Positions 1 to 64,000 of a stretch of DNA of 64,000 nucleotides are shown here, one piece after another. The position numbers and the translations under genes are program-made. The notes under the pieces are model-generated. The model was given only the letters and a program-made list of their open reading frames with translations, was not told the DNA's origin and did no database searches. Position 1 is the first letter of the stretch, and the number at the start of each line of letters is the position of its first letter. The DNA is taken from positions 1-64,000 of the forward strand of contig VHCN01000006.1 in NCBI GenBank assembly GCA_016871675.1, written 5' to 3'. This DNA is from Verrucomicrobiota bacterium. GTDB lineage: Bacteria > Verrucomicrobiota > Verrucomicrobiia > Limisphaerales > VHCN01.

Positions 1-2
1 TT

Positions 3-263
3 CAGGGCAAGGGCATCAAGCCCGTGCGCGCGTTGGAGGATGATCTCAAACTTACCGACCAGGCGATGAGCTACGACGGCAGCGCGACGAAGCGGTCGAC
101 GGTGGAGGTGCGGAGCAACCCGCTGGCATCCGGCTCTCCGTCAAGGCGAAGCTCGTCCGGCTGGCCCGAGCGCAAGGATGGTTCCCCCGATTTCGACTCG
201 ATGACGACGGCGCAGCGAAGCGAGTATCACGCCGCGAGGTTGACCCGCGTGTTCGGCGGGTAA
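3..263 (+). CDS. 3' end of an unrecognised gene (partial)
   Basis: An open frame enters from the left edge and ends at a TAA at 261-263. I do not recognise the protein. The first 40 or so codons have the G/C-ending codons typical of this window, whereas the second half is serine/arginine rich with less typical codons. The true frame may therefore change near position 130, or the real gene may end differently. No domain, signal or membrane segment is visible. It could be the tail of a secreted or cytoplasmic protein transcribed in the same direction as the next gene. Confidence 0.35.
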   Translation, partial: QGKGIKPVRALEDDLKLTDQAMSYDGSATKRSTVEVRSNPLASGSPSRRSSSGWPERKDGSPDFDSMTTAQRSEYHAARLTRVFGG

Positions 264-325
264 CGCGGCAGGTCCAAGGAATTCCGCTTGCCCGAGCGGC
301 CCGGCAGAGCAGACTGCCGCAAGCC

Positions 326-2560
326 ATGAGTCCATTGAAGTCACCGCGCACGATCGTCCTCTGCGCGTTCCTGCTCGGATGCGCCGTTGGCGCGCGGGCG
401 GCTGCCACAGATGACGGGCGCAATGCGGCGCTCGCATCAAAGTCAGACGTATGGGGCGAGGCCGCGCTGCGCCAGCCCAATGGCGCGAGCTACGAGTTCT
501 TCACCCCGCTGCTGCCACCGCTGCGCTACGTCAACGCGGACTTCCTCCATTACCCCATCGTGTTGAGCGCGCCCGGCGCGCCGGTGAAGGCACGGCTCAT
601 CTCCAACGGCAGCGGGTTGAACCTGCGCGGTGGCACACGGAGCTGGAATGATGTGGGCACGCCGGTGTTCTTCCGCGTCGGCCCCGACGAGCTGCGTTTC
701 GGCGAGTTCACGGAGCGGCTCGACGGCCCGCGCTATGCGGAAGGCTGGCTGCCCATCGTGCAGCTCGCCTACGCGCACGACGGCGTCCGCATCGCGCAGG
801 AGGCTTTCGCGAGCGCCGAGCCGGCGTTCGCGGAACACGGCGTCGTGCTGGTGAAGTTCCGACTCGCCGAGGGCGCGAAGGGCGCGGTGGCGGTTCACGT
901 GGACTCCAAGCCCCCGCCCACGGCGCAGGCGAACACCGTGCGCGACGAACAAGGCCGCGTGCTCGCGTGGTTTGATGCCGGCTGGAAGTGGCAGCGGCAA
1001 CGGCTCGTCGCCGCGCTCACGGACAAGAACGCCTTTACGCTCGCCATTCCCACGACCCCGATGGACGCGGCCACACCGTCGCCGCTCGCGAACGGCGGCT
1101 TCGCGCGCCAACGCGAGGCGTGCGTGAAAACGTGGAGCGAACGGGTCGGGCGCGGGATGCAGATCTCCGTGCCGGAGCCGGTGGTGATGAACGCGTGGCG
1201 GTCGCTGCTCGTGGGAACGCACGCGCTCATCCGCAGCAACCGGATGCACTACAGCGCGGGCAACCAATACGACCGCCTTTACCAGGCCGAGGGCTGCGAC
1301 GCGCTGCACGCGCTGCTGTGGTGGGGGCACGAGGTCCGACCGCTCGCCGTCTCGCAGCTCGACTTCACGCGCAAGGGCCTCGAGTTCCATCAGGCCGGCC
1401 ACAAGCTCCAGCTCATGGCGCATGTCCGCAGCTACACGCGCGACGACGCGTTCATCCGCGAGATGCGCCCGCGATGGGAGAAGGAGGTCCGCCTCATCGT
1501 CAACAGCCGCACGAACGCCGAGGGGCTTTTCCCGCGCGAGCAATACTGCGGCGACATCGCCACGCCGGTCTATTCGCTGAATTCGAACGCGAAGTCATGG
1601 CGCGCGCTGAGGGACTTCGCCGCGACACTTGACGCGATGGGCGAGCGCGACGAGGCGCGACGGCTTGCGAAGGTCGCCGAGGAGTTCAAGCAGAAGATCC
1701 TCACCGCCGTGGACCGCAGCACGCGCGCGTCGGCCCCCGGCTTCGTGCCCATTGCGCTGTCCGGCGAGGAGGAGCCTTACGACGCGATCACCGAAACGAA
1801 GATGGGCAGTTACTGGAACCTCATGGCGAACTACGTCCTCGGCACCGGCATCCTCGGCGCGCCTCGCGAGCGCGGCCTGCTCGATTACATCCAGCAGAAC
1901 GGTGGCCTCGCGATGGGCATGACCCGCTCGCGTCCGAACGTCACGTTTTGGACCGGCCCGCACAGCGCGAATCCACTCTACGGCACGCGCTACGTGCTCA
2001 CGCTGCTGCGCCGCGACGAACCCGACCGCGCCCTGGTGAGCTTCTACGGGATGCTCGCGCAGGGCTTCACGCGCGACACGTTTGTCGCGGGCGAAGGCGG
2101 CTCGCTCACGCCGCTGGACGTGCACGGGCGGCTCTTTTACTGCCCGCCCAACAGCGCCGGCGACGCGCACTTCCTCTCGATGCTGCGTCACCTGCTCGTG
2201 CAGGATTGGGACCTCGACGACGACGGCCGCGCAGACACGCTGCGGCTCGGCTTCGCCACGCCGCGCCGCTGGCTCGAGGATGGGAAGGAACTCAAGCTCG
2301 AACGCGCGCCGACGGCGTTTGGAGAAACGAGCCTGACGCTTCGTTCGCGCTTGAACGCCGGCGAAGTGCTCGCGGAGTTCACGCCACCGCCGCGCGCGCC
2401 AAAGGCGGCGTTCCTCCGCGTGCGCGTGCCGGACGGCTGGCAGGTGTTCGCCGCCAAGCTTGGCGGGCGGACACCCACACCCGACGCGACCGGAAGCGTG
2501 GATGTCTCCGACATCCGGAATCCGGCGACGATCCGCTTCCAAGTGAGGCCCGCGCGATGA
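326..2560 (+). CDS. Secreted six-hairpin glycosidase-like protein
   Basis: A 744-residue protein with a clear N-terminal signal sequence (residues 1-26, hydrophobic core followed by ARA-A), so it is probably periplasmic or secreted. Residues about 30-270 look like an N-terminal beta-sandwich. Residues about 280-640 are rich in aromatic and helix-forming segments (QYDRLYQAEGCDALHALLWW, TKMGSYWNLMANYVLG, WTGPHSANPLYGTRYV), as expected of an (alpha/alpha)6-barrel glycoside hydrolase. The tail is a beta-rich segment. I infer a carbohydrate-active enzyme but cannot assign a GH family or catalytic acids. It starts at the ATG that precedes the signal peptide and lies 57 bases upstream of the RluE gene. 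Confidence 0.6.
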   Translation: MSPLKSPRTIVLCAFLLGCAVGARAAATDDGRNAALASKSDVWGEAALRQPNGASYEFFTPLLPPLRYVNADFLHYPIVLSAPGAPVKARLISNGSGLNLRGGTRSWNDVGTPVFFRVGPDELRFGEFTERLDGPRYAEGWLPIVQLAYAHDGVRIAQEAFASAEPAFAEHGVVLVKFRLAEGAKGAVAVHVDSKPPPTAQANTVRDEQGRVLAWFDAGWKWQRQRLVAALTDKNAFTLAIPTTPMDAATPSPLANGGFARQREACVKTWSERVGRGMQISVPEPVVMNAWRSLLVGTHALIRSNRMHYSAGNQYDRLYQAEGCDALHALLWWGHEVRPLAVSQLDFTRKGLEFHQAGHKLQLMAHVRSYTRDDAFIREMRPRWEKEVRLIVNSRTNAEGLFPREQYCGDIATPVYSLNSNAKSWRALRDFAATLDAMGERDEARRLAKVAEEFKQKILTAVDRSTRASAPGFVPIALSGEEEPYDAITETKMGSYWNLMANYVLGTGILGAPRERGLLDYIQQNGGLAMGMTRSRPNVTFWTGPHSANPLYGTRYVLTLLRRDEPDRALVSFYGMLAQGFTRDTFVAGEGGSLTPLDVHGRLFYCPPNSAGDAHFLSMLRHLLVQDWDLDDDGRADTLRLGFATPRRWLEDGKELKLERAPTAFGETSLTLRSRLNAGEVLAEFTPPPRAPKAAFLRVRVPDGWQVFAAKLGGRTPTPDATGSVDVSDIRNPATIRFQVRPAR

Positions 2561-2617
2561 CCCGCCGCCGGCCGCCGTTTCCCTCTTTGTGTCCTTCGTG
2601 CCTTCGCGGTTGACCGC

Positions 2618-3196
2618 ATGCTGCTCGCGTTTCACAAACCGCACGGCGTCCTGTCGCAATTCACGCCCGAGCCGGGCTCGAAGTTTCGGACGCTCGCGGA
2701 CTTCAGTTTCCCGCCGCGCGTGTATCCCATCGGCCGGCTGGACGCGGACTCGGAGGGCCTGCTGCTGCTCAGCGATGAGGCCGGATTGAACGACCGTCTT
2801 CTTCACCCGCGACACGCGCACGAGCGCGAGTATTGGGCGCAGGTCGAGGGCATCCCGGCGGCGGACGCGCTCGCGACACTGTCACGCGGGGTCGAAGTGC
2901 AGGGGCGCGCGACACTCCCGTGCCGCGCGTGGCGGCTCGAGCCCCAGCCGCACATGCCGCCGCGCGAGCCGCCGATCCGATTTCGCAAGAGCGTTCCCGA
3001 GTGCTGGATCGGGCTCGAACTCGTCGAGGGAAAGAACCGGCAAGTGCGCCGGATGACGGCGGCAGTCGGACATCCCACGCTGCGACTCGTGCGCGTGCGC
3101 ATCGGGGGGTTCCGGCTCGGCGAACTTGCACCGGGGCGCTGGCGCGAACTTCGCGACGCGGAGCGCGGGCTCGTGCTCCGGGATTCGCGCCGCTGA
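2618..3196 (+). CDS. rluE: 23S rRNA pseudouridine synthase, RluE type
   Basis: A 192-residue RsuA/RluE-family enzyme that isomerises one uridine of 23S rRNA to pseudouridine in the cytoplasm. The family motif GRLDADSEGLLLLS lies at residues 39-52, with the catalytic Asp at D42, and the second signature EGKNRQVRRMTAAVGHPTLR is near residue 145. As in RluE there is no N-terminal S4 domain: the protein starts directly with AFHKPHGVLSQF. The length is close to E. coli RluE. The upstream gap contains a short dispersed repeat (2578-2612), and the start ATG has no strong Shine-Dalgarno sequence. Target nucleotide U2457 is inferred from the family only. Confidence 0.85.
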   Translation: MLLAFHKPHGVLSQFTPEPGSKFRTLADFSFPPRVYPIGRLDADSEGLLLLSDEAGLNDRLLHPRHAHEREYWAQVEGIPAADALATLSRGVEVQGRATLPCRAWRLEPQPHMPPREPPIRFRKSVPECWIGLELVEGKNRQVRRMTAAVGHPTLRLVRVRIGGFRLGELAPGRWRELRDAERGLVLRDSRR

Positions 3197-3205
3197 GTCG
3201 CGTGC

Positions 3206-3418
3206 CTACTGATAGTGCGGCGGCTTCTGCTGCTGCGCACTGATGCGCTCGAGTTCCTGGCGCTCCATCGACTGCGACGCGCGCGCAATCTCCCTCCGGA
3301 GTTGCTCGATCACGCGAGCCTGCCCGACGACCACGGCATTGAGTTGCTCGTGATGATGCTCGAGATGCGCGATCGCGGATTCGAGTCTCAGGAGCCGGGC
3401 CTGCAACGATTCGTCCAT
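3206..3418 (-). CDS. slyX: SlyX family protein
   Basis: A 70-residue protein starting at the ATG at 3416-3418. It is a single heptad-rich coiled coil (residues 1-50, RLLRLESAIAHLEHHHEQL) followed by a short tail ending KPPHYQ. This matches the SlyX family pattern of a coiled coil of about 70 residues ending in a proline-proline-histidine-tyrosine motif. The cellular role of SlyX is unknown. It converges on rluE, with only 9 bases between the two stop codons, and diverges from pyrF. A much longer in-frame upstream extension overlaps pyrF antisense and is not credible. Confidence 0.8.
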   Translation of the reverse strand: MDESLQARLLRLESAIAHLEHHHEQLNAVVVGQARVIEQLRREIARASQSMERQELERISAQQQKPPHYQ

Positions 3419-3530
3419 GCGACGATTACCTTTCAACTGACGGGAAATCCCAAGCTCGAAATACGGTGGCGCGCCGCTCGCCCGGGCTTTTGCTTTGGCG
3501 GAACGCGGCGCTTTGTGTTCAATCGCGGCG

Positions 3531-4241
3531 ATGCGCAATCCCATCATCGTCGCGCTGGACGTGCCGGACGCTGGCGCGGCGCTCAAGCTCGCGGCCGAAC
3601 TCGCGCCGGCGGTCGGCGCGTTCAAGGTCGGCAAGGAACTTTTCACCGCGGAAGGGCCGGATGTGGTGCGGCGGATTCGCGCGGCGGGAGGCGAGGTCTT
3701 TCTCGACCTCAAGTTTCACGACATCCCGAACACCGTCGCCAAAGCCGTCGAGTCCGCGGTGAAGCTCGACGTGCGGATGCTCACGGTGCACACGTGCGGT
3801 GGCGCGGCCATGATGCGGGCCGCGGAGAAGTCGGCACAGGAAACCGCGCGCGCGCTCGGCCGTCCCGCGCCGCTCGTGCTGGGAGTGACGGTGCTCACGA
3901 GTCTCGACACGTCGGACCTCACGAGCCTTGGCGTCGTGGCGGACGTCGCCTCGCAAGTCGAGCGGCTTGCAAAGCTCGCCGTCGCGAGCGGACTGCGCGG
4001 ACTGGTCTGCTCGCCGCTCGAAATCGTGATGCTCCGGCGCGCGTTGCCGGCGGCAATCCAACTGGTCACGCCCGGCATCCGTCCCGCGGACGCGAAAGCC
4101 GACGACCAAAAGCGCACGATGTCGCCCGAGGCGGCGATGGCCGCGGGCGCGAACTGGCTCGTCATCGGCCGCCCCATCACCGCCGCGCCCGCTCCGCGCG
4201 CAGCGGCCCTGGGCATTCTGGACTCGTTGAAATTGAAATGA
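3531..4241 (+). CDS. pyrF: Orotidine 5'-phosphate decarboxylase
   Basis: A 236-residue TIM-barrel enzyme that decarboxylates OMP to UMP, the last step of de novo pyrimidine synthesis. The catalytic tetrad is present: K32 (AFKVGKELF) and D59-x-K61-x-x-D64 in FLDLKFHDIPNT. The C-terminal phosphate-binding segment reads LVTPGIRP...GANWLVIGRPI. The start chosen is ATG 3531, where the conserved IIVALD strand begins. An upstream in-frame start 12 codons earlier adds a non-conserved tail. It is not linked to pyrR-pyrB, which lie 41 kb away, and no PyrR-type site was seen upstream. Confidence 0.95.
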   Translation: MRNPIIVALDVPDAGAALKLAAELAPAVGAFKVGKELFTAEGPDVVRRIRAAGGEVFLDLKFHDIPNTVAKAVESAVKLDVRMLTVHTCGGAAMMRAAEKSAQETARALGRPAPLVLGVTVLTSLDTSDLTSLGVVADVASQVERLAKLAVASGLRGLVCSPLEIVMLRRALPAAIQLVTPGIRPADAKADDQKRTMSPEAAMAAGANWLVIGRPITAAPAPRAAALGILDSLKLK

Positions 4242-4323
4242 TCGGGGCTCGCGCCCGCTGCGTCTGATGCTCGCACCGGGTTTGGAAGCCGCCACTCCGA
4301 CGCTGCATCACACCCTTGACGCC

Positions 4324-5472
4324 ATGAGTTCATCCACGAGTTCCACCCGACGTGACTTTCTTTGCGGCGCGGGCGCGGCGGTTTCCGGCGCGGCACTCGC
4401 CCCGGCGGTCGCGGACGCCGCCGAGCCTGCGGCGCTTGCGCCCGGCAAAGTGTGGCGCATCGGCGTGATCTCGACCTCGATTGGCGGCCGCCCGCAGAAG
4501 ACGAACGGCCACACTTACCACTTCGCGCAGGGGTTTCATCCCACCGTGGACTTGAAGGCCATCGAGAAGCACCTGAGCAAGGGGCCGGTGGATTTGTTCA
4601 AGTCGCACTTTCGCAATCCGAAGGAGGACTTCGCGCAGTTGCCGTTTTCGGACACGCGCATCTCGGGTTATTACGACGCGGATGCCGCGAGCGCGGCGAT
4701 GTTCGCGGAATGTTTCCCCGGCGTGCCCGTGGCGCGGACGCTCGATGAACTGGTGCGCAACTCCGACGCGATCTGGGTCGGCGACGCGTCGGGCCGCGGC
4801 GAGGATCACTTCGAACTTTGCGCGCCCGGTTTGGAGAAGGGCCTGCCGACATTTTGCGACAAGCCCATCGGGGGCACGGTGGCGGAGACGCGCAAGATCC
4901 TGGAGTTCGCGCGCAAGCACAAGGCGCCGCTGATGTCGTCGAGCCTGTTCCGGCATCAATGGGGCACGGAGGAGGCGCTGCGGATGAAACGCTCGGGCGA
5001 GTTCGGCCCGCTGCAATACGTGATCGCGAGCCAGGCAGGCGGCTGGAGTTACCAGGGTTGGTTCATCTACGGCCAGCATCCCACGTGGATGGCCATGACG
5101 CTTTGCGGCGCAGGCGTGGAAGCCGTGAGCATGTATGCGCGCGAGGCCACGTGCCACGCGCTGCTGACGTGGCCGGACCGGATGCCCGCGGAAGTCTGGT
5201 ATGGACGGCCGGACGTCGCGCCCACTTACAGCCACACGAGCGCGCACTTTGCGAAGAAGACTCACGAGTGGACGCCCGCGATCGACGGCAACTACTGGTT
5301 CGGCCACCACTACCAGATTTTCCGCATGGCTCAGGTGTTTCTGCACATGGTGAAGACCCGTGTCGAACCGGTGCCGCACCAGGAAATCCTCGAAGTCACC
5401 GCCATCCTCCACGCCGGGGCGAAGTCGCTGAACGAACGCGGGCGCCTCGTGGCACTGGCGGAAGTGATGTGA
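4324..5472 (+). CDS. TAT-exported Gfo/Idh/MocA family oxidoreductase
   Basis: A 382-residue NAD(P)-dependent sugar or inositol dehydrogenase-like protein. It opens with a twin-arginine signal (STRRDFLCGAGAAVSG, residues 7-22), so it is probably exported folded with its cofactor. The nucleotide-binding half contains a variant N-terminal strand (WRIGVIST) and the family EKP-type motif as FCDKPIGGT. The C-terminal alpha/beta domain carries histidine-rich segments such as GNYWFGHHYQIF. The substrate is unknown. Exported members of this family are characteristic of the PVC group. Start ATG 4324 is preferred over one 19 codons upstream because it places the RR motif correctly. The next gene, an esterase, begins 59 bases downstream and may be cotranscribed. 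Confidence 0.8.
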   Translation: MSSSTSSTRRDFLCGAGAAVSGAALAPAVADAAEPAALAPGKVWRIGVISTSIGGRPQKTNGHTYHFAQGFHPTVDLKAIEKHLSKGPVDLFKSHFRNPKEDFAQLPFSDTRISGYYDADAASAAMFAECFPGVPVARTLDELVRNSDAIWVGDASGRGEDHFELCAPGLEKGLPTFCDKPIGGTVAETRKILEFARKHKAPLMSSSLFRHQWGTEEALRMKRSGEFGPLQYVIASQAGGWSYQGWFIYGQHPTWMAMTLCGAGVEAVSMYAREATCHALLTWPDRMPAEVWYGRPDVAPTYSHTSAHFAKKTHEWTPAIDGNYWFGHHYQIFRMAQVFLHMVKTRVEPVPHQEILEVTAILHAGAKSLNERGRLVALAEVM

Positions 5473-5531
5473 GCCGTCGCGGCGGCCACTTTGCGTTTGC
5501 CCGCGTTGGGCGCGGGAAACAAGATGCCGCC

Positions 5532-7568
5532 ATGCCACGGCGAATGTTGCTCCCGCCCGCGGTCGCGTTGTCGCTCGCCGCAACGGCCATCGCCCAACAG
5601 CCACCCGCCACGAACGACGCCTCGCAAGCCTTCCTCAGTTTCGTCAAGGCGAGCGCCGCCGAATTGCGGGTGAACGACAAGCCACCCGCCTCGATTGCCG
5701 ACTGGAACCTGCATCGCGCCGCGCTTCGCACGAACTTGGCAAAGTCGTGGGGCGGCTGGCCGAAGCAGCCCGCGCCGCTCAACCCGAAGAAGCTCGGCGA
5801 ACTCCAGCGCGACGGCTATCGCGTCGAGAAGATCATCTTCCAGACTTTCCCCGGCGTGTGGATGACCGCGAATGCCTACGTGCCGGACAAGGCCGGCAGG
5901 CTCGCCGCCGTGTTGTGCGTCCACGGCCACTGGCGCGGCGCGAAGCAGGACCCCGTCGTGCAGTCGCGCTGCATCGGGCTGGCGAAGCTCGGCTTTTTCG
6001 TGCTCGTGGTGGATGCCTTCGGCGCGGGCGAACGCGGGCTTTCCAAAAACCTTGGCGAGTATCACGGCGAGATGGTCGCGGCGACGCTGTTCCCGGTCGG
6101 GCTGCCGCTGAGCGGCTTGCAGGTTTACGAGAACATGCGCGCGGTGGATTACCTGCTCACGCGGCCCGAGGTGGACGGCGCGCGGCTCGGCATCACGGGC
6201 GCGAGCGGCGGCGGCAACCAGACGATGTATGCCGGCGCGTTTGACGAGCGCTTCAAGGCCGTCGTGCCCGTCTGCTCCGTCGGCAACTACCAGGCCTACC
6301 TCGGCGCGGCGTGCTGCATGTGCGAGGTCGTGCCCGGCGCGCTGCGGTTCACCGAGGAGTGGGGCCTGCTCGCGATGGTCGCGCCGCGCGCGCTCATGGT
6401 CGTCAGCGCCACGAAGGACGCGCATCAATTCTCCGTCGGCGAGGCGAAGAAATCTCTCGCGCTCGCGGAGCCGGTCTTCGCGCTGCACGGCAGGGCGGCG
6501 AATGTGCGGCACGCCATCTTCGAATCACCGCACGCCTACAACCAGCCGATGCGCGAGGCGATGTATGGCTGGATGACAAAGCACCTGAAAGGCGAAGGCG
6601 ACGGCTCGCCCATCCCCGAACCGGAAATCAAAACCGAAGACCCCGAAACGCTGCGGTGCTTCCCCGGTCAGACGCGGCCGGACGACTGGCTGACGATTCC
6701 GAAGTTCGCTCTCGTCGCGGGCAACGTGGCGCTGATGGAGCGGTCTCCGTCGGTGGCTAACTTTGGGATGTCCAAGCCGAAATTGTTGGACTCTCTTCAA
6801 TCCGACATCTTGGGTGGTCTGCCGAAGTTTGGTGGCGTGATCAAGGCTTCCGGATTTGGACAGATCTTCGTTCCAGAGAGCCGCCTGATGGTGGGCGTGG
6901 AGGCGGAACGTGGGTTGAGCTTTGCGGGGACTTTCGCCGTTATTGATTTAGGTGGGCCAAACTACGGGGAGGAATGGAGCAATGCGTTCAAGGGGGAAAA
7001 CCTCCGGCGCGTCTGGTTGGGGTTGAGAAACGTGGGTGTTGATGGCAACCCCCGCGACAGAATCGGCCGTGCGCCGGATCATAACACCGCGGAGTGGTCC
7101 ATGTGGCTCGGTCGCCCGTTGCTTGGTCAGTGGGTTGTGGACATCCGTCGCGGGCTCGATGCGCTCAACATGAAGGAAGGCGGCGATCTGACCGTGGTTG
7201 GCATCGGCCCCGCGGGCGTGGTCGCGTTGTGCGCCGCGGCGCTCGACCCGCGCATCACGCGCGTCGTCACGGTCGGCTCGCTCACGAGTTATCTCACGGA
7301 CGTGCCTTACGAGGGGCAGCGCCTCGGCATCATGGCGCCGGGCATTGTGCGCGACGTGGGCGACATCCCGCACATCGCCGCGCTCATTGCGCCGCGCAAG
7401 CTCGTCATCGCCGGCGGCGTGACCGGTGGTGGCAAGTCGCTCGACGAGGCCGCGCTCCGGCAGCAGTTCGACTTCACGCGCCGCGTTTACGAAATGGAGA
7501 AGGCCGCCGCCGCGCTGACCATCCTGTCCTCGACCAACGCCGCGGACATCGTGAAGGCGCTGAAGTGA
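5532..7568 (+). CDS. Secreted acetylxylan-esterase-like alpha/beta hydrolase
   Basis: A 678-residue protein with an N-terminal signal peptide (ending ATAIAQQ, about residue 20). The first hydrolase domain shows LCVHGHW, VVDAFGAGERG and the nucleophile elbow GASGGGNQ, with Ser as nucleophile. A later histidine in ESPHAYNQPM is a plausible triad member. A second, degenerate alpha/beta-hydrolase half follows (VVGIGPAGVVALCAAALDP). Together this resembles the acetylxylan esterase/dipeptidyl-aminopeptidase-like two-domain proteins of the PVC group, so polysaccharide deacetylation is inferred. Codons between about 6745 and 7130 are strikingly richer in A/T-ending triplets than the rest of the gene, yet the frame stays open. 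Confidence 0.75.
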   Translation: MPRRMLLPPAVALSLAATAIAQQPPATNDASQAFLSFVKASAAELRVNDKPPASIADWNLHRAALRTNLAKSWGGWPKQPAPLNPKKLGELQRDGYRVEKIIFQTFPGVWMTANAYVPDKAGRLAAVLCVHGHWRGAKQDPVVQSRCIGLAKLGFFVLVVDAFGAGERGLSKNLGEYHGEMVAATLFPVGLPLSGLQVYENMRAVDYLLTRPEVDGARLGITGASGGGNQTMYAGAFDERFKAVVPVCSVGNYQAYLGAACCMCEVVPGALRFTEEWGLLAMVAPRALMVVSATKDAHQFSVGEAKKSLALAEPVFALHGRAANVRHAIFESPHAYNQPMREAMYGWMTKHLKGEGDGSPIPEPEIKTEDPETLRCFPGQTRPDDWLTIPKFALVAGNVALMERSPSVANFGMSKPKLLDSLQSDILGGLPKFGGVIKASGFGQIFVPESRLMVGVEAERGLSFAGTFAVIDLGGPNYGEEWSNAFKGENLRRVWLGLRNVGVDGNPRDRIGRAPDHNTAEWSMWLGRPLLGQWVVDIRRGLDALNMKEGGDLTVVGIGPAGVVALCAAALDPRITRVVTVGSLTSYLTDVPYEGQRLGIMAPGIVRDVGDIPHIAALIAPRKLVIAGGVTGGGKSLDEAALRQQFDFTRRVYEMEKAAAALTILSSTNAADIVKALK

Positions 7569-7650
7569 ACGGAGCGCGTGCCGGGTCGGGCCGCGGTTTG
7601 TTTGTGGAAGGATGCACGCTCGACGTCACGGCGGGCGAACACCCGGCGGA

Positions 7651-8859
7651 CTAGAACCGGAACCGCAGCACGTGCACGGTCGCGCCTGCGGCAAGCGTGG
7701 TGCCGGGGGGCACGTCCACAAGACCGTTGGCGGCGGCGAGCGAGCCCAGCCGGTGCGAGGCTTGCGCGCCGGCGGAGGTCACCGAGCCCGCGGCATCCAC
7801 GCAGACGCGAACGAAGTGGCGGCGGTCGCCGCGATTGGCGAGCGGTTCGGCGAGCACGGCCGGGTGCGAAGGGATCCGGATTTCGGCCGCGCCCTGCCAG
7901 CGCAGCAACGCGGGCCGGACCAGCAGCAGGAAGGTGACGAATGCGGAGACCGGGTTGCCGGGCAGGCCGAACAGGAACGTCCGCCCGAGCCGGCCGAAGA
8001 TGAACGGCTTGCCGGGCTTGATGGCGACGCGCCAGAAGTCGAGCGCGCCGCCGAGCGCGGCGAAGGCGTCCTTCACGTGGTCGTGTTCCCCGACGGATGC
8101 GCCGCCGCAGGTGATGACGATGTCGCAGGTTTCCAGCGCGGAGCGCAGCGCGGCGGTGGTGGCGCCGAGCGTGTCGGGCGCGACCGGGAACGCGGCGGGG
8201 ACCGCGCCCGTCTCCGCGACGAGCGGGCGCAGCATCGCGCGGTTGCTCTCGAAAATCTGTCCGGGGCCGAGGGGCTGTCCGGGGTCGCGCAGTTCGTCGC
8301 CGGTGGCCAGCAGGCCGACACGCGGCGGAACGGCCGCGGCCACGGTTTCGCAGCCCGTCGCGGCAAGGAGCGCGATGAGCCCCGCATCGAGTCGAGCGCC
8401 GGGTGAGGCAAGCGCGGAGCCGCGCTTCACGTCCTCGCCGCGGAAGCGGACGTTCTCCCACGGCCTGGCCGCATCGAGGATGAACACGGTTCCGGGTTGC
8501 GCAGGCTCGGCGCGGGTGTCCTCCTGCATCACGACGGCGTCGGCGCCGCGCGGAAGTGGCGAGCCGGTGGAGACGCGGACGCAGGTGCCCGCAGTGGCTT
8601 CGCCGGCGAAGACGCGCCCGGCTGCGGCTTCACCGATGAGTCGCAGCGCGGCAGGAGTTTGAGGCGAGGCCCTGGAGATGTCGGCGCTGCGGACGGCGAA
8701 TCCGTCCATCGCGGAGTTGTCAAAGGGCGGGACGTCCACCTGCGCTTCTGCGGGCGCGGCGAGGAAGCGGCCCGCCGCGGCGGAAGGCGGAAGGGGCGCG
8801 ACGGTGGGCGGCGGCAGTTGCGCGAGGATGCGCTGAAGGGCTTCTTCGAGGGAGAGCAT
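7651..8859 (-). CDS. moeA: Molybdopterin molybdenumtransferase MoeA
   Basis: A 402-residue MoeA, which inserts molybdate into adenylylated molybdopterin, the last step of molybdenum-cofactor synthesis. Family landmarks are the N-terminal VDVPPFDNSAMDGFAV, the STGSPLPRGADAVV motif, GDELRDPGQPLGPGQI, and the MoCF-domain segment DIVITCGGASVGEHD followed by KPGKPFIFG and GLPGNPVSAFVTF. The length is normal. It lies downstream of the PilB-type ATPase gene with a 54-base gap in the same direction. Cotranscription with pilus genes looks coincidental. No other moa/moe gene or molybdoenzyme is in the window. Confidence 0.95.
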   Translation of the reverse strand: MLSLEEALQRILAQLPPPTVAPLPPSAAAGRFLAAPAEAQVDVPPFDNSAMDGFAVRSADISRASPQTPAALRLIGEAAAGRVFAGEATAGTCVRVSTGSPLPRGADAVVMQEDTRAEPAQPGTVFILDAARPWENVRFRGEDVKRGSALASPGARLDAGLIALLAATGCETVAAAVPPRVGLLATGDELRDPGQPLGPGQIFESNRAMLRPLVAETGAVPAAFPVAPDTLGATTAALRSALETCDIVITCGGASVGEHDHVKDAFAALGGALDFWRVAIKPGKPFIFGRLGRTFLFGLPGNPVSAFVTFLLLVRPALLRWQGAAEIRIPSHPAVLAEPLANRGDRRHFVRVCVDAAGSVTSAGAQASHRLGSLAAANGLVDVPPGTTLAAGATVHVLRFRF

Positions 8860-8913
8860 CGGGGACGGGTTGGAGATTCTCCGGCCCGGCAGGACCGCGC
8901 CCCGCCGCGGCTG

Positions 8914-10656
8914 CTAGTGCGGGCTCGGCGTGGTGACGAGCACCTGTTCGAGGGTGGTGATGCCTTCGCGGGCTTTTTCGAGCGCGACCATGCGGAGGGT
9001 CTGCATGCCCTCGGTGACGGCGACCTTGCCGATTTCGTTCGCGCTGAGGCGCTGGATGACGAGCTTGCGGATGGAGTCGCTCACGGTCATGGCCTCGATG
9101 ATGGCGGCGCGCCCGGCGTAGCCGGAGTTCTTGCAACGCTCGCATCCGTGGCCGCGGAAGAGTTGCGCGCCCTCGAAGAACTTCGGCTCGATGTGGAGGT
9201 CCTCGAACATTTTCGGCGGGTAGGAGACCGGCTCCTTGCAGACCGAGCAGATGCGGCGCACGAGGCGCTGGGCGCAGGAGAGAATGACGGAGCTGGAGAT
9301 GAGGAACGGCGCGATGCCCATGTCGTCCATGCGGGAGATGGCGCCGGGGGCGTCGTTGCAGTGCATGGTGGAGAGCACCTGGTGGCCGGTGAGCGCGGCC
9401 TCGACGGCGATCTCGGCGGTCTCGGCGTCGCGGATTTCGCCGATCATCACGATGTCGGGGTCCTGGCGGAGAATCGAGCGCAGGGCGTTGGCAAAGCTCA
9501 GGCCGATTTCCTTGCGGACGGGGACCTGGTTGACGCCGATGAGCTGGAACTCGACGGGGTCCTCGACGGTCACGATGTTGAAGTCGGGGTTGTTGAGTTC
9601 ATTGAGCGCCGAGTAAAGGGTGGTGGTCTTGCCCGAGCCCGTGGGGCCGGTGACGAGGATGAGTCCGTGCGGCGCGTCGATGGCTTCCTTGACGCGGCGG
9701 AAGGTGTTTTTGTCGAGGCCGAGCTTGTCGATGGAGCCGGAGAGGTTGGATTTGTCGAGCACGCGGAGCACGGCCTTCTCGCCGTGGACGGTGGGGAGCA
9801 CGGAGACGCGCAGGTCGTAGTCGCGGCCGCGGACGCGCATGCGCATCCGGCCGTCCTGCGGCAGGCGGCGCTCGGCGATGTCGAGGTTCGACATGATTTT
9901 GATGCGCGAGATGAGCGCGTGCTGCATGGACTTGGGCGGCTTCTGCTGGTCAATGAGCACGCCATCCACGCGGTAGCGCAGGCGGACTTCCTTCTCGAAG
10001 GGCTCGATGTGGATGTCGCTCGCCTTGTCGTTGATGGCCTGGACGAGGATGACGTTGGCGAGCTTGATGACCGGGGCTTCCTCGCCCGCCGCGGCAAGGT
10101 CGCCGGCGTCGGCGCTGTTGGTCGGAGTGGTGACGAGTTCTGCGCCTTCGGCCTCGCGGTCGAGTTCCTCCTGTTCCTGGGCGGACTTGATGATGTCCTC
10201 CATGGAACTGGCCCTGCCCGAGTCGAGGTTGTTGATCTTGTCGAGGATGGCCTTCTCCGGGGCGATCATCGGCTGGACGTCGAGCTTGGTGATGCGCTTG
10301 ACGTCGTCGAGGGCGAGGACGTTGAGCGGGTCGGCCATCGCGAGGAAGACCTTGTTGTCAAGCCGTGTGACGGGAATGACCTTGTGATTGATGGCGACGT
10401 CGCGCGGCACGAGCGAGGCGATCTCGGGCGGGATGGAGACGCGCGAGAGGTTGACGGGCGCGGTGTTGAGGACGCGGCCCATGCTCACGACCATGTCAAT
10501 GTCGGAGACGAGCGACTTGTCGATGAGGAGCTTGAGCAGGCGCGTGCCTTCCTTCTTCTGAATTTGCAGCAACTCCTCGATCTGCTCCTGCGTGATGAGC
10601 GAGTCCTCGACGAGCGCGTCGGCGATGCGTTCGCCAAAGGATTTGATGGGCGGCAT
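8914..10656 (-). CDS. PilB/GspE-type secretion or pilus assembly ATPase
   Basis: A 580-residue AAA-type hexameric ATPase that powers assembly of type IV pili or type II secretion pseudopili at the cytoplasmic face. Residues 1-150 form the GspE/MshE N-terminal domain. The C-terminal motor carries Walker A GPTGSGKTTT (about residue 335), an Asp box VEDPVEF, Walker B QDPDIVMIGEIRD, the His box LSTMHCNDAP, and a tetracysteine zinc motif (CSVCKEP...CERCKNSG). PilB and GspE cannot be separated by sequence inspection alone. It follows the TPR/GspE_N gene by 50 bases. Seven pilin-like genes elsewhere in the window are plausible clients. Confidence 0.92.
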   Translation of the reverse strand: MPPIKSFGERIADALVEDSLITQEQIEELLQIQKKEGTRLLKLLIDKSLVSDIDMVVSMGRVLNTAPVNLSRVSIPPEIASLVPRDVAINHKVIPVTRLDNKVFLAMADPLNVLALDDVKRITKLDVQPMIAPEKAILDKINNLDSGRASSMEDIIKSAQEQEELDREAEGAELVTTPTNSADAGDLAAAGEEAPVIKLANVILVQAINDKASDIHIEPFEKEVRLRYRVDGVLIDQQKPPKSMQHALISRIKIMSNLDIAERRLPQDGRMRMRVRGRDYDLRVSVLPTVHGEKAVLRVLDKSNLSGSIDKLGLDKNTFRRVKEAIDAPHGLILVTGPTGSGKTTTLYSALNELNNPDFNIVTVEDPVEFQLIGVNQVPVRKEIGLSFANALRSILRQDPDIVMIGEIRDAETAEIAVEAALTGHQVLSTMHCNDAPGAISRMDDMGIAPFLISSSVILSCAQRLVRRICSVCKEPVSYPPKMFEDLHIEPKFFEGAQLFRGHGCERCKNSGYAGRAAIIEAMTVSDSIRKLVIQRLSANEIGKVAVTEGMQTLRMVALEKAREGITTLEQVLVTTPSPH

Positions 10657-10706
10657 GGCGGGCTCGGTTCGGGGTTGGGTGGCGTCGGCCGCTCAGCCGA
10701 GGGTGT

Positions 10707-11579
10707 TCAGCGCACTTTCTTCAACGTCTTGATGAGGTCCGTCGGCGAGGCGAGATACCAGAGGAGCCGGTTCGGCGTCCCGGCCTGCAGTTCGAAGGCG
10801 GCCTGTTTGTTGAACGGGTTCGCCGTGGCCACGAGCACGGACTTGCTGAGCCGGTCGAAGGGCAGGATGCACCACTTCTGGCACGTGGCCCGCGGGAAAC
10901 TGCGCGCGAGTTCCATGTCCACGTCGTATCGGTCGAGCGGCAGGAAGCTCAGGCGCGACTTGTCGCACAGCAGCCTGATGGATTTCTCGAGGGGATGCAG
11001 TGACTGGTCGGCGAGGCGCTGGATGAACGGGTCCACCACGCCGCCCGTGTGGTCCGCCGCGGGTGTGAACCAGCAGCGGCCGAAGTCCCTGTTCGAGATG
11101 ATCTTGCCCTCGACGAAAATCTTCTGCATCGCCTGCCAGCCGTCGTCCACCTCGGTGGCCTCGGCCGTGGCGGCTCGGGGCTTGTTGGTTGCGCGACCGC
11201 CTTTGTCCGCCGCGCCGCCCTGGCCGATCGGTTCGGCCGACGCGGGTCGCGTCGCGAAGCTGTTCGTCTTGCGCTCGATTTCGGAAAGGGCCTTCTGCAC
11301 GTCGGCGTCGTCGGGATGGCGCTGGAGAATGGTCTCATACTCCATGATCGCCAAGGAAAGCTGGCCGAGTTGCACGTAGGCTTCGGCGATGCGCCTGGAG
11401 GTGTCCACCACTTCGCGGTGCTGGCTGAGCTTGAAGTAGGATTCCTTGAGGATTTCAAGCGACTGGACATCCTGCGGCTGCGACGCCGTAATGACCTTGA
11501 ACATCTCAATGGTCTGAAGCAGTTGCTGCTCTTCGCTGGTGGTCAGGCCGGGAGACATTGATTTGGCCGGAATAGTCAT
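10707..11579 (-). CDS. TPR plus GspE_N (MshEN) domain protein
   Basis: A 290-residue protein with no ATPase domain. Residues about 15-110 are helical repeats of TPR type (LEILKESYFKLSQHREV, AEAYVQLGQLSLAIMEYE). A charged, low-complexity linker covers about 115-150. Residues 175-290 resemble the GspE N-terminal domain (DKSRLSFLPLDRYDVD...WCILPFDRLSKSVLVATANP), which in some systems binds cyclic-di-GMP or contacts GspL/PilM. Being directly upstream of the PilB-type ATPase suggests an accessory or regulatory subunit of the same machine. Start ATG 11579 was chosen because it precedes the helical domain; longer upstream extensions run antisense to the divergent gene at 11679. Confidence 0.7.
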   Translation of the reverse strand: MTIPAKSMSPGLTTSEEQQLLQTIEMFKVITASQPQDVQSLEILKESYFKLSQHREVVDTSRRIAEAYVQLGQLSLAIMEYETILQRHPDDADVQKALSEIERKTNSFATRPASAEPIGQGGAADKGGRATNKPRAATAEATEVDDGWQAMQKIFVEGKIISNRDFGRCWFTPAADHTGGVVDPFIQRLADQSLHPLEKSIRLLCDKSRLSFLPLDRYDVDMELARSFPRATCQKWCILPFDRLSKSVLVATANPFNKQAAFELQAGTPNRLLWYLASPTDLIKTLKKVR

Positions 11580-11678
11580 GGAACGCCAATCATTGTCGAG
11601 ACGGTTTTGCGCCGGACCTGTGTGATGCGCCGGCGAAAGAGCCCGGAGCACGCGCGCCCGCGGGCCGTCTAACGCGCC

Positions 11679-14066
11679 ATGAACCGCTTCTTCCCTGCTT
11701 TCGTGCTCGCTGTCTTCGGCGGGGCACAGTCCTTCGGCGCGGGCTTCGTCATGGTGAGTGTTCCCGTGGATGGCCTCGACCCGCGCGGCCAGCCGATCGT
11801 GATCGTCCCGCAACCGCCGCCGCGGCATCCGATTCCGCCGCGGCCGCCGATCCTGCCGCCGCGGCCGTATCCTTTCGCGCCGCTTGAGGTGGCGTCGCAC
11901 AAGGTCGCCGTCAGGATCCTCGACCAACTCGCCACCACGACCGTCGAGCAGGAATTCTACAACCCCAACCCGCAGGCGCTCGAAGGCACGTTCATGTTCC
12001 CGGTGCCGAAGGGCGCGCACCTCTCCAGATTCACGCTCGAGATCGACGGCAAGAAGGCCGAGGCCGAGCTGCTCGACGCCGCGAAGGCGCGCGGCATCTA
12101 CGAGGAGATCGTCCGCTCGATGAAGGACCCGGCGCTGCTCGAATACGCGGGGCGCGACCTGTTCCGCGTGCGCGTGTTCCCCATCGGCCCGCACGCGAAG
12201 CGGCGCGTCACACTCACGTGGACGCAACTCCTGCGCAACGATTCGGGACTCGTGAGCTACGTGTGCCCGCTGGGGGCGGACAAGTTCTCCGCGCGGCCCA
12301 TCAAGTCCGTGAGCGTGAAGGTCGACCTCGAAACCAGCCGGCCGCTCAAGGCGCTTTACTCGCCGTCGCACAAGATCGACGTGAAGCGCGAGGCCCGGCG
12401 CGCCACGGTTGGATTCGAGTCCGCAAACGACCGGCCGGACGCGGACTTCCAGCTCTTCTTCAGCCAGGAGCAAGCCGACGTGGCGATGAACCTCGTCGCA
12501 CACCGGGTCGGCGCGGAGGACGGCTACTTCGTGCTGTTCGCAAGCCCGGGCGTCGAGACGAAGGGCAGGAAACCGCAGCCGAAGGACGTGACGTTCGTGA
12601 TCGATACCTCGGGGTCAATGGCGGGAGGCAAGCTCGAACAGGCGAAGAAGGCGCTGCTCTTCTGCGTGGAGAACCTCAACGAGAATGACCGATTCGAGGT
12701 GCTCCGCTTCTCGACGGAGGTGGAGCCGCTCTTCGAGAAGCTCGCGGATGCCGAACCCGCGAACCGCAAGCGCGCGGCGGACTTCATCAAGGAACTCAAG
12801 CCCCTCGGCAGCACGGCGATCGACGACGCGTTGCGCAAGGCGCTCGCGCTCGCGCCGCCGGGTGTCGCGGGCGCAGGAGCGCGTCCATATGTGGTCATCT
12901 TCCTCACGGACGGCAAGCCGACCATCGGGACGACGGACGAGGAGCAGATCGTCCGCAACGTGCGCGAGAAGAACGCCGCCGGCACGCGCGTGTTCTGTTT
13001 CGGCATCGGCACGGACGTGAACACGCACCTGCTCGACCGCATCACCGAGGAGACCCGCGCCTACAGCCAATACGTGCTGCCCGAGGAGGACCTCGAAGTG
13101 AAGCTCTCGGCGTTCTACTCGAAGATCAAGGAGCCGGCGCTGGCGAATCTCAAGGTGAAGTTCCCCGAAAGCGTCCGCGCGACGAAACTTTACCCGAACG
13201 CGCTGCCCGACTTGTTCCGCGGCGACCAACTCGTGCTCGCCGGCCGCTACTCGGGCCACGGCAGGGCCAAGGTGGTCGTCGAGGGAACCGTCGGCGGCGA
13301 GCCGCGCCGGTTCGAGCTTGACGTGGAGTTCCCGGAATCCCAGGGCGGGCACGACTTCATCCCGCGCTTGTGGGCGACGCGGCGCGTGGGCTTCCTGCTC
13401 GATGAAATCCGCCTGCGCGGCGAGAACAAGGAACTCAAGGACGAGGTGACGGAACTCGCGCGCCAATACAGCATCGTCACGCCCTACACGGCGTATCTGA
13501 TCGTCGAGGACGAACGCCAGCGCAACGTGCCCGAGGCGCGGCGGACCCTGTTGCGGCTCGAGCAGGATCGCGAGGCGGGCCGGCAGGCCCACTGGTATTA
13601 CGAGTCGTTCCGCCTCAAGAAGGACGGCGATGAGGGCGTGAACAGCGCGCGCCAGTCGCTCAGCTTGAAGTTGGCCGACGCGCCCACCGGCGCGCTTCGG
13701 GATGGCGGCGAGGCGGCGAAGCGGACGGTTTCCGGCCCGGCCCATCCGGGCGGATTTCGCGGCGTCATCGCGGGCGCGCCCGTGGCGACCGTGCCCGCGA
13801 CGCCGGCGATGCTGGCGACGGAACGCGTGATCGAGTATGCGCAGCAGAACCGGTTCGTCGCCGGCAAGAGCTTCTTCCAAAACGGCAATGCGTGGCTCGA
13901 TGCCGAGGTGCAAAGGGCCGCGAGCCTTCCGCGCGAGAAGGTCGCGTTCGGTTCCGCCGGGTATTTCGACCTGCTCCGGCGTGTGCCCCAGGCCGCGCAA
14001 TGGCTGTCCGTCGGGCGCAATGTGCAGTTTGTTTGGGGCGGGATTGTGTATGAAGTGACGGACTGA
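11679..14066 (+). CDS. Exported VIT and von Willebrand factor A domain protein
   Basis: A 795-residue protein with a signal peptide (residues 1-20) and a proline-rich linker (about 40-68). A VIT domain follows (about 69-200: DQLATTTVEQEFYNPNPQAL, FPVPKGAHLSRFTLEIDGKK). The vWA domain (about 300-480) has an intact MIDAS motif DTSGSMAGG, the downstream Thr, and FLTDGKPTIGTTDE. This architecture resembles inter-alpha-trypsin-inhibitor heavy chains and bacterial sortase-target VIT/vWA proteins. No LPxTG-like anchor or C-terminal membrane helix is evident, and the role is unknown. It diverges from the GspE_N gene with 99 bases between starts. It converges on the TlpA gene, separated by a perfect 12-bp inverted repeat. 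Confidence 0.8.
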   Translation: MNRFFPAFVLAVFGGAQSFGAGFVMVSVPVDGLDPRGQPIVIVPQPPPRHPIPPRPPILPPRPYPFAPLEVASHKVAVRILDQLATTTVEQEFYNPNPQALEGTFMFPVPKGAHLSRFTLEIDGKKAEAELLDAAKARGIYEEIVRSMKDPALLEYAGRDLFRVRVFPIGPHAKRRVTLTWTQLLRNDSGLVSYVCPLGADKFSARPIKSVSVKVDLETSRPLKALYSPSHKIDVKREARRATVGFESANDRPDADFQLFFSQEQADVAMNLVAHRVGAEDGYFVLFASPGVETKGRKPQPKDVTFVIDTSGSMAGGKLEQAKKALLFCVENLNENDRFEVLRFSTEVEPLFEKLADAEPANRKRAADFIKELKPLGSTAIDDALRKALALAPPGVAGAGARPYVVIFLTDGKPTIGTTDEEQIVRNVREKNAAGTRVFCFGIGTDVNTHLLDRITEETRAYSQYVLPEEDLEVKLSAFYSKIKEPALANLKVKFPESVRATKLYPNALPDLFRGDQLVLAGRYSGHGRAKVVVEGTVGGEPRRFELDVEFPESQGGHDFIPRLWATRRVGFLLDEIRLRGENKELKDEVTELARQYSIVTPYTAYLIVEDERQRNVPEARRTLLRLEQDREAGRQAHWYYESFRLKKDGDEGVNSARQSLSLKLADAPTGALRDGGEAAKRTVSGPAHPGGFRGVIAGAPVATVPATPAMLATERVIEYAQQNRFVAGKSFFQNGNAWLDAEVQRAASLPREKVAFGSAGYFDLLRRVPQAAQWLSVGRNVQFVWGGIVYEVTD

Positions 14067-14093
14067 CCCGCGGGTGGTCGTCACCCGAAAACG

Positions 14094-14121
14094 CACAGCC
14101 GCCGGTTGCCCGGCGGCTGTG
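14094..14121. terminator. Perfect 12-bp hairpin between convergent genes
   Basis: The arms CACAGCCGCCGG (14094-14105) and CCGGCGGCTGTG (14110-14121) are exact reverse complements around the tetraloop TTGC. It lies 27 bases after the VIT/vWA stop and 40 bases after the TlpA stop, so it can serve both strands. The flanks are only weakly A-rich (GAAAACG) upstream and T-rich (GGTGTTTG) downstream. It may therefore act as an intrinsic terminator with a poor U-tract or as an RNA 3'-end stabiliser. Confidence 0.7.
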
Positions 14122-14161
14122 GTGTTTGAGGGTTTGAGTCGCGCTTGCGCCGTCGCGCTTG

Positions 14162-15118
14162 CTACTTGCCCTTGGCGGCGAGTTCTTTCAGCAGCGTGTC
14201 CACGGCTTCATCCATCCGCTCGCCGCGGACGTTCTTGTAGCGGATCACGCCCTTCTCATCGAGGACGTAGATTGTGGGCCACGAGGTGACGCCGTATTGC
14301 TGCGCGATGGGGCCGCCGGTCTTGCCGCCGTCGAACCACGAACGCCAGGTGATGTTTTCCCGCTTGAGGGCGGCGACGACCTTGTCCTTCGGGTCACTGT
14401 TGACGCCAAGCAGGGCGAAGGGCTGGTCCTTGAGTCTCGCCACGAGCGACCGCTCGTGGGGATACATGGCTCGGCAGGGCGGTCACCAATCACCCCAGAA
14501 GTCGATGACCACCACCTTGCCCCGGTAATCGGAAAGCTTGAACGCCTTGCCGTCGATGTCTTCGCCGCTGATTTCGGGCGCGACTTTGCCGATGGCGAAG
14601 TCCGCTCCCTTGGCAGCGGTCTCGGCCGCCTTCTTCGCGGCGCTTTGAATCGAAGCCTCGGTGCTCTTCTCCGCAAGGGCCTTGAGCAGCCGCGACGCCG
14701 GCTCGCTCTCGAGGCGTGGAAGCATCGCGATGAGCGGCAGCACGCGCGGGCTGTTCACGTGGTCGCGCGCGAGCAGGTCCATCGCCTTGGTCGCATCGGC
14801 GCTGCGCGGGTTGAACTGCACGACATACACGAACGCCTCGGCGGCGGCCGGGTCTTTGCCAAGCTTCTCCCCGAGCGCCAGGAACTGCGCGCCAAACTTG
14901 AGCTGCGGCGACTTGGCCATGATGGCCGCGCGTTGCTCAGGGGTCGGGTTCTTCGTGGCTTGCGCCTCGGTGACGAAGGCCTTGTAGGCGGTGTCGAACT
15001 CCTTCTTGAGCGCGCGGACTTGCTCGGAAGCGTCCTGCGCCCAGAGGACCAGTGGCGCGGCAAGGACGGCCGAGAGGCACGCCACGGCCACGATGCGGGA
15101 CTTGGGATGGGATTTCAT
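14162..15118 (-). CDS. Exported TlpA/thioredoxin-like protein, candidate selenoprotein (UxxC)
   Basis: Read through an in-frame TGA at 14483-14485, this is a 318-residue protein. Residues 1-25 are a signal peptide (ending VLWAQ), about 26-180 a helical domain, and about 185-318 a TlpA/AhpC-type thioredoxin fold. The fold contains KVAPEISGEDIDGKAF, KVVVIDFWGDW, then the TGA codon, then PPCRAMYPHERSLV, and the cis-Pro loop SWPTIYVLD. The TGA sits exactly where the first Cys of the W-C-x-x-C redox motif belongs (residue 212); the second Cys is C215. The frame and the family similarity continue on both sides. The favoured reading is selenocysteine, supported by a hairpin 31 nt downstream. A nonsense mutation or a sequencing error cannot be excluded. 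Start ATG 15118 directly precedes the signal peptide. Confidence 0.7.
14440..14459 (-). promoter_or_regulatory. Candidate bacterial SECIS hairpin
   Basis: On the coding (minus) strand an 8-bp perfect stem CCACGAGC / GCTCGTGG closes the apical loop GGTC. The loop begins 31 nt after the UGA. Published bacterial SECIS models require a stem-loop whose small apical loop has a G in its first two positions and lies roughly 16-37 nt from the UGA; all three conditions are met. E. coli fdhF also has GGUC in its apical loop. The stem encodes part of a conserved peptide (HERSLV), so chance complementarity is possible. Confidence 0.55.
14483..14485 (-). other. In-frame UGA, candidate selenocysteine codon
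   Basis: The codon TGA replaces the first active-site cysteine (TGT/TGC) of a WCxxC thioredoxin motif. The codons before it read GGT GAT TGG and those after it CCG CCC TGC CGA. No frameshift is needed to join the two halves. Bacterial thioredoxin-fold selenoproteins usually carry selenocysteine at exactly this first position (UxxC), which is established for several families. Confidence 0.65.
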
Positions 15119-15454
15119 CGGGTGCGTTGGTTGCGGGGCCCAAGACCGGCGCGGCCGGTCTCGTTCTCCTGATTGGGAGCGGAGCATGGCAGACGGTCGC
15201 GGGGTTGAACACATGTTTCTTCGCCCGGGCGGAAGGTGGGCTGCGGACAGTCCCGGGACGGAAGAACCACGACCGCGAGCGGCCGCGAGCCCTCACGAGA
15301 TTTCGCTTACGCTTCCATTTCCCGGTTGGTATAAGACCGCCAAGGTTATGGCGTGGGTTACCAAATCCGCGGCTCCTTGGAGGGCCACCGCCCTCCGCCG
15401 GTCCCCCGTGAAGCGGCCCGCGCACAACGCCCGGGCCGGGAGCGCCAGCCGCTG
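15119..15454. other. Divergent intergenic region, tlpA / GNAT-aminotransferase
   Basis: This is 336 bases without a gene between divergent starts. It holds an 8-bp inverted repeat AGACCGGC-GCG-GCCGGTCT at 15143-15161, in the presumed leader of the TlpA gene 25 bases upstream of its ATG. It also holds a promoter-like element for the rightward gene at 15307-15335. No small gene or RNA gene is recognised. Confidence 0.5.
15307..15335 (+). promoter_or_regulatory. Promoter-like element for the GNAT-aminotransferase gene
   Basis: TTACGC (15307-15312), a 17-base spacer and TATAAG (15330-15335), with an extended TGG immediately before the -10 box. The start codon is 120 bases downstream. The -35 is a partial match and the -10 is good. 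It is one of the few AT-rich islands in this part of the window. Confidence 0.45.
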
Positions 15455-17065
15455 ATGCCCTCGCATCCTCCATTTCAGTTCAAGGTCGCCACCGAGGAGT
15501 GGGAGTTCGAGCGCATTCACGAGCTCAACTACAAGACCTTCGTCGAGGAAATCCCGCAGCACGAACCGAGCGCCACGCGGCGGCTCGTGGACCGCTTTCA
15601 CGCCGAGAACACCTACCTCATCTGCCTTTGCGGCGGCGAACTCGCGGGCATGCTCGCGGTGCGCGGCCGAAGGCCGTTCTCGCTCGACCAAAAGCTGCCC
15701 AACCTCGACGACCACCTGCCCGCGGGCCGCACCCCCTGCGAACTGCGCCTGCTCGCCGTCGAGCGGAAATACCGCGCGGGGCACGTCTTCCCCGGCCTGC
15801 TCTCGCAGCTTTGGAAGCACTCGATCGAACGCGGCTACGACATGGGCATCATCTCCGGCACCACGCGGCAGTTGAAGCTCTACCGGCATCTCGGCTTCAA
15901 GCCCTTCGGGCCGCTGGTCGGCTCGGGCGACGCGTGGTTCCAGCCGATGTCGCTCGTGAAAGAGGACTTCGAGCCAGTCATCGCGCGGTTACTCAACGGC
16001 TTCGAGGACGGCCCCGCGCCGCGTGAAAAGGTGAACTTCCTGCCCGGCCCCGTCGCCACGCACGCCGACGTGCGGCGCGCGTTCGAGGCCACGCCCGAGT
16101 CGCACCGCGGGGATGATTTCATCGCCACCTTGCAGGCCGTGAAGCTCCAGCTCGGCTCGCTCACGGGCGCGACGAAGGTCCAGGTGCTCCTCGGCTCCGG
16201 CACGCTCGGCAACGACACCGTGGCGGCGCAACTCTCGCTCGAATCCGCGCCGGGGCTCGTCCTTGCCAATGGCGAATTCGGGGCGCGCCTCGCCGACCAC
16301 TCGCGTCGGTGGCGGCTTGGCTTTCAAACGCTCGAAGTGCCGTGGGGCGAACCGTTCGACCTCGACGACGTTGCCCGCGCGCTCGACCGCAAGAACGCCC
16401 CGCGATGGCTGTGGTGTGTGCACGGCGAGACCTCGACCGGCATCCTCAACGACCTTGAGGGCATCAAGCGCCTCTGCGCCGCCCGCGGCGTGAAGCTCGC
16501 CGCCGACTGCATCAGCACACTCGGCACGGCGCCCGTGGACTTGCGCGGCGTCTGGCTCGCGTCGTCCGCCAGCGGCAAGGGCCTCGCGGCATATCCCGGC
16601 CTTTCGCTGGTCTTCCACCATCACGACATCGCGCCCGCGCCGGACCGGTTGCCGCGCTACCTCGACCTCGGAATGTATGCCACGGCGCCGGGCGTCCCGT
16701 TCACGCAGTCCTCGAATCTCCTGCACGCGCTGCACGCCGCCGTCCGCCGCGTGGATTGGCCGCAGCGCCTTTCGACGCTTGCCGCCGACAGCGCCGCGTT
16801 GCGCGCGCGGCTCCGCAAGCTCGGCTTCCACGTCCTCGCCCCGGAGCCGCACTCGGCACCCGGTGTCGTGACGCTCGTCCTGCCGCCCGAGGTGGATTCG
16901 GGCGAAATCGGCCGCAAGCTCGAGAAGGCGGGCTATCTCCTCAGCGCGCACAGCGAATACCTGCGCCGCCGCAACTGGATCCAGATCTGCCTCATGGGCG
17001 AGTTCTCGCACGAATCGCTCGACGCGCTTGTCGGACGGTTGCAGCGGCTCGATTTGGCTTCGTAA
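15455..17065 (+). CDS. GNAT acyltransferase fused to class V aminotransferase
   Basis: A 536-residue fusion. Residues about 5-175 form a GNAT/N-acyl-amino-acid-synthase-like domain (EWEFERIHELNYKTFVEEIP, LRLLAVERKYRAGHVFPGL, LKLYRHLGFKPFGP). Residues about 190-536 are a class V PLP-dependent aminotransferase of the serine-glyoxylate type. It has the PLP-phosphate GSGTLGNDTVAAQ loop, the pyridine-N Asp in VKLAADCISTLGT, and the Schiff-base Lys in SSASGKGLAAYPG. The substrate is unknown; coupled acylation and transamination of a small amine is inferred. ATG 15455 was chosen because the GNAT domain begins there; the possible GTG at 15353 adds an unconserved basic tail. Confidence 0.75.
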   Translation: MPSHPPFQFKVATEEWEFERIHELNYKTFVEEIPQHEPSATRRLVDRFHAENTYLICLCGGELAGMLAVRGRRPFSLDQKLPNLDDHLPAGRTPCELRLLAVERKYRAGHVFPGLLSQLWKHSIERGYDMGIISGTTRQLKLYRHLGFKPFGPLVGSGDAWFQPMSLVKEDFEPVIARLLNGFEDGPAPREKVNFLPGPVATHADVRRAFEATPESHRGDDFIATLQAVKLQLGSLTGATKVQVLLGSGTLGNDTVAAQLSLESAPGLVLANGEFGARLADHSRRWRLGFQTLEVPWGEPFDLDDVARALDRKNAPRWLWCVHGETSTGILNDLEGIKRLCAARGVKLAADCISTLGTAPVDLRGVWLASSASGKGLAAYPGLSLVFHHHDIAPAPDRLPRYLDLGMYATAPGVPFTQSSNLLHALHAAVRRVDWPQRLSTLAADSAALRARLRKLGFHVLAPEPHSAPGVVTLVLPPEVDSGEIGRKLEKAGYLLSAHSEYLRRRNWIQICLMGEFSHESLDALVGRLQRLDLAS

Positions 17066-17222
17066 GCGCCGGCGGCTTCCCCCTCGGCCTCGTGCCCCTG
17101 CTCGATCCGTTTTCCGTCCGGCTCCGCGCGCCAGTTCGCGAAGGAGGACGACGCCGGGGACGATCAGACCGAGACCCGCGACTCCGCTTGCCGACGGGTC
17201 GCCGCGACTTCACGCTGTCCGC

Positions 17223-17816
17223 GTGGCCGACACGAACTGGGAAGACCGTTATCAGCGCGCTGACACTCCGTGGGAAAAGGGCGAACCTTCGCCCGGCTTG
17301 GTGGACTGGCTCGCCGCGCACCCGCAATCTGCCGTCGCGACCGTGCTCGTGCCCGGTTGCGGCATGGGCCACGACGCGCGGGCCTTTGCCGCCGCGGGCT
17401 TCATCGCGACCGGACTCGACATCGCGCCGAGCGCGGTTCGACTGGCCCGGGAGAAGACCACCGCCGCCGGACTGAAGGCGGATTTCCAACCCGGCGACTT
17501 TCTCGCGGACAAACCCTTCGCGCGCGTTGACTGGATTTTTGAGCACACGTGCTATTGCGCAATCAATCCCACCCGCCGCGAAGACTACGCGCGCGCCGTG
17601 CTGCGCTGGCTCAAGCCGGGCGGACAGTTCCTCGCCGTCCACTACCTGATTCCCGACACGGACGGCCCGCCGTTCGGCACGACGCGCGACGAGGTGGTCG
17701 CGCGATTCTCTCCAAGGTTCGAGTTGTTGGAAGACTGGGTCCCGCGCTCGTATCCGAACCGCACCGGGCTGGAGCGGATGTTCTGGTGGCGGCGCGCCGC
17801 CGGGGACGAGGCGTGA
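17223..17816 (+). CDS. Thiopurine S-methyltransferase-like SAM methyltransferase
   Basis: A 197-residue class I SAM-dependent methyltransferase of the TPMT family. The opening WEDRYQRADTPWEKGEPSPGL is family-typical. Motif I is VLVPGCGMGHDARAFA, followed by the acidic end of strand 2 in TGLDIAPSAV and then DWIFEHTCYCAINP. In bacteria this family methylates thiol or metalloid (selenium, tellurium) substrates. Given the candidate selenoprotein 2 kb away, a selenium link is possible but only speculative. The start is GTG 17223, immediately before the conserved DTNWEDRY segment; the open frame extends further upstream into the preceding gene but is unconserved. Confidence 0.8.
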   Translation: MADTNWEDRYQRADTPWEKGEPSPGLVDWLAAHPQSAVATVLVPGCGMGHDARAFAAAGFIATGLDIAPSAVRLAREKTTAAGLKADFQPGDFLADKPFARVDWIFEHTCYCAINPTRREDYARAVLRWLKPGGQFLAVHYLIPDTDGPPFGTTRDEVVARFSPRFELLEDWVPRSYPNRTGLERMFWWRRAAGDEA

Positions 17817-17919
17817 GGAGGGGAAAACGCGCGCCGCCTGCTGCCCGCTTCTAACTCATCACTCGTCACTTCCCCCTTTCCCTCTCGCCACGCCTGCCCT
17901 GCTCCGGCATCGTCGGGGC

Positions 17920-19479
17920 ATGGATGAACTGCAACAGCTCGACGAACTGATGACGTGCCGCCTGGACGACGGGCGAAAGGCCGTGGAACCGTGTTCGGTT
18001 GTCATCTTCGGCGCGAGCGGCGACCTCACCGCGCGCAAGCTCATCCCGGCGCTCTACCACCTGTTCAAGGAAAGGCAGATGCCGCCCGTGTTCCGCGTCA
18101 TCGGTTTCGCGCGACGCGAGAAGAGCGACGACTCGTTCCGCCAGGAACTGCGCACGGCGCTCGACCAGTTCTCGCGCACGAAGCCCGTGGACGACGCGGT
18201 GTGGTCCGCGTTTGCCGCAAGCCTGCATTACTGCCAGGGGGAATTCGGCGACGTCGCGGACTACGCGAAGCTCGGCTCGTTGCTCGACAGTTTCGGCAAT
18301 GCGCAACTCCGCCACAACCTGCTCTTCTACCTCGCGATCGCGCCGAGCCAGTTCGCGGAGGTCGTCGAGCACCTGCATCGCGCGGGCCTGCTTCACAAGG
18401 ACGAGCCGCGCGGCTGGCAGCGCATCGTCGTCGAGAAGCCCTTCGGCACGGACCTGCCCAGCGCCACGAGGCTCAACGACGAACTCACGCGCTTCGCGCA
18501 CGAGCGGCAGATTTACCGCATCGACCATTACCTCGGGAAGGAGACGGTGCAGAACATCCTCATGTTCCGCTTCTCCAATTCCATCTTCGAGCCGCTCTGG
18601 AACCGGCAGTCCGTGGACCACGTGCAGATCACCGTCAGCGAGAAGGTCGGCGTCGGCGGGCGTGGCGGCTATTACGAGGAAGCGGGCGCGCTGCGGGACA
18701 TGGTGCAGAATCACCTCTCGCAGGTGCTCTCGCTCATCGGGATGGAGCCGCCCGTGTCGTTGCAAGCCGAGGCCATCCGCGACGAAAAGGTGAAGCTGCT
18801 CAAGTCCATCCGCCCCATCCGCGGCGCGGACGTCGCGAAGCAGATCGTCCGCGGCCAGTATTTTGCGGGCATGGTGGACGGCGAATTGCGCCCCGGCTAC
18901 CGGCAGGAACCGAAGGTGAAGACCAACTCGAACGTGGAGACTTACGCGGCGCTCAAGCTCTACATCGACAACTGGCGTTGGAGCGGCGTGCCGTTCTACT
19001 TGCGCACCGGCAAGTCCATGCCGCTGTCAGCGAGCGAGGTGCGCGTGCAGTTCCGGCCCACGCCGCACGTGCTCTTCTCGGCCAAATGCGAGGGCAGGCT
19101 CGACCCGAACGCGATCACGCTGCGACTCCAGCCGAACGAGGGGATTTACCTGCGCTTCAACGGCAAGGTGCCCGGCACCACGCTCGCGGTGCGCCCGGTG
19201 CGGATGCACTTCAGCTACAACACGGCGTTCGGCGCCTACACGCCGGAGGCTTACGAGCGGTTGCTGCTCGAGGCGATGGCGGGCGATGCGACGCTTTTCA
19301 TCCGCCGCGACGAAGTGGAAACCGCGTGGAGCTTCGTGGACCCGATTCGCGCGGCGTGGGAGGGCAAGGCGCTGACGAATCGCGAGTTTTACTCCGCGAA
19401 CACCTGGGGCCCCGTCGCCGCCGAGGATTTGCTCGCGCAAGCCGGCCACGTCTGGCGCGATCCGGCGCCGATCAAGTAG
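17920..19479 (+). CDS. zwf: Glucose-6-phosphate 1-dehydrogenase
   Basis: A 519-residue enzyme that oxidises glucose-6-phosphate to 6-phosphogluconolactone with NADP, entering the oxidative pentose-phosphate pathway. The dinucleotide motif is VIFGASGDLTARKLIPALY (residues 27-45). The active-site signature is RIDHYLGKETVQN. The substrate-binding C-terminal domain contains PFYLRTGKSM. The length is normal. No pgl or gnd is adjacent. The gap to the previous gene is about 100 bases, so it may have its own promoter. Confidence 0.96.
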   Translation: MDELQQLDELMTCRLDDGRKAVEPCSVVIFGASGDLTARKLIPALYHLFKERQMPPVFRVIGFARREKSDDSFRQELRTALDQFSRTKPVDDAVWSAFAASLHYCQGEFGDVADYAKLGSLLDSFGNAQLRHNLLFYLAIAPSQFAEVVEHLHRAGLLHKDEPRGWQRIVVEKPFGTDLPSATRLNDELTRFAHERQIYRIDHYLGKETVQNILMFRFSNSIFEPLWNRQSVDHVQITVSEKVGVGGRGGYYEEAGALRDMVQNHLSQVLSLIGMEPPVSLQAEAIRDEKVKLLKSIRPIRGADVAKQIVRGQYFAGMVDGELRPGYRQEPKVKTNSNVETYAALKLYIDNWRWSGVPFYLRTGKSMPLSASEVRVQFRPTPHVLFSAKCEGRLDPNAITLRLQPNEGIYLRFNGKVPGTTLAVRPVRMHFSYNTAFGAYTPEAYERLLLEAMAGDATLFIRRDEVETAWSFVDPIRAAWEGKALTNREFYSANTWGPVAAEDLLAQAGHVWRDPAPIK

Positions 19480-19648
19480 TCATCACGTCTCGGCGGCGTA
19501 GGACTCGATGGGATCCGCTGCTTCCCCTTGATCTTCACGCCCGTGGGCATTCCGCGCCCGGGCTTGCCGGCGACCCAACTGGACGCTTCGCGGCCGTTCT
19601 GGGTGAGGTCCAGGATGAATCCTCCGGTCATCGAGAGCGCACGCGGTG

Positions 19649-20764
19649 TCACGGTTTCAAGTGCCGGTCGAGGAATTCGCCGGCGATTTCCTGTGCGTTG
19701 GGCGGATAGCGGTGGCCGGCGCGGTGGTTGAGCCAGCCGAGGTTGTCCGACGCGCCGAGCATCCCGTAAATGGGCCGCGCGGCTGCGATGAACGGCCAAC
19801 TCCGGTCGCCGTCCGCGGACTCGCCCGCGAGCAGCAGGAATGCGCGCGGCGCGATCAGCGCGATGAGTTCGTGGTGGTCGCGCTTGAACTCCGCCTTCTT
19901 GATCTGCGGGCCGAGATACCACGGCGCTTCCCAGTTGCTGAAGCCCATGCCGATGCCGCCTTCGCTGAACACGGCAACCTGGTAACGCCCGTCGAACGCC
20001 GCCGCGTAGAGCACTTCCTTCGCCCCGAGCGAGTGGCCGATGGCGCCGAGCCGCGACTTGTCCACGTTGGGCTGCGCTTCGAGGAAGTCCGCCGCGCGGA
20101 TGCCGTCCCACGTCATGCGCGCCATGCCGGTCCACGCGGGGTGCCGCTTCTGCATCAGGCTCACGTTGCCGAGGTAGTTCGTGCCGTCGTCGAAGATGAA
20201 GCAGCGCGGGCAGAGCACCACGTAGCCGCGCTTGACGAGTTGCACGCCGGTGGTGAGCTCGGGGTTCGAGGCGTCCACACCCGCGGGTTGTTGCGCGTGC
20301 GTGCGCACGGTCTGGTGGAAGACGACGACGCCAGGGCGGCGGCCCTGCCTTCCCCGCGGCGCAAGCAGGTAGCCGTCGGTGAAGACGCCTTCCTCGACCT
20401 GATAGCGCACGTGCTGGCGGGTCATCTCGGGGAATTCCTCGGTCTCGAGCACCTCGGCGCGGAAGGCCGGTTTTTGTTTCGGAAACTCGCCGAGGATGCC
20501 GGCCCACTCGCGCTTCAGCGTCTCGCGCCGCGCGTTCCACGCGTTGGTGGAGCGGATGGTGTTGATGCCGTCCCTGTCGGGCAGCAGCAGCGGCGAAAGT
20601 GCGGGCGCATTCGCGGGCGCGACCGTGGGCGGGCGCAGCAGGTTGACGGGTTCTTGCGCCAGGGCGGGGTGGACTGACAGCCACGAAAGAGCACCAAGAG
20701 CGCAGGGCACGATCAGCCCTTTGAGAACTTTGCGTTCCTTCGCGGCCAGGTTCGTCGTGCTCAT
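19649..20764 (-). CDS. Secreted alpha/beta hydrolase (acetylxylan esterase-like)
   Basis: A 371-residue hydrolase with a signal peptide ending ALAQEP (about residue 37). The hydrolase core has VVVFHQTV, the nucleophile elbow IGHSLGAKE and a C-terminal histidine in WLNHRAGHRYPPN. Asp in ESADGDRSWPF is a plausible acid. The ATG overlaps the stop of the upstream PQQ gene (ATGA), implying translational coupling. The DNA for about the first 30 codons strongly resembles short dispersed repeats seen elsewhere (CGCGAAGGAACGCAAAG-like). Sugar-ester cleavage is inferred, not shown. Confidence 0.75.
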   Translation of the reverse strand: MSTTNLAAKERKVLKGLIVPCALGALSWLSVHPALAQEPVNLLRPPTVAPANAPALSPLLLPDRDGINTIRSTNAWNARRETLKREWAGILGEFPKQKPAFRAEVLETEEFPEMTRQHVRYQVEEGVFTDGYLLAPRGRQGRRPGVVVFHQTVRTHAQQPAGVDASNPELTTGVQLVKRGYVVLCPRCFIFDDGTNYLGNVSLMQKRHPAWTGMARMTWDGIRAADFLEAQPNVDKSRLGAIGHSLGAKEVLYAAAFDGRYQVAVFSEGGIGMGFSNWEAPWYLGPQIKKAEFKRDHHELIALIAPRAFLLLAGESADGDRSWPFIAAARPIYGMLGASDNLGWLNHRAGHRYPPNAQEIAGEFLDRHLKP

Positions 20765-22005
20765 TTTGTGGTGGTGCGGAGGTCGAGGCAGACAAGGTCG
20801 CCGGCCATGTTGCGCACGTAGAGGAGTCCGTTGGCGAGCACGGGCGCGGCCCAGCATTTGCCGGCGAATGTGTGCGCGGCGGCGAGTTCCTTGTAGCCGG
20901 CGGGCGTGGCCTCGATCACGGCGAGTTGGCCGGCTTCGCCGAGCGCGATGAGCTTGCCGTCGGATGCGATCAGCGAGCCGACGCCGAGGCCGGGGCGGGC
21001 CCACTTGGTCGCGCCGGTCTTCCAGTCGAGGCAGCGCAGTTCGCCCTCGCGCTTGTCCACCTGGCCGTGGAACGCGTAGAGATGGCCGCCGAGCACCACG
21101 CCCGCGTTGAAGTGGACGCGCGTGTCGGTTTTCCACACGTCGACGGGCTTGCCGGTGCGGGCCTCAAGCTTCACCGCGGGCGTGCTGTAGGCCGAAAGTT
21201 CGACGGTGCCGTCGTGGATGACGGGTTGGCCGGCGTTCGTGTCGTAGTTCGACTTGAACGGCGCGCGCCAGCGGACTTTGCCGGACTTCACCTCGACCGC
21301 CACGCACTCGCGATAGGTGAGCAGCGCGACGCAGCGCGTGCCGTCGATTTCGAACAGCGCCGCCGTCGCGTACGCTGCCGAGCCCCTCCCGTTTTGCCAG
21401 ACGAGCTTTCCCGTCTCGCGGTCGAGCGCGGCGCCCGCGTCGCCGGCGTTGAGCACGATCAATCCGTCCACGATCAGCGGCGAAGACGCGAAACCCCATT
21501 CTGGCACCGCGAAGCCGAAGTCTTTGTTGAGCTGCTTGCTCCAGACGACGCTGCCCGCCTTCGCATCGAAGCAGAACATCCCGCCTTGCCGGCTCAGGTG
21601 GAAAACGCGGTCGCCGTCGAACGTGGGGACGCCCGTGGTGCCGCCTTCCCAGAAGCGGTCGCCCAGTGGCGCGGGATACGTGTGTTTCCAGACGGGCTTG
21701 CCGGTCACGGCGTCGAGGCACCACACGGTGTCCTCGCCGCCGGCTTCCTTGCGCGCATTGTGGCCGGTCGAGATGAGCAGGCCGCGCGAGACGACGACGG
21801 TCGAGACGCCTTGTCCGATTTTCGCGCGCCAGAGTTCATTCGGTCCGTCGGCGGGCCATTGCCACGACCAGCCGGTCTCGCGCGAAATGCCGGTGGCGTC
21901 CGGCCCGCGGAATCGCGGCCAATCCATCGCGCGCGAACCGGGCGCAACGCCCAAGGCGAGGAGCGCCGCGAGGGGCAGGACACGGGAACACGCGGGAGAG
22001 GTCAT
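20761..22005 (-). CDS. Exported PQQ-type beta-propeller (BamB-like) protein
   Basis: A 414-residue protein with a signal peptide (ending SRAMDW) followed by the PVC-typical opening DWPRFRGPDATGIS. Repeated propeller blades carry W/F-x-D-A-x-T/A-G-x-x-V-W motifs (CLDAVTGKPVWKHTYP, CFDAKAGSVVWSKQL, ALDRETGKLVWQ, CLDWKTGATKWARP). These are PQQ/BamB-like repeats; actual PQQ use is unlikely without enzyme residues. A GTG at 22014 could add three residues. I prefer ATG 22005 because a good -35/-10 pair (22012-22040) would place the transcript start near it. It is coupled to the downstream esterase. Confidence 0.75.
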   Translation of the reverse strand: MTSPACSRVLPLAALLALGVAPGSRAMDWPRFRGPDATGISRETGWSWQWPADGPNELWRAKIGQGVSTVVVSRGLLISTGHNARKEAGGEDTVWCLDAVTGKPVWKHTYPAPLGDRFWEGGTTGVPTFDGDRVFHLSRQGGMFCFDAKAGSVVWSKQLNKDFGFAVPEWGFASSPLIVDGLIVLNAGDAGAALDRETGKLVWQNGRGSAAYATAALFEIDGTRCVALLTYRECVAVEVKSGKVRWRAPFKSNYDTNAGQPVIHDGTVELSAYSTPAVKLEARTGKPVDVWKTDTRVHFNAGVVLGGHLYAFHGQVDKREGELRCLDWKTGATKWARPGLGVGSLIASDGKLIALGEAGQLAVIEATPAGYKELAAAHTFAGKCWAAPVLANGLLYVRNMAGDLVCLDLRTTTK

Positions 22006-22011
22006 GGGCTT

Positions 22012-22040
22012 CACGTAACCGCACCGGCGCGAAGTGTCAA
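22012..22040 (-). promoter_or_regulatory. Promoter-like element for the PQQ/esterase pair
   Basis: A consensus TTGACA (complement of 22035-22040), a 17-base spacer and TACGTG (complement of 22012-22017). The -10 is only partial. The predicted transcript start falls at about the ATG at 22005, implying a leaderless or nearly leaderless mRNA if real. Confidence 0.4.
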
Positions 22041-22103
22041 TCGGGCGCTCCCCACACCCGCGCGCTCCGCCTCCACCGCCGCCGGGCTCAACCGTGAATT
22101 TGT

Positions 22104-22132
22104 TTGCCGCACCCGGAGTGCGTGTCTAGTTT
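22104..22132 (+). promoter_or_regulatory. Promoter-like element for glgP
   Basis: TTGCCG (22104-22109), a 17-base spacer and TAGTTT (22127-22132), 40 bases before the GlgP start. A moderate match in a locally AT-richer stretch. Confidence 0.35.
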
Positions 22133-22172
22133 TCGCGCTGTTCCTGCGGCGTTTCACCGCGGTTTGGCCCCT

Positions 22173-24371
22173 ATGAGCGAGAAGCCACTCAGCCCGTCTG
22201 AAGTGACCGAACTTGTCAACGGACTCAATCGCCTCACGCGCAACCTCTGGTGGACGTGGAGCCAGGAACCGCAGGAGCTCTTCGCCGAACTCTCGCCACG
22301 CGGCTGGCAGAACCTCTACCACAACGCCGTGGCGATCCTCCACGAACTCACCGGCTACGAGTTGCGCGTGCGCTTGCAGGACCCCGAGTTCGCCGAGCGC
22401 GTGCGACGGGTGCTCCGGAATTTCGACACCTACTTGAAGGAGGAAAACACGTGGGGCCGGCAGCACGCGCCGGAACTCCTCGACCGGCCCGTGGCCTATT
22501 TCTCGGCGGAGTTTGGCTTCCACGAAACGCTGCCCATCGCTGCGGGCGGCCTCGGCATGCTGGCGGGCGACCACGCGAAGTCCGCGAGCGACCTCGGCAT
22601 CGGCTTTGTCGGCATCAGCCTTTTCTACCGCGAAGGGTATTTCCAGCAGACCTTCAACCCCGACAACTGGCAGACGGAATACTACACGCTGCTCAAGCCG
22701 CGGAACCTCCCGCTCGAACCGGTGCTCGACGCGAAGGGCGACCCGCTCGTCTGCCATGTGGAGGTGGGGATGAATCAGGTCAGCTTCCAGGCGTGGCGCG
22801 TCAACGTCGGACGAGTCCCCGTTTATCTGCTCGACACAGACCGTCCCGACAACGAGCAGCGCTTCCGCGATCTCACCCTGCGTGTTTACGGCGGCGACAG
22901 CACCACGCGCATCATGCAGGAACTCGTGCTCGGCGTCGGCGGCGTGAAGCTCCTGCGCGCGCTCGGCCTTCAACCGTCCGTCTTCCACATGAACGAGGGC
23001 CACGCGGCGTTTCTGACGCTCGAGCTCATCCGCGAGAAAATCGCCGAGGGGAAGAAATTCAAGGAGGCGTTCGCCGAGACGCGGCAGTCGTGCATCTTCA
23101 CGACGCACACGCCCGTCGAGGCGGGGCACGACCGCTTCAGCACGGACCTGATGGGCTACGCGCTCAACAAGTATCCCACCCAGCTCAAGATCGCCTTCAA
23201 CGAGGTGATGGCGCTCGGCCGCGTGACGCCCGACAACGAGCAGGAGCCGTTCTGCATGACCGTGCTCGCGCTCAAGTGCTCGCGCGCCGCCAACGCCGTC
23301 AGCGAACTCCACGGCCGCGTCAGCCGCCAGATGTGGCACTGCCTGTGGCCCGACCGCAGCGTGGACGACGTGCCCATCGGCCACATCACGAACGGCATCC
23401 ACCTGCTCGGCTGGATGAAGGGTCCCGTGCGCCGGTTCTGGCGCCGCAAGCTCACCGCGCCCCCGCACGCAGGCGAGCCGCCGAGGGGCGCGACCACCTC
23501 CTTCTGGCGCAAGAACCCCGTGCAGCCGTGGGAGACGGAGGTCAACTCACCCGAGTTCTGGCAACGGATGGAGGATCCCGCCTTCATCAGCGACGAGGAA
23601 CTCTGGTCGCTCCGCTACCGGCTCCGGCGCGAACTCATCGAATTCACACGCCGCCGGCTCTTGCTTCAAGGCCACCGGCTCGGGCAGAGCGACTTCATCA
23701 CGTTCGATGCGCTGCTCAACCCCGACGCGTTGACCATCGGCTTTGCGCGCCGCTTCGCCACCTACAAGCGCGCACCGCTGATCTTCCAGCAGTTTGAGAA
23801 CATCGTGAAACTGGCCCATGACCGCGCGCGTCCCGTTCAGTTCGTCTTCGCCGGCAAAGCCCACCCCCGCGACGACGAGGGCAAGCGCTTCATCCAGCAC
23901 ATCATCCACCTCGGCAAATACAGCGACCTCAAGGGCCACCTCGTCTTCATCGAGAACTACGACGTCCACGTCGCCCGCTCGATGGTCTCCGGCTGCGACG
24001 TGTGGCTCAACAACCCGCGCCGCCCGCTCGAAGCCAGCGGCACCAGCGGCATGAAGGCCGGCTGCCACGGCTGCCTCAACCTCTCCATCATGGACGGCTG
24101 GTGGCGCGAAGGCTACGACGGCACCAACGGTTTCTCCATCGGTGGCGACTCTCACCCCGACAACGTCGAGGAGCAGGACCGGCAGGACAGCGAAAACCTT
24201 TTCCGCGTGCTGACCGAGGAAGTCATCCCGATGTTCTACAACCGTGACGCCAACGGCATCCCGCGACAGTGGATCACGCGCATCCGTCGCGCCATGTCCA
24301 CGCTCGTGCCACAATACAACACCTGGCGCATGGTGCAGCAATACACGAGGGACTTCTATGTCACGGACTGA
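22173..24371 (+). CDS. glgP: Alpha-glucan (glycogen) phosphorylase
   Basis: A 732-residue GT35 phosphorylase of the short bacterial type that releases glucose-1-phosphate from glycogen or maltodextrin. The N-terminal DUF3417-like region (LTRNLWWTWSQEPQELF) and AYFSAEFGFHETLPIAAGGLGMLAGDH are family-typical. The catalytic core has HMNEGHAAF, FTTHTPVEAGHDRF and the segment GTSGMKAGCHGCLNLSIMDG near the C-terminus. PLP is the expected cofactor. No other glycogen gene is adjacent. ATG 22173 was chosen; an upstream start adds a non-conserved tail across the promoter. Confidence 0.93.
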   Translation: MSEKPLSPSEVTELVNGLNRLTRNLWWTWSQEPQELFAELSPRGWQNLYHNAVAILHELTGYELRVRLQDPEFAERVRRVLRNFDTYLKEENTWGRQHAPELLDRPVAYFSAEFGFHETLPIAAGGLGMLAGDHAKSASDLGIGFVGISLFYREGYFQQTFNPDNWQTEYYTLLKPRNLPLEPVLDAKGDPLVCHVEVGMNQVSFQAWRVNVGRVPVYLLDTDRPDNEQRFRDLTLRVYGGDSTTRIMQELVLGVGGVKLLRALGLQPSVFHMNEGHAAFLTLELIREKIAEGKKFKEAFAETRQSCIFTTHTPVEAGHDRFSTDLMGYALNKYPTQLKIAFNEVMALGRVTPDNEQEPFCMTVLALKCSRAANAVSELHGRVSRQMWHCLWPDRSVDDVPIGHITNGIHLLGWMKGPVRRFWRRKLTAPPHAGEPPRGATTSFWRKNPVQPWETEVNSPEFWQRMEDPAFISDEELWSLRYRLRRELIEFTRRRLLLQGHRLGQSDFITFDALLNPDALTIGFARRFATYKRAPLIFQQFENIVKLAHDRARPVQFVFAGKAHPRDDEGKRFIQHIIHLGKYSDLKGHLVFIENYDVHVARSMVSGCDVWLNNPRRPLEASGTSGMKAGCHGCLNLSIMDGWWREGYDGTNGFSIGGDSHPDNVEEQDRQDSENLFRVLTEEVIPMFYNRDANGIPRQWITRIRRAMSTLVPQYNTWRMVQQYTRDFYVTD

Positions 24372-24380
24372 CGGCCGGCC

Positions 24381-25877
24381 TCACGCCCCGCAGTAACCGC
24401 GCGCGAGTTCCGCGAATGCCCGCGTCTGTCGTCCGGCCCAGTTTGCGTCGCAGCCTAACTCCTTCGCCATCAACTCCGCGACGAGTGGCGCAACGACGAC
24501 ACTTCCCCTCGCATCCAGCATCAGCCAGCGCGTCCGCCGCGCCAGAAAGTCCTCCACCGTCCGCGCCATTTCGCTCCGCACCCCTTCGCGCACGAGTGGT
24601 TCGAGCGCGTCCCGCGTCGTCGCGACACCGTCCGCATATCCGAAAGCCGGGAGCCCCGAGCCGTCATCGGGCAGCTCCAACTTCGCGGTCACGCACGGCC
24701 GCCGCCCGAGTCCACCCACGACCGCCACCCGGTCCACGGTGTCCTCCGCCATCTTGCGGTAGGTCGTCCACTTGCCGCCCGCGATGGTCACGAGTCCCGA
24801 ATCGGAAACGACCAAAGTGTGGTCACGCGACAACCGCGACGTGCTCGCGCCCGAGCCGCCCTTCACCAGCGGACGCAAGCCCGCCCACGCGCTGAGCACG
24901 TCGGCCGTCGAGGGTGCGCGCGCCAGATGTTCCGCCGCATGCGAGAGGAGGAACTGAACCTCATCCTCGCGCGGCCGGGGATCAAGAGGCGTTTCGCTCA
25001 CGGGCGTGTCTGTCGTCCCCACGACAACGCGCCCGTGCCACGGGATGGCGAAAAGCACGCGGCCATCGTCCGTCTTCGGCACCATCAGCGCGGAGTCGCC
25101 GGGAAGGAACTCCCGCGGCAACACAAGGTGCGCGCCCTGACTCGCGGCGATCATCGGTGGTGAGTTCCCATCGTCCAACCGGCGGACCGGATCTGTGAAC
25201 ACGCCCGTCGCGTTCACCACCACCCGGGCCTTCACCTCGAACTCGGCGCCGCTCTCCATGTCCCGCACTCGCGCGCCGCAGACCCGGCCGTCGCGTTTGA
25301 GCAACGTTTCGACCCGCACGTAGTTCGCCGCAACGCCGCCGTAATCGAAAACCGCGCGGGCCAGCGCCAGCGCCAACCTCGCATCATCGAATTGCGCGTC
25401 CCAATACAGCACCCCTCCGCGCAAGCCGTCCGCGCAGACCCCCGGCACGCGCGCGAGCGCCTCACTGCGCGACAGCAGTTCAGTCGCGCCCAACCCGAGC
25501 GAGCCGGCGAGCGCGTCGTAGAGCTTGAGCCCGATGCCGTAGAACGGCCTGTCACTCCAGGTCCGGCACGGCACGACGAACGCCAGCTTGCGAACAAGAT
25601 GCGGCGCATTCTGTAACAGCAGCCCGCGCTCGCGCAGCGAATCGCGAACCAGCGCGAGGTTTCCCTGCCGGAGATATCGGACGCCGCCGTGGATGAGCTT
25701 TGTGCTGCGGCCCGAGGTGGCCTTTGCGAAATCGTGCTGCTCCACCAGCGCCGTGCGAAAGCCCCGCGACGCGGCATCCAGCGCCGAGCCCAGCCCCGTG
25801 GCGCCACCTCCGATGACGAGCACGTCCCACGTCTGGCCCGCCTCCCGCAAGGCGCGCAACGCGTCGTCTCGATTCAC
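24381..25877 (-). CDS. glpD: FAD-dependent glycerol-3-phosphate dehydrogenase
   Basis: A 498-residue flavoprotein that oxidises glycerol-3-phosphate to dihydroxyacetone phosphate, donating electrons to quinone at the membrane. The FAD motif is [22 protein letters not shown], followed by the family signature [16 protein letters not shown]. Later come [13 protein letters not shown] and [16 protein letters not shown]. The chosen GTG (25875-25877) gives the usual short lead-in to the Rossmann strand; a TTG at 25907 would add ten residues. It converges on glgP, only 9 bases from its stop, and diverges from argG. Confidence 0.93.
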
Positions 25878-25994
25878 GGCGCGACCATGGCGGACGCCCG
25901 CCGCCAATGCCAGCGAATCGCGCGGGACCCCGTTGAGAATGTTCTTTCCACCATCCGCGCCATGCCGTTAATTCGCGGCCAACTTTCTACGAAC

Positions 25995-27227
<1,233 letters not shown>

Positions 27228-27375
27228 CGCAAATGCGAGTGGTCTCCACACCAGCGTGTTCGTGGCAGCGGCGCGTTCAGCGCGCAGCGCAAGCTACGCG
27301 CCCGTCAATGACCCAGCCCGTCGGGGCGATGATTCTCCTTGCCCCGGTGCGCTGACCGGCCTTCCATTGTCTGCC

Positions 27376-27786
27376 ATGACTGAAAGGCAGAAAGTCGACG
27401 ACGTCATTGCCCAGCTCGAGGCGCACGTCGAAAGATGGAAGAACTTCAACCGCTTCATCAACAAGGCCCGCGCCAGGCAATCCTCCGAGGACGATGAGAT
27501 GGCGTTCCTCGAATGCAAGAGCGTCATCCTCCAGGAACTCGAGGTCATCTGCGCGGCGTTCGAAAGTGGCGCGCCCAACAAGGACGACATCCGCGCCATC
27601 ATCAACAACGCGCCTTCCATCCGTTCCATGGGCGAGATGAACGACAACTCCCTGCGCGCCCTCGAATCCTCGTGGCACAAGGTCTTCGGTGACTGGCAGA
27701 CCATCCTCGGCCAGCTCAAAGTCCGGCAGCGCCAGATGGCCAGCGAAAGCAGCGGGTTCTTCGGAAAGCTGTTTGGGAAAAGGTAG
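27376..27786 (+). CDS. Unknown helical protein
   Basis: A 136-residue, highly charged protein predicted by composition to be almost entirely alpha-helical (residues 1-60 and 85-125 are heptad-like). It ends with a short Gly/Phe/Lys tail GFFGKLFGKR that may touch a membrane. No signal peptide is present. I do not recognise the family. ATG 27376 was chosen because the preceding in-frame codons run through a GC-rich palindromic stretch and are not protein-like. It stands alone between argG and the convergent exbD. Confidence 0.65.
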   Translation: MTERQKVDDVIAQLEAHVERWKNFNRFINKARARQSSEDDEMAFLECKSVILQELEVICAAFESGAPNKDDIRAIINNAPSIRSMGEMNDNSLRALESSWHKVFGDWQTILGQLKVRQRQMASESSGFFGKLFGKR

Positions 27787-27912
27787 CGGGCGAGAGTATT
27801 CGTGTTCAGCCTTCAGCCTTCAGCCTTCCAGATTCCACATCGCCCGCGAGCAGCCGCGGCTCAGCCTCGGATGCAGGCGCTCCGACGACTGAATACTGAA
27901 CACTGAACACTA
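27787..27912. repeat. Short tandem repeats between convergent genes
   Basis: Three perfect head-to-tail copies of TTCAGCC occupy 27805-27825. Near-repeats of CTGAAYAC occupy 27889-27911, running into the exbD stop. The left edge (AGTATTCGTGTTCAG) and right edge (CTGAATACTGAACAC) are partly complementary, so a large imperfect hairpin can form between the convergent genes. Related TTGAACACCGA units appear at 38229-38265. Confidence 0.6.
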
Positions 27913-28329
27913 CCGCCCTCCCGCCGGCTTCGTGAACGCGCTGACGTTCTTCACCTTCGCTGACTTCGCCGCATCGAGCACGCTCACGATCGGGCCGAAC
28001 GGCGCCTTCTCATCCGCACGGATGGACAGCGACACTTCCGGATTCTTGGCCACGTGCTTCGCGAATTCCTCCTCCAACCGCTGGATTGTCACGGGCCGCT
28101 CGCCGAGATAAAAGTGCGGTTCGTCCTTCGCGACCGTCACGAGCATGGGCGCGCTGTCTGCAGCGCCTTCCTTGGCCTGCTTGGACACCGGAAGCACGAG
28201 CTTGATCACCGGCTGCTTCTTGAACGTGGTGCTCACCACGAGGAAGATCAGCACCACGATCAGCACGTCGATCAGCGACACGATGATCACCGAGGGCGGA
28301 TTGCGCCGCTTGTTCGGGAGGAAGCGCAT
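27910..28329 (-). CDS. exbD: ExbD/TolR-type biopolymer transport protein
   Basis: A 139-residue inner-membrane protein with one transmembrane helix near the N-terminus (residues 13-33, VIIVSLIDVLIVVLIFLVVST) carrying the conserved Asp (D21) that conducts protons. A periplasmic ExbD/TolR domain follows (residues 45-135). It works with ExbB/TolQ to use the proton motive force to energise outer-membrane transport or cell-envelope maintenance. It starts 16 bases after the exbB stop, so the pair is an operon. No TonB or receptor is nearby. Confidence 0.88.
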   Translation of the reverse strand: MRFLPNKRRNPPSVIIVSLIDVLIVVLIFLVVSTTFKKQPVIKLVLPVSKQAKEGAADSAPMLVTVAKDEPHFYLGERPVTIQRLEEEFAKHVAKNPEVSLSIRADEKAPFGPIVSVLDAAKSAKVKNVSAFTKPAGGR

Positions 28330-28345
28330 GGCTACGAGGACGCCC

Positions 28346-28960
28346 TCACTCGGTCACCCTCCCGCGCCGTTCGCCGTTGCTTCCATAAAACCGCCGCAGG
28401 AAATCATCGCACTCGCTCTCCAATTCCACCGCCAGCGTCTCGACCTTCCGCGTGAAGTAGCTCCACGACACCAGCGAAGGGATCGCGATCAGCAACCCCA
28501 TCAACGTCGCGCGCAACGCCAGCGCGATGCCGCCCGCGAAGCGCCCGCCGTCCGCCGCCGCGCCCGCGTCCATCGTCCCGAACAACAGGATCAAACCGTA
28601 GATCGTCCCGACCAGCCCGAGCAGCGGCGCGATGCCCGTGGTGATTTCGAGCACCACGATCCCGCGCTCCAGCCGCGCCACTTCGTGCCGCGCCCGCGTC
28701 TGCAGCGCCTCGACGTTTTCAGACCGCGGACAATCCAGATGCGTCGCCGCGGCCACGAGCAGCCGGCTCAGCGCGGATGGGTGGTCCTTGCAGATGCGGT
28801 GCAGCATCGGCAGCCCGGCATCGCTCCGGCAATTGCGCGCGGCCTCCGACACGTCCGGCGGCAGCACGCGGTGCCATCGCAGCGCGAACGCCCGCTCGAT
28901 GATGAACGTCACGCTGACGATCGAGGTCAGCACCAGCAGCAACAGGATGAGATTTTCCAT
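28346..28960 (-). CDS. exbB: MotA/TolQ/ExbB proton channel protein
   Basis: A 204-residue polytopic membrane protein with an N-terminal transmembrane helix (residues 3-22), a cytoplasmic helical stretch (30-110) and two C-terminal helices. The family signature TTGIAPLLGLVGTIYGLI spans about residues 108-125, followed by GIALALRATLMGLLIAIPSL. It forms the ExbB/TolQ pentameric channel and is paired with the ExbD gene immediately downstream. TolQ versus ExbB cannot be decided here. Confidence 0.88.
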   Translation of the reverse strand: MENLILLLLVLTSIVSVTFIIERAFALRWHRVLPPDVSEAARNCRSDAGLPMLHRICKDHPSALSRLLVAAATHLDCPRSENVEALQTRARHEVARLERGIVVLEITTGIAPLLGLVGTIYGLILLFGTMDAGAAADGGRFAGGIALALRATLMGLLIAIPSLVSWSYFTRKVETLAVELESECDDFLRRFYGSNGERRGRVTE

Positions 28961-29091
28961 TCGGAGAAACGACGGGCTGATTCAACCGCGTTCACTCCGC
29001 CCCGCGCAAGACAAAGGAATTCGCGTGTCGCCCGGTCGATTCCGGGTTAGCGTTGCCTCCCGCGGGGGCTTGCGCCAACCTCCGTGCCATC

Positions 29092-29772
29092 ATGTTCAAG
29101 CCGACCGACCTCTTCGACCTGACACAGACCGAGCACGCGGCGCTCTTCGACGGATGCGAGCACGCGTGGGACGCGCTCAAGAAACTCAAGGCCTACATCG
29201 AGGCGAACTGCCGGCCTGAAAACCGCGCCCGCGTCGAAGGCGCCGCGCGCATCGGATCGATGGTTTTCATCGGCGAAGGCACCGTCATCGAGGACGGCGC
29301 GATGGTCAAGGGCCCGGCCATCATCGGGAGGCACTGCGAAATCCGCCACGGCGCTTACATCCGCGACCACGTCATTGTCGGCGACGGCTGCGTGGTGGGA
29401 AACTCGTGCGAGCTGAAACACTCGATGCTCTTCAACAACGGCCAGGTCCCGCATTTCAACTACGTGGGCGACTCCATTCTCGGCCACAAGGCGCATCTCG
29501 GCGCGGGCGTGGTGCTCTCGAACGTGAAAGTCGTCGCCGGCAACGTGACCGTGGAGGTGAACGGCAGGCCCATGGACACGGGCCTGCGGAAGTTCGGCGC
29601 GATGCTCGGCGACCGCACGGACATCGGCTGCAACTCCGTGCTGAACCCTGGCTCCGTCATCGGCCGCGGCTCGGTGGTGTATCCGACCACGAACTGGCGC
29701 GGCGTGCTCCCGCCTGATTCCATCGCGAAGAACAAAGCCCCGGTGGAGGTGGTGACGCGGCGCAAGAGTTGA
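29092..29772 (+). CDS. Left-handed beta-helix nucleotidyl/acyltransferase-like protein
   Basis: A 226-residue protein whose middle (residues about 55-200) consists of hexapeptide repeats (ARIGSMVFIGEGTVIEDGAM, AIIGRHCEIRHGAYIRDHVIVG), forming a left-handed beta helix. A conserved N-terminal helix (residues 1-45) precedes it. It resembles the C-terminal acetyltransferase half of GlmU-type sugar-nucleotide enzymes without the pyrophosphorylase half. A sugar-phosphate or sugar-nucleotide acyl transfer is inferred; the substrate is unknown. ATG 29092 was chosen; the in-frame sequence upstream is not conserved-looking. Confidence 0.75.
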   Translation: MFKPTDLFDLTQTEHAALFDGCEHAWDALKKLKAYIEANCRPENRARVEGAARIGSMVFIGEGTVIEDGAMVKGPAIIGRHCEIRHGAYIRDHVIVGDGCVVGNSCELKHSMLFNNGQVPHFNYVGDSILGHKAHLGAGVVLSNVKVVAGNVTVEVNGRPMDTGLRKFGAMLGDRTDIGCNSVLNPGSVIGRGSVVYPTTNWRGVLPPDSIAKNKAPVEVVTRRKS

Positions 29773-29779
29773 AGTCCGC

Positions 29780-30175
29780 CATCGGCCGGACGCGGTGGTC
29801 GGCGGCTTCAATCAAGGGCGGTCCGGCGGCGGGTCGCCGCGCAAGGCTCGCTTGGCGAGCCAAGCCGGAGGCGAGGAGGCCAGCGTCGACATTGCGCGTG
29901 GGCAGCCAGAGTTGCCAGACCTCCTCGGCGGTGAAGAGCACGTGGGTGATGGCGCTGCCGAGCAGCCAGCCGCGCCGCGCGAACCGGAAGGCGCGTCCGC
30001 GCCGCGCCCAGTTCAGCACGAAGGCGAAGCCGCCGATGAGCAGGAAGTGGCAGGCCTTGTCGCCGCCGGGGATGGTGCGAATCCACGCGAAGATGAACAG
30101 CCACTCGGCGGGGTCGGCGAATCACAGGATGGCGCCAAGGATCGCCGCGCGGACGATGCAGCGGCGCGGGCGCAC
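29780..30175 (-). pseudogene. Broken VanZ-like membrane protein gene
   Basis: From a GTG at 30175 the frame encodes 17 residues ending in a hydrophobic stretch. It then meets an in-frame TGA (30122-30124) and continues as FADPAEWLFIFAWIRTIPGG, DKACHFLLIGGFAFVLN and TAEEVWQLWLPTRNVD. These match the VanZ-like pattern of a D-K-x-x-H-F segment and an E-x-x-Q-L-W-x-P-x-R-x-x-D segment. After that the frame runs into a palindromic repeat (29845-29871) and loses protein character. A nonsense codon plus a repeat-replaced C-terminus suggests a decayed gene. The 415-base gap between truB and the beta-helix gene otherwise contains nothing recognisable. Confidence 0.4.
29841..29880. repeat. Short palindromic dispersed repeat
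   Basis: A 7-bp inverted repeat GGCTCGC-TTG-GCGAGCC (29845-29861) is followed by GCCAAGCCGGAGG (29859-29871). The same 13-mer recurs at 44651-44663. It sits at the 3' end of the broken VanZ-like gene. Confidence 0.5.
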
Positions 30176-30187
30176 GGCCGTGAATTC

Positions 30188-30907
30188 TCACCCGGTCATC
30201 TGCACGAGCCGCACGAACGGGATGAGGCGCGGCTGGAGGTCCTTCACGCCGAGCGCGGACAAGTCTTCGAGCGGGATGGCGTCGGCGATGTCGAACTGGC
30301 CGCTGACGAGGCGGCGAAGGTTGCGCAGGTGGGCGCCGCAGCCGAGTGTGCGGCCGAGGTCGAAGGCGAGGGTGCGGACGTAGGTGCCCTTGGTGCAGGC
30401 GACGCGAAACCATGCGATGGGCTCGGCGTAGGCGGTGAACTCGTAGGTGTAGATGTGGACAAGGCGTTCCTTGCGCTCCACGTCCATGCCTTTGCGCGCG
30501 AGTTTGTAGAGGGGCACGCCCTTGATTTTCACGGCGGACACCATGGGGGGGAGTTGCATCACGTCGCCGTGAAACGTGGCGGCGGCGGCGTTGAGTTGGT
30601 CGAGGGTGAGCGGCGGGACGGCAAGGGTGGCGGTGACTTCGCCGTCGGCGTCGTAGCTGGCGGTCTCGACGCCGAATCGCATGGTGCCCTCGTAGACTTT
30701 GTCGTCGGCCATGAGTTTCTCGGCGAGCTTGGTGGCGCGGCCGAGGAGGAGCACGAGCAGGCCGGTGGCGTTCGGGTCGAGCGTGCCGCAGTGGCCGACT
30801 TTTTTGACGTGGAACAGCCCGCGCACACAGTCCACGACATCGTGCGAGGTGAGGCCGGCGGGCTTGTCGATGAGAAGGGCGCCGTCGAGCAGGTCGAACG
30901 TGTGCAT
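30188..30907 (-). CDS. truB: tRNA pseudouridine(55) synthase
   Basis: A 239-residue enzyme that makes pseudouridine 55 in the T-loop of tRNAs. The family start is GALLIDKPAGLTSHDVV. The catalytic motif is GHCGTLDPNATGLLVLLLG, with catalytic Asp at residue 44. Later motifs are YEGTMRFGVET and CTKGTYVRTLAFDLG. It lacks a long C-terminal PUA domain, as in shorter bacterial TruB. It is the last gene of the nusA-infB-rbfA-nrnA-truB cluster, 28 bases after nrnA. Confidence 0.95.
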   Translation of the reverse strand: MHTFDLLDGALLIDKPAGLTSHDVVDCVRGLFHVKKVGHCGTLDPNATGLLVLLLGRATKLAEKLMADDKVYEGTMRFGVETASYDADGEVTATLAVPPLTLDQLNAAAATFHGDVMQLPPMVSAVKIKGVPLYKLARKGMDVERKERLVHIYTYEFTAYAEPIAWFRVACTKGTYVRTLAFDLGRTLGCGAHLRNLRRLVSGQFDIADAIPLEDLSALGVKDLQPRLIPFVRLVQMTG

Positions 30908-30935
30908 CGTGGAGGGTCCCGATTCGGAATCGGGA

Positions 30936-31919
30936 TCAGTGCGCGGCGGCGATGGACTTCTTGATGGCGGCGAGCACGCGCCGCTGAATGTCGGCGGGGT
31001 TGCCGCGGATGCGCGCGCCGGCTGCGGCCGGATGCCCGCCCCCGCCGAAGGGTGCGGCGATTTCGTTGACGTTCACCGCGGCGCTCTTGGAGCGGAGGCT
31101 GACACGCGTGAGGCCCGGCCCGGCTTCCTCGAAGACGCACGCGACGATGACGGGCTCGATGTCGCGGATGTGGTCGATGAGGCCCTCGCTGTCGGCGGGG
31201 TCGGCGCCGGTGCGGGCGTAATCAGATTTGCGCAGGCGGACCCACGCGATGCGGTCGGAGTCGGCGAGGCGGAAGTGGTTGAAGACGTGGCGGAGGAGCT
31301 TCATGCGCGAGACGGGGAAGGACTGGTAGACCTCGTGGCAGATGCGGGCGAGGCTGGCGCCGCGCTTCACGAGCTCGGCGGCGACGTGGTAGGTGGACGG
31401 GCGCGTGCTCGGGTATTGGAACGAGCCGGTGTCGGTGGAGACGGCGGTGAAGAGGCAGTCCGCGATCGGCGGCGTGATGGGCCAGTTGGCGGCCTTGAGG
31501 AGGCGGAAGATGAGCTCGCCGGTGGAGGCTTCGCGGCCGGAGACCCAGTTGATGTCGGCGTAGCGGGTGTTGCTCTCGTGATGGTCGATGTTGATGAAGA
31601 CGCGCCGGTCCGCGATGTGGGCCGCGAGCGTGCCGAGGCGCTCGACGCTCGCGCAATCCGTCGCAATCACGGCGTCGAACGCGCAGCCGGCGCGCGGTTG
31701 CTGCATCAGGCCGTCGGGGACGAGGAACGCAAGCTTGTGCGGCACGCGGTCCTGGTTCCAGCAGGCGACCTTGCGGCCGGTGTCGCGCAGCGCGAGCGCG
31801 AGGCCGACCTGCGAGCCGATGCAGTCGCCGTCGGGCCGCATGTGGCCGACGACGCAGACACGTTTGCAGCCGCGGAGGGCGTCGAGGATGCGGGAGACGG
31901 TTTTGGGAACGGGCCTCAC
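30936..31919 (-). CDS. nrnA: DHH-family nanoRNase / pAp phosphatase
   Basis: A 327-residue DHH/DHHA1 phosphoesterase that degrades nanoRNA and/or 3'-phosphoadenosine 5'-phosphate. The metal-binding motifs are GHMRPDGDCIGSQVG (residues 25-39) and NIDHHESNTRYAD (the DHH motif). The C-terminal DHHA1 domain ends with the substrate motif FGGGGHPAAAGARI. Placement between rbfA and truB is the classical nusA-operon arrangement in many bacteria. Confidence 0.93.
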   Translation of the reverse strand: MRPVPKTVSRILDALRGCKRVCVVGHMRPDGDCIGSQVGLALALRDTGRKVACWNQDRVPHKLAFLVPDGLMQQPRAGCAFDAVIATDCASVERLGTLAAHIADRRVFINIDHHESNTRYADINWVSGREASTGELIFRLLKAANWPITPPIADCLFTAVSTDTGSFQYPSTRPSTYHVAAELVKRGASLARICHEVYQSFPVSRMKLLRHVFNHFRLADSDRIAWVRLRKSDYARTGADPADSEGLIDHIRDIEPVIVACVFEEAGPGLTRVSLRSKSAAVNVNEIAAPFGGGGHPAAAGARIRGNPADIQRRVLAAIKKSIAAAH

Positions 31920-31948
31920 GGGGCGGGGAAGAAGGCGGTGGTCGGTGG

Positions 31949-32317
31949 TTATCGCTTCGGCTCTTCCTTGGGCAGCGTCTTCTCCACTTCCTCAAGGATG
32001 GTGAGCACGCGGTTGCCGCGTTCCACGGAGTCGTCGTAGAGAAACCGCAGGACGGGCGTGTAGCGGAGGACGATGTCGGCGGCCATGAGGGACTGGATGC
32101 GGGCGCGGTGCTTGTCGAGCAAGGGGATGGCGGCGTGGCGCTGCTGGGGGCTGCCGATGACGCCGATGTAAACGGTCGCGGTCTGGAGGTCGGGCGCGAC
32201 TTCGACGTCGTTGACGGTGATGAGGCCGGCGGTCTCGATGGCGAATTCGCGGCGGACGATTTCGCCGAGGCTGCGCTTGAGCATCTCGTTGACGCGGTCG
32301 AGACGGCGGTGCGGCAT
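31949..32317 (-). CDS. rbfA: Ribosome-binding factor A
   Basis: A 122-residue KH-type factor for late maturation of the 30S subunit (16S rRNA 5' end). The conserved N-terminus RLDRVNEMLKRSLGEIVRRE and the core ITVNDVEVAPDLQTATVYIG are clear, followed by a short charged tail. ATG 32317 was chosen because it directly precedes the conserved RLDRVNE helix; an earlier in-frame start adds an unconserved basic segment. It lies 109 bases after infB in the same direction. Confidence 0.93.
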   Translation of the reverse strand: MPHRRLDRVNEMLKRSLGEIVRREFAIETAGLITVNDVEVAPDLQTATVYIGVIGSPQQRHAAIPLLDKHRARIQSLMAADIVLRYTPVLRFLYDDSVERGNRVLTILEEVEKTLPKEEPKR

Positions 32318-32426
32318 GGCGTGGAGGGTGCGAGTGGTCAGGGGGCGCTGTGGCCGCGCGGGCGGCGCGCTGGATTTGTGTTGAGGACCTTCATCGGCGT
32401 TCCGTGCCACGTGTCCGCGCGACGGC

Positions 32427-34871
32427 TCAGAGTGTCTGCTTCACCTTTTCGACGGAGTAACTCTCGATGAGGTCGCCGGGTTGGAAATCGTTGAAGGATT
32501 CCAGGCGGATGCCGCATTCCATGCCGGCGCGGACCTCGGAGACTTCGTCCTGGAAGCGGCGCAGCGTCGTCACGGCGCCCTCGTAAATGAGACCCTTGCG
32601 GCGCATGACGCGGACCTTGCCGCGAGTGATGCGCCCGGTGGAGACGACGCACCCGGCGACGTTGCCGCCCTTGGAGAGCGCGAAGAGTTTCCGGACCTCG
32701 GCGGAGCCGAGGACGACTTCCTTGAGGACGGGGTCGAGCAGGCCGGCCATGGCGTCCTTCACCTCGTCGATCAATTCGTAGATGATCGTGTAGAGCTTGA
32801 TCTGCACGCCCTGATGCTTGGCAATGTCGGCCACGCCAGTGTCGATGCGCGTGTGGAAGCCGAGGATGATGCCCTTGGACGCGGCGGCGAGGAGGACGTC
32901 GCTCTCGGTGATGGTCCCGACGGCGCCGTGGACAGTTTCGAGTGCGACGCGGTCGGAGCCAATCTTGCCAAGCTCGGACTCGATGGCCTCGACGGAGCCT
33001 TGCGTGTCCGCCTTGACGACGACCTTGAGCACCTTGTTCTGCGCCTCCGCGAGCGTGCTGAAGAGGTTTTCCAGCGTGACCTTCGGCTTGCGTTCCTCGA
33101 GTTCGATCGCCTTGGCCTCCATCGCCCGCGTGCCGGCAAGTTCGCGCGCGGCCTTTTCATTCTCCATCACGGAAAACTCGATGCCGGCCTCGGGGATGCC
33201 GTTCAGACCGAGGATTTTCACGGCCACGGACGGCGTGGCTTCCTTGAGGCGTTTGCCTTCCTCGTTGATGAGCGCCTTGACCTTGCCGAAAAAGTGGCCG
33301 CAGATGACCACGTCGCCGACCTTCAGCGTGCCCTTGCGGACGAGCACGGTGGCGACGGGGCCGCCCGGTTCGAGGCCGGACTCGATCACGTTGCCGCGCG
33401 CGCGGCGGGCGGGGTTGGCCTTGAGTTCGATGACCTCGGCCTGCAGCAGGAGCATTTCGAGCAACTTGTCCACGCCCTGCTTGGTGAGGCCGGAGCAGTC
33501 CACGAAGATGGTCTCGCCTCCCCATTCCTCGCAGGTCAGGCCCTTGTCCTGAAGCTGCTGCCGCACTTTCATCGGGTTCGCGTTCGGGTGGTCGCACTTG
33601 TTGACGGCGACGAGGATGGGGACCTTGGCCGCGCGGGCGTGGCTGAGCGCCTCGAGGGTTTGCGGCATCACGCCATCGTTGGCGGCGACGACGAGGATGA
33701 CGATGTCCGTGACGTTCGCGCCGCGCGCGCGCATGGCACTGAAGGCGGCGTGGCCGGGCGTGTCGAGGAATGTGATCTGCTGGACTTCCGTTTTGCGCTC
33801 GGGGTGCGGGAATGAAATCGTGTAGGCGCCGATGTGTTGCGTGATGCCGCCGGCTTCGCCTTCGGCGACGTTGGCCTTGCGGATGCCGTCGAGGAGCGTC
33901 GTCTTGCCGTGGTCCACGTGGCCCATGATGGTGACCACGGGCGGGCGCGGCCTGAGATCTTCGGGCTTGTCCTCGACGTCAACCTCGACCTTGCGGACGG
34001 GCGCGTGGACCTGCCCCTCGCCGCGGGCGCGCTTCTCGACTTCGAACCGGAAGCCTCGCTTCGCGCAGATTTTCTGCGCGACGAGTTCGTCCACTGAATC
34101 GTTGATCTTCGCGAACACTTTCAGCTCCATCAGGTCGCCGATGAGCTGGAACGGCTTGAGCTTCATCCTGTCCGCAAGCTCGCGGACCATGATGGGCGGC
34201 TTGACGATGATGAGTTCGCCCTCGGCAAGCGGGACGAACTTGGGCTCGGCCGGCCGTGCGGGTGCCGGTGGGCGTGGAGCAGATTTGGGCGCGAACGTCG
34301 GCTTTGGGGCGGCGGGTTTCGCGGCGGGAACCGCGGGTTCGGAGATGCGAGTGGCCGTCCGCGCGGAGGGCGACTTGAGCCACGTGGGCGCGATGGAGCC
34401 GACTTTCTGGCCGAGCACCGGGCCGGCGGGAACGGGCGGCGGCGCGGGCGGGGTGACCGGGGTGGCCCTGGCCTCGACGACGGGCGTGGGTTGCCCGCCG
34501 GGCGCGACTGTCGCGGGCGAAATCACGGCGATTCCCGGCGCGGGCATGGTCGGGAGCATCTCCGGAGCCGGCAGCGAGACGGCCCCGGCCGTTTCGGGCG
34601 CGGCGTGGACAAACGTGACGCCCTGCTCGGCAACCACGAGCGGAGGTTCGGGCGGAGCAACGATGAGAACGGGCTGCGATTCGGGAACGGGCGCGGGAGC
34701 GGGAGCGACTTTGACGCCGCCGAGTTGTTCCTCGAGATACTCTGCCGTGATTTTATCCAGCGAACTGGACGGAACCTTGGCTTCCTTGATGCCAAGATCC
34801 TTGGCCTTCGTGAGCACGTCCTTGCTCTCGATGCCTAGCTTGCGGGCGATGTCGTAAATGCGAACGGGCAT
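32427..34871 (-). CDS. infB: Translation initiation factor IF-2
   Basis: An 814-residue IF-2. The N-terminal IF2_N domain is [21 protein letters not shown] long Pro/Ala-rich linker covers about 55-215. A second IF2_N-like domain (about 225-275) precedes the GTPase domain. G motifs are [14 protein letters not shown] (G1), DTPGHAAF (G3) and NKCDHP (G4). Domains II, III and the fMet-tRNA-binding C2 domain follow. The length and order are normal. It follows nusA by 78 bases in the same operon. Confidence 0.97.
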
Positions 34872-34949
34872 ACCAAATTCTTCCGGCGCACGCTGTCTTC
34901 ACAGGCTTCATGCGCTAAACCAAACGCGATGTTGCCGGGCGACTCATGA

Positions 34950-36227
34950 TCAAGCCGCCAGCCCGGCGCTGCCCCCGGCGGCCCTCCGCGCGACTTCGGC
35001 GCGGACAGCGTCCAGGATGGCTGCAGCCTGACCTGACAGTTGAGGAATCTCGTCGAGGTCTTTCGCCTCGACCTGCAAGAGATCCTCGATCGAATGAAAT
35101 CCTGTCTGCACGAGCACTTCGGCCTGCTCGCGCGTGACGCCGGGGATGCCGGCGAAGAGCTCGATGGCAATGCCGACCTTCTCGTCGAAGCCGACGGTGA
35201 CGACCTGCTCCGGTTCGATGTTCACCTGCCAGCCGGTCAACCGCGAGGCAAGCCGGGCGTTCTGGCCGCGCTTGCCGATGGCGAGCGAGAGCTGGTCCTC
35301 GCTCACGAGGATGCGGCAGCGGCGGTTGGCTTCGTCGATGTCAAAGGCCTTCAGCTTGGCGGGGGCAAGCGCGTTCGTCAGGTAATTCCGGATGTTCGTG
35401 TCGAACTTGATGATGTCCATCTTCTCGTTGTTGAGCTCGCGGACGATGTTCTTGACGCGTTGGCCGCGCAGGCCGACGCACGCGCCGACGGGGTCCACCT
35501 TGTCGTCGCGGGAGTGGACCGCGAGCTTGGTGCGGAAGCCCGGTTCGCGGGCGACGCCCTTGATTTCGACCGTGCCGTTGGCGATCTCCGACACTTCGAG
35601 CATGAACAGCTTCACAACGAACTGCGGGTCGGAGCGCGACAGGATGATCTCCGGGCCGTGGCCCGAGTTGTCCACGGCCTTGACGAAGCAGCGGATGCGC
35701 TCGCCCGGCTGGTATTCCTCGGTGGGCACGCGCTCGCGGTTGGGCAGGAGCGCCTCGAACTTGCCGAGGTCCACGATGACGTCCGAACGGTCGAACCGGC
35801 GGACGACCCCGCTGACGATGTCGCCCGTGCGGTCCTTGAACTCGGTGTAAATGAGCTCCTTCTCGAACTTCCGGACCTGCTGGAGGAGGGCCTGCTTGGC
35901 GTTTTGGGCGGCGATGCGGCCAAAGCCGGTGGGGGTGACTTCGACCTCGATTTCCTCGCCGAGCTGGGCGTCGGCCTTGATGCGCCGGGCGTCGAAAAGG
36001 GAGATTTGATCGTGCTTGGAAACGACGCGTTCGGAGACGACCAGCTTGGCAAAGGCCCGGATGTCGCCGGACTTGGGGCTGATTTCGCACCGGAGGTCGC
36101 GGGCGGGACCCACGGCCTTCTTGGCGGCGGAAACCAGCGCTTCATGGACGGCCTGCACCAGGACATCCTTGCTGATGCCCTTTTCTTTTTCCCAGTAATC
36201 CAAAATGGCCAAAAACTCGGCGTTCAT
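34950..36227 (-). CDS. nusA: Transcription termination/antitermination factor NusA
   Basis: A 425-residue NusA. The N-terminal RNA-polymerase-binding domain covers about 1-130. The S1 domain (about 135-200) contains GDIVSGVVRRFDRSDVIVDLG. KH1 has DPVGACVGLRGQRVKNIVREL, and KH2 has SLAIGKRGQNARLASRLTG. A helix-hairpin-helix tail lies at 350-410. Usually rimP precedes nusA; here no rimP is found, and the gene on the other side is divergent. A promoter and a terminator-like hairpin lie in its leader. Confidence 0.97.
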   Translation of the reverse strand: MNAEFLAILDYWEKEKGISKDVLVQAVHEALVSAAKKAVGPARDLRCEISPKSGDIRAFAKLVVSERVVSKHDQISLFDARRIKADAQLGEEIEVEVTPTGFGRIAAQNAKQALLQQVRKFEKELIYTEFKDRTGDIVSGVVRRFDRSDVIVDLGKFEALLPNRERVPTEEYQPGERIRCFVKAVDNSGHGPEIILSRSDPQFVVKLFMLEVSEIANGTVEIKGVAREPGFRTKLAVHSRDDKVDPVGACVGLRGQRVKNIVRELNNEKMDIIKFDTNIRNYLTNALAPAKLKAFDIDEANRRCRILVSEDQLSLAIGKRGQNARLASRLTGWQVNIEPEQVVTVGFDEKVGIAIELFAGIPGVTREQAEVLVQTGFHSIEDLLQVEAKDLDEIPQLSGQAAAILDAVRAEVARRAAGGSAGLAA

Positions 36228-36265
36228 AAGTCAATCGCCCCGTGCCTCGGCTGGATGCGGCGAAC

Positions 36266-36292
36266 AAAAAAGTCGGAACGGAATTCCGACTT
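36266..36292 (-). terminator. Intrinsic-terminator hairpin in the nusA leader
   Basis: On the minus strand a perfect 9-bp stem AAGTCGGAA / TTCCGACTT closes a 5-nt loop and is followed by a run of Ts (TTTTTTG including the stem end). It lies 39 bases upstream of the nusA ATG and downstream of the likely nusA promoter, with no upstream gene it could terminate: the neighbour at 36468 points the other way. It therefore looks like an attenuator in the leader. Confidence 0.7.
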
Positions 36293-36338
36293 CACACTCG
36301 CTGGCTGACCAGCAGCCCATCGTTGTCCTACGCTGCGG

Positions 36339-36367
36339 AAACTAGGGAGCGAGCCCGGGGGCGTCAA
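36339..36367 (-). promoter_or_regulatory. Promoter-like element for the nusA operon
   Basis: TTGACG (complement of 36362-36367), a 17-base spacer and TAGTTT (complement of 36339-36344). The predicted start near 36332 gives a leader of about 105 nt containing the terminator-like hairpin. Confidence 0.55.
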
Positions 36368-36401
36368 GCCTCTTTTCCCCGCAAACGCCCGGGATGGGCG
36401 C

Positions 36402-36429
36402 TTGACGGTCCTCCCGCCGGGCGTATCCT
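36402..36429 (+). promoter_or_regulatory. Promoter-like element for the lysozyme-like gene
   Basis: TTGACG (36402-36407), a 16-base spacer and TATCCT (36424-36429). Transcription would begin about 30 bases before the ATG at 36468. It is back to back with the nusA promoter, 35 bases apart. Confidence 0.5.
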
Positions 36430-36467
36430 CCACCCGCTTTCCAGCGTCAGAACGGGGGAAGGCTGAT

Positions 36468-36902
36468 ATGCGCCGATGGCTCCTCAGCTTGGGATTGTGG
36501 GTGGGTTTGACCGCCTCGGAGGCCACGGCGATGCCTTTGCGGCAGTCACTGGCGATGTTCGAGTCGGGCGCGAGCGGCGCGGCGCGCGGCGCGGCCGACT
36601 TGAAGCGCGGCGGAAGCGGGGAAGTCAGCCGATTCCAGATCATGCCCGACGTCTGGCACCAATACAGCCGGTCTCGCGATTACGACGACCCGGACACCGC
36701 CTGGCAGGTCGCCTCCCGCATCCTCAACGACCGCTGCAAACGTTTCCGCTCCGCCACCGGGCGCGAGCCCAACGCCCAGGAAATCTACCTCCTTTGGAAC
36801 AAACCGGGCAGCTTCGAGGCGTCCGGGTTCGTGCTTTCCAAGGTCAAGCCGCTCTACCGCGAGCGCGCGGGGCGATTCGCCAACCTCCACCACAGCCGCT
36901 GA
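36468..36902 (+). CDS. Exported lysozyme-like (SLT superfamily) small protein
   Basis: A 144-residue protein with a signal peptide (MRRWLLSLGLWVGLTASEATA, cleavage about residue 21). The rest has a lysozyme-superfamily look: a Glu in MFESGAS that could be catalytic, then SRFQIMPDVWHQYS and a paired-helix end AQEIYLLWNKPG. This resembles small transglycosylase-type domains acting on peptidoglycan, but the identification is by motif pattern only. A strong Shine-Dalgarno sequence GGGGGAAGG precedes ATG 36468. It converges on cinA with 14 bases between stops. Confidence 0.55.
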   Translation: MRRWLLSLGLWVGLTASEATAMPLRQSLAMFESGASGAARGAADLKRGGSGEVSRFQIMPDVWHQYSRSRDYDDPDTAWQVASRILNDRCKRFRSATGREPNAQEIYLLWNKPGSFEASGFVLSKVKPLYRERAGRFANLHHSR

Positions 36903-36916
36903 ACCGGCTGCCGCCT

Positions 36917-38182
36917 TCACAATCCGAGCACCGTCCGGCGCATCAGTTCCAGTGCCTGCTGCGAGGTCACGTATTTGAACGTCGGCCGGTCGTATCGGTT
37001 CACCGGACTGATGACCACCGTCCCGGTCGCGGTAGCCAGCGCGATGAAAACCGTCCCGACCGGCTTGCCTTCCGTCGCTCCGGTTGGCCCCGCGATGCCG
37101 GTGACCGCCAGCCCGAAGTCCGCCCCAGTTCCCCTACGCGCTCCCTCGGCCATCTCCCGCGCGGTCGCCTCGCTCACCGCCCCGTGCGTGGCGAGCGTCT
37201 CCGGCTTCACGCCAAGCGCGGTTTGTTTTGCCTCGTTTGAGTAGGTCACGAACCCGGCGCGGAACACCACCGAGGCGCCGGGGACATCTGTGATGCGGTT
37301 GGCGATGAACCCGCCCGTGCACGACTCAGCCAGCGCGAGGGTCCGCTTGCTCTCGGTGAGCAGTCGCACCAGCACCGTCTCCGGCAACTCGTCCTCCACG
37401 CCATAAATGTGACTGCCCACGCGCCCGCGCACGAACCGTTCCGCGTCCGCCACCACGCGCCCTGCGGACACGCCGGCCGCCGAAAGCCGGACGTCCACGT
37501 CACCTGTGCGCGCGCAATAGCCAATCTCCAGTCCGGCCTCGACCAGCGGTCGCAGCCCCGGCGCGATGCGCTCCTCGATCACGGATTCCCCCAGCCCGAC
37601 CGTGCGAAGCGTCCTGCACACAAACGGCTCCTTGCGCGGGAACTTCGCCGCCAGCATCGGTAGCACCTGCGTGCCGAACATCGGATGCAACTCCCGCGGC
37701 GGCCCCGGCAACATCACGAGCCAGCTCGCTCCGCCCCCGGCGCGGAATGGATTCGGTCCCACGTCCAGCGCCAGACCCGGCGCGGTGCCGTGCGCGTTGG
37801 CCAGCACCGTCGCGCCCGCGGGCACCATCGCCTGCACGCGCGTGCTCGCGGGCATCGGGCGCTTCCGCGCGGCGAAGAACTGCTCGATGTTCGCCAGCGA
37901 CGCCGCGTCCTCGCGCAACGGGCGGCCCAGCAGCCGCGCGATTTCATCCCGCGTGATGTCGTCGGAAGTCGGCCCGAGTCCGCCCGTGGTGATGACCACA
38001 TCCGCGCGGCCGAGCGCCTCCCGGACGGCCGCCACGATGTCCGCCGCGGTGTCCGCGACGGCGACCTGCCGGCGCACCGGATAACCGTGGTCGGCGAGCC
38101 TGCGGCAAAGCCACTGCTGATGGCTGTTCACGATGCGCCCGAGCATCAGCTCCGAGCCGGTGTTGATGATCTCCAGGTGCAT
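36917..38182 (-). CDS. cinA: CinA family protein (competence/damage-inducible)
   Basis: A 421-residue two-domain CinA. The N-terminal molybdopterin-binding-like (MoCF) domain covers about 1-170, with EIINTGSELMLGRIVNSHQQ and VVITTGGLGPTSDDITRD. The C-terminal NMN-amidohydrolase (PncC) domain covers about 250-421, with LALAESCTGGFIANRITDVPGAS and AVTGIAGPTGATEGKPVGTV. It functions in NAD salvage of nicotinamide mononucleotide and ADP-ribose processing. ATG 38182 was chosen because it starts the conserved first strand. It diverges from fur. Confidence 0.93.
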   Translation of the reverse strand: MHLEIINTGSELMLGRIVNSHQQWLCRRLADHGYPVRRQVAVADTAADIVAAVREALGRADVVITTGGLGPTSDDITRDEIARLLGRPLREDAASLANIEQFFAARKRPMPASTRVQAMVPAGATVLANAHGTAPGLALDVGPNPFRAGGGASWLVMLPGPPRELHPMFGTQVLPMLAAKFPRKEPFVCRTLRTVGLGESVIEERIAPGLRPLVEAGLEIGYCARTGDVDVRLSAAGVSAGRVVADAERFVRGRVGSHIYGVEDELPETVLVRLLTESKRTLALAESCTGGFIANRITDVPGASVVFRAGFVTYSNEAKQTALGVKPETLATHGAVSEATAREMAEGARRGTGADFGLAVTGIAGPTGATEGKPVGTVFIALATATGTVVISPVNRYDRPTFKYVTSQQALELMRRTVLGL

Positions 38183-38228
38183 GGTGGAACGCGTTGAGCC
38201 CTGCGGTCCGGCCGCACGGACGCGGACC

Positions 38229-38265
38229 AATGAACACCGAACCCCGCGGCTTGAACACCGAATTC
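38229..38265. repeat. TTGAACACCGA-type short repeats
   Basis: TGAACACCGAA occurs at 38231-38241 and TTGAACACCGAA at 38250-38261 in the cinA/fur gap. They resemble the CTGAACAC units at 27889-27911. They probably belong to a genome-wide short repeat family; no function is assigned. Confidence 0.4.
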
Positions 38266-38308
38266 ACGCCCCGCTTGAATCCCGGCCGCAGGCGGCTAGA
38301 GTCCCGCC

Positions 38309-38785
38309 GTGCCTTCGGCCGAAAAACTCGCCGCGAAAGGGAAGTTCCTCGACTTTCTGAAGCGGAAAAACCTGCGCCGCACGAGCCAGCGCGACGCCAT
38401 CATCGAGACGGTCTTCAACACCGAGGAGCACTTCACCGCCGAGCAACTGCTCGACTGGTCCCGCAGGCGCGACAAGTCCGTCTCGCGCGCCACGGTCTAC
38501 CGCACGCTGCCGCTGCTGACCGAGAGCGGGCTCGTGCGCGAGATGGACCTCGGCAAGGACTTCAAATACTACGACCCGAACTACGCGGACCACCCGAACC
38601 ACAGCCACATCATTTGCGGCGACTGCGACAAGATCGTCGAGTTCGAGAGCGAGAAGATCTCGCAGCTCGAGGACGAGATCAGCCACAAGCTCGGGTTCGC
38701 CGTGAAAACCCAGCGCCTGCAAATCACCGGCACGTGCGAGCAGCTCAAGAAGCTCGGCGCGTGCAAGAACAAGCCCCGCCGCTAG
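38309..38785 (+). CDS. fur: Fur family transcriptional regulator
   Basis: A 158-residue metalloregulator starting at GTG 38309. The winged-helix DNA-binding domain spans residues 15-95, with RRTSQRDAIIETVF and SVSRATVYRTLPLLTESGLV. The dimerisation/metal domain has HPNHSHIICGDCDKIVEFE, with the characteristic His cluster and C-x-x-C, and a later Cys pair (GTCEQLKKLGACKNK). Fur, Zur or PerR cannot be distinguished safely; the HxHxxCxxC pattern favours Fur/Zur. It is followed 3 bases later by a membrane-protein gene, so the two are cotranscribed. Confidence 0.88.
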   Translation: MPSAEKLAAKGKFLDFLKRKNLRRTSQRDAIIETVFNTEEHFTAEQLLDWSRRRDKSVSRATVYRTLPLLTESGLVREMDLGKDFKYYDPNYADHPNHSHIICGDCDKIVEFESEKISQLEDEISHKLGFAVKTQRLQITGTCEQLKKLGACKNKPRR

Positions 38786-38788
38786 CCG

Positions 38789-39247
38789 ATGGCCGCGCCG
38801 CTTGATCCCGCGACACGGCCCTCGCGGCTTTCCACCGCGTTTCTGTCCGTGCTCGTGGCCGCGCTCGCGATGAGCTTCGTCACGGGCGCAATGATCTGGT
38901 GGTGGCAGACGCAACAGACACCCGACGCGCCCGCGCCCGCGTGGTTCCGGCCGGCCGTGGTGCTGCACGGGGTGCTGTTTCCGGTTCAATGCAGCCTGTT
39001 CGGCTGGCTCGCGGGCCAGCACCTGCGGCTCAGCTGGGAGATGCGCGCCAATGTCGTCTCGGGCTTCGCGATGGAAGCCGTGTTCCTCGGCCTCATCGTG
39101 TCCGGCGTCGGGCTCTATTACGCCGGCGCGGAGGCGTGGCGGGATTTCTGGATCGTCTCCCATCGCGTGCTCGGCCTGCTGCTGCCGGCGACGCTTGCCG
39201 CGCACTGGATCGCCGCCGTCCGCTGGGCGCGTTCGGTGGCGAAGTGA
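38789..39247 (+). CDS. Four-helix membrane protein, cytochrome b561/DUF4405-like
   Basis: A 152-residue protein with four predicted transmembrane helices (about 15-38, 55-75, 88-110, 122-145). Histidines sit at helix positions suited to heme ligation (VVLHGVLFP, GQHLRL, SHRVLGLL, AAHWIAAV), as in small cytochrome b561-like domains. Heme binding is an inference. Coupling to the Fur regulator gene upstream (3-base gap) fits a role in redox or iron metabolism. Confidence 0.6.
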   Translation: MAAPLDPATRPSRLSTAFLSVLVAALAMSFVTGAMIWWWQTQQTPDAPAPAWFRPAVVLHGVLFPVQCSLFGWLAGQHLRLSWEMRANVVSGFAMEAVFLGLIVSGVGLYYAGAEAWRDFWIVSHRVLGLLLPATLAAHWIAAVRWARSVAK

Positions 39248-39278
39248 CGTGCGAACGCGGTTCGGTGGCCGCGCTCCG

Positions 39279-41198
39279 TCACTTCACCAGATTCTCGCGG
39301 AAGAACAGGATGCTCGCGAGGAACTGGAAGTCGGCGTTCTTCTTTTTCGCGAAGCCGTGGCCTTCGTCCTTGGCCATCAGATACCACACGGAGCCGCCGT
39401 TGCCGCGCACGGCCTTGACCATCTGCTCGGCCTCCGTCAGCGGCACGCGGGGGTCGTTCTTGCCCTGCACGACGAAGAGCGGCTTGGTGATTTTCTTCGC
39501 GTTCGTCAGCGGGGAAATCTTTTGCAGGAACTCGCGCATCTTCGGGTCGCGCTCGTCGCCGTATTCCACGCGGCGCAGGTCGCGCCGATACTCGGCGGTG
39601 CTTTCGAGGAGCGTGACGAAGTTCGAGATGCCCACCACGTCAATGCCGCAGCGGAGCTGGTCGTTGAAGTGGGTGAGCGACCCGAGCACCATGTAGCCGC
39701 CGTAGCTGCCGCCCATCACCGCGATGCGCGCGCTGTCCAGCCCCGCGTCGCGCTTCACCCACTCGATGAAGGCGCCGATGTCGCGCACGGAATCCTCGCG
39801 CTTGTAGCCGTTGTCGAGCTGGAGGAAGGACTTCCCGTAGCCGGCCGAGCCGCGCACGTTGGGGTAGAGCAGCGCGCAGCCGAGTTCGTTGATGTAATAG
39901 TTCATCCGCGTCTGGAAGCCCGGCCGCGACTGTCCCTCGGGCCCGCCGTGGATGCTGATGATGACAGGGCGTCTGCCGGGAAACTTCTTCGGGTCGGGCC
40001 GGTAGATGAACCCGGAAATGCCGAGCCCGTCGAAGCTCTTGAGCTTGATCATCTCGGGCTCGACGAACGCGCCCGCGTCAAGCCCGCCCGTTTCGCTCTC
40101 GGTCCAGCGCGACACCGCACCGCTCTTCACGTCCACCGAGTAGATGTCGAGCGGCGACTTGGCCGAGGTGAGGTTGAATCCCAGGTCGCGGCCGTTGTCG
40201 TGCCATTCGAGGTTCGACACGGTGCCGAGCGGCAGCTTGGGCGCGGGGATTTCCTTGCCGGTCCGCGTGTTGAGCAGGCGCAGCACGCCCACGCCGTCTT
40301 CATTCGCAACCAACGCGATGGTGCCGCCGTCGGGCGAAAGGTCGAAACTGTCCACGTCCCAGTGGATGTGCGGCGTGAGGACGGTCTGCTGCCTCGACGC
40401 GAGGTCCATGCGCGTGAGCCGGTGGAACTCCGAGCCGCGGTCCGTGGTGAAGAACACGGACTTGCCGTCCCTTGCGAAGCGCGCGTCCGAGTAGGCGACC
40501 TTCTCCGCGGCCTTGGGTGTGATGAGTTCCTTCGTGCCGGTCGCGAGGTCGGCGAGGTGGAGGTGGCTTTCGTTGATGGAAATGTATTCGCCGACGAGCA
40601 GCTTCGAATCGTCGGGCGACCAGTCCGTGACGGCCCAGCCGCCGCCGGTGAGTTGCAGCGCGAGGCGGTCGGACTTCGGGTTCGCCGGGTCCATGATCCA
40701 GACGTCGGTGTCGCGCCCGGTGCGGCGGGTCGAGGTGTAGGCGAACTGTTTGCCGGACTTGGACCAGCGCGGGCCGGAGTTGCGCGACTTGCCGTCGGTG
40801 AGCAGCGTCACGCGGCCGTCCGCGAGGTCGAGCCGGTGGAGCTGGTAGAATTCGCCGCCGCCGGTGTCCTGCGAGAAGACGACGAACTCGCCCGACTTGG
40901 GGCGGAACGACCCGCCAAGCACGCGCTCCGCGGTAAAGGTGACCTGCTTGCGCGCGCCGCCGGGGAACCTGACGTGGTGCAGTTGCGCGGTGTCGGCGAA
41001 GCGCGTGCTGATGAGCATCTCGCGTTTCGTCGGGTGCCAGTTCGCAAGGCTCGCGCCCCGGAATTCGAGATAGCGCCCCACGTCCGCCCTCAACTCGGGG
41101 GTGAATGCCGGGATGTTCTCGACGACGAGGTTGTCCGGCACCTGCGCGTGCAACGAGGCGGCAAGGGCGAGGCAGAGGGAGAGCGTGAGTGTTTTCAT
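39279..41198 (-). CDS. Secreted S9 family prolyl oligopeptidase-like peptidase
   Basis: A 639-residue enzyme with a signal peptide (residues 1-19, ASLHAQ). Residues about 40-370 form a WD/PD40-type beta-propeller. The C-terminal alpha/beta hydrolase carries the S9 nucleophile motif GGSYGGYMVLGSL, the preceding SIHGGPEGQSRPGF, the acid in VVQGKNDPRVPLTEA and the His in AKDEGHGFAKKKN. It probably cleaves short peptides in the periplasm. It is monocistronic by context. Confidence 0.92.
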   Translation of the reverse strand: MKTLTLSLCLALAASLHAQVPDNLVVENIPAFTPELRADVGRYLEFRGASLANWHPTKREMLISTRFADTAQLHHVRFPGGARKQVTFTAERVLGGSFRPKSGEFVVFSQDTGGGEFYQLHRLDLADGRVTLLTDGKSRNSGPRWSKSGKQFAYTSTRRTGRDTDVWIMDPANPKSDRLALQLTGGGWAVTDWSPDDSKLLVGEYISINESHLHLADLATGTKELITPKAAEKVAYSDARFARDGKSVFFTTDRGSEFHRLTRMDLASRQQTVLTPHIHWDVDSFDLSPDGGTIALVANEDGVGVLRLLNTRTGKEIPAPKLPLGTVSNLEWHDNGRDLGFNLTSAKSPLDIYSVDVKSGAVSRWTESETGGLDAGAFVEPEMIKLKSFDGLGISGFIYRPDPKKFPGRRPVIISIHGGPEGQSRPGFQTRMNYYINELGCALLYPNVRGSAGYGKSFLQLDNGYKREDSVRDIGAFIEWVKRDAGLDSARIAVMGGSYGGYMVLGSLTHFNDQLRCGIDVVGISNFVTLLESTAEYRRDLRRVEYGDERDPKMREFLQKISPLTNAKKITKPLFVVQGKNDPRVPLTEAEQMVKAVRGNGGSVWYLMAKDEGHGFAKKKNADFQFLASILFFRENLVK

Positions 41199-41292
41199 GG
41201 CGGGCTAAGCGGCGGCGAAGCTAGCACGGGTGACGATGAGGGGGCAATCGCCGCGGAGGGGTCCGTCCCGTGGTTCGACCGCAACGGCCCGG

Positions 41293-41700
41293 CTACTTCT
41301 TCCCGCGGTTGGCTTCCCAATCCCTGAATTGCATGTAGTCGAGCGGCTTGCCATTTCTGCCGACCGGCACGCTCCGAAGCACCTTGTTGCGGATGAGGTC
41401 CTGCCAGTTCTGCGGCGTCGATCCAACGCGTTCGAAGTAGCGCTCGGTGATGCCTGCGAGTTCGCCGGGATTCGCAGGCTCGCCCGGATGCGGCGCCGTG
41501 CTCGAGGGAGTCGGTGCGGCCGCCCCGGGCTCGGGAGGCGGCGGTGGTCGCGTTGGCGCAGGCTCGGGGCTTGGCGCAACCCGGGCCTGCGGCGGCGCCG
41601 CCGAGACGGGCGGGCGCACGGGCGCAGGTTCGGGCTTCGGTCCGCAACCGAGCATTGCAATCCCAATCACTGCAATCATGCTGCGCGGGTATCGTCTCAT
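41293..41700 (-). CDS. Small proline-rich lipoprotein
   Basis: A 135-residue protein with a lipoprotein signal (IAVIGIAMLGCGPKP; lipobox LGCG, lipidated Cys at about residue 18). A long Pro/Ala-rich linker (20-75) and a short folded C-terminal domain (80-135, LAGITERYFERVGSTPQNWQ) follow. I do not recognise the domain. It may be an envelope accessory of the adjacent pseudopilin gene, which lies 41 bases upstream on the same strand. ATG 41700 was chosen because it gives a proper lipoprotein signal. Confidence 0.6.
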   Translation of the reverse strand: MRRYPRSMIAVIGIAMLGCGPKPEPAPVRPPVSAAPPQARVAPSPEPAPTRPPPPPEPGAAAPTPSSTAPHPGEPANPGELAGITERYFERVGSTPQNWQDLIRNKVLRSVPVGRNGKPLDYMQFRDWEANRGKK

Positions 41701-41741
41701 GCGTTTAGAGCTGCCGACAGGTCGCTGCCCGCATTCGGAGG

Positions 41742-42674
41742 CTAGAAGAACGACGCGCGGTTTGTGAGGAGCTGCCAGTCCACGTTGACGGGCGGGTTCG
41801 CACTGAAAGGCCTCGGACCGATGCCGTCCCACGTGCGCGTGCGGCCATCTTGAACGCGGATCATCTCCACGTGACCATCGGCGTGACCGAGCGGATATGC
41901 CCCGTCGTGGTGCGAAGCGGGCACATCATTCTGGCTGGCTTGAATCGTCATGTGGGTCAGGAAGAACCCATCATTCATGCTGCGCTCGTTTTCGTCGATG
42001 AAGACGTATCGGAGGTCGGGTTTGTCAATGTCGAGCAGGCGGTAGAAGATTTTTGCCCCGGTGAGAAAGTTATCCGCCCCGCCCATGAAGTTGTTCGCCG
42101 AGTAGCTGCGCACCCGGTCATGGCCAAGGGTGACGCCGGCAAACGCCGAAGCCTCGTTGCGATACTTGTCCGACGGGCAACGGTAGGATTTGAAGTTGCC
42201 GACATACCGATAGAAGAGCGTCCGCGTGATGCCGTAGGTGTTGGTCGCGTAGTTCATCGTCTGCGCGGAGCCGCTCGCGCCGGGGTCGGCTTTGGCTGCA
42301 TCCTCGGCCAGCATGCTGAACATCTGGTAAAAGGGGTCGTTGTCCATCGAACCGATGACCCATGCCTCGGGGTTCCTGCGATTGCTCGTGCCCCACGGTC
42401 CCGCCCCGGCCACTCGCGGGTTATACCAAAGGTGGACCTGCACCATCCGCTCGTCGGCCTCCGAAGCGTAGAGGTGCCATCCATTCATCAACTGCTTGAT
42501 GTTGTTGAGCGAAACGGTGCCCTTCGTCTTAATCTTCGCCTTGGCCAAGGACGGCAGCAGCAACCCGGCGAGGATTGCGATGATGGCGATGACGACAAGC
42601 AGTTCGATCAGCGTAAAACCGGCCGGGCGTGGTGGCCCTTGGGTGACGGTCTGAAGACGGAGGTTCGCATGCAT
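41742..42674 (-). CDS. DUF1559-type prepilin-like protein
   Basis: A 310-residue protein with a class III (type IV pilin) signal: GFTLIELLVVIAIIAILAGLLLPSLAKAK, residues about 20-48, with the Gly-Phe cleavage site and Glu+5. The C-terminal region has the His-rich DUF1559 signature (SHHDGAYPLGHADGHVEMI). Such proteins are greatly expanded in Planctomycetota and Verrucomicrobiota and are thought to be secreted through pseudopilus-type machinery. It is processed by a prepilin peptidase not in this window. Confidence 0.85.
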   Translation of the reverse strand: MHANLRLQTVTQGPPRPAGFTLIELLVVIAIIAILAGLLLPSLAKAKIKTKGTVSLNNIKQLMNGWHLYASEADERMVQVHLWYNPRVAGAGPWGTSNRRNPEAWVIGSMDNDPFYQMFSMLAEDAAKADPGASGSAQTMNYATNTYGITRTLFYRYVGNFKSYRCPSDKYRNEASAFAGVTLGHDRVRSYSANNFMGGADNFLTGAKIFYRLLDIDKPDLRYVFIDENERSMNDGFFLTHMTIQASQNDVPASHHDGAYPLGHADGHVEMIRVQDGRTRTWDGIGPRPFSANPPVNVDWQLLTNRASFF

Positions 42675-42770
42675 GCTGCCTTGAGTGACGGGTTCGCGTT
42701 ACGTTCACTAGCAACTTACGAGGCGCGACGCAAGCCTCGAATTCCCGCGAACTCGCCGTGCACTCGTGAA

Positions 42771-43952
42771 CTAACCTTCGCTCAGCCTTTTCTGCGCCCC
42801 GCTGAAGAACTGCCGGTGCGCCTCGCGGAGGATGGACGGGATGCGGTCCGCGAACGGGTTGCGCTCGACGGCGCGGCGCATCGCGGCTTCGTCGAAAGCC
42901 GCCGCGTTTTCCCCCGGGAACCAGTGGTCGGCGTGGCCGAGCAGGTTGTAGCGCATCCTCGCCCAGTCGAGCAGGCCCAGGCCTTGCGCATAGGTCCACA
43001 GGCGGAGGATTTCGCCGACGTTGACCTGTCCGGGGATTTCGAGGTAACCGGGCAACCCTTCGTGCCAGCGTGCGCACCAATCCGCGCCGAGCTCGCGCTC
43101 CATCCGCGCGCGGAGCCGGCGTTCGACGGGCGCGGTGAGTTCGGCGGCGCGGTCCAGGTGGTCGAGCGCGGCGACGTGCGAGTCGAAGTCCGCCGGCCGC
43201 GCCGCGCCGAGGCTGAGCGTGTGGACTTGCGGCCGCGCGAGGCACCAGAGGTCGTTGAACTGCATCGGCGCGAGCGGCGCGCAAAGTGCCGCGAGCGCAG
43301 GCGGCGGGGCGTAGAGTTTGCCGCCCTTGTCGTTGGGGCTGATGATGAAGACGCCCATGTCGAGCCGCGCGGCGGCTTCGATGGCGGACCAGTTGAGTTC
43401 GTTGACGAAATACCAGTGGAGGTTCACGTAGTCGAAGCCGCCGGAGTGGACGGCCTCGAGAATGAGGTCGGTCGTGGCGTGTGTGGAGAAGCCGATGAAG
43501 CGGGCGCGCCCTTCGCGCTGGAGCTGGCGCGCAGCTTCGAGGCAGCCGTCCTTGCGGAGGGACCAGTCGAGGAGCTGGCGGTTGTTGATGCCGTGGAGCG
43601 AGAGCAAGTCCACGTGACCGAGCCGGAGGTTGCTCAACGAGGTCTCGAAGAGCCGCACAAACTCCCGCGGGCTGGCTTGGGGCGCGATCTTGGTTTGGAC
43701 GATGATCTTGTCGCGTGGAAGCTCCGGCAGAACCCAGCCGAGCTGCATCTCGCTCGAGCCGTAGCCGCGCGCGGTCTCGATGTGGTGGATGCCGAGTTCG
43801 AGCGCGCGATAGATGGTGGCCTCGAGATTCGCCTGCGAGTCGCGCGGGATGTCGGCGGGCGACACGTCCTGCCACTTCCACTGGTAACGCATGCCGCCGC
43901 AGGAGAAGACGGGCATCTGCAACCCAGTGCGGCCAAATCGGCGGTAGCGCAT
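42771..43952 (-). CDS. Aldo/keto reductase
   Basis: A 393-residue TIM-barrel oxidoreductase. The AKR tetrad is recognisable as ETARGYGSSE (Tyr), IIVQTKIAP (Lys) and LLSLHGINN (His), with the acidic residue upstream in HHIETA. The C-terminal extension (about 290-393) is typical of the large AKR family with an extra helical domain, but the usual four-cysteine Fe-S motif is absent here (one Cys, WCARW). The substrate is unknown. ATG 43952 begins the conserved MRYRRFGRTGL strand. Confidence 0.85.
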   Translation of the reverse strand: MRYRRFGRTGLQMPVFSCGGMRYQWKWQDVSPADIPRDSQANLEATIYRALELGIHHIETARGYGSSEMQLGWVLPELPRDKIIVQTKIAPQASPREFVRLFETSLSNLRLGHVDLLSLHGINNRQLLDWSLRKDGCLEAARQLQREGRARFIGFSTHATTDLILEAVHSGGFDYVNLHWYFVNELNWSAIEAAARLDMGVFIISPNDKGGKLYAPPPALAALCAPLAPMQFNDLWCLARPQVHTLSLGAARPADFDSHVAALDHLDRAAELTAPVERRLRARMERELGADWCARWHEGLPGYLEIPGQVNVGEILRLWTYAQGLGLLDWARMRYNLLGHADHWFPGENAAAFDEAAMRRAVERNPFADRIPSILREAHRQFFSGAQKRLSEG

Positions 43953-44126
43953 CGCGGCGGAGTGTCGCAACCGCGGCGCGGGCTTGCGAGGGAATGTTGG
44001 CCGGCCCGGCAGACCGTCGGCGTCCCCAAGCCGCCCGAAGGCCTGCGCTATCACCTCGACCTCCGGCGCATGAACCTCCGGCTCGTCCGGCGCTGACCTG
44101 GCATCCGCGGCGGGCGTGCCGCGCGA

Positions 44127-44555
44127 TCACGAGCCGATGAGGTGGACGGCCACTTCGCGCCGGTGCGGCGCCGTCCGATGCTCCCACACAAAGATCCCCT
44201 GCCACGTGCCCAGCGCGAGCCGGCCGTCGAGTATCGGGATGCTCAAGTTCACGTTCGTCAGTGCCGTGCGGATGTGCGCGGGCATGTCATCGTCGCCCTC
44301 GCAAGTGTGGCGAAACAAGCCGTCGCCATCCGGCGCCAGCCGTGCGAAGAAGCGCTCGAGGTCGCGCCGCACTTCCGGGTCCGCGTTTTCCTGGATCAAC
44401 AACGACGCGGACGTGTGGCGGATGTGAACGGTCGCAAGCCCCGTCCGCAAGCCCGCCGCGCCCACGAGCGCGGAGAGTTCACGAGTGATTTCGTAGAAGC
44501 CCCGGCCACGGGTCGCCACGGCGAGTTCATGCGCGGACTGGCGGATCGGATTCAC
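44127..44555 (-). CDS. yjbQ: UPF0047/YjbQ family protein
   Basis: A 142-residue protein of the YjbQ family, which has been reported to have weak thiamine-phosphate synthase activity. Signature segments are TRGRGFYEITREL, HIRHTSASLLIQENADPEVRRDLE, and the metal-site ALTNVNLSIPILDGRLALGTWQGIFVWEHR. The start is the GTG at 44553-44555, which aligns with the normal family start. The in-frame upstream sequence is not protein-like and overlaps the divergent promoter region. Confidence 0.85.
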   Translation of the reverse strand: MNPIRQSAHELAVATRGRGFYEITRELSALVGAAGLRTGLATVHIRHTSASLLIQENADPEVRRDLERFFARLAPDGDGLFRHTCEGDDDMPAHIRTALTNVNLSIPILDGRLALGTWQGIFVWEHRTAPHRREVAVHLIGS

Positions 44556-44679
44556 GATGTGCAGGAGCGTGCCCGTGACTGACCGGCGGGGCAACCCTCG
44601 AGGAAAACGCAGCTTCCTGCGGCACGCTGGCACGCGGCTCCGTGAAGGGCGCCAAGCCGGAGGTTGAGTGAAAATCGTA

Positions 44680-44707
44680 TTGTCACCGTCAAACCCGCTG
44701 TTAGAGT
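44680..44707 (+). promoter_or_regulatory. Promoter-like element for the small gene at 44740
   Basis: TTGTCA (44680-44685), a 16-base spacer and TAGAGT (44702-44707), in an unusually AT-rich stretch. It lies 32 bases upstream of the ATG, which has a GGGGG Shine-Dalgarno sequence. Confidence 0.45.
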
Positions 44708-44739
44708 TGAACCGCAAGTGAGACTTTTTTGGGGGCAAC

Positions 44740-44958
44740 ATGAGTGAAACCGAAGCCCAAAAAGGTGACGATCTGGTGAAGAATTCGTCCCTCTACCGCG
44801 AGTTTCAGGCCGAGCGGGAAGAGATTCTGCGACACAAGTGGCTTGAGTCGGAAAAAGCCGGGTTTGACATCGGCTTCGAGAAGGCGCTGACCGATTGGAT
44901 CGTTCGGCACCGTTCGAAGTGGCGGAAGTCCCGGCAGCCGCAGTCGCAGAACTCCTGA
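44740..44958 (+). CDS. Small conserved-looking unknown protein
   Basis: A 72-residue, highly charged protein with no signal or membrane segment. The core SLYREFQAEREEILRHKWLE and EKAGFDIGFEKALTDWIVRH looks like a conserved helix-turn-helix-shaped segment of a small bacterial family, but I cannot name it with confidence. A good promoter-like element and Shine-Dalgarno sequence make it a real gene. It may be cotranscribed with pyrR-pyrB; the PyrR-like hairpin begins 27 bases after its stop. Confidence 0.65.
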   Translation: MSETEAQKGDDLVKNSSLYREFQAEREEILRHKWLESEKAGFDIGFEKALTDWIVRHRSKWRKSRQPQSQNS

Positions 44959-44984
44959 ACGGCAGGAACGGAGTGTCCTTTAAG

Positions 44985-45002
44985 GCGGTCCCGCGAGGCC
45001 GC
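44985..45002 (+). promoter_or_regulatory. PyrR-box-like RNA hairpin
   Basis: The stem GCGG (44985-44988) / CCGC (44999-45002) closes a loop reading TCCCGCGAGG. The core matches the PyrR RNA-binding consensus ARUCCNGNGAGGYU at every loop position (UCC-N-G-N-GAGG). The flanking A-U pair of the consensus is replaced by a G-C pair, which preserves pairing. It lies 67 bases before the pyrR ATG, the position expected for an anti-antiterminator. Confidence 0.6.
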
Positions 45003-45010
45003 GAAGGTTG

Positions 45011-46540
<1,530 letters not shown>

Positions 46541-46557
46541 TTCGAAGGGCGCCCGGG

Positions 46558-47787
46558 TCAGAGCTCGTTCCAGTTCGTGGCGACGTAGCCGCTGGAGGGG
46601 CCGGTATTTCCAAGCACTTCGTCGTAGTGGAAATTGAAGTGGCCGTTCATGTCCGCGGTCGAGACGATGGCGGCGCCCGCGTAATCGACCGTGTTGTTGC
46701 CGCCGCCACCGCAACTAAAACTCGCATAAGGCGCGTAGAGCATGCCCTTGAAAGCCGCATTCCCCGACAGGCTGAACGACGTGAAGTTGCTCGTGCCGTA
46801 GATGAGCAGGTTCAGCGAGGTGGAACTGGCGTGACGGTTGATCTGCGTATTGCCCGCCGCTGACAGGGTCGTGCCGTTCATGTAAATGGTGAGTTTCGCG
46901 CCCGGTTCGAGCGTAATGCCCCCGGTGATGTTGCCGTTTACGAGGACGGTCGCGACGACGTTTGTGCGGACAGTGAGGGTCGAACTGAAGCCCAGCGAGG
47001 TGTAGTTGCCGCTGGTCGTAATGATGTTGTTACCCGGGACGGGAAGCGAACCGGCAAGCCCCGCCGGGACGGTGACGTCAGGGATCGAGATGCTCAGGTT
47101 GCTGCTGAGCGACCCCGCCTGGAAGCCGGTGCCCGCGTAGGTCAGGTCGCCCACGCGCCCGTTTGGGCCGGTGCTCGCACTGCCGCTGGAACTGATGAGG
47201 ACGGATCCGTAGATGTTGCAGTTCTGCACCGTCACCGTTCCCATCACCGAGCCAACGGAGCCGTTGGCTTTTCGCGTGCCCGCGCTCCAGTTGATGTTCG
47301 TGCCAAGCGAGTCATAGCTGTCGATTGTCACGTTGTTGCCGGAAAAGCCGACGCTGCCCTTGGCCACCAAGCCGCGGCTGAATAGCGGACCGCCGGTTGT
47401 TGTGACCCGCACGACGCGTGAGATTTCACCCGTGCTCGTCGGGATTTTCAGATAACCTTGAGAATAGATCACCGGCGGGCTCACGTTCGAGATGGAGACG
47501 ACATACCGGCCCATCCCAAAGCTGCGTGACTTGGTGTAGGCGTTGCTCGTGAGAACCCAGCCGTTGGCCGAGAGATTGGAACCACCGTGGTAGAGTTGAG
47601 TGAACGCCTCCTCGACACCCGCCTCCATGACCGGCACGATCGAGTGCCACTGCTGCGAACGAGTCACTGCCCGGTTCTGCGCGCTGGTCAGGTCGAGGTA
47701 GCTGAGGATCGTCAGCCCGATGATGGCCGAAAGGATGAGGGTGACGACGAGCGCGCTGCCGCGGGAGTGGTGGGAGCGGAGGTTCAT
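46558..47787 (-). CDS. PilX-like minor pilin with beta-rich C-terminal domain (copy 2)
   Basis: A 409-residue protein. The N-terminus GSALVVTLILSAIIGLTILSYL is a PilX-type transmembrane segment. A helical stalk follows (to about 60), then a Ser/Gly/Asn/Thr-rich beta region with repeated short motifs (about 130-400). This is the kind of DUF7305-like domain found in pilus-tip or surface proteins. It is the third gene of the second V-W-X minor-pilin module. It starts 6 bases after the PilW-like stop and converges on pyrB, 17 bases apart. Confidence 0.7.
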   Translation of the reverse strand: MNLRSHHSRGSALVVTLILSAIIGLTILSYLDLTSAQNRAVTRSQQWHSIVPVMEAGVEEAFTQLYHGGSNLSANGWVLTSNAYTKSRSFGMGRYVVSISNVSPPVIYSQGYLKIPTSTGEISRVVRVTTTGGPLFSRGLVAKGSVGFSGNNVTIDSYDSLGTNINWSAGTRKANGSVGSVMGTVTVQNCNIYGSVLISSSGSASTGPNGRVGDLTYAGTGFQAGSLSSNLSISIPDVTVPAGLAGSLPVPGNNIITTSGNYTSLGFSSTLTVRTNVVATVLVNGNITGGITLEPGAKLTIYMNGTTLSAAGNTQINRHASSTSLNLLIYGTSNFTSFSLSGNAAFKGMLYAPYASFSCGGGGNNTVDYAGAAIVSTADMNGHFNFHYDEVLGNTGPSSGYVATNWNEL

Positions 47788-47793
47788 GACGCG

Positions 47794-48366
47794 TCATTGT
47801 TGCTTGCGGATGACGATCTTGGCGGATTGCACGCTCTCCGTGTTGACCTCGCTGCCGAGGATGGTGCGGGTGCACGTCCAGCTCACGCGGATGAGCTTGG
47901 CATTCGTGGCGACGCTCGTGGGAAACTGGTCGAACGAGTTGGAGACGGTGTTGCGGTCAAACATGTCGAAACGTAGCGTGGAGCATTCCTTGAGCAGGGT
48001 CTCGACTTCGGTCCCGAGATAGCGCACGAGCTGCTTGGCGATAGGGTCGTAGGAGTAGATCAAGTTGGTCGTGCCGCCGTTGATGCTCATGACGAGCCTG
48101 TTGGTCGTGTAGTAGTCGAGCCTGTCAGCCTGGCGGATCTCGAGCGACATGCGGTCGAGCGCCTTGCGGCTGTATTGGTCGAGGTCCACGTAGTTGGTGA
48201 TCGCCGCAAAGGCGCGCGCGCCGTAGAGGGTGAGGGTCATCACCGCGGACATCGCAATCAGGAAGATCGTCACGGCGATCATCATCTCCACAAGCGTCAT
48301 GCCGGTGGCTTGCCGGCGCCGCGCACGGACGCGGGCGCGGCTAGTAGATGTAATTCTGCATTCCAT
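47794..48366 (-). CDS. PilW-like prepilin (copy 2)
   Basis: A 190-residue prepilin. The class III signal GMTLVEMMIAVTIFLIAMSAV spans about residues 22-42, with Glu+5 preceded by a basic leader, and is followed by a helix and a beta-rich C-terminal part. The downstream segment DQYSRKALDRMSLEIRQADR parallels RTFSSLQAEVRSATTLKIGN of the protein at 51515, making the two likely paralogues. The start overlaps the 3' end of the upstream PilV-like gene by 26 bases. Confidence 0.75.
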   Translation of the reverse strand: MECRITSTSRARVRARRRQATGMTLVEMMIAVTIFLIAMSAVMTLTLYGARAFAAITNYVDLDQYSRKALDRMSLEIRQADRLDYYTTNRLVMSINGGTTNLIYSYDPIAKQLVRYLGTEVETLLKECSTLRFDMFDRNTVSNSFDQFPTSVATNAKLIRVSWTCTRTILGSEVNTESVQSAKIVIRKQQ

Positions 48367-48865
48367 ATTGCGACACCATGGTGCTCATCGAGCGGGTTCG
48401 CGGCACGCTGCCGTTGGTCCAGTTGAGCGTGACGGTCACCACCCGGAGGTCGTTGCTGTAGGACTCGGTGATGGATGGGACCACCACCGACAGCGTCCCG
48501 TAGAAATTGATGCCCGCCTGATTCGTCGTGAACGAACTGCTGGATGAGGAGGTCGGGAAGAACGGCTCGATGAACGAGGATGGGATGTAGGATGTGCTCG
48601 ACCCGAAGGAGGTCACCTGTGTCCACGTGTAAAGGCGCATCTCCTCCATGCGGTCGGTCATGATCTGCGTGGCGCGCAGGTTTTCACGCGCCATGCTGAT
48701 GATCCCGAACCCCATCGTGATGCCCGTGTAGAGCGAGACGAACATCACCCCAATCACAGAAATGCTAAGCAACACCTCGGGCAGGGTGAAAGCACCAATC
48801 CGGCGGAAGAGGCTCGGAGTCCGCGCCGGGTTGCCCAGCCTATCGATTCTCTGCGTCGTCTTCAC
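48341..48865 (-). CDS. PilV-like prepilin (copy 2)
   Basis: A 174-residue prepilin starting at GTG 48865. The signal AFTLPEVLLSISVIGVMFVSLY (about residues 24-45) has Pro at the position normally held by a hydrophobic residue before Glu+5. The conserved helix ATQIMTDRMEEMRLYTW parallels ALAIQRMEQVRSAKWD in the protein at 52129. A serine-rich loop (SSSSSS) lies near residue 108. It is the first gene of the second module. A longer ATG start at 48955 would add an unconserved segment. Confidence 0.7.
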   Translation of the reverse strand: MKTTQRIDRLGNPARTPSLFRRIGAFTLPEVLLSISVIGVMFVSLYTGITMGFGIISMARENLRATQIMTDRMEEMRLYTWTQVTSFGSSTSYIPSSFIEPFFPTSSSSSSFTTNQAGINFYGTLSVVVPSITESYSNDLRVVTVTLNWTNGSVPRTRSMSTMVSQYGMQNYIY

Positions 48866-49083
48866 TGGATTTGCCTGTGTTTGCTGCTGCCATTGCGATC
48901 CGACCAACCCCTGCTGCCTGGTGGCGTCGCATTCCCCATGCCAACGCCAGCGCACATCGGCGTCGCGCCAACGTGGATGGAAACTGGCCCGATTCCTTGA
49001 GTTGACTCAACGGACGAAAAAGAAGCGTGACTTTGGACGAGCGAGGCACGCCCCCGACGCCCAGCCACGGAGGTGTCGCGCCT

Positions 49084-49776
49084 TCAGATCTTGTCCGAAA
49101 TGGGCGCGATGTCGAGTTTGCCGTTCTCCGCGACCTTGAAAGTCAGGAGGATACTGTTCAAGGCGCTTCGCGCTTCCTCGATGGAAGCGTCGTCACCGCT
49201 GGCTTGGAATTCCACCAACCCGGTGAGCGCCGGCAGGAACACGAAGCGGTGACGCGGGCCGACACCGGTCACTCCGGGCAGATTGAGGTCGAAGCCCGGA
49301 CCCGCCACACCCGATGCCGTGGCAGTGAACTGCTCGGTCACCTTCGCGTTCGGGTGCCGCTGGAGGATGATTGGCAGGCACGACTCGGGTTTCAGTTCAC
49401 GTTTCGTGGCGGGCGATGCGGCCTGGCCCTGAGCCGTCTGTGGCGGCGAGTAGAACTGCACGGCGACGGTTGCACGCCCTTCCTGCGCCGTGAAGGTCAC
49501 GCGCCACCGTTGCAGGTCGGTGTGCACCTCGTAGCCACGGGGAATGAGGAACGCAGCCCGATTGGTGCCGAGGGTGACATACGCGCGCTGGATGGGTCCA
49601 AAGGCCTCCGGGCCTTCGCGAACGGCCTTGAGGGAGAACGCCGGGAGCGCGTTTGTCGCGGCCGGTCTCGCTGGAGCGTCCTGCGCGCGAAGCCACGAGG
49701 CACCCGAACCGAGCGTTGCCAGGACGAGGATGAAGCTGACCAGGAATTGGCGGTTAACCGGAGGAATTGGTGACAT
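49084..49776 (-). CDS. Exported unknown protein inside the pilin cluster
   Basis: A 230-residue protein with a signal peptide (residues 1-31, ending SWLRAQD). The mature part (35-230) is mixed alpha/beta with no cysteine pattern beyond one Cys, and I cannot place it in a family. It overlaps the PilX-like copy-1 gene by 23 bases and separates the two minor-pilin modules, suggesting a role in the same machinery. ATG 49776 was chosen because it precedes the signal peptide. Confidence 0.65.
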   Translation of the reverse strand: MSPIPPVNRQFLVSFILVLATLGSGASWLRAQDAPARPAATNALPAFSLKAVREGPEAFGPIQRAYVTLGTNRAAFLIPRGYEVHTDLQRWRVTFTAQEGRATVAVQFYSPPQTAQGQAASPATKRELKPESCLPIILQRHPNAKVTEQFTATASGVAGPGFDLNLPGVTGVGPRHRFVFLPALTGLVEFQASGDDASIEEARSALNSILLTFKVAENGKLDIAPISDKI

Positions 49777-51508
49777 TGGCGATGGGGTTGCCCCAACTCC
49801 CGCGGATGAGCGTCCGCAGGACAGGTGTGCCCGGTGGCAGTTTGGTCACATCGAGGAAGTTCTGGTCAAAGTTAAAGTCGCGCGTGGGCGCGTAATAGTA
49901 AACGCCCGGAGTCTGCCACGCGGCGGCGGCTTGCACGCTGTTGAAGAGGTTGATGATCGAGCCATTCAAGGTGAGCCGGACCGCGCCGTTGCCCCAGTCT
50001 TCCAGCAGCCGCGGCAGGTTCATCACCCCGCCGCTGAAGGGAGCCGAGCCGGTCGAGCCCGCCGAGTAGACGGTGCCGGTGAGGATGGCGGCGTTGACCG
50101 TGGTATTCGCCGCGTCTCGATTGAGGAAGGAGCCGCTGCTTTGTGAGTCATTCCATGCGGGCGAGAGGATCGTCAGAGCGTCGGACACCAGCGAGGCAGG
50201 CCGGGTGGCGGTGGTGTTGGTCGTGCCGAGGTGGGTGTCCACCGGGCAGTTGAAGTGACCGCGGACGTAGATGGGGTTGGGCGTGGCCACGGTCAGACCG
50301 CGCGTGGGAAGCGTCTGCCCATTGACCAGCCGGACACCATTCATCGTCCTGCTCGAGGTCGTTCGCATGTCGGCAATATAAAGGACACTCGGAGGTGTCC
50401 TCACTCCAAGCGTGGCGATGACCGCCGCGTTGGTTGCCGCCCACGTGCTCAGCCTGCCGACATCAATCTGCGTGGTGCGGACGGTCTTGTCTTCGCGCTG
50501 GTCGGTGAACGTCAGGTCGGTGCTGACGAAGTTCGTGACTTGCACCGACGGGATGGGTGTCGACAGCGAGCTGAAGGGCTGCTTCACGCTCGCGGTCACG
50601 GTGCTGTTGCTGATGAGGATGACCAGTTCGGCCTTGTTGTAGTAGCGCTGCTGCCCCATTGGGCTGGTCATCAGCTCGCTGGCAGGCGGGATGTTGATCA
50701 CCTCGCGCACGGCTGCGGCCGTGTTGTTCGTGCCGATGGGCAGGACGAGCGAAGAAACGTTCGTCGTTTTTCTGTCCTGGTAGGTGATTGAGCCCGTCAT
50801 CGCCGACAGACTGTAGCCACCCCAGCCTTGTTTCTGAATCACGCCAGTCGCGGTGACCACATCCTTAAAGAGCAGCGGGGCCGCGGAACCCGTGTAGACG
50901 TTCGCGTTGGCGTGCACGCGGCCGCGGACGGTGAACGGCGCCGCCCAGGTGAACTCAAGCAGGCTGTTGTAGAAGATCGCGAACTGGAATACGGGGATCG
51001 ATGCGAGCTGGATGTCCTGCTGCACCGCGTTCGTAAGGACGAACCTGCCACTGGTCTGCCTGGCGTTGGAGAGCACGCGGTAGGTCGAGGCAAACCCGCT
51101 CAACCCCGCATACTGCCCGGAGAGCGTGGTGTAAACCTGCGTCGCGGTGCGCTCGACATACGTCCGGTTGGTCCCGCCTTGTGCGTCGCTGAACGCGAAG
51201 TTGGTCCAATGCGCGGACTCCGATGGGGTGGGGATGTTGGTCCGGTAGACCACGAGGTTGTTGTAAACGGCCGACTCATTGCCTGCCTTGAAGTCCGTGA
51301 GCATGCGGGTGACGGCCTTCTCGGTCGCGGCTTCGGCCGCGGACAGCGTCACGCTCAACTGGTTGTTGCGCTCATTGAGCAGGGCGGTGCTGCTGGTCCA
51401 GTTCATCGACGCGCTCATCACGAGCAGCGCGATGCCGGCCAGGATCAACACCATGACCAGGGCGTAGCCCTTGGCCTTCCGGTTCGATGGGTTCGTGCGG
51501 GTTCGCAT
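49754..51508 (-). CDS. PilX-like minor pilin, long form (copy 1)
   Basis: A 584-residue protein. The N-terminal GYALVMVLILAGIALLVMSASM is a PilX-type membrane segment. A helical stalk (LLNERNNQLSVTLSAAEAATE) and a long Thr/Asn/Ser-rich beta region follow (about 130-560). It parallels the 409-residue protein at 46558 in layout but has a much longer and different C-terminal part. It is the third gene of the first module; its stop overlaps the start of the exported unknown protein. Confidence 0.7.
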   Translation of the reverse strand: MRTRTNPSNRKAKGYALVMVLILAGIALLVMSASMNWTSSTALLNERNNQLSVTLSAAEAATEKAVTRMLTDFKAGNESAVYNNLVVYRTNIPTPSESAHWTNFAFSDAQGGTNRTYVERTATQVYTTLSGQYAGLSGFASTYRVLSNARQTSGRFVLTNAVQQDIQLASIPVFQFAIFYNSLLEFTWAAPFTVRGRVHANANVYTGSAAPLLFKDVVTATGVIQKQGWGGYSLSAMTGSITYQDRKTTNVSSLVLPIGTNNTAAAVREVINIPPASELMTSPMGQQRYYNKAELVILISNSTVTASVKQPFSSLSTPIPSVQVTNFVSTDLTFTDQREDKTVRTTQIDVGRLSTWAATNAAVIATLGVRTPPSVLYIADMRTTSSRTMNGVRLVNGQTLPTRGLTVATPNPIYVRGHFNCPVDTHLGTTNTTATRPASLVSDALTILSPAWNDSQSSGSFLNRDAANTTVNAAILTGTVYSAGSTGSAPFSGGVMNLPRLLEDWGNGAVRLTLNGSIINLFNSVQAAAAWQTPGVYYYAPTRDFNFDQNFLDVTKLPPGTPVLRTLIRGSWGNPIANVTNSSG

Positions 51509-51514
51509 GATGCG

Positions 51515-52126
51515 TCAGAGGATTCGCCGGGCGATCTTCGCCTGTAGCTGGTAGTAGTCGAAAGCATTGCTCGGGCCAATCTTCGTAAACGGATACTGGA
51601 GCTGGTAAAACTGCAGGGTGATGTTGATGACACGGTTGTTCGCAGTCTCCGTCAGCACCGTGCCCTGGAAGTTCTCTGCCTTGAAGATGATCGAATTGGT
51701 CAGGTAGCGCGCGATGGTGATCGGCGTGGTCGCGCTGGATTGCACCCGCCGCAGTTCGCTCGAGTTCGTGTCGAAGTAGTATCGCGACCAAATGTTCGTC
51801 GCGGTCGTCCGGTAAATCTGCAGCGCCATACCCTGCTGGGCCGAGCCGTCGGCGACCTGCACAAAGTTGGTGGCCGTCCCATTGCCGATCTTGAGCGTCG
51901 TGGCCGACCGGACTTCGGCTTGCAAGGATGAGAATGTTCGCCGGGCCATGTCGTCTGCACCCAGCTTGCGGATCGTCCACTCATTGAGCCGCAGGCCCAT
52001 GATATGCGCGGCGATCACCGCGCCGATGACCACGGTGAAGATGCCCATCGAAATCATCATCTCCGTGAGCGTGAGCGCCCTCCGAGCCCGCCGGGCCTCC
52101 GCCGCCTTTGAAGGGGTCGTGCGCAT
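51515..52126 (-). CDS. PilW-like prepilin (copy 1)
   Basis: A 203-residue prepilin starting at ATG 52126. A basic leader (MRTTPSKAAEARRARRA) is followed by the class III signal LTLTEMMISMGIFTVVIGAV with Glu+5. The C-terminal beta-rich domain spans about 60-200. It starts 2 bases after the PilV-like stop and precedes the PilX-like gene by 6 bases, so the three are cotranscribed. A longer upstream in-frame start overlaps the previous gene and was not chosen. Confidence 0.75.
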   Translation of the reverse strand: MRTTPSKAAEARRARRALTLTEMMISMGIFTVVIGAVIAAHIMGLRLNEWTIRKLGADDMARRTFSSLQAEVRSATTLKIGNGTATNFVQVADGSAQQGMALQIYRTTATNIWSRYYFDTNSSELRRVQSSATTPITIARYLTNSIIFKAENFQGTVLTETANNRVINITLQFYQLQYPFTKIGPSNAFDYYQLQAKIARRIL

Positions 52127-52128
52127 GG

Positions 52129-52590
52129 CTAGTTGTCCGGCGCGCGATAGGTGACGAGCGTGTTCGTGAAGCGCCGCCCGGTCTGCGCGAACCGCCACAC
52201 GCAGGCCACCTGGATCATCTTCAGCCTGGGCGCCACGGCTGAAAGCGTGGTGATCGTCGTGAAATTCGTCGCGTAAACCACGTTGGTTCCGGCCACCGGC
52301 AGGTCCAAAATGGTGATTTGCACCGGGAAGTTGGTCGAAACGAGTTCATCCACGCCGGCCTCGGTGTCCCACTTCGCCGAGCGCACCTGTTCCATCCGCT
52401 GGATCGCCAGCGCCTGCGCCGCGTAAGAAAGCCCGGACCACTCCGCGCGCGAGGCCGACTGGGTATATCCGTAGATGACGCCGACGATCGTGATGGCCGC
52501 GAGCAGCACCGCCATGACTACTTCCACCAGGGTGAATCCGCTCGTTTCTCGAAGCGACCAGCCTGGGCGGGCATTGAGTTCGATCGTCAT
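52129..52590 (-). CDS. PilV/GspI-like prepilin (copy 1)
   Basis: A 153-residue prepilin starting at ATG 52590. The signal GFTLVEVVMAVLLAAITIVGVIY (about residues 18-40) has the GF cleavage site and Glu+5, followed by the helix SYAAQALAIQRMEQVRSAKWD. It is the first gene of the cluster, and a good promoter lies 54-81 bases upstream of its start. Minor pilins of this type prime pilus or pseudopilus assembly. Confidence 0.78.
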   Translation of the reverse strand: MTIELNARPGWSLRETSGFTLVEVVMAVLLAAITIVGVIYGYTQSASRAEWSGLSYAAQALAIQRMEQVRSAKWDTEAGVDELVSTNFPVQITILDLPVAGTNVVYATNFTTITTLSAVAPRLKMIQVACVWRFAQTGRRFTNTLVTYRAPDN

Positions 52591-52643
52591 GGAAGGCGAA
52601 ACACGGCCGGGCAACGGCGAACGCCCCGGCTACCGTTGCTGCG

Positions 52644-52671
52644 AATCTACGGAGTTGCCATGCCAAGTCAA
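52644..52671 (-). promoter_or_regulatory. Promoter-like element for the minor-pilin operon
   Basis: TTGACT (complement of 52666-52671), a 16-base spacer and TAGATT (complement of 52644-52649). The predicted start is about 47 bases upstream of the first prepilin ATG. Both boxes are strong for this GC-rich window. Confidence 0.6.
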
Positions 52672-52754
52672 TCCTCCTGCGTCCGCCGCGCCCCCGTCAC
52701 GGCGAGAAAGCCATTGGCTTCGAGTCACGTTTTGCCTACAAGTGCCGCGTCGCC

Positions 52755-53663
52755 TTGACCGAATTCTTCCAACAACTCATCAACGGCCTCGCACTCGGCT
52801 CCATCTACGCGCTCATCGCCCTGGGCTACACGATGGTCTATGGCGTCCTGCGCTTCATCAACTTCGCGCATGGCGACGTGTTCATGGTCGGCGCGTTTTT
52901 CGGTTTCTACCTCGCGCCGCGCGTCGGGCAGCTCTTTGCCCCGCCGTCCATTGCGGGCGCGCTCGTGGTGCTCGTGCTGGCGATGCTGCTCTGCGCGCTG
53001 CTCGGCATCATCATCGAACGCCTCGCCTACAAACCGCTGCGCGACAAACCCAGGCTCACCGTGCTCATCACCGCCATCGGCGTGTCGCTGCTCATCGAGT
53101 ATGTCGGCCAGCACAAGAAGGTCTTCGGCCCCTCGCCGCAGACGTTTCCCGAGCTCATCAAGCACGAGAACTTCAAGCTCGGTGGCGTGGTGTTGAGCAA
53201 CCTCGACCTCGTGGTGCTGCTCGTGACGGTCGCGTTGCTCGTCGCGCTTCAATTCATCGTGCACCGCACGCGCATCGGCACGGCCATGCGCGCCGTGTCG
53301 TTCAACGCCCCCGCCGCCCAGCTCATGGGGGTGAACCTCAACGTCGTCATCTCGTTCACGTTCGGCCTCGGCTCCGCGCTCGCCGCCGCGGGCGGGATTC
53401 TTTACGCGATGAAGTATCCCGCCATCGAGCCGCTCATGGGCATCATGCCCGGCTTGAAGGCCTTCACCGCCGCGGTGCTGGGCGGCATCGGCAACCTCCC
53501 CGGCGCGGCGCTCGGCGGCGTGGTCATCGGCGTCGTCGAGACCTTCGTCGGCGGCAGCAAGATCTCGCCGTTCCGCGACGCGATCGTGTTTGGCATCCTG
53601 ATTTTCATCCTGCTCTTCAAGCCCTCCGGCCTGCTCGGCAAGATGGAGGTGGAGAAAGTCTGA
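52755..53663 (+). CDS. livH: Branched-chain amino acid ABC transporter permease LivH
   Basis: A 302-residue polytopic inner-membrane permease with about eight helices. Family segments are FFQQLINGLALGSIYALIALGYTMVYGVLRFINFAHGD at the N-terminus, split by the conserved GYTMVYG turn, and AAVLGGIGNLPGAALGGVVIG near the C-terminus. The start is TTG 52755, the first in-frame start. It overlaps livM (TGATG) and forms a livHMGF operon. No periplasmic binding protein (livJ/K) precedes it. Confidence 0.93.
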   Translation: MTEFFQQLINGLALGSIYALIALGYTMVYGVLRFINFAHGDVFMVGAFFGFYLAPRVGQLFAPPSIAGALVVLVLAMLLCALLGIIIERLAYKPLRDKPRLTVLITAIGVSLLIEYVGQHKKVFGPSPQTFPELIKHENFKLGGVVLSNLDLVVLLVTVALLVALQFIVHRTRIGTAMRAVSFNAPAAQLMGVNLNVVISFTFGLGSALAAAGGILYAMKYPAIEPLMGIMPGLKAFTAAVLGGIGNLPGAALGGVVIGVVETFVGGSKISPFRDAIVFGILIFILLFKPSGLLGKMEVEKV

Positions 53664-54625
53664 TGAAAGAGAAACTCCTCCTCCTCGCCGCCCTCGTCGT
53701 GAGCCTGCTCGTCTCGCTCGTGTCCGACCGCATCAATCCCTACCACCTCGACATCCTCCTCGGCATCGGCATCAACATCACGCTCGCCGTCAGCCTCAAC
53801 CTCATCAACGGCTACACCGGCCAGTTCTCCATGGGCCACGCGGGCTTCATGGCGGTCGGCGCCTACATCGGCGCGTCGGTCACCACGTTCGCCGGGCCGA
53901 CCGTCCTCGCGTGGTTCGGCGGCGCGAAGGATTCCGTCGGCGTGCCCGCGCTCTTTCTCGCCGCGCTCGTCGCGGGCGGACTCGGCGCGGCGCTCGCGGG
54001 CCTGGTCGTCGGCGTGCCTTCACTGCGATTGCGCGGCGATTATCTCGCCATCGTCACGCTCGGCTTCGGGGAAATCATCCGCGTCATCCTGCAAAACATC
54101 CAGGCCGTCGGCGGGCCGACGGGCATGAAGGGCATCGCGCCCTACACGACGGTTTTCTGGACGTTCGCGTGGGCGGCGCTGACGGTTTATTGCGTGCTCG
54201 CGCTCGTGCACTCGACCTACGGACGCGGCTTCATCGCCGTGCACGACGACGAAATCGCCGCCGCCGCGATGGGCATCAACACCACGCGCTACAAAGTCGC
54301 GGCGTTCGTCATCGGCGCATTCTTCGCGGGAGTCGCGGGCGGGCTCTACGCGCACCTGAAGAGCTTTATCTCACCGGGCGGCTTCGACTTCATGAAGTCC
54401 TTCGACATCGTCGTGATGGTCATCCTCGGCGGCATGGGCAACACGCTCGGCGTCGTGCTCGCCGCGATCCTGCTCACCGTGCTGCCCGAGGTGCTGCGGC
54501 CCGTCGCCGAATACCGGATGATCCTCTACTCGCTGCTCATCATCATCATCATGCTCGTGCGGCCGCAGGGCTTGTTCACGTTCAAGTGGAAGCCGCGCCA
54601 CGCCACAACCACGCCGGGTGCCTGA
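53663..54625 (+). CDS. livM: Branched-chain amino acid ABC transporter permease LivM
   Basis: A 320-residue polytopic permease, partner of LivH. Family segments are AVSLNLINGYTGQFSMGHAG, VPSLRLRGDYLAIVTLGFGEI, and VVMVILGGMGNTLGVVLAAI. The C-terminus is a short cytoplasmic tail. It overlaps livH by one base and livG by 8 bases, so the operon is compact and coupled. Confidence 0.93.
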   Translation: MKEKLLLLAALVVSLLVSLVSDRINPYHLDILLGIGINITLAVSLNLINGYTGQFSMGHAGFMAVGAYIGASVTTFAGPTVLAWFGGAKDSVGVPALFLAALVAGGLGAALAGLVVGVPSLRLRGDYLAIVTLGFGEIIRVILQNIQAVGGPTGMKGIAPYTTVFWTFAWAALTVYCVLALVHSTYGRGFIAVHDDEIAAAAMGINTTRYKVAAFVIGAFFAGVAGGLYAHLKSFISPGGFDFMKSFDIVVMVILGGMGNTLGVVLAAILLTVLPEVLRPVAEYRMILYSLLIIIIMLVRPQGLFTFKWKPRHATTTPGA

Positions 54626-55415
54626 CGCCGATTCACAATCCGCGCTGCTCGAAGTCAGCCGCTGCACGATCCGATTCGGCGGACTCACCGCCGTGTCCGA
54701 GCTCGACCTGAGCATCGGCCCGCGCGAACTCATCGGCCTCATCGGCCCCAACGGCGCGGGCAAAACCACGGTCTTCAACCTCATCACCGGCGTCTATCAG
54801 CCCACGGCGGGCGACATCCGCTTCGAAGGCGCATCGGTCGCAGGTCGCAAACCGCACCAGATCACCGACCACGGCATCGCACGCACCTTCCAGAACATCC
54901 GGCTCTTCCCGTCGCTCAACGTCTTCGACAACGTGCGCGTCGCGTTCCACCTGCACCTCGTCAGCGGCATCGAGCATGCCCTGTGGCGCGGCGCGGCGTT
55001 CAAGCGCGAGGAGCGCGAGATCGAGTCGCGCGCGATGGAACTGCTCGACATCTTCGACCTCGGCAGATTCCGCGACGCGCCCGCGAAGAGCCTCCCCTAC
55101 GGCAGCCAGCGCCGGCTCGAAATCGTCCGCGCGCTGGCGACCAAGCCCAAGTTGCTCCTGCTCGACGAACCCGCCGCCGGCATGAACCCCACCGAAAAAG
55201 CCGAGCTCATGCGGCTGATTCGTTTTGTGAAGGACAAGTTCCAGCTCGCCGTGCTGCTCGTGGAACACGACATGAAAGTCGTGATGGGCATTTGCGAACG
55301 CATCGCCGTGCTCGACTACGGCGTCAAGATCGCCGAGGGCTCACCCACCGAAGTGCAGCGCAACCCGAAGGTGATCGAGGCATATTTGGGCGAGGACCAC
55401 CTCACGCCGGAATGA
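54618..55415 (+). CDS. livG: Branched-chain amino acid ABC transporter ATPase LivG
   Basis: A 265-residue ABC ATPase starting at GTG 54618. Walker A is GPNGAGKTTVFN, the Q-loop region RTFQNIRLFPSLNVFDNV, the signature reads LPYGSQRRLEIVRAL (variant of LSGGQ, as usual in LivG), Walker B LLLLDEPAAGMNP, and the switch His LLVEHDMKVVMGI. It pairs with LivF to energise LivHM. Confidence 0.94.
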   Translation: MPDADSQSALLEVSRCTIRFGGLTAVSELDLSIGPRELIGLIGPNGAGKTTVFNLITGVYQPTAGDIRFEGASVAGRKPHQITDHGIARTFQNIRLFPSLNVFDNVRVAFHLHLVSGIEHALWRGAAFKREEREIESRAMELLDIFDLGRFRDAPAKSLPYGSQRRLEIVRALATKPKLLLLDEPAAGMNPTEKAELMRLIRFVKDKFQLAVLLVEHDMKVVMGICERIAVLDYGVKIAEGSPTEVQRNPKVIEAYLGEDHLTPE

Positions 55416-56128
55416 GCGCGACCCTCGAAATCAAGGACCTCGCCGTGAACTACGGCGCCATCACCGCCCTGCACGGCGTCTCGCTCAAAGTCGAGCAGGG
55501 CGCCATCGTCACGCTCATCGGCGGCAACGGCGCGGGCAAGACCACGACCCTTCGCACCGTGTCGGGACTCATCCGCCCGAAGTCCGGGGACATTCTCTAC
55601 GAGGGTCGCAGCATCGCCGGCGCGAAGCCGCACCAGCTCGTCGCGCGCGGACTTGCCCACGTGCCCGAGGGCCGCATGATTTTCGCGAACCTCACCGTGC
55701 GCGAGAATCTCCGGATGGGCGCCTACTTGCGACGCGACAAGGCGGGCATCGCGAAGGACCTCGATTACGTGTTCGCCGTGTTTCCGCGGTTGAAGGAGCG
55801 CGAGCAGCAGGTCGCCGGCACGCTCTCGGGCGGCGAACAGCAGATGCTCGCCATCGGCCGCGCGTTGATGAGCAAGCCGCGGTTCCTCATGCTCGACGAA
55901 CCCTCGCTCGGCATCGCGCCGCTGCTCGTGAAGACGATTTTCGAAAAGGTCGTGGAGATCAACCGCGAGCAAAAGATCACCATCCTCCTCGTCGAACAGA
56001 ACGCCAACCTCGCGCTCGAAGTCTCGCGCTTCGGCTACGTCCTCGAAACCGGCCGCGTGATTCTGCAGGACGAGTCCAAATCCCTCCGCGCCAACCCTCA
56101 AGTCAAGAGCGCGTATCTCGGCGCGTAA
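55412..56128 (+). CDS. livF: Branched-chain amino acid ABC transporter ATPase LivF
   Basis: A 238-residue ABC ATPase. Walker A is GGNGAGKTTTLRTV, the Q-loop region HVPEGRMIFANLTVRENL, the signature LSGGEQQMLAIGRAL, Walker B FLMLDEPSLGIAP and the switch LLVEQNANLAL. ATG 55412 overlaps the livG stop (ATGA). It is the last gene of the operon; a convergent TPR gene follows after 11 bases. Confidence 0.94.
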   Translation: MSATLEIKDLAVNYGAITALHGVSLKVEQGAIVTLIGGNGAGKTTTLRTVSGLIRPKSGDILYEGRSIAGAKPHQLVARGLAHVPEGRMIFANLTVRENLRMGAYLRRDKAGIAKDLDYVFAVFPRLKEREQQVAGTLSGGEQQMLAIGRALMSKPRFLMLDEPSLGIAPLLVKTIFEKVVEINREQKITILLVEQNANLALEVSRFGYVLETGRVILQDESKSLRANPQVKSAYLGA

Positions 56129-56139
56129 CGGCACGGCGT

Positions 56140-56457
56140 TCACGCCGCGCCGGATTCCGCCAGCAGTTGCTCCAATTCGGCCTGCGGCCCCTCGTGATGC
56201 TGCGCGATGGCGAGCTTGAGCGCGCGCTCGAATGTCTCTTTCGCGGCAGGCTTGTTCCCGAGGGCTTGCTCGCATTTGCCGAGCAGGATGGCGACGGCCA
56301 TCCAGTCAGGCTTGGCCGCGAGCGCGAGGGCGAATTGCCCGCGGGCTGCTTCGAAGTCGCCGAGATCAAAGTGCGCCTTGCCGAGGCTGAAGCGCGCCAT
56401 CGCGTTGTCCGGGAACTTCGCGAGCGCCCGCTCGCAGCGTTCGATGTTGGAATTCAT
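56140..56457 (-). CDS. Small tetratricopeptide repeat protein
   Basis: A 105-residue protein with about two and a half TPR motifs (CERALAKFPDNAMARFSLGK, AHFDLGDFEAARGQFALALA, LLGKCEQALGNKPAAKETFE), so a protein-protein scaffold. No signal peptide. ATG 56457 was chosen; the sequence just upstream (56497-56520) is a GCATTCCG-type dispersed repeat, so the longer in-frame start is doubtful. It follows the SDR gene on the same strand. Confidence 0.75.
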   Translation of the reverse strand: MNSNIERCERALAKFPDNAMARFSLGKAHFDLGDFEAARGQFALALAAKPDWMAVAILLGKCEQALGNKPAAKETFERALKLAIAQHHEGPQAELEQLLAESGAA

Positions 56458-56496
56458 CGGAGCTTCAACGTGCGTCGCGGGTCTCCCTCCGTTTCG

Positions 56497-56520
56497 CATT
56501 CCGGAGCCCGCATTCCGCAT
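56497..56520. repeat. GCATTCCG-type dispersed repeat, intergenic copy
   Basis: GCATTCCGGAG and GCATTCCGCAT lie head to tail between the SDR and TPR genes. The same unit is found inside argS at about 60086-60112. Confidence 0.5.
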
Positions 56521-56532
56521 CCAGTTCGCGCC

Positions 56533-57243
56533 TCACGCCGGCCGCACAAGGATCTCCTCCACCAGCGCGCGCGGGGGGATGTTGATGGCCAGCAGCGCGC
56601 AGGCGGCGACGTCCTCGGACTTCATCATCACCGCCCGCGCCGCGGCGTCGGGCACCACGGGGCGCTTGTCGAGCAGCGGCGTGTCGATGTCGCCGGGAAA
56701 CACCGAGCAGGCGCGGATGCCGTTCTTGCGCTCCTCGGCGTTGATGGACTGCGTGAGTCCGGCCTGGCCAAACTTGGAGACCACGTAGGCCGGGCCGCTC
56801 TTCGGGCTCGCCTGCCGGCCCGCGTCGGAGACGATGTTGACGATGGTGCCGCTGCGCCGGGCGCGCATCTGCGGCAGAAACGCCTGCGCGCAGTAGTAGG
56901 AGCCGTGCAGGTTCGCATCGATCACAGCGTGATAGTCCTCGAGCGAAAGCACGGCGAGCGAGCGGTTCGGGATGTTCGTGCCGGCCGCGTTCACCAGCAC
57001 CTCGACGGTGCCGAATTTCTTCAAGACCGACTTCGCCATCCGCTGCACCGCCGCGACGTCACCGATGTCGCACGGGCAGACCAGCAGCCGCGGGCCGAGC
57101 CGGCCCGCGCGTTTCACGGTGGCGTCGAGCGCGCCGCGGCGGCGGCCGAGGATGGCGACGCGCCAGCCTTCTTTCACGAGCGCGAGCGCGGTGGCTTGGC
57201 CGACTCCGCTGCCGGCCCCGGTGACGACGGCGTGTTTGTTCAT
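56533..57243 (-). CDS. Short-chain dehydrogenase/reductase
   Basis: A 236-residue classical SDR. The cofactor motif is VVTGAGSGVGQATALAL (TGxxxGxG), the structural motif NAAGTN, and the catalytic Ser and Y-x-x-x-K are in SDAGRQASPKSGPAYVVSKFG. ATG 57243 was chosen because it directly precedes the first strand. NADP preference is suggested by the basic GRRRGAL after strand 2. The substrate is unknown. Confidence 0.88.
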   Translation of the reverse strand: MNKHAVVTGAGSGVGQATALALVKEGWRVAILGRRRGALDATVKRAGRLGPRLLVCPCDIGDVAAVQRMAKSVLKKFGTVEVLVNAAGTNIPNRSLAVLSLEDYHAVIDANLHGSYYCAQAFLPQMRARRSGTIVNIVSDAGRQASPKSGPAYVVSKFGQAGLTQSINAEERKNGIRACSVFPGDIDTPLLDKRPVVPDAAARAVMMKSEDVAACALLAINIPPRALVEEILVRPA

Positions 57244-57365
57244 GGTGGTGCGTGGCAGCGAAGCGTCGGTGTTCATCGCGCTCCGGTCGGCGCGGAACGT
57301 AACGGTTCCCCGGCTGCGGATTCAATTCAGAATCCTCGGCGCCGCGGGCGCCGGAGAAAGCGACC

Positions 57366-57394
57366 TTGATACGCGCGGAGCCTGTCCCTACTGT
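57366..57394 (+). promoter_or_regulatory. Promoter-like element for the nucleoside transporter
   Basis: TTGATA (57366-57371), a 17-base spacer and TACTGT (57389-57394). The ATG at 57401 is only 6 bases after the -10 box, so a transcript from here would be leaderless. Confidence 0.45.
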
Positions 57395-57400
57395 CCGCGC

Positions 57401-58651
57401 ATGCACCTCCTCATTGGCGCCCTCGGCATCGTCGTGCTCATCTCCTGCGCCTGGGCGCTTTCGTATGACCGGAAGAAGTTCCCGTGGCGCATCGTCATCG
57501 CGGGCATCTCGCTTCAGGTCGTGTTCGGCGCGCTGATCCTCAACACGACGCCGGGGCGCGCCTTCTTCGACTTCTTCAACACCGCAGTCACGAAGTTCAT
57601 CAGCTTCGCGGGCAAAGGCACCGGGATGGTGTTCGGCCCGCTGGCGGACGGCGACCTGCTCGGCAAGTCGTGGGGCCCGCAGAATTCCGTGATCTTCGCC
57701 GTGCTCGTCGCGGGCACGATCATCCTCGTGTCGGCCGTGTCGTCGTTCCTGTATCACTACGGCCTCCTGCAGGTCGTGGTGCGCGGCGTGGCGTGGGTGA
57801 TGCAACGCGTGATGCGGACCAGCGGCAGCGAGAGCCTCTCGGCCGCGGCGAACATCTTCATGGGCCAGACCGAGGCGCCGCTCGTCATCAAGCCGTATCT
57901 CCCCGGCATGACGCGCAGCGAAATCCTCGCGATGATGATCGGCGGCATGGCCACCATCGCCGGCGGCGTGCTCGCCGTTTATGTGAGCTTCGGCGTGGAC
58001 GCGGGCCACCTGCTCACTGCCTCGGTGATGAACGCGCCCGCAGGGCTGCTGATGGCCAAGATTCTCCTGCCGGAATCCGAGGCCAGCCCCACGGCGTCCG
58101 GCGCGCACGCGGATGTCCCGCGCGAGACGGTGAACGGGCTCGACGCGCTGTGCGTCGGCGCGGGCGACGGCATGAAACTCGCGATCAATGTCATCGCGAT
58201 GCTCATCGCGTTCGTCGCCCTCGTTTACGCGGCGAACTACCTCGTGTCCCTCCCGCAGGAATGGGCGCAGGTGCAGCAGCCGGTCACCATCCAGAAGTTC
58301 CTCGGCTGGGTGAACGCGCCGTTTGCGTTCCTGATGGGCATTCCGTGGAAGGACTGCACGGCAGTCGGGCAGGTCTTCGGCGAACGCATCGTGCTCAACG
58401 AATTCATCGCGTATCTCACGCTCACCGGCGAGCCGATCAAGGGCGCCATCGAGCCGCGCAGCTTTAACATCGCCGCCTACGCCATCTGCGGGTTTGCGAA
58501 TTTCAGCAGCATCGCCATCCAGATCGGCGGCATCGGCTCGCTCGCTCCCGGGCGCCGGGGCGACCTCGCCAAGCTCGGCCTTCGCGCCATGGCGGGCGGC
58601 CTGCTCGCGACGTATCTCACCGGCACCATCGCCGGGATTCTGATGAAGTGA
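57401..58651 (+). CDS. nupC: NupC-family concentrative nucleoside transporter
   Basis: A 416-residue polytopic inner-membrane symporter importing nucleosides with H+ or Na+. Family segments are GVFGFLF-type as LADGDLLGKSWGPQNSVIFAV, SGSESLSAAANIFMGQTEAPLVIKPYL (split by the conserved Q-T-E-A-P), GGMATIAGGVLAVYV, and NFSSIAIQIGGIGSLAPGRR. It may salvage pyrimidines in concert with pyrR control, but no PyrR site is seen upstream. Confidence 0.92.
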   Translation: MHLLIGALGIVVLISCAWALSYDRKKFPWRIVIAGISLQVVFGALILNTTPGRAFFDFFNTAVTKFISFAGKGTGMVFGPLADGDLLGKSWGPQNSVIFAVLVAGTIILVSAVSSFLYHYGLLQVVVRGVAWVMQRVMRTSGSESLSAAANIFMGQTEAPLVIKPYLPGMTRSEILAMMIGGMATIAGGVLAVYVSFGVDAGHLLTASVMNAPAGLLMAKILLPESEASPTASGAHADVPRETVNGLDALCVGAGDGMKLAINVIAMLIAFVALVYAANYLVSLPQEWAQVQQPVTIQKFLGWVNAPFAFLMGIPWKDCTAVGQVFGERIVLNEFIAYLTLTGEPIKGAIEPRSFNIAAYAICGFANFSSIAIQIGGIGSLAPGRRGDLAKLGLRAMAGGLLATYLTGTIAGILMK

Positions 58652-58666
58652 CGGCGCGCAGCTCGC

Positions 58667-59743
58667 CTACGCCACCGGCAGCCCGCTCGCGAGCAACACC
58701 GTCTCCTGTGTCGCGAGGTCGTGCGCGGGCGGCCATCCGAACTTCTTCTCGCCGCGGATGACCTTCGCGAAGTCCGCGAAATCCGCCTCGTATCGCGGCA
58801 GGTTGGGAAAGCTCACATCCTGATAACCTTTCTTGAAGTCGCCGCGCGGCTGCGCCAGTGCGAGGCGCGCCTTCGGCGGCTCGAGCGGGCGGATGTCGAA
58901 CGTGCCGGCGTCGCCGCACACCACGAACTGCCGCCGCGCGCCGCCGTCCACTTCGACCAAGGCGCTGCGGACGGTGACGGTGGCGTTCGGGTAATCGAGC
59001 ACGGCGAGCTGGTTGTCGAGCAGGTCGTCCTTGAAGTTGCCGCTGTGGCGCGCGAAGGCGGTGACTTTCTGCGGGCGGCCCAGCACCGTCACCACCGCGT
59101 CAATCACGTGGCAACCCAGCTCGAACATGGTTCCGCCGCGATACGGCAGCAGCTTGTTCCGGTCGCCCGCGCCGCTGGCCTTGCTGATGACCGTCTCGAT
59201 GGAAAAGACGCGTCCGAGCCAGCCCTCGCGCACGGCGCGGAAGCACAATTCGAACGCGGGATTGTAGCGGAACATGTAGCCCATCTTGACCGTGAGTCCG
59301 CGCCGGGTCGCCTCGTCGAGCAGCGCCTTGAACTGCGGCAGCGACTCACCCGCGGGCTTGTCCAGATGAATGTGCATGCCGGCCTTCACACAGCGCGCGC
59401 CCACGGCGAGCAGGTCCTTCACCTCGGTCTCCACGGCGACCATCTTCAGCCCCGGCGTGTTGAGCAACTGCTCCTCCGTCATCATCGGCACGCCCTGGTA
59501 GGCCGGGTTTTTCTCGAGCGCGCGCACGGCTCGGAGGCGTTCGTCGGGTTCGACGAAGCCGACCACCTCGAAGTCCGGCGACTTGCGCATCGCGGCCATC
59601 TGCCCGTCGGCGTGCGCGTGGCCGGTGCCAATCTGCCCGACGCGGATGCGCGGCGTGGACTTGGAAGGCTCCGCGGCGCGCGCGTTGAAACCGGCGAGCA
59701 GTGCGGCGTTGCCAGTGGCTGCGAGGAAATGGCGGCGGTTCAT
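58667..59743 (-). CDS. TAT-exported Gfo/Idh/MocA family oxidoreductase
   Basis: A 358-residue protein with a twin-arginine-type leader (MNRRHFLAATGNAALLAGF), then the Rossmann segment IRVGQIGTGHAHADGQM. The family EKP-type motif is HIHLDKPAGESLPQF, with the conserved HVID-like GCHVIDAVVTV in the C-terminal half. The substrate is unknown. ATG 59743 was chosen because it places RR at residues 3-4. It lies downstream of argS on the same strand with a 67-base gap. Confidence 0.85.
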   Translation of the reverse strand: MNRRHFLAATGNAALLAGFNARAAEPSKSTPRIRVGQIGTGHAHADGQMAAMRKSPDFEVVGFVEPDERLRAVRALEKNPAYQGVPMMTEEQLLNTPGLKMVAVETEVKDLLAVGARCVKAGMHIHLDKPAGESLPQFKALLDEATRRGLTVKMGYMFRYNPAFELCFRAVREGWLGRVFSIETVISKASGAGDRNKLLPYRGGTMFELGCHVIDAVVTVLGRPQKVTAFARHSGNFKDDLLDNQLAVLDYPNATVTVRSALVEVDGGARRQFVVCGDAGTFDIRPLEPPKARLALAQPRGDFKKGYQDVSFPNLPRYEADFADFAKVIRGEKKFGWPPAHDLATQETVLLASGLPVA

Positions 59744-59810
59744 GATGCCGGAAGCTCTACACGATGGCGGCCCGCCGCGCCAGCCTTCGAGGCTTCTGCG
59801 CGTTCCCCGC

Positions 59811-61574
59811 TCACATCTGTTCCGGCGACTCGATGCCGAGAGCGGCGAGGCCCTGTTCGAGCACGCGGCCGGTGAGACCGCACAACGCAAGCCGCGCCTC
59901 GCGCACCGCGCCCCCGGCCTTGAGCACCGGGCACGCCTCGTAAAAGCGCGTGAACTCGCCCGCGAGCTCGTAGAGGTAATTGCAGAGGAAGTTCGGCCGG
60001 TATTCGTCCGCCACCGCCTCGAGTGTCAGACCGAAGTTGAGCAGGCGCCTCGCAAGCGCGAATTCCGCGGGCTCGGTCAGCGTGCATTCGGCACTCCGCA
60101 TTCCGGATTCCGCGTCGGCACCTCCCTTGCGGAAGATGCTGCGGACGCGGGTCGAGGCGTATTGCAGATACGGCGCGGTGTTGCCGCTGAGCGAAAGCAT
60201 GCGGTCCCAACTGAACACGTAGTCCGTCTGCCGGTTCGGCAGCAGGTCCGCGTATTTCACCGCGCCGATGCCAACCACGCGCGCGATCCCGCGCCGCGTG
60301 GCATCGGGGAGCTCGGGATTCTTCTCGGTGACGACCTTGAGCGCGCGTTCCTCGGCCTCGTCGAGCAAGTCGGCGAGTTTCACCGATTCGCCGGAGCGCG
60401 CCTTGAAGGGCCGGCCATCCTCGCCAAGGATCGAACCGAACCACACGTGCGCGAGCCGCACGTCCTCGTTCGGGTGCCAGCGGCGGAAGGTTTGAAACAG
60501 TTGCTGGAAGTGGAGCTGCTGCCGGCCGTCGGTGACGTAGATGATCTCCTCCGGGTGCCACGTGGCGAGCCGGTGCGCGAGGGTCGCGAGGTCGGTCGTG
60601 GAGTAGTTGAAGCCGCCGTCGCTCTTCTGAATGAGCTGCGGGTTCGGATGCCACTGGCCGTCGCGCTGGATCTGAAACGGATCGTCCTTTGGCGGCCGCG
60701 TGCCGTCCGAGAACACGCACACCGCGCCCTCGCTCTCGCGCGCGAGTCCGCCCGCGAGCAGCGCGTCCACCACGCCGCGGAGTTGCGGATTGTAAAAGCT
60801 CTCGCCGAGCGTGTGGTCGAACTTCACTCCGAGCCGCGCGTAGATCGTGTCGAACTGCGCCTGCGAGAGCCGGATCATCTCGCGCCAGACGACGAGGTTT
60901 TCCGGGTCGCCGGATTGGAGTTTCACCAACTCCGTCTTCGCCGCCTCGCGCACGGCGGGGTCGGCGTCGCACGCGGCATTGACCGACTTGTAAATGCGCT
61001 CAAGCTCGGCGATCGGGTCGGCGGCGAGCGCGGCGCGGTTGAGCTCGCGCTTCCATCCGAGCAACAGCATGCCGAATTGCGTGCCCCAGTCGCCGATGTG
61101 GTTGTCGGTCACGACGCGGTGACCGAGCAGGCGCAGCACGCGCGCGAGGCAATCGCCGAGGATCGTCGAGCGGATGTGGCCGACGTGCATCGGCTTGGCC
61201 ACGTTCGGCGAGCTGAAGTCGATGACGACCGTGCGCGGGTGCGCAGCGCGCCCGAAAAACAGGTGGTCGCCGCGCGCCGCGGAGGCGAGCGCCGCGCCGA
61301 TCGCGTCGGGTTTGAGCCGGAAGTTCAGGAACCCCGCGCCTGCAATCTCGACCGGCTCGCACCAGCGCGCGACATCGAGCCTCGACTGCACGTCGGCGGC
61401 GAGCTGGCGCGGGTTGAGCTTGCGCTGCTTCGCGAGGCCGATGAGCGCGTTGCACTGGTAGTCGCCGAACCTCGCGTCCGGGCACGGGCGCACGAGCACG
61501 GACGAAACGTCCGCGTCCGGCAGCGCCGCGGCGACGGCGCGCCGGAGTTCGCGTTGAAGTTCCCGGTGCAGCAT
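59811..61574 (-). CDS. argS: Arginyl-tRNA synthetase
   Basis: A 587-residue class I aminoacyl-tRNA synthetase. The N-terminal Arg-tRNA additional domain covers about 1-90. The HIGH-type motif is VAKPMHVGHIRSTILGD. The KMSKS loop is replaced by RSGESVKLADLLDEA, as is common in ArgRS. The anticodon-binding helical domain lies at 460-587. A 12-residue insert AESGMRSAECTL at about residue 492 is encoded by a GCATTCCG-type dispersed repeat. ATG 61574 fits the family start; in-frame upstream sequence is antisense to the next gene. Confidence 0.95.
   Translation of the reverse strand: MLHRELQRELRRAVAAALPDADVSSVLVRPCPDARFGDYQCNALIGLAKQRKLNPRQLAADVQSRLDVARWCEPVEIAGAGFLNFRLKPDAIGAALASAARGDHLFFGRAAHPRTVVIDFSSPNVAKPMHVGHIRSTILGDCLARVLRLLGHRVVTDNHIGDWGTQFGMLLLGWKRELNRAALAADPIAELERIYKSVNAACDADPAVREAAKTELVKLQSGDPENLVVWREMIRLSQAQFDTIYARLGVKFDHTLGESFYNPQLRGVVDALLAGGLARESEGAVCVFSDGTRPPKDDPFQIQRDGQWHPNPQLIQKSDGGFNYSTTDLATLAHRLATWHPEEIIYVTDGRQQLHFQQLFQTFRRWHPNEDVRLAHVWFGSILGEDGRPFKARSGESVKLADLLDEAEERALKVVTEKNPELPDATRRGIARVVGIGAVKYADLLPNRQTDYVFSWDRMLSLSGNTAPYLQYASTRVRSIFRKGGADAESGMRSAECTLTEPAEFALARRLLNFGLTLEAVADEYRPNFLCNYLYELAGEFTRFYEACPVLKAGGAVREARLALCGLTGRVLEQGLAALGIESPEQM
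60086..60112. repeat. GCATTCCG-type repeat inside argS
   Basis: GCATTCGGCACTCCGCATTC continuing to CGGATTCCGC encodes the argS insert in frame. It matches the intergenic units at 56497-56520 (GCATTCCG, CCGCATTCC). Confidence 0.5.
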
Positions 61575-61715
61575 GGGCCGCGATGATTCAAAGCGTGCCG
61601 GGCCGTGTCGAGTGAATTGGTGGGGCGCATCACGCCGGGTGCGCCGGGTCGAGTGATCCGCGAGAATTGCAGTTCTCACCGGCCGCCTGCTGTGGTTGGA
61701 TGCCGCGCGATTTCC

Positions 61716-64000
61716 ATGAACGCCCATCTCGCCTTCGCGCGCGTCCTTCCCGTCCTGCTTGCACTCAGCCTCGTCAGGTTCGCGCCGGAAGCCGCGGCCC
61801 AGAAGCTCACGTCCCCGAAGGAATTCCTCGGCCACGCCATCGGCGACGACTACTTTCTGGCCAACTACACGCAGCTCACGAACTACTGGGCGCGGCTCGA
61901 TCGCGAGTCGGACCGGCTCAAGGTCGTGCGCATCGGCACCACGGAGGAAGGGCGGCCGATGTTCATGTCCATCGTCACGTCGCCGGCGAACCACCGGCGG
62001 CTTGCGAGATTCAAGGAGGCTTCCGCCAAGCTCGCGCGCGCCGAGATTTCCGAGAAGGAGGCCCGCAAGCTCGCCGACGAGGGCCGCGCGGTGGTGTGGA
62101 TTGATGGCGGCCTGCACGCGAGCGAAATCCTCTGCGCGCAGGTGCTCATCGAGACGGCGTGGCAGCTCGTGAGCGGGCGCGACGCGGAGACGCAGCGTTT
62201 TCTGGACGACTGCATCGTGCTGCTCGTCCACGCGAATCCCGACGGAATGGACCTCTGCTCCGACTGGTATATGCGCGCGACGAACCCGACGAACCGCTCG
62301 CTCGCCGGCCTGCCGCGCCTCTACCAGAAATACATCGGGCACGACAACAACCGCGACTTCTACGCGAGCACGCAGGCGGAGACCAAGGCGATGAACCGCG
62401 TGATGTATCGCGAGTGGTTTCCGCAGATGGTTTACAACCATCACCAGACGGGGCCGCCGGGCACGGTGCTGTTCTGCCCGCCGTTCCGCGACCCGTTCAA
62501 CTACCACGTGCACCCGCTTGTCGTCAGCGGCATTGACGCCGTGGGCGCGGCGATGATGAACCGCTTCCTCGCGGAGAACAAACCCGGCGCGACGACGCGT
62601 TCGGGCGCGCGCTATTCGACGTGGTGGAACGGCGGCCTGCGCACGACCGCGTATTTTCACAACATGATCGGCATCCTCACCGAGACCATCGGCAGCCCGA
62701 CGCCGATGCAAATTCCGTTCAACCCATCGCTCCAGCTCCCGCGCGCGGATTACATCGCGCCGATTGCGCCGCAGACGTGGCATTTCCGGCAGTCGGTGGA
62801 TTACTCGGTCACGGCGAACAAGGGCATCCTCGACTACGCGTCGCGCCACCGCGCACAACTGCTCTGGAACTTTTACAAGATGGGCCGCGATGCCATCGCC
62901 CGCGGCAAGGGCGACTCGTGGACCATCACGCCCAGGCGCGTCGAGGCCGCGAAGGCCGCGCGCGCCGGCGGCCCTCGCGCGTCGGGCGCGGAGGAGTTCG
63001 AGAAATCCTTCCGCGCGCCCGCGCAGCGCGACGCCCGCGCCTATGTGGTCCCGTCGAGCCAGGGCGACTTCCCAACGGCCACGAAGTTCATCAACGCCCT
63101 CATCGAGACCGGCGTGAAGGTGCAGCGCGCGGCGAAGCCGTTCGACGTGGCGGGCAGGTCGTATCCCGCCGGCAGCTACGTCGTGCCGTGCGCCCAGGCG
63201 TTTCGCGCGCACGTGGTGGATTTGTTCGAGCCGCAGGATCATCCGAACGACTTCGCGTATCCCGGCGCGCCGCCGACGCCGCCCTACGACAGCGCGGGCT
63301 GGACGCTTGCGTTCCAGATGGGCGTGAAGTTTGACCGCGTGTTCGAGGAGGTGGACGGACTTTTCGAGCCGCTCGACGACGTGGTGCCGCCGCCGCCCGC
63401 GCCGGTGCTCGACGAGAAGGGCGCAGTCGGATTCTTCCTGCACATGCGGGCGAACGATTCCATCCGCGCCGTGAACCGGCTGCTCGCCGCGGGCGAGGAA
63501 GTGCGGCGGCTCCGCGAACCCTTCACGGCGGAGGGCTTCCGGCATCCGGCCGGGATGTTTTTCATCACGCGACGCGACTCGACGCAGCCGTTGCTGCAAA
63601 AGACCGCGCGCGAACTCGGCACACGCTTCACCGGCAGCAAGGAGGCGCCCGCCAGCGAGGCCGTCCTTCTGCGCCCGCCGCGCATCGCGTTGTGGGACCG
63701 CTACGGCGGCTCGATGCCGAGCGGGTGGACGCGGTGGATTCTCGAGCAGTTCGAGTTTCCGTTCAAAGTGGTGTTCCCGCCCGAACTGGATGCGGGCGGG
63801 TTGGGGGAGAAGTTTGACGTGCTCGTGCTTGTGGACGGCGCCATGCCGGGTTTCGCGGGAACGGCCGGCTCGAACACAAATCGCGCGACAGCACCGGCCG
63901 CGACGGGCGACGCGCAACCGCCGGACACGGGCGGCTCGCTCAGCGAGCAGAGCATCCCGGCGGAGTTTCGCGGCCGGCGCGGCAGCATCACCACCACGCG
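61716..64000 (+). CDS. Exported M14 zinc carboxypeptidase (runs off the window)
   Basis: At least 761 residues with no stop before the window edge. The signal peptide spans residues 1-28 (RFAPEAAAQK). The M14 peptidase domain covers about 35-330. The zinc-binding H-x-x-E is in DGGLHASEILCAQVL (about residue 137), and the downstream His in YNHHQTGPPGTVLF is the likely third ligand. A long C-terminal region with beta-rich and linker segments follows, including a Thr/Ala-rich stretch near 725-745. It would cleave C-terminal residues of peptides outside the cytoplasm. It diverges from argS; starts are 141 bases apart. Confidence 0.88.
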   Translation, partial: MNAHLAFARVLPVLLALSLVRFAPEAAAQKLTSPKEFLGHAIGDDYFLANYTQLTNYWARLDRESDRLKVVRIGTTEEGRPMFMSIVTSPANHRRLARFKEASAKLARAEISEKEARKLADEGRAVVWIDGGLHASEILCAQVLIETAWQLVSGRDAETQRFLDDCIVLLVHANPDGMDLCSDWYMRATNPTNRSLAGLPRLYQKYIGHDNNRDFYASTQAETKAMNRVMYREWFPQMVYNHHQTGPPGTVLFCPPFRDPFNYHVHPLVVSGIDAVGAAMMNRFLAENKPGATTRSGARYSTWWNGGLRTTAYFHNMIGILTETIGSPTPMQIPFNPSLQLPRADYIAPIAPQTWHFRQSVDYSVTANKGILDYASRHRAQLLWNFYKMGRDAIARGKGDSWTITPRRVEAAKAARAGGPRASGAEEFEKSFRAPAQRDARAYVVPSSQGDFPTATKFINALIETGVKVQRAAKPFDVAGRSYPAGSYVVPCAQAFRAHVVDLFEPQDHPNDFAYPGAPPTPPYDSAGWTLAFQMGVKFDRVFEEVDGLFEPLDDVVPPPPAPVLDEKGAVGFFLHMRANDSIRAVNRLLAAGEEVRRLREPFTAEGFRHPAGMFFITRRDSTQPLLQKTARELGTRFTGSKEAPASEAVLLRPPRIALWDRYGGSMPSGWTRWILEQFEFPFKVVFPPELDAGGLGEKFDVLVLVDGAMPGFAGTAGSNTNRATAPAATGDAQPPDTGGSLSEQSIPAEFRGRRGSITTT

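Follow-up and report, generated by a model that had tools for sequence, protein, structure and literature searches.

A conserved terminator hairpin in the nusA operon leader of Limisphaerales: a putative lineage-specific transcription attenuator

We found that the nusA operon of a Verrucomicrobiota bacterium from the order Limisphaerales is preceded by a leader with a real and conserved terminator, which is very probably regulatory. Judged from sequence, this leader is a lineage-recoded version of the known nusA-operon attenuator, to which a further hairpin has been added. We consider it probable that the leader acts as a promoter-proximal transcription attenuator of the operon, through which NusA would feed back on its own synthesis by termination in the leader. 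Such NusA brakes are known in other bacteria, and the Limisphaerales lineage has its own version.

Leader layout and conservation in Limisphaerales

The features of the leader and operon are given below for the window, by which we mean the whole stretch of DNA that was analysed (64,000 nucleotides, positions 1 to 64,000 of contig VHCN01000006.1).

36362..36367 (-): -35 element TTGACG of the nusA promoter; TTGAC precedes P2 by 60-92 nt in 121 of 122 leaders
36339..36344 (-): -10 element TAGTTT, lineage form TANNNT, with a 17-nt spacer to the -35 element
36300..36313 (-): P1, a small hairpin GCTGG-TCAG-CCAGC just 5' of the terminator, with pairing and covariation across leaders
36270..36292 (-): P2, the terminator stem-loop AAGTCGGAATTCCGTTCCGACTT; core present in 122 of 123 leaders
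36263..36271 (-): U-tract UUUUUU-G-UU with a distal interruption; 112 of 122 leaders have TTTT(G/A)TT 3' of the stem
34950..36227 (-): nusA, start 36227 (Pfam NusA_N, S1, KH_5)
32427..34871 (-): infB (Pfam IF-2, GTP_EFTU)
31949..32410 (-): rbfA (Pfam RBFA); the first start codon was taken and the true start may be further in
30936..31919 (-): DHH/DHHA1 phosphoesterase, nrnA-like (Pfam DHH, DHHA1)
30188..30907 (-): truB (Pfam TruB_N, TruB_C_2)

The initial annotation had described a promoter, then a hairpin with a T-run, then nusA; all of these were located at the positions it gave, and its coordinates were exact, beginning at the -35 element and closing with the T-run (uninterrupted at 36271-36266, (-)). 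The gene order which it proposed, nusA-infB-rbfA-nrnA-truB, agrees with the Pfam matches, the fourth gene being of the DHH/DHHA1 type and nrnA-like. The transcript is predicted to start at about 36331-36334 (-), and P2 in the window has 10 pairs and an energy of -11.6 kcal/mol (RNA fold). Across leaders the general plan is a TTGACG-17-TANNNT promoter followed by P1, P2 (AAGTCGG...CCGACTTTTTT(G/A)TT) and nusA.

No recognisable gene lies between the promoter and nusA, again in line with the initial annotation. An ATG frame of 29 aa (36231-36320) spans P1 and P2 in the window's genome and could in principle encode a translated leader peptide which controls the terminator, but neither its start codon nor its frame is kept in relatives and no counterpart was seen there (by eye). 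A leader peptide was rejected as a candidate, and we regard control of this type as having a practically negligible chance of being correct.

In the window's genome alone, the leader signal is not above chance: a terminator scan gave 12 sites per 12 kb against 10.6 expected, the nusA promoter of the window was absent from the output of a sigma-70 scan and the leader folded no better than its shuffles (z = -0.73). The P2 pattern occurs a single time in this 3.6 Mb genome, in which the covariance model described below had one further match (E = 1.37). The leader signal rises above chance because it is conserved within the order.

We surveyed the order with a covariance model of 99 positions, which was built from 61 leaders (alignment A1). 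The rows of A1 are not all independent, as it includes 11 loci several of which are near relatives of one another; the duplicates L039 and L044 and the loci from outside the phylum (L045-L051) were left out of it. The model matched 129 of the 146 genomes sampled from the order, with 137 matches in total. In 127 of the 133 genomes which bear nusA the element was found directly before this gene, with the match located -2 to 51 nt before nusA (median 8). The conservation in relatives which the initial annotation had named as a check is therefore strong, and its observation of a hairpin leader is confirmed and strengthened; P1 and the published precedent had formed no part of it. Of the six nusA-bearing genomes without a model match, five still show GTCGG stems in front of the gene, and in the sixth (L089) the stem is broken.

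Ten of the 137 matches were found away from nusA; one of these sits at the edge of a contig, in a genome without a NusA match. The two strongest non-nusA matches come from one genus, lie before smpB (named by eye) and resemble ordinary terminators. A multi-gene regulon was considered and rejected: the 9 matches which are neither at nusA nor at an edge are weak, and those inspected resemble ordinary terminators or chance.

Counts of stems, promoters and P1 were made on 123 leaders, comprising the window, 49 loci and a further 73 loci; some genomes which match the model (e.g. G019, G028, G080 and G115) are not among them. A regular expression for P2 matched 122 of the 123, the exception (L012) having a variant stem. 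It should be noted that five loci (L032, L035, L038, L041 and L042), whose nusA locus is 73-77% identical to that of the window and has the same leader, come from records titled Akkermansia muciniphila, Proteobacteria and Klebsiella pneumoniae; these titles look wrong.

The core of P2, GTCGG/CCG(A/G)C, was present in 122/123 leaders and is nearly invariant in its letters, not merely in its pairing. In the 61-leader alignment 99.5% of P2 cells were paired, with 3 of 7 pairs invariant, and 94.7% of P1 cells were paired, 4 of its 5 pairs having changed on both sides; in reading these pairing statistics it should be kept in mind that related sequences can beat the tool's shuffles. The energies of the P2 hairpin are modest (-7.7 to -13.6 kcal/mol, median -11.2). 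The tract which follows has the form U6-(G/A)-UU, interrupted after six U, in 112 of 122 leaders, and four loci of one family (L070, L088, L091 and L092) keep the GTCGG stem with the U-tract altered to TTCTGTTTTTT or TTCTATTTTTTT. There was little conservation outside the stems. A third hairpin, P3 (CCCC..GGGG, 3' of the U-tract), was rejected as part of the element, with 71.7% of its cells paired and no copy in the window.

P1 was found 2-9 nt before P2 in 109/122 leaders, compared with 507/2440 simple letter shuffles. A looser count gave 116/122 leaders against 1130/2440 shuffles of the same kind and 229/488 upstream stretches. In other orders P1 was found in 7 of the 32 leaders with a locatable stem (9 further stems could not be located), and P1 therefore seems to be specific to Limisphaerales. 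From the spacings within leaders, about 9-11 nt separate the base of P1 from the C of GTC 3' of it, a distance which is reminiscent of hairpin pauses.

As to the promoter, TANNNT was found 16-18 nt from TTGAC in 115 of 121 leaders, compared with 2/121 and 10/121 at off positions. P2 ends 26-76 nt from the nusA start codon (median 36, 122 leaders), which leaves little space for a promoter 3' of P2. With a conserved promoter 5' of P2 and so short a distance to the gene, transcripts of nusA therefore very probably pass P2. These findings bear on whether P2 could instead act constitutively as an insulator, or end transcription arriving from the cinA side, with nusA itself unregulated. Intergenic terminators are common and cinA does lie upstream on the same strand, but the conserved promoter stands between the upstream gene and P2, nusA transcripts very probably cross P2, given its closeness to the start codon, and a general terminator would not preserve the letters of its stem in nearly every leader. 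We consider either of these roles very improbable.

On the opposite strand a divergent frame of 144 aa (36468-36902, (+)) has no Pfam match and a start which resembles a secretion signal; it has its own promoter-like sequence, TTGACG-16-TATCCT (36402-36429), adjoining the nusA promoter.

Relation to other orders and to known nusA-operon leaders

We compared the leader with those of 42 nusA loci belonging to other orders and classes, of which 17 are from genomes chosen for a model match anywhere and 25 from an even draw from the class. None of these contained GTCGG; the stem was GTGGG in 28 and GCGGG in 7 (35/42), with a matching 3' arm and the same position before nusA. Both of these forms are near to the GGGc..gCCC motif of the rimP-leader discussed below. 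Any such stem was found in only 13 of 192 random stretches of the same 42 loci, and a looser count gave a terminator-like hairpin before nusA in 41/42. Across 288 genomes of the phylum, the order's model matched 18, including the window's own genome and G333, where the match is just upstream of nusA. The exact GTCGG form was thus rejected as a phylum-wide feature, the remaining genomes having mostly GTGGG or GCGGG. In loci L045-L051 (Omnitrophota, Elusimicrobia and others) no such hairpin was seen by eye. The simplest history would start from an old GGG..CCC attenuator; in this order one of its stem pairs would have turned from G-C into C-G, and P1 would have been added.

The published rimP-leader and the Rfam family RF01770 (rimP) share operon and position with the Limisphaerales leader. 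Naville and Gautheret (2010, PMC2965389) describe the rimP-leader as an unusual terminator with a conserved GGGc..gCCC stem, which precedes rimP-nusA-infB in many bacteria, and in E. coli K-12 (L215) we found GGGC..GCCC with a T-run before rimP. According to the account of this element in PMC2965389, its general form has no antiterminator, and its authors propose a role for NusA from the conserved stem and the absent antiterminator. As in that account, the Limisphaerales leader has a terminator hairpin and U-stretch before nusA-infB with an unusually conserved stem, and the order has no consensus antiterminator, yet 50 of 122 single-sequence folds do pair the 5' arm of P2 upstream. Unlike the rimP-leader as described there, the order's GTCGG..CCGAC core breaks the GGGc..gCCC motif, the first gene is nusA and not rimP, and there is the extra hairpin P1 5' of the terminator. 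The RF01770 model placed 0 of 59 phylum genomes over its gathering threshold and had no match at E <= 10 in the window's genome. Rfam as a whole (release 15), riboswitches included, gave no match in the window.

With regard to antitermination in our own set, no consensus upstream pairing of the P2 5' arm was found in the 122 leaders of the order, and an antiterminator was rejected for the order as a whole; the 50 single folds which do pair make antitermination possible in some species. In other orders, six leaders (L188, L190, L195 and L197 of family f66; L191 and L192 of f64) have a CACTTTC or CACTC just 5' of P2 which could pair with its 5' arm, and these are possible antiterminators. The nusA-operon leader of B. 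subtilis is not known to contain an antiterminator. Autoregulation of NusA by leader attenuation in Bacillus subtilis was reportedly described by Mondal in 2016.

According to a review (PMC12288461), B. subtilis NusA controls its own expression through NusA-stimulated termination in its 5' leader, and PMC2965389 gives rimP as the first gene of the operon in that species. The Limisphaerales leader resembles that attenuator, as the review outlines it, in that a nusA operon has an intrinsic terminator within its leader; NusA dependence is a feature of the B. subtilis system. The two differ in stem sequence, in P1 and in the first gene (rimP there, nusA here). Distal interruptions of the U-tract are among the features reported for NusA-dependent terminators of B. 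subtilis (PMC8060035). An attenuator of the B. subtilis type would be expected to have a suboptimal hairpin or a distal interruption of the U-tract; the values observed here, taken from the leaders themselves, are a median P2 energy of -11.2 kcal/mol and a TTTT(G/A)TT tract in 112/122 leaders. Our literature searches found no account of a nusA leader from Verrucomicrobia. The present leader would bring the nusA-operon attenuator into a phylum whose transcription has been little studied, as a defined RNA element which Rfam release 15 does not match.

Mechanism and the candidate sensor

The anatomy of the leader, its conservation, its place before nusA and the absence of a conserved antiterminator are established by comparison of the leaders, and we infer that termination at P2 would be partial and that NusA is its probable sensor. 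RNA polymerase would start about 40 nt before P2, transcribe P1 and reach P2 and the interrupted run of U which follows it. There some polymerases would stop, and the remainder would continue into nusA-infB-rbfA-nrnA-truB. When NusA is plentiful, stronger hairpin folding and pausing would cause more transcripts to end; when it is scarce there would be more read-through, and NusA would thereby set its own level. We favour NusA feedback because the letters of the stem are invariant, its stability is modest, the U-tract is interrupted, the link to nusA is nearly exclusive and there is no conserved antiterminator. Weighing against it are the altered U-tracts of L070, L088, L091 and L092, the broken stem of L089, the upstream pairing of the P2 5' arm in 50 of 122 single folds and the chance-level signal in the window's genome taken by itself. 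The support for NusA in particular consists of precedent, as set out in the accounts of PMC12288461 and PMC2965389, together with the invariance of the stem sequence.

RimP was also considered as a sensor. RimP_N (PF02576) gave no match in any of 20 genomes from the order, compared with matches in 10 of 14 control genomes, and rimP seems to be lost or unrecognisable in the order, which is evidence against RimP in this role. As the attenuator has been kept at nusA where no rimP is detectable, NusA is favoured over RimP as the sensor.

The near-invariance of the stem exceeds what the known NusA mechanism needs, so another factor which reads sequence is possible. The same attenuator might thus respond to a regulator other than NusA (NusG, a ribosomal protein or a small molecule) which reads the stem or P1. 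The stem letters are held tighter than pairing alone demands, the operon encodes translation factors too and P1 is a lineage-specific addition, all of which would suit such a regulator. However, the element is as a rule tied to nusA and to no other gene, the precedent in PMC12288461 and PMC2965389 points to NusA, and no Rfam family, riboswitches included, was matched. We therefore see a different regulator as a serious but unlikely candidate.

It was also considered that the product of termination, about 75 nt long (P1 and P2), is itself a small RNA which acts on other targets, with read-through into nusA being secondary. It would have two conserved hairpins, a U-tail and a strong promoter of its own, but there is little conservation beyond the stems and the element is linked to nusA, making this a very improbable reading.

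Eight diagnostic positions separate the NusA of the order (50 sequences) from 42 others, and these include 183, in the S1 region, and 253 and 256, beside the GXXG loop of KH1; in the order, 253 changes mostly from M to L, 256 changes to Q and position 183 is K. This leads to a tentative and rather doubtful proposal, in which NusA or the NusA-polymerase complex would read the identity of the stem bases as a key fits a lock, the order would have recoded stem and NusA jointly, and P1 would be a pause for NusA loading. On the side of the stem, a switch of pair 3 of GTGGG..CCCAC from G-C to C-G would give GTCGG..CCGAC. On the side of the protein, 253, 256 and K183 make up 3 of the 8 diagnostic positions, and their changes may be plain lineage drift. 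On the side of P1, the idea that a hairpin pause could let NusA load before the terminator is drawn solely from the spacing. The GTGGG and GTCGG stems of sister lineages, each with its own NusA protein, provide a natural swap through which it could be seen if stem sequence or stability alone is sensed. One NusA frame in our set (G107:C97:5244-6512) contains one internal TGA.

Follow-up and report, generated by a model that had tools for sequence, protein, structure and literature searches.

The ComZ/PilA2 system of Thermus thermophilus (pilA1-pilA2-pilA3-comZ; 6qvi; PMC6561018) includes a solved pilin, ComZ, whose inserted beta-solenoid is reported to be of the FfIBP kind and is presented in the literature as unusual. 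Tips built from minor pilins are represented by GspI-GspJ-GspK and FimU-PilV-PilW-PilX, and a missing Glu5 is regarded as a mark of tip-capping pilins (PMC10191384). In cyanobacteria, hpsA-D (NF038301; PMC6495340) encode a membrane protein and, as HpsB-D of the same cluster, pseudopilins which are thought to aid polysaccharide export by type IV pili. Paralogous tip modules with divergent roles within a single genome are described for Xylella fastidiosa (pilEVWX 1 and 2; PMC9956873) as well as for Myxococcus xanthus, where three pilY1 operons include minor-pilin genes and the HsfBA phosphorelay sets two of the three, so that a kinase-regulator relay picks the tip (PMC9109919). Nothing directly relevant was found in the literature that links tapirin to type IV pili or deals with pseudopilins of Verrucomicrobiota.

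Here we compare with these systems two V-W-X minor-pilin modules in the first 64,000 nucleotides of contig VHCN01000006.1 of a Verrucomicrobiota bacterium (the window). The large pilins of the modules, X1 and X2, resemble ComZ in having an FfIBP-type solenoid (predicted in X1 and X2) before the last strand, in the lack of Glu5 and in genes that adjoin I/V-like minor pilins, in the window as well as in relatives. They differ from it in having no profile-detectable sequence similarity at E <= 1, in belonging to a different phylum and in coming from two paralogous modules against one in Thermus; the likeness is a structural and predicted one, and DNA binding is known from ComZ. With the GspI-GspJ-GspK and FimU-PilV-PilW-PilX tips the modules share the I-J-K order, class-matched pilins and a K/X member without Glu5, but they are separate sequence families, carry a predicted solenoid for the GspK alpha-domain and have no FimU/GspH-type gene. 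Module 1 is like HpsA-HpsB-HpsC-HpsD in that the HpsA profile matches X1 relatives, although X1 has 584 residues against a profile of 1503 positions, falls far under the cut-off and has no adjoining Hps glycosyltransferases. The Xylella and Myxococcus modules are like those of the window in being paralogous within one genome; in both Xylella and Myxococcus, however, the variable tip is PilY1 and not a pilin-borne solenoid, the operons lie apart and the kinases and regulators are of other types. PilY1 (PF05567) had no match in the genome of the window, but this search is uninformative, as none of the 14 control genomes gave one either.

The ORF calls in the window place seven genes on the minus strand in the order V1-W1-X1-E-V2-W2-X2, spanning 52614-46558. 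V1, a PilV/GspI-like minor pilin (52129..52614, likely ATG at 52590), has the motif SGFTLVEV and an N_methyl match under the cut-off. Its end is followed after 2 nt by the ATG (52126) of W1, which is PilW/GspJ-like (51515..52126; RALTLTEM; N_methyl 23.7 bits), and 6 nt past W1 begins X1, the large PilX/GspK/ComZ-type minor pilin (49754..51508). E, an exported protein with no function assigned (49084..49776), overlaps X1 by 23 nt; of 49 related loci, about half have a homologue directly behind X1, and E is thus assigned to module 1, while Pfam searches with E and two of its homologues gave no match. After a non-coding gap of 218 nt (48866..49083), V2 (PilV/GspI-like, 48341..48865, likely GTG start at 48865; IGAFTLPEV) overlaps W2 (PilW/GspJ-like, 47794..48366; TGMTLVEM; N_methyl 27.4 bits) by 26 nt, and X2 (PilX/ComZ-type with a DUF7305 C-terminal part, 46558..47787) begins 6 nt past W2. 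X2 is convergent at 17 bp with pyrB on the plus strand (45599..46540), a conserved neighbour of the array, which is adjoined by pyrR (45015-45602). The four V and W pilins have prepilin motifs with Glu5, and X1 (GYALVMV) and X2 (GSALVVT) have none, as is also the case in the aligned relatives of each. The gene order and strand given in the preliminary description are thus correct. Given the non-coding gap between E and V2, transcription of all seven genes from one promoter is not established; one sigma-70-like site lies upstream of V1, where chance alone would give 1.0.

The correspondence of the two sets was analysed by profiles of the V and W tails from which the first 30 residues were removed. 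Comparisons of single-sequence tails were too weak to decide, and comparator families were therefore added. V1 and V2 gave a collinear alignment of 84 columns (probability 87%) and W1 and W2 one of 72 columns (89%), against at most 25% when the same tails were set against GspI and GspJ, three families of each from the same genomes; V-W and GspI/GspJ tail comparisons gave no collinear alignment after this removal. By profile, V1 and V2 are closest to one another, and so are W1 and W2, with the order's GspI/GspJ families more distant, and on these comparisons the correspondence is greater than the general likeness of pilin helices. In the trees, SH-aLRT was 95 for the W1 clade, 100 for the W2 clade and 96 for both together; the V1 plus V2 branch had a support of 85-91 and this sisterhood was not starred. 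The V1 family is found at 27 or more related loci, where W1-X1 follow nearly always, and the V2 family has the signature ENLRATQIMLEKMETIRLY.WDQ. Against the PilV family TIGR02523 (cut-off 52.2 bits) V1 scored 22.4 bits and V2 was not listed.

X1 and X2 align in sequence over the N-terminal ~70 residues only, at 97% by profile. The AlphaFold2 model of X1 (pLDDT 89.6) has a helix at 7-83, a pilin sheet at 104-172, a beta-solenoid at about 173-555 and the last pilin strand at 563-573; that of X2 (pLDDT 83.2) has the helix at 9-68, the sheet at 78-134, the solenoid at about 135-392 and the last strand at 398-408. Both are hence predicted to be pilin folds into which a beta-solenoid of the ice-binding type is inserted ahead of the last strand. 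ComZ (6qvi) was the best whole-length structural match of each (X1: Foldseek 1.1e-7, Z 14.9 over 358 residues; X2: Foldseek 8.7e-6, Z 13.4). The superpositions have an rmsd near 11 A, perhaps since the domains stand at different angles. The X2 model also matches the ice-binding solenoid FfIBP 4nu2 (Z 18.1, rmsd 2.5 over 190 residues) and the X1 model matches solenoids of the FfIBP kind. No sequence homology was found between the X1 and X2 solenoids by comparison, though the folds match the same solved structures, and profile searches of PDB sequences with the X1 and X2 alignments did not list ComZ at E <= 1. X2 matches Pfam DUF7305 (PF23981) with 61.9 bits against a cut-off of 27, as do 12/12 of its relatives.

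X1 was found in 28 of 58 genomes and X2 in 34; each set is a family of its own, with members in roughly half of the order's families that were sampled. Eight genomes have X1 only, 14 have X2 only and 20 have both (42 with any module); since the modules occur singly in many genomes, each is self-sufficient. Every window gene falls inside a separate family that spans the order, and the trees reject the pairing of the window copies (p-AU 5e-6 in the case of V, 2e-105 in that of W). The V-W-X duplication is for these reasons placed as ancient, before the order's families arose. A recent tandem duplication of one module in the window lineage would account for paralogous, adjacent triplets of the same order and strand, and genuine tandem duplications of a single module do exist in relatives (L106, L204 and L210), but the V and W trees rule it out here and the X pair is alike in sequence over its first ~70 residues only, so that it is extremely improbable. 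In the preliminary description the modules were a tandem duplication whose helices and stalks correspond pairwise while the C-terminal domains diverge, most strongly in the X pair. The pairwise correspondence was borne out, the trees do not place the pairs in unrelated pilin families, and genomes with one and with two modules both exist, as its suggested checks had asked. Paralogy and adjacency also hold (side-by-side modules in 5/20 genomes carrying both, against 0.16 expected), but the duplication did not occur in this lineage; the divergence of the X pair is real in sequence, but not as unrelated domains, the predicted ComZ-type architecture being the same.

The reading which we favour, with a probability of roughly two in three, is that two ancient paralogous V-W-X (I-J-K) modules are alternative tip-priming complexes in which each X shows a solenoid receptor, for polysaccharide, DNA or some other ligand. 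We infer the tip position, the alternative use and the regulation of the modules in the following way. V and W of each module would bind under X through their N-terminal helices and provide a type IV filament with its first layer, and X, lacking Glu5, would cap the filament and hold out the beta-solenoid inserted between the last two strands of the pilin head. X1 and X2 would then be different solenoid surfaces on the same chassis, and the cell could begin filaments with either tip. The duplication precedes the split of the order's families, and the window would keep the old locus minus a histidine kinase and a response regulator, a pair which in relatives probably selects between the tips or switches them on. 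The ComZ-like predicted architecture recurs in two ancient paralogous families across an order whose members live in soil, groundwater and fresh water and are known chiefly through metagenomes. This suggests that pili with solenoid tips are a widespread solution, and that a single cell may have several tips to choose from, controlled by a two-component system. How one type of filament changes its binding target through the minor-pilin module that starts it becomes a general question which can be tested. The two specialised tip complexes of the preliminary description thus agree with the best reading, but its one shared assembly ATPase is not supported: PF00437 matches the genome over its full length seven times, once within the window at a distance of 36 kb, and secretins number four.

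Other roles for the modules were weighed on the same data. They may be pseudopilin tips of type II secretion, in which X presents or recognises secreted proteins and not outside ligands, as V, W and X are I-, J- and K-like, classical T2SS clusters are present in the genome and T2SS_GspK is weakly matched by 3/43 X1 relatives. However, these clusters have their own IJK sets, the V and W profiles group apart from the three T2SS I and J families, no secretion genes lie beside the modules, and the models of X1 and X2 have a beta-solenoid in place of a GspK-type alpha-helical domain; we consider this role unlikely. Rather doubtful, but with more in its favour, is a polysaccharide-handling role in which module 1, with V and W as pseudopilins, would help a type IV pilus machine to export or bind polysaccharide in the manner of Hps. 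NCBIfam EPS_HpsA is matched by 43/43 X1 relatives at E <= 0.01 (best 2.8e-27), and X1 resembles the cellulose-binding tapirin (3/43 relatives by profile; Z 7.4 by fold). X1 itself reaches an E-value of 4.8e-14, yet its 51 bits lie far below the 400 required for membership of the family, the window has no glycosyltransferase operon next to the modules, and module 2 is left without an account.

The ComZ-like predicted architecture, together with a gene neighbourhood like that of comZ with pilA1-pilA2-pilA3, would also agree with a DNA receptor for natural transformation, at least one module capturing DNA at the pilus tip, and the genome does encode ComEC and DprA. Both genes are nevertheless present in most control genomes, and ComEC, found in 54/58 genomes independently of the modules, is near universal in the order and hence uninformative as a DNA-uptake marker. 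The two predicted solenoids carry little net charge (+4 in X1 and 0 in X2), though ComZ itself has no positive patch, and we give this role the same doubtful standing as polysaccharide handling. A single mixed tip of six pilins instead of two alternative ones could be suggested by the loci where both modules stand in one array (the window, L191, L193, L207, L216, L217 and L219), but 22 of the 42 module-bearing genomes have one X type only, so neither needs the other, and X1 and X2 are both caps without Glu5 where a filament has one tip; a mixed tip is quite unlikely.

The arrays of relatives include the patterns 1-2-1, 1-2-2 and 1-2-2-1 as well as duplicated modules. L191 has the arrangement V1-W1-X1-E-[histidine kinase-response regulator]-V2-W2-X2, convergent with pyrB-pyrR, and the window has the same arrangement without the two-component pair, of which no kinase or regulator remnant was found in the 218-nt gap. 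The pair occupies the intermodule position also in L193 and L207, and the pair or one of its members adjoins modules in about 10 loci. We infer that the locus of the window (V1-W1-X1-E, V2-W2-X2, pyrB-pyrR) is ancestral. The closest X1 relatives (L182-L190) have no module 2 within the 0.4-10 kb of sequence available downstream of X1, and the adjacency in the window could for this reason also be a secondary reunion. A wider and tentative possibility, which we hold to be less probable than its contrary, is that the order has a combinatorial tip library, in which interchangeable V-W-X cassettes with ComZ-like solenoid heads would be duplicated, interleaved and dispersed, adjoining kinase-regulator pairs would choose the tip, and the window would be a reduced ancestral two-cassette locus. 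The junction with pyrB recurs in L191, where it is made by module 2, and in L200 and L219, where it is made by module 1.

The seven genes are placed on the minus strand in the order V1-W1-X1-E-V2-W2-X2, as the preliminary description had claimed; V is PilV/GspI-like, W is PilW/GspJ-like, X is of the PilX/GspK/ComZ type and E is an exported protein belonging to module 1. Gaps of 2 and 6 nt and a 23 nt overlap of E with X1 are found in module 1, 218 nt lie between E and V2, and in module 2 W2 overlaps V2 by 26 nt and is separated from X2 by 6 nt. Downstream and convergent with the array are pyrB and pyrR, 17 bp from X2. The prepilin motif and Glu5 are present in the V and W proteins; both X proteins share the hydrophobic helix but not Glu5. 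The contig that carries the window, C6, belongs to an assembly of 3.6 Mb. Among named relatives of X1, the best are MAGs of Verrucomicrobiota that bear the labels Verrucomicrobia, Limisphaerales or Pedosphaera.

Profile-profile comparison was done after removal of the N-terminal 30 residues, with T2SS-type GspH-I-J-K clusters from the same genomes as comparators. V1 and V2 matched at 87% over 84 columns and W1 and W2 at 89% over 72 columns, against at most 25% for either V with three GspI families and at most 12% for either W with three GspJ families, which matched each other at 92–95%; V and W gave no match. In the trees, proposed earlier as a check, V1 and V2 fell on one side of a branch (support 85–91), as did W1 and W2 (support 96). 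Pairing the window's own V genes was rejected (p-AU 5e-6), as was pairing its W genes (2e-105), which rules out local duplication as the origin of the two modules. By these profiles, trees and rejected pairings, the modules are true paralogues whose split predates the families of the order; the paralogy behind the earlier claim of a tandem duplication is thus retained and its local origin is not.

Among 58 genomes of the order, one per family, X1 was found in 28 and X2 in 34 (both in 20, X1 only in 8, X2 only in 14, neither in 16), a weak co-occurrence (one-sided Fisher p 0.05); the window genome has one of each. In the fetched regions V1-W1 nearly always precede X1 and V2-W2 likewise precede X2, and cross-matches between the module families are weak and helix-level only. 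The modules are at most 12 kb apart in 5 of the 20 two-module genomes (window, G012, G016, G034, G044; expected 0.16), and in a sixth, G053, V1 alone adjoins module 2. X1 and W1 of G053 are split into several frames (L095:2272-4616), and in L101 of that genome a lone V1 is divergent from module 2. In 10 of 49 fetched X1 loci the two modules are no more than about 10 kb apart; among these ten are mixed arrays (1-2-1 in L216, 1-2-2 in L217, 1-2-2-1 in L219) and divergent pairs (L196, L227). Single-module tandem duplicates are found in L106, L204 (X1-E only) and L210. Six loci of this Verrucomicrobiota type (L183, L185, L187, L189, L190, L195) carry Klebsiella pneumoniae, Akkermansia muciniphila or Proteobacteria bacterium titles, which look wrong.

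In three loci (L191:4111-7253, L193:12305-15490, L207:10265-13028) the space between E and V2 is occupied by a PAS/HisKA_3 histidine kinase and a NarL-type response regulator, and relatives of one or both of these proteins adjoin module 1 or 2 in L072, L097, L099, L184, L190, L216 and L217. No homologue of the pair was found on C6:1-79000 and no remnant of it in the window's E-V2 gap. The whole L191 array stops at pyrB-pyrR in precisely the way seen in the window, and in L200 and L219 module 1 takes that place. The simplest reading is an ancestral V1-W1-X1-E-kinase-regulator-V2-W2-X2 locus opposite pyrB; kinase and regulator would then have been lost from the window. The window adjacency may possibly be a secondary reunion and not ancestral, because no module 2 is seen in the sequence available for L182-L190, the closest relatives of X1. 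At least four distant lineages, those of the window, L191, L200 and L219, keep pyrR-pyrB (window 45015-46540) as a convergent neighbour, and the adjoining module may be either one. In L085, L205, L211, L214 and L215 a 712–941 aa protein with two receiver domains directly follows X1 and is perhaps a different regulator of module 1.

The X pair had been described as the most strongly diverged, which holds in sequence, where only the first ~70 residues align (97%) and no alignment was found beyond them, and does not hold in predicted architecture. Models of X1 (43 sequences; pLDDT 89.6, pTM 0.83) and X2 (12 sequences; 83.2, 0.67) both run from a long N-terminal helix through an antiparallel sheet and a long run of short strands to a final strand. 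This matches the architecture described for the Thermus pilin ComZ, whose FfIBP-related beta-solenoid sits between the penultimate and last strands of a pseudopilin-like domain (PMC6561018). ComZ (6qvi) was the top Foldseek PDB match to both (1.1e-7 and 8.7e-6); VIA-align aligned 358 residues of X1 with it at Z 14.9 and 307 of X2 at Z 13.4, and the rmsd, large in both cases, suggests that the domains of these models are set at a different angle. Against ice-binding proteins the predicted solenoids scored Z about 11 (X1) and Z 18 (X2; rmsd 2.5, 190 residues).

Type 4 filaments are built tip first from a minor-pilin complex with a Glu5-less capping subunit (PMC10191384), and by this rule V and W would prime the filament and X would cap it; two different solenoids would then give two tips. 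ComZ binds DNA, its tip position is a steric argument, and the gene of its partner pilin PilA2 adjoins comZ (PMC6561018). Two ComZ-type tips are the best model, with a probability of about two in three. As a parallel, M. xanthus and Xylella have duplicated minor-pilin operons whose roles differ (PMC9109919, PMC9956873), those of M. xanthus being under a phosphorelay (PMC9109919). The candidate ligands are a polysaccharide, to which point the HpsA profile matched by 43/43 X1 relatives, the polysaccharide export role proposed for HpsA-D (PMC6495340) and a resemblance to tapirins, and DNA, for which ComZ itself is the precedent and ComEC and DprA, though not specific, are in the genome. A single assembly ATPase shared by both tips, as once suggested, is unsupported, since PF00437 ATPases are present in seven full-length copies in this genome, together with four secretins. 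The same genome encodes 61 N_methyl pilin-type N-termini, many of them in FTLIELLVVIAIIAILAGLLLP-type genes like that at window 41742-42674.
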